DNA from: an uncultured Prevotella sp.
Lineage (GTDB): Bacteria; Bacteroidota; Bacteroidia; Bacteroidales; Bacteroidaceae
Direction of reading: 5' to 3'
Length of the DNA: 17,639 bases
Assembly (NCBI GenBank): GCA_947304695.1
Contig: CAMZBS010000042.1
Location: forward strand, 1-17,639
The notes under the pieces: model-generated
Seen by the model: the letters and a program-made list of their open reading frames with translations, nothing else
What the model was told of the DNA's origin: nothing
Database searches by the model: none
Program-made: the position numbers and the translations under genes
In this document: positions 1-17,639 of the stretch, piece by piece
How the letters are laid out: each line of letters begins with the position of its first letter
Numbering within the stretch: the stretch's first letter is position 1

Positions 1-23
1 GTTTTCCCTTTCGTTTCTCTCAC

Positions 24-45
24 TTATTTCGTACCTTTGCACCCA
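24..45 (+). promoter_or_regulatory. Bacteroidota-type promoter, -7 box TACCTTTG
   Basis: The -7 box TACCTTTG lies at 32-39 and is followed by GCACCC. It matches the TAnnTTTG consensus of the Bacteroidota primary sigma factor. No clear -33 TTTG is seen in the short sequence available upstream. Transcription would start near 45, leaving a leader of about 24 nt before the start codon at 69. The 22 bp at 24-45 differ at one position from the promoter core at 12050-12071. Confidence 0.65.
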
Positions 46-68
46 TTATTAATAAATAGGTGTAAGGT

Positions 69-2612
69 TTGAAACGATATAGCTTTTTTCTCATCCTCTT
101 GATGACTCTCTGTGACCAGGCTGTGGCACAGATTATGGGCGAGGTGCTCGATGCTACCGACGGTGGCCCGGTGCCCTACGCCAGTGTGGTGTATAAGGGC
201 AACGAAGTGGCCACAAGGTGCGACGGCAACGGACAGTACAGCATCAGTAGGCACAACGGCTGGCGACTGACGTTCAGTTCGGTGGGCTACCAGTCGCAGG
301 TCATCAACGTGGGACCGTCGACACCCCACAAACTGGTCATCCGCCTGAAGCCCGAGAGCCGCAAACTGGAGGAGGTGACGGTGAAGTCGAAGCGCAAAAC
401 CCGCTACAAGCGTAAGGAGAACCCTGCCGTGGAGCTGATGCGCAAGGTGATTGCTGCCAAGAAGAAGGGCGACATCAAGCGCAACGACTTCTATAAATAC
501 ACCAACTACCAGAAAATCACGCTGGGACTGAACGACATCAATGCCGAGTCGCTGGGCAAGGGACTGTTTAAGAAATACCCGTGGCTGGCAGACCAGGTAG
601 AGACGAGCCAGTACAACGACAAGCTGGTGCTGCCGCTGACGGTCGACGAGACGCTGACCGAGCACATCTACCGCAAGTCGCCCCAGAAAGAGAAGACGAC
701 CATCATCGGACAGAAGTCGTCGGGCGTGAACGACCTGTTCCAGACAGGCGGCATCCTGACCACCGCGATGCGCGACGTGTTCTCCGACGTGGACATCTAC
801 GACGATTACATCCTGCTGCTACGCCACAAGTTCAGCAGTCCCATTGGCCGCGACGCCATTCAGTTCTACCGCTTCTACATCACCGACACGCTCTTCGTGG
901 GCCCCGACCGCTGTATTCAGGTGGACTTCGTGCCCAACAACCAGCAGGACTTCGGCTTCCGCGGACAGATATTCATTCTGGCCGACTCGTCTTATCAGGT
1001 GAAGCGCTGCGAGCTGTCGCTGCCCAAGTCTAACGACGTGAACTGGGTGGAGGGCTTCCAGTGCATGCAGGAGTTCACCCGTCAGGCCGACGGACAGTGG
1101 CTGCTCACGGTCGACGACATGATTGTGGAGCTGATGGTCACCGACTTTATCACCAAGGCACTAGTCACCCGAACCACCCGACTGACTGATTTCTCGTTCG
1201 ACCCGCTGCCGAAGGAGAAGTTCAAGGGTGGCGAACAGGCTGTCATGCGCGGTGCCTCGAACCGCGACGATGCCTTCTGGGATCAGTACCGGCAGGTGGA
1301 GTTCACCAAGAGTGAGCGCGGCATGGGCGGTTTCCTGGATCATATTGAGCAGCTGAAAGGCTACAAATATGCCATCTTCTTCCTGAAAGCCATCTTTGAG
1401 AACTATCTGGAAACAGGCACACGCGAAAAGCCAAGCAAGTTCGATGTGGGTCCCATCAACACCATCATCTCGCAGAACTTCTACGACGGACTGCGGCTCC
1501 GTGCCAGCGGACAGACCACAGCCAACCTGAACCCGCACCTGTTCCTGAAAGGCTATTATGCCCACGGATTCGACCACCACGAGAACTACTACAGTGCTGA
1601 AATGACCTATTCGCTGAACGAAAAGGAATATCTGCCGCAGGAGTTCCCTCAGCGTAACATCACGATCTCGTCGAAACGCGACGTGGCACTGCCCAGTGAC
1701 AAGTATATCTCGACCGACAAGGACAACGTGTTCACCTCGTTCAAGGTGCATAAGATTGACAAGATGCTCATGTACAACAACCAGCAGCTGAGTCTGGAGT
1801 ATGAGATGCCGTGGCATTTGCGCATCACGGGCGATCTGAAGACAGAGCGCATCGACCCCATCGGCAACCTGTTCTTCCTGCAGCTGGATAATAAGTTGCA
1901 GTCACACATGCGCTACACGGAGGCAACCCTCGGTCTGCGACTGGCTCCGGACGAGAAGTACATCAACACCAAACAGCGTCGGCGCCCTATCAACAGGGAT
2001 GCATGGGTCGTGAGCCTGCAGCACACCATGGGCATGAAGAACGTGCTGGGCGGACAGTACCGCTATAACTTCACCGAGGCTGAAATGTCCCGACGTACTT
2101 GGCTGCCGATGAGCTGGGGCCGAATCGACGTGAAACTGCGCGGCGGCGTGCAGTGGAACCAGGTGCCCTTCCCGCTGCTCATCATGCCGCAGGCCAACCT
2201 GTCGTATGTGAATGACTACAATGCTTTCAGCATGATGAACAATATGGAGTTCCTGAACGACCGCTACGTGTCGTTCATGATGAACTGGGAGCTGGGCGGA
2301 AAGATTTTCAACCGCATACCCTTGTTTCGAAAGTTGAAGTGGCGTGAGGTGGTGGAGTTCAAAGGACTGTGGGGTGCGCTTTCCGACAAGAACAACCCCT
2401 TCCTGGCTAAGAACGCAAACAGCCAGACACTGATGTACTTCCCTGCCGGATCGTCGGTTATGGACGGACGGAAACCGTACTTGGAGTATGCCGTAGGTGT
2501 GCAGAACATCCTGAACCTGATTCAGATAGAATATGTACACCGCATCAACTATCTTGGTCTGCCCACGGCTGAGAAACATGGCATCCGTTTTGTCATCAAC
2601 CCCACCTTCTAA
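69..2612 (+). CDS. DUF5686 / carboxypeptidase-regulatory-like outer-membrane protein
   Basis: This is a probable outer-membrane protein of 847 aa. Residues 1-20 form a signal peptide ending AVA before Gln21. Residues about 21-105 read as a CarboxypepD_reg-like beta-sandwich (GEVLDATDGGPVPYASV, then a GYQSQ strand), the module at the front of SusC-like and DUF5686 proteins. The rest matches DUF5686 in character: a basic linker, the NPAVELMRKVI segment, then alternating aromatic/polar strands of a beta-barrel ending in a C-terminal Phe. The start is a TTG: an in-frame TAA lies at 63-65 and the next Met would remove the signal peptide. Family members are widespread in Bacteroidota but their biochemical role is not established; a barrel that handles a surface ligand is an inference. 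It forms its own transcription unit. The family call is from recognition, not a search. Confidence 0.85.
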   Translation: MKRYSFFLILLMTLCDQAVAQIMGEVLDATDGGPVPYASVVYKGNEVATRCDGNGQYSISRHNGWRLTFSSVGYQSQVINVGPSTPHKLVIRLKPESRKLEEVTVKSKRKTRYKRKENPAVELMRKVIAAKKKGDIKRNDFYKYTNYQKITLGLNDINAESLGKGLFKKYPWLADQVETSQYNDKLVLPLTVDETLTEHIYRKSPQKEKTTIIGQKSSGVNDLFQTGGILTTAMRDVFSDVDIYDDYILLLRHKFSSPIGRDAIQFYRFYITDTLFVGPDRCIQVDFVPNNQQDFGFRGQIFILADSSYQVKRCELSLPKSNDVNWVEGFQCMQEFTRQADGQWLLTVDDMIVELMVTDFITKALVTRTTRLTDFSFDPLPKEKFKGGEQAVMRGASNRDDAFWDQYRQVEFTKSERGMGGFLDHIEQLKGYKYAIFFLKAIFENYLETGTREKPSKFDVGPINTIISQNFYDGLRLRASGQTTANLNPHLFLKGYYAHGFDHHENYYSAEMTYSLNEKEYLPQEFPQRNITISSKRDVALPSDKYISTDKDNVFTSFKVHKIDKMLMYNNQQLSLEYEMPWHLRITGDLKTERIDPIGNLFFLQLDNKLQSHMRYTEATLGLRLAPDEKYINTKQRRRPINRDAWVVSLQHTMGMKNVLGGQYRYNFTEAEMSRRTWLPMSWGRIDVKLRGGVQWNQVPFPLLIMPQANLSYVNDYNAFSMMNNMEFLNDRYVSFMMNWELGGKIFNRIPLFRKLKWREVVEFKGLWGALSDKNNPFLAKNANSQTLMYFPAGSSVMDGRKPYLEYAVGVQNILNLIQIEYVHRINYLGLPTAEKHGIRFVINPTF

Positions 2613-2621
2613 ATAACATAT

Positions 2622-2655
2622 AGGGATTTTCCCCTGTCACTTTAGGGAAAAACCT
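2622..2655. other. Inverted repeat after the DUF5686 stop (possible weak terminator)
   Basis: TTTTCCC at 2627-2633 pairs with GGGAAAA at 2645-2651 around an 11-nt loop, and AGG (2622-2624) can pair with CCT (2653-2655) beyond a small internal loop. It lies 10 bp after the stop and ends in the -33 box of the next promoter. There is no T-tract after it. It could therefore be a weak terminator or an operator-like dyad for the downstream gene; the sequence does not decide between these. Confidence 0.35.
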
Positions 2656-2686
2656 TTGAGTCGTATTCTATTTTTCATTACTTTTG
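2656..2686 (+). promoter_or_regulatory. Promoter with both -33 and -7 boxes
   Basis: TTG at 2656-2658 (within CTTTG) and TACTTTTG at 2679-2686 are separated by 20 bp, the expected Bacteroidota spacing. It is followed by GCAAC. The predicted start near 2692 gives a leader of about 44 nt to the ATG at 2736. This is among the best promoter matches in the window. Confidence 0.75.
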
Positions 2687-2735
2687 CAACAGATAAAACA
2701 AAACAGATTGTAGAACCCTTAAAATAGAATGAGTT

Positions 2736-3878
2736 ATGAAGAAGATGTTGTTTACCCTGATAGCCATGCTCACGATGGCTGTGTCAGTACAAGCCATGAG
2801 CTATGAGCAGGCACGGAGAGAGGCCCTGTTCCTGACCGACAAGATGGCATACGAGCTGAATCTGACCGATGCACAGTACGAGGCTGCCTACGAAATCAAC
2901 CTCGATTATCTGATGGGTGTCACTGGTCGTCACGACGTGTTTGGCCTCTACTGGGAGCGCCGCAATACCGACTTGCAGTTCATCCTGCATACTTGGCAGT
3001 GGGAAGCCTATCTGGCCGCCTCCTATTTCTATCGTCCGCTCTTCTGGGAAGCAGGCTACTGGCATTTCGGCATCTATGCCCGCTACCCGCACCGTGACTA
3101 CTTCTACTTCGGACGTCCTCACTTCTATGTGACCTACCGTGGTGGGCACAGCTGGAGGATGAACGGCGGGCGAAGCTACTATGAGCATCATCGCGAGCAC
3201 TTCCGTCCGGCAGTTCCGCGCGACAACCACTTCGGCATGCGTGACGGATGGAACCGTGGTGATTACCGTTCGGGCGGAGGACATGGCAACAGCTCAACCC
3301 GCGTGACTGGACCTTCGAACCGTGGCAACCGTGGTACTGTAGACCGTGATGGTGGTTCGCGCAGTGGGAACTTCAGTGGAACGCGCAACAACGAGAATCG
3401 CCCGGCTGTGGGAAATGGAGCAGAACGCAGTAATAGCAGAGAGAGTCGCCCTGCCACAGTCGACCGTCAGGTAAGACCCGCAGACAATAGTAGTGTCGGT
3501 TCTTCGGGAAGTGGAAATTTCTCAGGATCGCGTAGCTCAAGCGCAAATAGCGAAACACGCACAGCCCCTGTCAGCAGGGCCCGCAGTGCAGAGTCGTCGG
3601 CACCGCGAATTGAGAACAGGTCGGCTGGATCAAGAATGAACTCAGCACCTACACGCACTGTGACACCCTCTGCTTCGAGTGCCAGTCCTTCTTCAAGTCG
3701 TGTCAGTGGCATCAGCCGCTCGGCCAGTCCTACAAGGAGTGTTTCGGCTAGTCCTTCAAGAAGCTCGTCGGCCAGTCCTACAAGAAGTGCTTCAGCCAGT
3801 TCTTCAAGAAGTGCTTCGGGCGGTCAGCGGTCTGGAGGAAATATAGGAGGCTCGCAGCGAGGCGGCGGACGGCGGTAG
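2736..3878 (+). CDS. Secreted protein with Ser/Arg-rich repetitive tail, function unknown
   Basis: I do not recognise a named family in these 380 aa. Residues 1-20 are a clear signal peptide ending VQA. Residues about 21-60 are helical and include LNLTDAQYEAAYEINLDYL, faintly like the LTxxQ motifs of Spy/CpxP-type periplasmic proteins. Residues about 65-160 are rich in Tyr, Phe, Trp and His. From about residue 165 to the end the protein is low complexity (Gly, Asn, Ser, Arg) and strongly basic, closing with four 8-residue units of the type SASPTRSx and a GGG-rich tail. The ATG at 2736 has a purine-rich but weak ribosome-binding region. It probably sits in the periplasm or at the surface, where the basic tail could contact polyanions; that is inference. 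It has its own promoter and ends 8 bp from the convergent LacI gene. Confidence 0.7.
   Translation: MKKMLFTLIAMLTMAVSVQAMSYEQARREALFLTDKMAYELNLTDAQYEAAYEINLDYLMGVTGRHDVFGLYWERRNTDLQFILHTWQWEAYLAASYFYRPLFWEAGYWHFGIYARYPHRDYFYFGRPHFYVTYRGGHSWRMNGGRSYYEHHREHFRPAVPRDNHFGMRDGWNRGDYRSGGGHGNSSTRVTGPSNRGNRGTVDRDGGSRSGNFSGTRNNENRPAVGNGAERSNSRESRPATVDRQVRPADNSSVGSSGSGNFSGSRSSSANSETRTAPVSRARSAESSAPRIENRSAGSRMNSAPTRTVTPSASSASPSSSRVSGISRSASPTRSVSASPSRSSSASPTRSASASSSRSASGGQRSGGNIGGSQRGGGRR
3720..3815 (+). repeat. Four 24-bp in-frame tandem repeats
   Basis: Units at 3720-3743, 3744-3767, 3768-3791 and 3792-3815 begin TCGGCCAGTCC or a close variant and encode SASPTRSV, SASPSRSS, SASPTRSA and SASSSRSA. A more degenerate relative precedes them around 3675-3710. 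Because the period is a multiple of three, copy-number change would keep the frame and alter the length of the basic tail. Confidence 0.85.
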
Positions 3879-3896
3879 TCAATAGGCTACCGCTGT
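3869..3896. terminator. Hairpin spanning both convergent stop codons
   Basis: ACGGCGGTAG (3869-3878) pairs with CTACCGCTGT (3887-3896) as a 10-bp stem with one G-T pair around an 8-nt loop. The TAG of the secreted-protein gene (3876-3878) and the stop of the LacI gene (3887-3889, CTA on this strand) form the loop-proximal stem pairs. On the + strand four Ts follow at 3901-3904; there is no T-tract on the other side. It may act as a bidirectional terminator or 3'-end stabiliser for the two abutting transcripts. Confidence 0.45.
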
Positions 3897-4909
3897 GCGG
3901 TTTTGGCTGAACTCTCTCTGATAACCAGTTGTTGCGGAACAATCTTCTTGTAAATCTTTGTGTCGCCAGCAATGCTTTTCAAAAGCAGTTGGCAGGCTGT
4001 CTGTCCCATCAGGCTCGACTGGTCTTCAATGGCTGAAAGCTTTGGGGTGACGTAGCGGGCATGCACATCGTCGGTGAATCCGATCAGGGCTACATCTTCC
4101 GGGATGCGCAGCCCTTGTTGCTTGATGGCAGTAAAGGCTGCAAAGGTAATGATGTCGTTGAAGGCAAGAATGGCATCGGGACGGTCGGGACGTTGCAGCA
4201 GGTCGAGTGTCTTTTGTAGGGCAACGTCGTAGTCAATGCGGTCGCAGACCACGATGGTACGGTCGATGGGAAGGCGGTTCTCGCGCAGGGCTTCTAGATA
4301 GCCATGCTTGCGGCGGCGTACCATGTCAAGATGGTTGGGGCCTCCAAGGAAGGCAATGCGGCGTGATCCGGTGTCAATCAAGTGCTGGGTGGCTTGCTGG
4401 GCTGCCTCGTCACCATTGGCTGTGACGCTTGAGAACTGCTCGGTGAGACAGGTCCTGCCAAAGAATACCAATGGTATGCCCATCTGTGAGATTTCCAGGA
4501 AATGGCTGTAGTCGGTGGTGTCCTGGGCGAGACAGGCAATGATGCCCTCAACGTGCATGCTGTTGAAATTATCGATGGCACGGGCTTCGTCTGCCTGACT
4601 TTCGTGACTGTTGGCACTAATGACACTGTAACCGCTTTTGCGAGCTTCGGTCTCAATGCCGTCGAGTACGGCGGCATAGTAATGGGTTACCAGATTGGGG
4701 ACAACCACACCGATGACTTTCGGTGCTTCGCATCGAAGGCTTTGTGCAAAGGGGTTAGGGCGGTAGTTCAGCTGTTGGGCAAGCGCTTGTACGCGCTGCT
4801 GCATTTCCTTTCCTATTTCAGGACTGCCATGCAGGGCACGGCTAACGGTGGCAATGCTTACTCCCAACTGCTGGGCCAGATCTTTTAATGAAACACGATG
4901 TTTGGGCAT
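3887..4909 (-). CDS. LacI-family transcriptional regulator
   Basis: This is a 340-aa repressor of the LacI/GalR family. The helix-turn-helix spans about residues 6-26 (VSLKDLAQQLGVSIATVSRAL). A hinge helix follows at about 52-58 (NPFAQSL), in which Ala55 and Leu58 match the residues that enter the minor groove at the central CpG of LacI-type operators. Residues 61 to about 332 are the periplasmic-binding-protein-like effector and dimerisation domain. Length is standard. No sugar transporter, SusCD pair or glycoside hydrolase lies beside it, so the effector cannot be read from context. Its promoter contains a palindrome of the expected family type (4977-4992), suggesting autoregulation. The nearest divergent transcription unit is only the short candidate RNA at 5049-5136. 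Confidence 0.93.
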   Translation of the reverse strand: MPKHRVSLKDLAQQLGVSIATVSRALHGSPEIGKEMQQRVQALAQQLNYRPNPFAQSLRCEAPKVIGVVVPNLVTHYYAAVLDGIETEARKSGYSVISANSHESQADEARAIDNFNSMHVEGIIACLAQDTTDYSHFLEISQMGIPLVFFGRTCLTEQFSSVTANGDEAAQQATQHLIDTGSRRIAFLGGPNHLDMVRRRKHGYLEALRENRLPIDRTIVVCDRIDYDVALQKTLDLLQRPDRPDAILAFNDIITFAAFTAIKQQGLRIPEDVALIGFTDDVHARYVTPKLSAIEDQSSLMGQTACQLLLKSIAGDTKIYKKIVPQQLVIRESSAKTAQR

Positions 4910-4951
4910 CTTTGTAAACTTGTTTTCTTTCGTTTATTGCACTTGAATGCG

Positions 4952-4982
4952 CAAAATTACGGAAAATGATTGGATTACGCAA
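4952..4982 (-). promoter_or_regulatory. Promoter of the LacI-family gene
   Basis: Read on the minus strand, the -7 box TAATTTTG (4959-4952) and a -33 TTG (4982-4980) are separated by 20 bp, exactly the Bacteroidota arrangement. The start would fall near 4946, about 37 nt before the ATG at 4909. The -33 box lies inside the operator-like palindrome at 4977-4992. Confidence 0.65.
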
Positions 4983-4992
4983 ACGTTTACGT
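4977..4992. promoter_or_regulatory. LacI/GalR-type operator palindrome
   Basis: ACGCAAACGTTTACGT is a 16-bp dyad with one mismatched pair, centred on CpG at 4984/4985. The core AAACGTTT with central CG is characteristic of LacI/GalR/CcpA-type operators. It covers the -33 box of the adjacent LacI-family gene and lies 22 bp upstream of the divergent promoter's -33, so one bound dimer could affect both directions. Binding by this particular regulator is inferred from position and site type. Confidence 0.65.
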
Positions 4993-5013
4993 GACTTTTT
5001 TACAATAAAAATA

Positions 5014-5043
5014 TTGTCAGTTCACAAATAGTTCTTATCTTTG
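5014..5043 (+). promoter_or_regulatory. Divergent promoter facing a short terminated transcript
   Basis: TTG at 5014-5016 and TATCTTTG at 5036-5043 are spaced by 19 bp and followed by GCAC, as at the other strong promoters here. No protein gene lies ahead of it on this strand: the next downstream element is the terminator at 5103-5136, and beyond that the opposite-strand deacetylase gene. Confidence 0.6.
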
Positions 5044-5048
5044 CACTT

Positions 5049-5136
5049 GAAAGTTGAGAAATGAGTAATGAATAGTTGATAATAAGTTAACATGTTATTT
5101 ATCCGAGACTGTCGTGATGACACTCTCGGTTTTTTT
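5049..5136 (+). ncRNA. Candidate small RNA, about 88 nt
   Basis: The call rests on a promoter with both boxes (5014-5043), a predicted start 5-7 nt after the -7 box, and a strong intrinsic terminator ending at 5136, with no convincing reading frame between. The body (5049-5100) is A/T-rich and built of loose heptamers of the type WTGARWA. The only ATG frame of note starts at 5092, has 20 codons, no Shine-Dalgarno and runs through the terminator. The last bases overlap the 3' end of the opposite-strand deacetylase gene, so the RNA is antisense to that end by 2 nt. Exact ends are inferred. Confidence 0.4.
5103..5136 (+). terminator. Intrinsic terminator with seven-T tract
   Basis: CCGAGA (5103-5108) pairs with TCTCGG (5124-5129), then a C-C mismatch, then TGTC (5110-5113) with GACA (5119-5122) around the loop GTGAT, followed by seven Ts at 5130-5136. 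Read the other way, the stem is followed by ATAAATAAC and lacks a U-tract, so it is built to stop transcripts on the + strand. It might also help end the deacetylase operon, whose stop codon lies at 5135-5137. Confidence 0.8.
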
Positions 5137-5749
5137 ATGCATCTATTCTTTTGAACTCATAGCCTTGCTCCTTCAGCCACTTAATACTTTCGGGCAAGGC
5201 ATAATGTAACTTCTCAATGCTTTTGAGTGAATCGTGAAACGTGATGATGGAACCGTTACGGGCGTAGCGCTTCACATTGTTGAAGATGTCTTCAGCAGTC
5301 ATCCATTTGGAATAGTCGCGCGTCACCAAGTCCCACATCACAATCTTATACTTCCGACACAACCATGCATATTGCACCATCCGCATCCACCCGTGGGGTG
5401 GACGCATCAGTGTGCTGTGGATATAGGCATTGGCTTTCTCCACATTATAGCAATAGTCGTGGAGTGAATTCCGGAAACCACTGATGTGGTTGTGGGTGTG
5501 GTTGCCCACCTGATGGCCTTCCTTGACAATCTGTTCGTAAAGTTCAGGATATTTGCGCACGTTGTCGCCCACCATGAAGAAGGTGGCCTTGATGCCGAAT
5601 TCGCGAAGTGTCTGAAGAATGAAAGGCGTTGATTCGGGAATTGGGCCGTCATCGAACGTCAGATAGACTGAACGTTCGTGACGGTCCATTCTCCACAATG
5701 CTTTTGGATAAAGCCATCGCAGATAGATTGCGGGCTGTTCTATAAACAT
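5135..5749 (-). CDS. Polysaccharide deacetylase (NodB, CE4 family)
   Basis: This is a metal-dependent carbohydrate deacetylase of 204 aa. The CE4 motifs are all present: TFDDGP at 31-36 (catalytic-base and metal-ligand Asp pair), HTHNH at 84-88 (the two metal-binding His), RPPHG at 116-120, a WDLVTRDYSKW segment at 139-149, and FHDS at 170-173 with the catalytic His171. It is compact, a bare NodB domain without signal peptide or carbohydrate-binding module, so it may act at the inner face of the membrane or on an intracellular or lipid-linked glycan. It follows the DUF2723 gene by 8 bp and is certainly in its operon, which suggests a shared glycan pathway. The substrate is not visible from sequence; N-acetyl groups on a lipid-linked sugar are one possibility. 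Confidence 0.92.
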   Translation of the reverse strand: MFIEQPAIYLRWLYPKALWRMDRHERSVYLTFDDGPIPESTPFILQTLREFGIKATFFMVGDNVRKYPELYEQIVKEGHQVGNHTHNHISGFRNSLHDYCYNVEKANAYIHSTLMRPPHGWMRMVQYAWLCRKYKIVMWDLVTRDYSKWMTAEDIFNNVKRYARNGSIITFHDSLKSIEKLHYALPESIKWLKEQGYEFKRIDA

Positions 5750-5757
5750 GTTATGAC

Positions 5758-8700
5758 TTAGATACGTCCGCCCTTGCCTTGATATTTCTTGGCAATGTCG
5801 GCCAGCTGTGCTTCATATTCCTTGCCCAGCTTCTCATCAATGCGGCCAGTCAGTTCCGACAAGTGATTGAGAATATACATGTGGAACATGCAGTCGTTCT
5901 GAGCTGCATTGAAGCGGGTGGGGTTGAGCGTACAATAGTAGTCCATGTACTGGCTCGAACGAACCCACAGCTGCTTAATGATATCCTTTGCATGGACGGT
6001 GTCGCCAATGTAGATGTAGGTGCGAACCATATCAAGCGAACCGCTCTGGAAGTCATGGGGCACATTCTCTGACGGCAGCTCTTTCTCGGCTCTGGCCAGA
6101 ACTTTGGCAGCCAGGCTGTCTTTGTTCTCTTGAGCCAGATGGATGGCCAGCTGTGCCATCAGTCGGCGATGCGTGTAGCACATGCGCATAACAGTTTCGT
6201 CGAAATAGATGCCAGGTGTGTTGGCACCGCCAAACTTGAAGCGGTTCATCACATTGTCGTAGGTCTTCTCCGTATCGAAGTTGGTCATACCGGGCACGGG
6301 CTTTCCACTTATATTAGTGGTGAAGGGAGTGATACGGTTGGCCAGACCTTCCTGTACGAAGTTGTCGCCCAGGTTCATGTAGTTCTCAGAACCTACGGTG
6401 GTAGCTACGTAGATGGGACGTACCCAGTTGGCATTGGCAATCATCTCAAGCATCATCAGGTCGCCTTTGTACAGGGCACTCTTGCCTTTCAGCGAGATAA
6501 CCATGCGGTCGGGAATGCTGTCGCTTTGCAGCATCATGCCGCTCTTGCGCACAGCGTCCTTGTCAATGGTCATGTAGACGGTGTCGGTAGGAATGACGTG
6601 GAGGTCGGGATTTGTAGAGCGTACCCAGTACTTCAGCACATTCTTCAGCTCGAACGGCTCGTCGCCGAACTGGGCTTTGGCCTGTTCCGGATTTTCCTTG
6701 TAGAAGTTCAGAACATCATTCTTGAGCTTCGAGTCAATCTGTACGTATTCATTCGTTCCTGCACAGTACTCCAGTCGCTTCCAGGTGATGGGCAGCGAGG
6801 GTGAATCGTAGGCAGGACGCACCATTTGGTCAATGTACCAGTCGGTCTGCAGGTAGGAAAGGTTGCAGACACGGGCATCGGTACGTACACCTTCAGTGTC
6901 CTGGTTGTACCAGAGTGGGAAGGTGTCGTTGTCACCGTTGGTGTAGATGATGGGATTGCCTTCCTGCTGGAGTGACATCAGGTAGTTCTGACCGAAGTCA
7001 CGACAGGTATAGCGGCCTGAACGGTCGTGATCATCCCATGTCTGAGAAGCCATTTGAATGGGAACCAGCAGGGCTGCAACCGAAACGATGGCTGTTACGA
7101 TGGCCGACTCCTTCTTGATGAACTTGTTCAGATAGTGGCACAGAGCTGCCACACCCATTCCGCACCAGATGGCGAAGGCATAGAACGAACCAGCGTAGGC
7201 GTAGTCTCGTTCGCGAGGCTGCATGGGCGTCTGGTTCAGGTAAATGACAATGGCCAGACCTGTCATGAAGAACAGGAAGAAGACCACCCAGAACTGCTTG
7301 ATGCCTTTTTGTCCGCGGCTGAATGCCTGCCAGAACAGTCCGAGCAGACCCAGCAGCAAGGGCAGACAGTAGAACACGTTGTGTCCCTTGTTGTTCTTCA
7401 GGTCGTCGGGCAGTGCATCCTGGTTGCCCAGACGGGCATTGTCGATAAACGGAAGACCTGTAATCCAGTTGCCGTGCTCCAGTTCACCATGTCCCTGGAT
7501 GTCATTCTGTCGTCCGGCGAAGTTCCAGAGGAAGTAGCGCCAGTACATCCAGTTGCACTGGTAGGTAATGAAGAAGTTTAGGTTGTCAACCTGGCTGGGC
7601 ACTTTGACCATGATGTTCTCACCACAACGGTCGTAGGGCACCATGGTTCCGCTCACTTCACCACCCAACCAATTCTCGTACTGCTGTGCATGAGAAGAAC
7701 TGTACATGCGTGGGAAAAGCATGTTCTGTGCATAGACGTATTCGTCCTTTGTACGTACAATGAAGTATGAGTCCTTTTCATCAGCCGAAGCCTTCTCCTT
7801 GCGCTGCCACACGGGCTTGCCCGTTGTCATCACAGGCTTGCAGTAGCCACCTTGCTTCTCAAGGGCAACCTGCGAGGTGTAAGCCTGGCCATAGAACAGG
7901 GGGCGCTGACCATATTGGTCACGTCCTAAGTAGTCGCCCAGTGTGAAGATGTCCTCAGGCGAGTTCTGGTCCATGGGCGGGTTGGCTGATGAACGTATGA
8001 CGATCACGGCATACGTGGAATAGCCAATCATGAGCATGAGCATGCACAACAGTAAGGTGTTCTTGGCGCGGGCTGTGACCAGTGCCTTGTTCTTATAACG
8101 GCGGTTCAGCACGTACCAGAGGAGTGCCAGCACCACAACACCGATGATAAAGGCCGACCATCCGTAGCCGTAGAAGGGAATGCCCAGCATGGCTACAGAC
8201 AGGAGGAATGCAATGTTCTGTCGCTTCCAGTTCTGCTTGGTAGCGTTCTGCGTCTCATAGACAGCCCAGATTACGATGGCCACCAGCAGCAGGATGTAGA
8301 TGTATTCGCCCGTGTTGAACGGCATGCCCAGTTCGTTGACGAACAGCAGTTCGAACCATCCGCCCACGGTGATGATGCCCGGCACGACGCCATAAAGCAC
8401 CAGTGCCACAATGGCAAACGAGATGAGCAGGGCGATGGCAGAGCCTTTCAGGTTGGCGTTGGGGAATCGCTTGTAATAGTAGACCAGCACAATGGCGGGC
8501 AGACAAAGCAGGTTCAGCAAGTGTACGCCAATGGAGAGGCCAGTCATGTACATGATAAGCACCAGCCAGCGGTCGCTGTGAGGTTCGTCGGCATGGTCTT
8601 CCCATTTCAGGATGAGCCAGAACACGACAGCGGTAAAGGCGGAAGAATAAGCATAGACTTCGCCTTCAACAGCCGAGAACCAGAAAGTGTCACTGAATGT

Positions 8701-9093
8701 GTAGATCAATGCGCCCACCAGACCAGATGCCTCAATGGCAATCATTTTCCCGATGGAAAGTTCTTCCCAGCGGTCAATGAGCAGACGTCGCGTCAGATGC
8801 GTAATGCTCCAGAACAAGAACAGAATACAAGTGGCCGACAACAGTGCGCTCATTGTGTTCACCATGCGTGCCACCTGCGTGGCGTCACTGGCAAACTGAG
8901 AGAACAAATTGGCCGTGAGCATGAAGAAAGGTGCACCAGGCGGGTGACCGATTTCGAGCCTGTAGCCCGTCGTAATAAACTCAGGACAGTCCCAGAAAGA
9001 GGCTGTCGGTTCAATAGTGGAACAATACACAAAGGCGGCCACAAAAAATGTAAGCCACCCGAGGATATTGTCCACGAGTCTGAATTGTTTCAT
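5758..9093 (-). CDS. DUF2723 / glycosyltransferase family 117 membrane protein
   Basis: This is a very large (1111 aa) integral membrane protein of the DUF2723 family, now grouped with GT-C glycosyltransferases (GT117); the human relative TMEM260 is a protein O-mannosyltransferase. The first helix is followed by the family signature SFWDCPEFITTGYRLEIGHPPGAPFF at about 32-57, whose acidic residues in the first extracytoplasmic loop are the likely catalytic site of a GT-C fold. Many hydrophobic segments occupy about residues 10-380 and more occur at about 560-690. The C-terminal 400 or so residues are soluble, with no recognised catalytic motif, and probably periplasmic. In Bacteroidota it is a plausible enzyme of protein or lipid glycosylation at the envelope. 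It is the first gene of an operon with the deacetylase. Family call is strong, reaction is inference. Confidence 0.88.
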   Translation of the reverse strand: MKQFRLVDNILGWLTFFVAAFVYCSTIEPTASFWDCPEFITTGYRLEIGHPPGAPFFMLTANLFSQFASDATQVARMVNTMSALLSATCILFLFWSITHLTRRLLIDRWEELSIGKMIAIEASGLVGALIYTFSDTFWFSAVEGEVYAYSSAFTAVVFWLILKWEDHADEPHSDRWLVLIMYMTGLSIGVHLLNLLCLPAIVLVYYYKRFPNANLKGSAIALLISFAIVALVLYGVVPGIITVGGWFELLFVNELGMPFNTGEYIYILLLVAIVIWAVYETQNATKQNWKRQNIAFLLSVAMLGIPFYGYGWSAFIIGVVVLALLWYVLNRRYKNKALVTARAKNTLLLCMLMLMIGYSTYAVIVIRSSANPPMDQNSPEDIFTLGDYLGRDQYGQRPLFYGQAYTSQVALEKQGGYCKPVMTTGKPVWQRKEKASADEKDSYFIVRTKDEYVYAQNMLFPRMYSSSHAQQYENWLGGEVSGTMVPYDRCGENIMVKVPSQVDNLNFFITYQCNWMYWRYFLWNFAGRQNDIQGHGELEHGNWITGLPFIDNARLGNQDALPDDLKNNKGHNVFYCLPLLLGLLGLFWQAFSRGQKGIKQFWVVFFLFFMTGLAIVIYLNQTPMQPRERDYAYAGSFYAFAIWCGMGVAALCHYLNKFIKKESAIVTAIVSVAALLVPIQMASQTWDDHDRSGRYTCRDFGQNYLMSLQQEGNPIIYTNGDNDTFPLWYNQDTEGVRTDARVCNLSYLQTDWYIDQMVRPAYDSPSLPITWKRLEYCAGTNEYVQIDSKLKNDVLNFYKENPEQAKAQFGDEPFELKNVLKYWVRSTNPDLHVIPTDTVYMTIDKDAVRKSGMMLQSDSIPDRMVISLKGKSALYKGDLMMLEMIANANWVRPIYVATTVGSENYMNLGDNFVQEGLANRITPFTTNISGKPVPGMTNFDTEKTYDNVMNRFKFGGANTPGIYFDETVMRMCYTHRRLMAQLAIHLAQENKDSLAAKVLARAEKELPSENVPHDFQSGSLDMVRTYIYIGDTVHAKDIIKQLWVRSSQYMDYYCTLNPTRFNAAQNDCMFHMYILNHLSELTGRIDEKLGKEYEAQLADIAKKYQGKGGRI

Positions 9094-9137
9094 TGGAATA
9101 ATGATACTATAATTAACGTTAAATGTTCTTTTGGCTG

Positions 9138-9145
9138 CAAAGGTA
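9138..9145 (-). promoter_or_regulatory. Promoter -7 box of the DUF2723 operon
   Basis: Minus-strand TACCTTTG (9145-9138), followed by GCAGCC, would start transcription near 9132, about 39 nt before the ATG at 9093. No TTG is found 19-21 bp upstream; that region is occupied by the heptamer array at 9156-9183. Confidence 0.6.
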
Positions 9146-9155
9146 ATAAATTTCA

Positions 9156-9183
9156 GTGAAGAGTGAAGAGTGAAGTGTGAAGA
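9156..9183. repeat. Heptamer array, four copies of GTGAAGA
   Basis: Exact 7-bp units lie at 9156-9162 (GTGAAGA), 9163-9169 (GTGAAGA), 9170-9176 (GTGAAGT) and 9177-9183 (GTGAAGA). The array starts 10 bp behind the -7 box of the DUF2723 promoter and covers the -33 position. The remainder of this intergenic stretch (9184-9297) is A/T-rich and I see no hairpin, promoter or gene in it. Confidence 0.85.
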
Positions 9184-9297
9184 ATTTTCTGCAACTCTAC
9201 ATAAATTAACAGATAGCGGAGTTTATTATAGTATAAAATGTGTACCTTCACTTGTTTCTTATCTTCCTACACAGGGCAATCGCAAGACCGATTAGGG

Positions 9298-9750
9298 TCA
9301 CAAGAAGAGACCAGCACCATATATAAGAATAAGGTAGCGGAAAATCTTGCCCAGGGTAATGCTGATGAAGGTAATAACTACATTGGCACGCATAAGGCCC
9401 AGCAGAATGGTGATAGCCGATCCCAGAACAGGCAGAAAGGCAAAGAAACCCATCCAAGCACCTCGACCGGCCATGAACTTTTCGGCTTTGTCGAGGTCCT
9501 TCTTTTTTACGTGCAGGTATTTTTCAATCCATTCCAGTTTTCCCATGCGTCCCACACTGTAGTTGAACACGGAACCCATCACATTGCCGATGGTGCCGTA
9601 GATCATCAGTTGCCACGGATCCAGGCCAGTGGCCATGAGTCCCACCATGACAGCCTCGCTTGAGAACGGAAAGAAACTGCCGGCCAGAAAGGCAGCCAGC
9701 AGCATGCCCATATAGCCGTAGCCAGTCAGAAAGTCAATAATCCATTCCAT
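9298..9750 (-). CDS. yqaA: YqaA-family (DedA-like) membrane protein
   Basis: This 150-aa polytopic protein resembles the YqaA branch of the DedA/VTT (SNARE-associated) superfamily. Visible signatures are an N-terminal helix with FLAGSFFPFSSEAVMVGL at about 21-38 (the re-entrant hairpin with the family Pro and Ser-Glu), the amphipathic segment YGTIGNVMGSVFNYSVGR at about 51-68, a charged loop VKKKDLDKAEKFMAGRGAW at about 81-99, and a Gly-rich helix with FLPVLGSAITILLGLMR at about 105-121. DedA proteins move undecaprenyl phosphate or phospholipids between membrane leaflets; for YqaA itself the substrate is not established. Its start overlaps the end of the upstream membrane-protein gene by 25 bp, so it is translated as the third gene of the purD operon. 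No clear terminator follows. Confidence 0.85.
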   Translation of the reverse strand: MEWIIDFLTGYGYMGMLLAAFLAGSFFPFSSEAVMVGLMATGLDPWQLMIYGTIGNVMGSVFNYSVGRMGKLEWIEKYLHVKKKDLDKAEKFMAGRGAWMGFFAFLPVLGSAITILLGLMRANVVITFISITLGKIFRYLILIYGAGLFL

Positions 9751-10709
9751 AGCGTGCTGAACATGTTGTTAAAGCTTGACCATTCGGGCATGAACAGGCA
9801 GAACGCCGTGAGCAGCAGGGTCAGGACGGCTGTTGTGCAGAATAAAATGTTGGTGATGCGGGTGTGAGTCAGTGTGAACAGGTGGGCAATGAAGGGGCTG
9901 GCACACACCACAATGATGCGCATCAGTGCGTCGTAGTGCTGGGGTTGCAGCACCAGAAAGGCAATGCTGAACAAACTGATGGCCAGCAGTCCACCGTAGA
10001 GCTGACGGATGCGTATCTTGTCTTCAAAACTCTTGTTCCAGAAATGCACCACGCCCAGGATCATGAGCGTTATGGTGAAAGCGAAAACCAGCACCTGACC
10101 CACTGTGAGCGTAGCGTAGGCGTAGGGGAATGGGAATTCAGCCAGTGGTCGAAAGTGGTTGATGGCCAGCGAGATGTCCTGTCGGTAGGCCACCCAGGCC
10201 GATGCAAACCAGTACGGCGTGAGCAGACCTATGAGCGAAGCAGTCCACGATCGCCATCGGAGCGACTGTAGCTGGGTGAGCATGACCAACCAGAGCAGGG
10301 GCACGAAGAAGAAAATCTGGACGAAGACCATACTTGCCAGTCCGATGCAAAGGAAGCCGTAGAACGTCCATCCCGGTGCATGCCTGTCCTGATAGGTGCG
10401 GAAAAGAAGGATGAGCATGGCGATGAAGCACAGCTGCACAAAACCTCCCGGAAGTGAATCGAAGAGGAAGGTGGCTGTCGTTGAGAGTGCCAGGAAAACG
10501 CTCGACACCATGCGAGAACGCACTCTGATCAGAGCACTGGCGTTGCTCAGCTCGGCCATGAGGTAGGTTGATATGACCATACAGGCCAGCTGAAGCCACC
10601 ATGAATGGGTGATAAGACCGCTCAGAATCCATACAACCAAAGAATAGAGGCCCACGCTGGGCAGCGTGAGCCAACTTTCGGCTATTCGGTTCTGTACATA
10701 TTTCTTCAT
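9726..10709 (-). CDS. Conserved polytopic membrane protein, function unknown
   Basis: This is a 327-aa protein with about eight or nine hydrophobic segments, spread from residue 15 to the last 30 residues, joined by short basic loops such as RVRSR, RTYQDRH, SLRWRS and NKSFEDKIRIRQ. No catalytic motif is visible. The overall look recalls DUF6427-type proteins that lie next to purine genes in Bacteroidota, but this is recollection and I do not assign the family. The ATG lies directly against the purD stop (0-bp gap), and the 3' end overlaps yqaA by 25 bp, so translation is probably coupled on both sides. Location in the inner membrane is safe; transport or lipid handling would be speculation. 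Confidence 0.8.
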   Translation of the reverse strand: MKKYVQNRIAESWLTLPSVGLYSLVVWILSGLITHSWWLQLACMVISTYLMAELSNASALIRVRSRMVSSVFLALSTTATFLFDSLPGGFVQLCFIAMLILLFRTYQDRHAPGWTFYGFLCIGLASMVFVQIFFFVPLLWLVMLTQLQSLRWRSWTASLIGLLTPYWFASAWVAYRQDISLAINHFRPLAEFPFPYAYATLTVGQVLVFAFTITLMILGVVHFWNKSFEDKIRIRQLYGGLLAISLFSIAFLVLQPQHYDALMRIIVVCASPFIAHLFTLTHTRITNILFCTTAVLTLLLTAFCLFMPEWSSFNNMFSTLWNGLLTF

Positions 10710-11978
10710 TTACAGGTCGGCACCAATGTCACGACGGAAGTATTTGCCAGTGAATTGTATCTTCTGTGCTTCTTCAAACGATTTCTGCAGTGCCTCGGCT
10801 TTGTCCTTGCCATAGGAGGAAACGGCAATGACGCGGCCACCAGCTGTCACCACTTCACCATCTTTCAGGGCTGTTCCGCTGTGGAACACGATGGAGCCTT
10901 CCACCTGGTCAATGCCAGTAATGGGGTAGCCCTTCTTGTATTCTTGCGGATAGCCGCCCGAAACGAGCATCACGCAGACGGCGGCACGCTCGTCGAACGC
11001 AATGGCGCGTTCATCCAGATTGCCTTGGGCCACGCCTTCCAGCAGGTCTACCAGGTCACTCTTCAGACGTAGCATCACGCTTTCCGTTTCCGGGTCACCC
11101 ATGCGGCAGTTGTATTCAATGACCATCGGCTCGCCCTTTACGTTGATGAGGCCGAAGAAGATAAATCCCTTATAGTCAATACCTTCGGCCTTCAGACCTA
11201 CCACCGTGGGGCGGATGATGCGGTCTTCTACCTTCTGCATCCATTCTTTAGTGGCAAAAGGCACTGGTGTCACTGAACCCATGCCGCCCGTGTTCAGTCC
11301 CGTGTCGCCTTCGCCAATGCGCTTGTAGTCCTTGGCTTCGGGCAGGATCTTGTAGTGGTCGCCGTCGGTGAGCACGAAGACGGAGCACTCAATGCCGCTC
11401 AGGTATTCCTCGATGACCACGCGGGCAGAGGCGTTTCCGAACATGCCGCCCAGCATCTCGCGCAGTTCCTTCTTGGCTTCATCCAGTGTGGGCAGAATCA
11501 GCACACCCTTGCCGGCACAGAGACCGTCGGCCTTCAGCACGTAGGGAGGCTCCAAAGTCTCAAGGAAGGCGATGCCTTCTTCTACCGAGCAGCCGTCGAA
11601 TGTCTGGTAGCGGGCTGTGGGAATGTGGTGACGCTGCATGAATCCCTTAGCAAAGTCCTTTGACCCTTCGAGCACGGCACCTGCCTTCGATGGGCCTATC
11701 ACGGGTACGCCTGCCGTCTGCGGGTCGTTCTTCATCTCGTCGTAGATGCCTTTCACCAGTGGGTCTTCAGGCCCCACGACCACCATGTCGACCTTCTGTT
11801 CCACCACAAACTGCTTGATGGCTTCGAAGTCGTCGGCCTTCATGGCCACATTCTCACCGCAGTTGCCTGTTCCGGCGTTGCCTGGGGCGATAAACAGCTT
11901 TTCTACTCGCTCACTCTGAGCAATCTTCCATGCCAGTGCGTGCTCACGGCCGCCACTGCCCAAAAGTAGTATTCTCAT
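10710..11978 (-). CDS. purD: Phosphoribosylamine--glycine ligase
   Basis: This enzyme catalyses the ATP-dependent joining of glycine to 5-phosphoribosylamine, giving GAR, the second step of de novo purine synthesis in the cytoplasm. At 422 aa it has the normal length. It shows the N-terminal [11 protein letters not shown] loop at residues 7-17, [13 protein letters not shown], the ATP-grasp lysine region [16 protein letters not shown], the [10 protein letters not shown] segment, and the metal-site sequence [12 protein letters not shown]. The start is the ATG at 11978, not the in-frame ATG at 12008: the protein then begins [10 protein letters not shown] as in the family, and the upstream ATG overlaps the -7 box. 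It is the first gene of an operon with two membrane proteins that have no evident link to purine synthesis. Confidence 0.97.
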
Positions 11979-12005
11979 AATTTGTCTGGATTTCGAAATC
12001 GCATG

Positions 12006-12013
12006 CAAAGATA
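12006..12013 (-). promoter_or_regulatory. purD promoter -7 box
   Basis: Minus-strand TATCTTTG (12013-12006), followed by GCATGC, gives a start near 12000 and a leader of about 22 nt. There is no TTG at the expected -33 position, which falls in the heptamer array at 12026-12053. Confidence 0.65.
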
Positions 12014-12025
12014 GAAAATAAATAT

Positions 12026-12053
12026 GAATAATGAATTATAAATTATAAATTAT
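12026..12053. repeat. Heptamer array between divergent promoters
   Basis: The 7-bp units are GAATAAT (12026-12032), GAATTAT (12033-12039), AAATTAT (12040-12046) and AAATTAT (12047-12053). The array fills almost the whole 44-bp gap between the purD -7 box and the -7 box of the divergent gene, and takes the place of both -33 elements. Confidence 0.8.
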
Positions 12054-12071
12054 TTCGTATCTTTGCACCCA
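12050..12071 (+). promoter_or_regulatory. Promoter of the SpmA/SpmB fusion gene
   Basis: TATCTTTG at 12058-12065, followed by GCACCC, gives a start near 12071 and a leader of about 33 nt. The 22 bp from 12050 to 12071 are identical to 24-45 except for one base inside the variable nn of the -7 box. Confidence 0.7.
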
Positions 12072-12103
12072 ATTTGCAATGACAGTACAATTATTTCCGA
12101 CTT

Positions 12104-13339
12104 ATGGCACTGAATTACATTTGGATAGCACTGTTTACGATAGGCGTTCTCGTAGGTGTTGTGAAACTGGTGTTTCTGGGCGATTATGACGCTTTGCCCG
12201 AAATGATGGACTCAACCTTCAAGATGTCGAACACGGCCTTTGAGATGACACTGGGTCTGACGGGCACGCTGACACTCTGGATGGGCATATTAAAAATAGG
12301 TGAAGACAGCGGACTGGTAGACCGTCTGGCCCGTTTCCTGAGTCCTGTCCTTACCAAGCTGTTTCCTGAAATACCCAAGAACCACCCTGCGTTGGGGTCT
12401 ATCTTCATGAATATCTCGGCCAATATGCTGGGTCTTGACAATGCAGCTACGCCTGTGGGACTGAAGGCCATGCAGGAGCTGCAGAGCATCAACACCAAGA
12501 AAGACACGGCCAGCAACTCGATGATCATGTTTCTGGTGCTCAACACCTCCGGCCTGACCATCATTCCCGTGTCAATCATGGCTTACCGAGCCCGTTACGG
12601 GGCTGCCGATCCGGCCGACGTGTTCATTCCCTTGTTGCTCACCACTATGTGCTCCACGCTGGTGGGCCTGCTGACCGTCTCGATTTATCAGCGCATCAAC
12701 CTCTTCCAAAAGAACATTCTCATCATGCTGGGTGTCATCATTGGTCTGGTGGCTGCCCTGTTCACGGCCATCAGTGGCATGAACAATGAACAGATGCAGC
12801 ACTTCTGCCGCCTGCTTACGAGCTGTCTCATTCTGGGCACCATCCTGCTTTTCATCTATTCGGGTGTCTACAAGAAACTGAATGTCTACAACTCGTTCAT
12901 CGAAGGAGCCAAGGGCGGATTCCATGTGGCTGTCAGCCTGATACCTTACTGTGTAGCCATTCTGGCAGCCGTGGGCGTGTTCCGAGCCTCGGGTTCCTTG
13001 CAGATGTTGCAGGACTGGATTACGGCAGGTGTCGCAGCCTTGGGACTTGACACTGATTTCGTGGGTGCTGTGCCGGTGGCGCTGATGAAGCCGCTCAACG
13101 GTTCGGGTGCGCGTGGCATGATGCTTGAGTGCTTCGAGTCGTTCGGTCCCGATTCGTTTGTGGGCCATCTGGCCAGTGTGTTGCAGGGCAGTACCGATAC
13201 TACGTTCTACATTCTGGCCATCTACTTCGGCAGCGTGGGCATCCGGAAGTACCGCTATGCCGTCACCTGTGGTTTGCTGGCCGATGCTGCCGGCATCATG
13301 GCTGCCGTGTTGTTCAGCTATTTCTTCTTCGGCAGCTGA
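12104..13339 (+). CDS. SpmA-SpmB fusion, nucleoside-recognition (Gate) domain protein
   Basis: This 411-aa membrane protein joins two Gate domains (PF07670), which are separate SpmA and SpmB proteins in spore-forming Firmicutes. The SpmA half (about residues 1-200) carries MSNTAFEMTLGLTGTLTLWMG and the characteristic NMLGLDNAATPVGLKAM. The SpmB half (about 255-411) carries GAKGGFHVAVSLIPYCVAILA, PVALMKPLNGSGARGM and GSTDTTFYILAIYFGSVGIRKYRYA. The organism type does not sporulate, so the spore-maturation name is historical; a transporter-like or gating role in the inner membrane is the family inference, with substrate unknown. It is monocistronic and divergent from purD. Downstream come the repeats at 13344-13495 and then a convergent gene. 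Confidence 0.92.
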   Translation: MALNYIWIALFTIGVLVGVVKLVFLGDYDALPEMMDSTFKMSNTAFEMTLGLTGTLTLWMGILKIGEDSGLVDRLARFLSPVLTKLFPEIPKNHPALGSIFMNISANMLGLDNAATPVGLKAMQELQSINTKKDTASNSMIMFLVLNTSGLTIIPVSIMAYRARYGAADPADVFIPLLLTTMCSTLVGLLTVSIYQRINLFQKNILIMLGVIIGLVAALFTAISGMNNEQMQHFCRLLTSCLILGTILLFIYSGVYKKLNVYNSFIEGAKGGFHVAVSLIPYCVAILAAVGVFRASGSLQMLQDWITAGVAALGLDTDFVGAVPVALMKPLNGSGARGMMLECFESFGPDSFVGHLASVLQGSTDTTFYILAIYFGSVGIRKYRYAVTCGLLADAAGIMAAVLFSYFFFGS

Positions 13340-13343
13340 TATG

Positions 13344-13385
13344 CTTTTCTATTTGTTTCATCACCTCCTTTTCTATTTGTCTCAT
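13344..13385. repeat. Two 18-bp direct repeats
   Basis: CTTTTCTATTTGTYTCAT occurs at 13344-13361 and 13368-13385 with one difference (T or C) and a 6-bp spacer. The second copy abuts the first palindromic unit at 13386, so the two repeat types form one composite block starting 5 bp after the stop codon at 13337-13339. Confidence 0.85.
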
Positions 13386-13495
13386 AACTGAGCCTTGGTT
13401 GCGTTGTAACTGAGGCTCAGTAACGTCGTAACTAAGGCTTAGTTATTACGCAACTGAGGCTCAGTTGTGCAGTGACTGAGCCTCAGTTGTAGGGG
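13386..13495. repeat. Five palindromic repeats with exact 22-bp period
   Basis: Each unit is a 15-bp dyad of the form AACTGAGNCTCAGTT plus a 7-bp spacer. Cores lie at 13386-13400, 13408-13422, 13430-13444, 13452-13466 and 13474-13488. The third unit is AACTAAG/CTTAGTT, changed in both arms so that the dyad is kept; the first has CTTGGTT, which still pairs with AACTGAG through G-U pairs. Spacers vary (GCGTTGT, ACGTCGT, ATTACGC, GTGCAGT, GTAGGGG). The block lies between the 3' ends of two convergent genes. It has no T-tract, and its spacers are too short for CRISPR. Candidate roles are a transcript-end structure or a protein-binding array. Confidence 0.9.
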
Positions 13496-13521
13496 AATGT
13501 GTCTTGTGAAAGATGGGTAGT

Positions 13522-15687
13522 TTACTTCAGATAGTCTTCGAAGTACTGGGTGATGCGCTCGTGCAGGTGTACGCTGTTGTGGCCCATCATGTTGTGGCCT
13601 TCGCCAGGATAGGCGAAGAAGTCGGGCTGCGTGCCTGCTTCGGCACAGGCTTTCAGGAACGACAAGGCGTGCTGCGGCACCACAGTGGGATCGTTGTAGC
13701 CGATGATAATCTGCAGCTTTCCCTTCAGGTTCTTGGCCTTGGAGATGAGCGAAGTCTTTGCATAGCCCTCCGGGTTCTGTTCGGGTGTGTCCATGTAGCG
13801 TTCGCCGTACATCACCTCGTACCATTTCCAGTCGATGACGGGGCCTCCGGCCACGCCCACCTTGAACACGTCGGGATAGTTGGTCATGAGCGAAATGGTC
13901 ATGTAGCCGCCGTATGACCAGCCGTGAACACCCAGCCGTGATATGTCAACATAGGGCAGCGAACGCAGGTAGTCCACACCTTTCATCTGGTCCTGCATCT
14001 CAATCTGACCCAGCTGGCGGAAGGTGGCCTGCTCGAAGTCACGGCCACGGTTCTCCGAACCACGGTTGTCGAGAATGAAGACGATATACCCCTTCTGTGC
14101 CATGTAGGTTTCCCAGGAACGGCTCTGCCAGTGCCAGGAAGCCTCGACGTTATGGGCGTGAGGACCGCCGTAGACGTAGACCACGGTGGGATATTTCTTC
14201 GTGGGGTCGAAGTCGGCAGGCTTCACCATGCGGAAGTAAAGGTCGGTCATCCCGTCGGCAGCCTTGATGCTACCGCTTTCGTACTGAGGAACGATGAATT
14301 CATGCCACGGATTTTCTGCCGTGAGCAGGCGGCAGGACTTCCCGTTGTCAGTGCTGACAAGGTCAATGTTATTGGGCACCGTTGGTGTCGTGTATTTATC
14401 GTAGAGCAGCGTTCCGCTTGCCGACAAGTTGCCGTGGTGTACGCCTTCGCCGTTGTCGAGCAGCGTGCGCTTCAGCGTCTTCAGGTCAACGGCATAGAGA
14501 TTCTCCTGTAGGGCATGCTTCTCTTTCGAAGCAATGACAACTGACTTCTGTTTCTTGTTGAAACCCAGCAATTGGGTCACAACCCATTGACCGCTGGTCA
14601 GCTGCTTGAGCTGTTCTCCTTTTATATTATATAGATAAAGGTGGTTGTAGCCGTCTTTCTGACTCTGAAGGATGAACTTCTGACTGTCCCAGGGCAGGAA
14701 CTGGATGGGGTGCAGCGGCTCCACATATTTCGTGCTGGTCTCGCGGCAGAGTTCTGCCAGTCGCTGGCCGTTCAGGGCATCGTAGCTCACAAGGCGGCAG
14801 TCGTTCTGGTCGCGGTTCAGCTCAAACATGTAAACGGTCTGGCCGTCAGGACTCCACGCAATGTTGGTGAAGTATACTGGGACTTCAGGATTGTCAGGGT
14901 TGTCTGGTGTCTTCAGATAAATGGTCTTGCCACTCTTCAAGTCGAAGATGCCCACGGTTACCTTGTGGCTGGTCATGCCAGCCATGGGATATTTGTCGGG
15001 TTCCAACTCTGCTACGCGCGGATCGATGTTCACCTGTGGGTAGTCGGTCACCATGTTCTGATCCATGCGGTAGAAGGCCAGACGCTGTCCGTCGGGACTC
15101 CAGAAGGTGCCCTTGGTAATGCCGAACTCGTCGCGGTGTACTGACTGACCGTAGACAATTTCGCGCGAACCGTCGGTAGATAGCTGGTGCTTTTGTCCTT
15201 GTCCGTCGACCACAAAAAGCTGATAATCCTCAACAAAGGCAGTGGCTCTGGACTGGGCATTCCAGTCGTAGGCCTGCTGGCCAGAGAGACTGTCCTGCCA
15301 TACTATCTTCTTGTCCCGGAAGTCAACGAGCAGGACGGCATGTCTGTTGCCAACCTGTACAAGGGGCTGGTCGGGATAGGGGAATGTGGCGTTCATCAGG
15401 TGGCGGACCTGGCGCACGTCACCGTCGCTCTCTGCCCATTCGTTGATTTGGTCAAGCGTAAAGAGCAGTTTTTTCTTGCCAGTCTTGGCATCAATGGTGT
15501 AGCATTCCTCCACATCAGTCTGCACCAGCTGGTCGCCCCACCATGTGAGAAACATGTTCTGCGGACGCAGGTTGTGGTAGTTGGTGCCACCAAAGTTCAG
15601 GTCTTCAAGCGTGAATAGTTTCTGGGCAGACATGGTCGCTGACAGCAGCAAGGAGAAAAGAATGAAAAGGAAAGGCTTAGTCTTCAT
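13522..15687 (-). CDS. Secreted prolyl tripeptidyl peptidase-like S9 serine protease
   Basis: This 721-aa peptidase of the S9/DPP IV family closely resembles Porphyromonas gingivalis PTP-A, which releases tripeptides ending in proline from peptide N-termini. A signal peptide (residues 1-21, ending MSA) is followed by the beta-propeller with VHRDEFGITKGTFWSPDG (about 183-200; Glu187 probably binds the substrate amino terminus) and YPMAGMTSHKVTVGIFDL. The alpha/beta hydrolase domain holds VYVYGGPHAH, the nucleophile Ser591 in GWSYGG, Asp666 in GYNDP and His698 in GEGHNMMGH. The start is the ATG at 15687: the longer frame upstream only reads the methyltransferase tail out of frame. The first 11 bp overlap that gene's end, so translation is probably coupled. 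It acts in the periplasm or at the surface in peptide use. PTP-A rather than DPP IV specificity rests on remembered similarity. Confidence 0.93.
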   Translation of the reverse strand: MKTKPFLFILFSLLLSATMSAQKLFTLEDLNFGGTNYHNLRPQNMFLTWWGDQLVQTDVEECYTIDAKTGKKKLLFTLDQINEWAESDGDVRQVRHLMNATFPYPDQPLVQVGNRHAVLLVDFRDKKIVWQDSLSGQQAYDWNAQSRATAFVEDYQLFVVDGQGQKHQLSTDGSREIVYGQSVHRDEFGITKGTFWSPDGQRLAFYRMDQNMVTDYPQVNIDPRVAELEPDKYPMAGMTSHKVTVGIFDLKSGKTIYLKTPDNPDNPEVPVYFTNIAWSPDGQTVYMFELNRDQNDCRLVSYDALNGQRLAELCRETSTKYVEPLHPIQFLPWDSQKFILQSQKDGYNHLYLYNIKGEQLKQLTSGQWVVTQLLGFNKKQKSVVIASKEKHALQENLYAVDLKTLKRTLLDNGEGVHHGNLSASGTLLYDKYTTPTVPNNIDLVSTDNGKSCRLLTAENPWHEFIVPQYESGSIKAADGMTDLYFRMVKPADFDPTKKYPTVVYVYGGPHAHNVEASWHWQSRSWETYMAQKGYIVFILDNRGSENRGRDFEQATFRQLGQIEMQDQMKGVDYLRSLPYVDISRLGVHGWSYGGYMTISLMTNYPDVFKVGVAGGPVIDWKWYEVMYGERYMDTPEQNPEGYAKTSLISKAKNLKGKLQIIIGYNDPTVVPQHALSFLKACAEAGTQPDFFAYPGEGHNMMGHNSVHLHERITQYFEDYLK

Positions 15688-17287
15688 CGCTGTCGAAACG
15701 GTTTCGTCTGTTCTTGCCTCCGCTTCGGTCAAAGCGCTCATGGCCGCCACGGTTCGATGAACTCTTGTAGGCTGACTTTCCACCACGGCGTTCACCGTCG
15801 CCTCGTTTGTCGAAACGCTCTTTCTTGCGATCGAAAGAGGGTTTCTTGCGGTCAGAGAAATCTTTTTTGCGGTCAGAGAAGTCCTTCTTGCGGTCGAAAG
15901 AATCTTTCTTTCTGTCAAAGCGTTCTTTGCGTTCGCCCCTGCCTTCACTCAAGTCGTGGCGGTGGAAGGTGAAGGAACGGATGTCGGCTTCCTCGTTTTC
16001 TTCCTGTTCGTCAAGACGCTTCTTGAATTCGCGCTCTTTCTTGAAACGATGCTTCTCAGCCATCTGGCGCTTCTCCTCGTCGGTCTTCATCACACCGCCT
16101 TCGCTGCGGAAGTTCTTCAGCTTGCCGTCGAACATCTGGTATTTGCGGAACTCGCATTCCAGACTGCCGTTGAACACGGGAATCTTGATGGAAGGTTTCA
16201 GGCCGATTTGCTCGAAGCATTCCTCACGGTAGGACAGAATCCAGGCGTCGCCCCCCATGAACTGGTGCTTCAGCCGTTCGCCAATCATGCGGTAGGTGCC
16301 TAGAAGGTCGGGGGTAGAGATGCGTTCTCCGTAGGGCGGGTTGCAGACAATAATGCTCTTCTCCTTAGGCTGCGTAAAGTCCTTGAAGTCTTGCTGTTCC
16401 ACGGTGATGTCCTCGCTCAGACCGGCAGCTTTGGCGTTCAAGCGGGCTGTGTTCACGGCTTTCATGTCAATGTCGTAGCCGTAGATATGGTGTTTGAACT
16501 CGCGTTCCTGTGAATCGTCGTTATAGATGCTGTCGAACAGTTCAGCATCGAAGTCGGGCCATTTCTCGAATGCGTATTCCTTGCGGAACAGGCCAGGAGC
16601 CATGTTGTGGGCAATCAGTGCTGCCTCGACGAGCAGTGTGCCGCTGCCGCACATCGGGTCGATGAAATCGGTGTCGCCCTTCCAGCCCGTCATTAGGATC
16701 ATTCCGGCTGCCAGCACTTCGTTGAGCGGTGCTTCAACACTTTCCTGACGGTAGCCTCGGCGATGGAGTGACTCGCCCGAAGAGTCCAGGCAGAGCGTGC
16801 ATTCGCTTTCTTCAGAAGTCACGTCGGCTATGTGGATGTGCAGACGCAGGTCGGGGTTGGCTACAGAAATGTTGGGACGGGAGCCGGTACGCTCTCTGAA
16901 CTGGTCTACGATGGCATCCTTAACCTTGTAGCTTACGAACTTGGAGTGGCGGAACTCCTCTGAGAACACTACAGCATCGACCGCAAAGGTGTGGTCGTTG
17001 TCCAGATAAAGGCTCCAGTCTAATTTCTTGATTTCCTCATAGACGTCGTCGGCACTTTGTGCCTTGAAGCGGGCAATAGGCTTCAGAATTTTGATGGCCG
17101 TGTGCAAAGAGAAGTTTGCGCGGTACATCATTTCCTTGTCGCCCGTAAACGACACCATGCGTCTGCCTATTTGTACGTTGTTTGCTCCCAGTTGGGTCAG
17201 TTCTTTCGCCAGGACAGGTTCCAGTCCCATGAACGTTTTGGCGATGAGCTCAAATTGGCCTTCGCCAAATTTTGTTTCTTGTTCCAT
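15677..17287 (-). CDS. THUMP-domain class I rRNA methyltransferase with basic repeat tail
   Basis: This 536-aa protein is a SAM-dependent RNA methyltransferase related to the N-terminal (RlmL) half of E. coli RlmKL, which makes m2G in 23S rRNA. The N-terminal ferredoxin-like and THUMP region spans about residues 10-165. The Rossmann methyltransferase domain follows, with the UPF0020 segment HRRGYRQESVEAPLNEVLAA (175-194), the SAM motif DPMCGSGT (210-217) and the catalytic NPPYGER (316-322). From about residue 390 comes a 145-residue, highly charged, disordered tail not needed for the fold, with 7-residue FDRKKDS-type repeats at 457-494. Such tails resemble the RNA-binding extensions of DEAD-box helicases. 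The exact target base is inferred from homology. It is first in the operon with the peptidase and has its own promoter at 17319-17326. Confidence 0.92.
   Translation of the reverse strand: MEQETKFGEGQFELIAKTFMGLEPVLAKELTQLGANNVQIGRRMVSFTGDKEMMYRANFSLHTAIKILKPIARFKAQSADDVYEEIKKLDWSLYLDNDHTFAVDAVVFSEEFRHSKFVSYKVKDAIVDQFRERTGSRPNISVANPDLRLHIHIADVTSEESECTLCLDSSGESLHRRGYRQESVEAPLNEVLAAGMILMTGWKGDTDFIDPMCGSGTLLVEAALIAHNMAPGLFRKEYAFEKWPDFDAELFDSIYNDDSQEREFKHHIYGYDIDMKAVNTARLNAKAAGLSEDITVEQQDFKDFTQPKEKSIIVCNPPYGERISTPDLLGTYRMIGERLKHQFMGGDAWILSYREECFEQIGLKPSIKIPVFNGSLECEFRKYQMFDGKLKNFRSEGGVMKTDEEKRQMAEKHRFKKEREFKKRLDEQEENEEADIRSFTFHRHDLSEGRGERKERFDRKKDSFDRKKDFSDRKKDFSDRKKPSFDRKKERFDKRGDGERRGGKSAYKSSSNRGGHERFDRSGGKNRRNRFDSDED
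15806..15919 (-). repeat. 21-bp in-frame tandem repeats in methyltransferase tail
   Basis: About five copies of a 21-bp unit encode seven-residue repeats of the form FDRKKDS or SDRKKDF, ending in a degenerate FDKRG. The two central copies are nearly identical. The period is a multiple of three, so gain or loss of copies keeps the frame. Confidence 0.85.
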
Positions 17288-17315
17288 TGAATATATACAA
17301 ATACCTGTTTTCGAG

Positions 17316-17364
17316 GTGCAAAGGTACTGAAAAGTTGGGAGTTAGGAGTTAGGAGTTAGGAGTT
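17316..17364 (-). promoter_or_regulatory. Methyltransferase promoter with GTTAGGA heptamers (left arm of inverted repeat)
   Basis: Minus-strand -7 box TACCTTTG lies at 17326-17319, followed by GCACC, giving a start near 17313 and a leader of about 26 nt. Behind it lie heptamers GTTGGGA (17334-17340) and GTTAGGA at 17341-17347, 17348-17354 and 17355-17361, in place of a -33 box. The whole 49-bp block is mirrored at 17409-17457. Confidence 0.7.
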
Positions 17365-17408
17365 TTTTAGGTGCATGAATCCGTAAAAAAAGTTAAACGA
17401 AGCATATT

Positions 17409-17457
17409 AACTCCTCATACCTCACTTCTAACTCCCAACTTTTTAGTAATTTTGCAC
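17409..17457 (+). promoter_or_regulatory. Promoter of the rightmost gene (right arm of inverted repeat)
   Basis: The -7 box TAATTTTG is at 17447-17454, followed by GCAC. Behind it, on the opposite strand, lie degenerate heptamers: GTTGGGA (17439-17433), GTTAGAA (17432-17426), GTGAGGT (17425-17419) and ATGAGGA (17418-17412). By eye, 41 of 49 positions match the left arm in inverted orientation. The 44 bp between the arms are A/T-rich, with no feature I can name. Confidence 0.65.
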
Positions 17458-17486
17458 ATGATGACAAAACCTTCAACTGTAAAGAA

Positions 17487-17639
17487 ATGACCGATATTTT
17501 CTTATATGCAAGCCAACAATCGTCCGATTTGGTGGATATCATTGTATGGGGAATGCTTCTCATAGCAGTGGCTGCTATGGTATTTCTTATTGTTTGGCAG
17601 CGAAAGGCTGGCAAGCAGCTGGCAAACGAGTTGGTGCAA
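17487..17639 (+). CDS. Partial small membrane protein, runs off window end
   Basis: The first 51 codons are visible, open to the window edge, starting at an ATG preceded by AAAGAA, about 28 nt after the predicted transcription start. The product begins MTDIFLYASQQSS, has one hydrophobic helix at about residues 16-37 (VDIIVWGMLLIAVAAMVFLIV), then a basic WQRKAGKQLANELVQ segment, which points to a cytoplasmic C-terminal part. That is the look of an N-terminal anchor on a larger protein, but the family cannot be told from this fragment. The divergent promoter at 17447-17454 supports it as a real gene. Confidence 0.6.
   Translation, partial: MTDIFLYASQQSSDLVDIIVWGMLLIAVAAMVFLIVWQRKAGKQLANELVQ

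Follow-up and report, generated by a model that had tools for sequence, protein, structure and literature searches.

What is the five-fold palindromic repeat that lies between two convergent genes of an uncultured Prevotella sp., and which of its properties is under selection? The window, by which is meant the whole stretch of 17,639 nucleotides that was analysed, was described in an initial annotation as carrying a run of five 15-bp dyads spaced exactly 22 bp apart, at positions 13386-13495, with compensatory changes in the arms. The start at 13386 was correct, but the last dyad ends at 13488, and the annotated range takes in the 7 bases after it.

The array in the window

The array, 103 bp long, consists of dyads starting at 13386, 13408, 13430, 13452 and 13474, of which only unit 4 matches AACTGAGNCTCAGTT exactly. 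It lies between a gene with a Gate domain and a gene for an S9/DPPIV peptidase:

12104..13339, + strand: left neighbour gene, Gate domain (nucleoside recognition), outside the array
13345..13385, + strand: two 17-bp direct repeats, TTTTCTATTTGTTTCAT and TTTTCTATTTGTCTCAT, 24 bp apart, abutting the left end of the array, read in the sequence
13386..13488, symmetric, no strand: whole array, five 15-bp dyads at a 22-bp period
13386..13400, no strand: dyad 1, AACTGAGCCTTGGTT, two mismatches to the consensus
13408..13422, no strand: dyad 2, AACTGAGGCTCAGTA, one mismatch, outer pair broken
13430..13444, no strand: dyad 3, AACTAAGGCTTAGTT, two mismatches, both arms altered
13452..13466, no strand: dyad 4, AACTGAGGCTCAGTT, no mismatches, exact
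13474..13488, no strand: dyad 5, GACTGAGCCTCAGTT, one mismatch
13522..15948, - strand: right neighbour gene, S9/DPPIV peptidase, convergent, stop at 13522, outside the array

The 15-mer was found six times in the whole window at up to 3 mismatches, five of these inside the array, and the mean count in 200 shuffled sequences was 0.95, with none reaching six. The half-site score of the array, a core-independent mean pairwise identity of its ten half-sites, was 0.763, and 300 window-length sequences from a first-order Markov model reached at most 0.417. These controls confirmed that the five-fold 22-bp array is real and far beyond chance.

Both changes in unit 1 are compatible with G-U pairing, as had been annotated, and unit 3 carries a paired change in both arms. 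The final base of unit 2 is A, which breaks its outer pair (A-A), and the first base of unit 5 is G, which gives an outer G-T pair. Thus, not all arm changes are compensated, even within the window array.

At gathering scores Rfam gave no matches in the window. A palindrome test found no array in up to 350 bp downstream of any of 12 orthologs of the S9 peptidase gene (72-81 % identity), one of which lies on a contig (L092) that ends 28 bp past the gene; ACATTGA-type repeats are found behind this ortholog. The window also contains heptanucleotide tandem repeats of about 4-5 copies each (AGTGAAG, AGTTAGG and ATAAATT, at 9155-9183, 17333-17364 and 12018-12053). A 24-bp tandem repeat at 3720-3819, in the 3' end of an ORF (2736-3878) coding for a protein without a Pfam match, probably explains the single match of the window at period 24 in the core-independent scan described below.

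Number, placement and spacing of arrays in a related genome

A strict pattern of two dyads with a gap of 4-30 bp matched three stretches in genome_contigs. It had no matches in viral_contigs, and a phage origin was rejected on this count. One of the three stretches (L002), from Prevotella sp. SUG981, has dyads exactly 22 bp apart and aligned with the window array over 39 bp at 89.7 % and over 40 bp at 87.5 % identity. The others, from Desulfocapsa (L001) and Akkermansia (L003), were set aside for their dyad spacings of 39 and 30 bp. The Prevotella MAG genome containing L002, hereafter called G001, contained 251 dyads at up to 2 mismatches (reversed control, 0). In 856,858 bases of G001 (about 2.2 Mb) there were 65 arrays of at least two units, 46 with three, 15 with four and 4 with two units, as well as 16 single matches; the reversed sequence gave 7 singles and no arrays. 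The search for the dyad in related genomes, which the initial annotation had proposed, thus revealed many further arrays. The core-independent scan retrieved 63 of the 65.

With genes called by a simple purpose-made caller, 61 of the 65 arrays were clear of called genes and 4 overlapped a gene edge by 2 to 20 bp. Both neighbours were called for 61 arrays, 35 of which lie in co-directional, 14 in divergent and 12 in convergent gaps. The corresponding numbers for the background of 331 gaps of at least 80 bp were 191, 76 and 64 (P = 0.997). The arrays of G001 have no gene-orientation preference and are divided among the three gap types much as intergenic gaps in general are. An intrinsic terminator or promoter was rejected on this neutrality, and the earlier proposal of a switchable structure at convergent 3' ends was not borne out, since arrays are found in all gap types.

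Array-to-array gaps in G001 (n = 46) had a median of 11.5 kb and a mean of 12.7 kb. Only one gap was shorter than 5.5 kb, compared with 15.6 (equal weights) or 15.1 (length weights) expected from random intergenic placement, and none of 10,000 random draws was as low. The coefficient of variation was 0.578, compared with 0.86 (P 0.0002) or 0.85 (P 0.001) in random placement. The result was robust to minimum gap lengths of 150, 200 and 300, one contig being dropped at 300. Two long gaps, of 32 and 47 kb, are contrary to strict regularity. Mobile DNA was rejected as the cause of the 47-kb gap: 10 of its 32 called genes were scanned and matched SecA, NAD-dependent DNA ligase, phosphofructokinase and TonB receptors, among other families, and no mobile-element family.

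Placement and spacing both bear on the possibility that the arrays are operators of a global transcription regulator. Palindromic sites of a protein-binding type in intergenic DNA agree with it, but divergent or upstream gaps were not preferred, close neighbours were depleted, and arrays also occur between convergent genes, as in the window. This explanation is unlikely.

A second short inverted repeat, GGTCATTAGA / TCTAATGACC (e.g. in L017, L022 and L010), was present at 95 sites in the 857 kb of G001. Of these, 25 were no more than 300 bp from an array, and 20 of the 65 arrays had such a neighbour. It may be a terminator.

Half-sites, not pairing, are conserved

Arm covariation was assessed in 168 units of G001, from the arrays known at that stage, with independent (shuffled) arms as the expectation. 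Watson-Crick pairs were found at positions 3/13 in 60 units (64.1 expected), at 5/11 in 98 (105.0 expected) and at 7/9 in 145 (142.9 expected), and 26 dyads were perfect compared with 27.9 expected. Pairs across the linker were at or under expectation (e.g. 34 vs 46.1). Similarly, among 52 distinct units of a different core in another genome, G264, pairs 3/13 (29 vs 32.3) and 4/12 (21 vs 21.9) gave no pairing excess. The arms of the G001 units thus vary independently, and pairing is not the selected property. The covariation analysis that the initial annotation had called for therefore went against compensatory change: the paired change of unit 3 stands as an observation, but the outer pairs of units 2 and 5 and the independent arms in both genomes do not fit it.

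The base at the dyad centre was G or C in 205 of 206 G001 units, which suits a base pair read in the duplex rather than a loop. The conserved element is a half-site of approximately 10 bp, GYAAVTRAGS, whose orientation alternates every 11 bp. Ranked against the half-sites of G001, the ten of the window array all lie within the distribution, between its 10th and 88th percentiles. At the half-site position changed in unit 3, A is the second commonest base in G001 (24 %), and the simplest account of the paired change in this unit is that A was chosen twice, independently. Half-sites alternating every 11 bp suggest that protein dimers stack along a single face of the DNA; the exact period and the half-sites make this arrangement, raised already in the initial annotation, the best-supported reading. 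Of the earlier view that the dyad is selected as RNA or DNA, the DNA part appears to hold, and an RNA hairpin is disfavoured by the independent arms.

Hairpins in RNA or DNA, acting as a terminator, a 3'-end stabiliser or a switch, are accordingly very unlikely. Each unit could form a short stem and the window site lies between convergent genes, but the independent arms in G001 and G264, the fixed G/C centre, the absent orientation preference and the lack of an Rfam match in the window argue against them, as do the counts of outward T6 and outward A6 within 60 bp, at 17 and 15 of the 65 G001 arrays respectively.

Borders and outer units of the arrays

The edges of the G001 arrays (101 flanks) consist of an A-rich outer linker plus a half-site AAGTRTA. 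The borders are symmetric, and flank columns past about 50 bp carry little information. An in-register palindrome, ATTGAWWATCAAT, is centred 44 bp out on some flanks: 16 of 129 reached 9 of 11 positions, compared with 0-4 flanks at 24 other offsets tested.

For G264 and another genome, G004, arrays were sampled from the listed matches to their own cores. All 13 sampled G264 arrays had four inner units, and at their outer edge C replaced A on the left in 9 of 13 and G replaced T on the right in 8 of 13. Identity at a lag of 22 was raised for approximately three units outward in G264 (0.48, 0.51, 0.40, then 0.33-0.25), and other lags tested, except 44, were near 0.25. In G004 (9 elements) lag-22 identity was raised for about five bins, and in G001 there was a slight rise only (0.32 in the first bin). 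The 17-bp direct repeats to the left of the window array may correspond to the phased outer units of G264 and G004.

Unit number does not drift freely, being 3 or 4 in 61 of 65 G001 arrays. An ordinary drifting minisatellite would likewise consist of tandem units with point changes, but the narrow unit number, the kept period, the conserved half-site positions and the symmetric borders make it the least probable of the explanations considered.

The exact period, independent arms, G/C centre, symmetric borders and phased outer units favour protein sites. A sequence-specific scaffold on duplex DNA, formed by a putative protein, is well supported by the anatomy of the arrays.

Array dialects across the genus

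All compared genomes were drawn from the genus of G001. G277 and most of the G204 stretches were selected where patterns matched, and G085 and G018 were picked as likely P. intermedia kin. Nine genomes (G346, G426, G118, G046, G418, G349, G056, G331 and G093) were picked by stretch size or nearness to the window, and arrays were found in two of them.

The core-independent scan, with six half-sites (three units) and a threshold of 0.62, gave at period 22 62 matches in G001, 12 in G204, 5 in G118, 4 in G056, 1 in the window and none in the others. At eight other periods (18 to 26) there were no matches in G001 and 0-2 each in the others. At a threshold of 0.54, G277 had 6 matches at period 22 and at most 1 at other periods; a threshold of 0.50 was not used for this genome, as period 21 equalled period 22 (8 matches each). 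In 540 kb of G204, 31 matches at period 22 compared with 0-4 at each of 15 other periods (threshold 0.56). The sampled stretches of G346, G426, G046, G418, G349 and G331 (77-100 kb each) and of G093 (16 kb) had no 22-bp excess, and the array system is therefore not universal in the genus.

The sequence of the core differs between genomes. An exact match to a relaxed dyad of the window/G001 type occurred in 14 of 299 genomes of the genus, with 154 in G001, 19 in G277, 4 in G204 and one in each of eleven others. G093 is the genome whose S9 peptidase is closest, and among 199 of its relatives no genome had more than 2. Among 12 genomes, the core AATTTCASTGAAATT was found 82 times in G264 and 3-12 times in the 11 others, GTTTCATCATGATGAAAC 37 times in G004 and 0-7 times in the 11 others, and AAAAGCGGCTGTTTTGC 450 times in G085 and 208 times in G018 (strands summed) and at most twice in the 10 others. 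A strand pattern of AAAAGCGGCTGTTTTGC in G085 was considered and dropped, the totals being balanced (218 vs 232). Downstream of the orthologs of one G001 gene, phased arrays with other cores were found in 5 of 16 other genomes, with scores of 0.59-0.73 (other periods, at most 0.50); positional conservation is not claimed from this, as arrays are common between genes (65 arrays and 331 gaps of at least 80 bp in G001). The Prevotella intergenic arrays are a large class with a fixed geometry and genome-specific cores.

Gaps under 5.5 kb were also depleted in G204 with its families pooled, 2 being observed compared with 8.6 expected at a score of 0.55 (P 0.001), 1 compared with 5.0 at 0.58 (P 0.016) and 1 compared with 3.0 at 0.62 (P 0.15). 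Overall spacing regularity in G204 was not significant. DNA-uptake sequences have dialects between species, and an uptake or recombination signal would agree with species-specific, dispersed sites depleted in short gaps, but the phased architecture of several units argues against such a signal, which is highly improbable here.

A second array family of G204, GGGAAYCCTGTTCCC at 22 bp (C2, e.g. at 405300, 421168, 437230, 496195 and 525470), was seen beside the AAnYRAGGC family. In G277, a dispersed repeated element with an internal phased array was seen at L058, L060, L062, L063, L065 and L069-L075, and nine copies of it were aligned.

The main rival explanation is a selfish dispersed repeat, REP- or MITE-like, that would be copied in trans by a putative enzyme with the phased dyads as its binding sites, short spacings being deleted or avoided by insertion preference. 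It is a real possibility, though not the preferred one. In its favour are the patchy distribution, the genome-specific families, several of them in each of G204 and G118, and the near-identical array copies in G277, G204 and G018: repeated alignable elements surround the arrays of G277 (9 copies) and G204 (7 places), and in G018 one 17-mer recurred without change at least 92 times among the matches listed. Against it, the G001 copies are diverged and have yet kept period and unit number, their flank columns past about 50 bp are nearly uninformative, short spacings are depleted in G001, and Y1_Tnp (PF01797), the RAYT-type transposase, is absent from G001, G204 and G277. PF01797 was present in 6 of 12 genomes, and these include genomes both with and without arrays seen. 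Selfish spread could also have come first and chromosomal use later, in which case both explanations would be true in sequence.

A proposed role in chromosome organisation

The preferred reading, to which a probability of about 0.5 is given, is that the window array is one of many putative nucleoprotein assembly sites that are spread over the genome and have a chromosomal role. A putative dimeric DNA-binding protein would recognise the half-site of about 10 bp, GYAAVTRAGS in the window/G001 dialect. With half-sites alternating every 11 bp, dimers could occupy the dyad core and also span the linker, all on one helix face, and would assemble into a short stack whose size is fixed and whose ends are marked. 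Such sites would lie between genes, in G001 approximately every 12-13 kb and seldom close to the next one, and their likeliest job would be that of an anchor or boundary setting loop or supercoil domains. Each genome would use its own half-site sequence in a constant geometry. Protein binding, the dimeric state and the chromosomal role are what we infer from the arrays. Chromosome organisation is preferred since it best fits the orientation neutrality and the short-gap depletion. It is weakened by the 32- and 47-kb gaps of G001 and by the fading of the G204 depletion at stricter thresholds, and also by the several families and near-identical copies, which fit spreading elements.

More tentatively, and with some doubt, the arrays may be a fast-evolving chromosome-architecture system in Prevotella, in which a site of fixed geometry about every 12 kb has its recognition sequence rewritten in each lineage, the published repeat PINSR being one dialect. 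The site would have approximately 3-5 inner dyads at 22 bp, flanked in some lineages by phased half-units on the outside, and would be rewritten in step with a rapidly changing putative DNA-binding protein, as in centromeres or PRDM9 hotspots. If the spacing does reflect chromosome organisation, the sequence of the site changes between species while its geometry and placement rule stay, and co-evolution of site and protein would become directly testable. The array DNA could serve as bait, giving a direct handle on the putative protein in a major genus of the human and animal microbiota.

Relation to known repeats

REP/BIME elements with their RAYT transposases are dispersed extragenic palindromes in species-specific families, several per genome. 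The arrays are likewise dispersed and species-specific with several families per genome, but they are phased tandem dyads with uncompensated arms. A REP/RAYT system was rejected on the missing Y1_Tnp (G001, G204 and G277) and on the lack of arm covariation (G001 and G264). The matS sites of MatP and the Noc-binding sites are dispersed single short palindromes that are bound by protein and serve the chromosome and not single genes. They resemble the arrays as many dispersed palindromic sites, protein binding at the arrays being presumed, but the arrays are composed of several phased dyads with genome-specific cores.

No description of a 22-bp phased architecture was found in the open-licence papers searched, including the available parts of PMC5771137 and PMC4596501. 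The BrickBuilt MITE of Porphyromonas gingivalis, with 19 copies in one strain, is also an intergenic Bacteroidales element with an internal short tandem repeat, but the published consensus of its 23-nt direct repeat is non-palindromic and it has IS-like terminal inverted repeats (available parts of PMC4596501). Regarding such MITE-type ends, the G001 flanks are symmetric with little signal past about 50 bp, and the copies in G277 and G204 lie inside longer repeated elements.

PINSR is a 188-bp incomplete intergenic repeat of P. intermedia, with 177 and 184 copies in two strains, located downstream of tnaA and reported to be of unknown function (Naito et al. 2015, PMC4755523, available parts). 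Like the arrays of G001 (65 in 857 kb, 61 of 65 clear of genes) it is dispersed and intergenic, at approximately 180 copies per genome, but the parts available of that paper describe a repeat of 188 bp, and mention neither phased 22-bp dyads nor dialects of other species. The core of the window array is a different one. Section 3.4 reports no terminal inverted repeats for PINSR (PMC4755523), which argues against a selfish repeat.

In G085, which has replicons of 1.97 Mb and at least 0.67 Mb, a 22-bp-phased array adjoins the end of a tnaA-like gene. A 192-bp part of this array is 79 % identical to an array of G018, which lies about 7.2 kb from the tnaA-like gene of G018. Both genomes appear to belong to the P. 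intermedia group. PINSR is probably one dialect of the array class, having been set beside the G085 element by location and description and not by letters. The class is little known, and PINSR is the published repeat that probably belongs to it, contrary to the earlier statement that no named element has this form. If so, an isolated and unexplained repeat would find its place in a general class that obeys a clear geometric rule. At a distance of about 7.8 kb from its tnaA-side array, G085 also has three phased copies of AAATATGACGTCATA, a different core, at positions 2655-2720 of L242.
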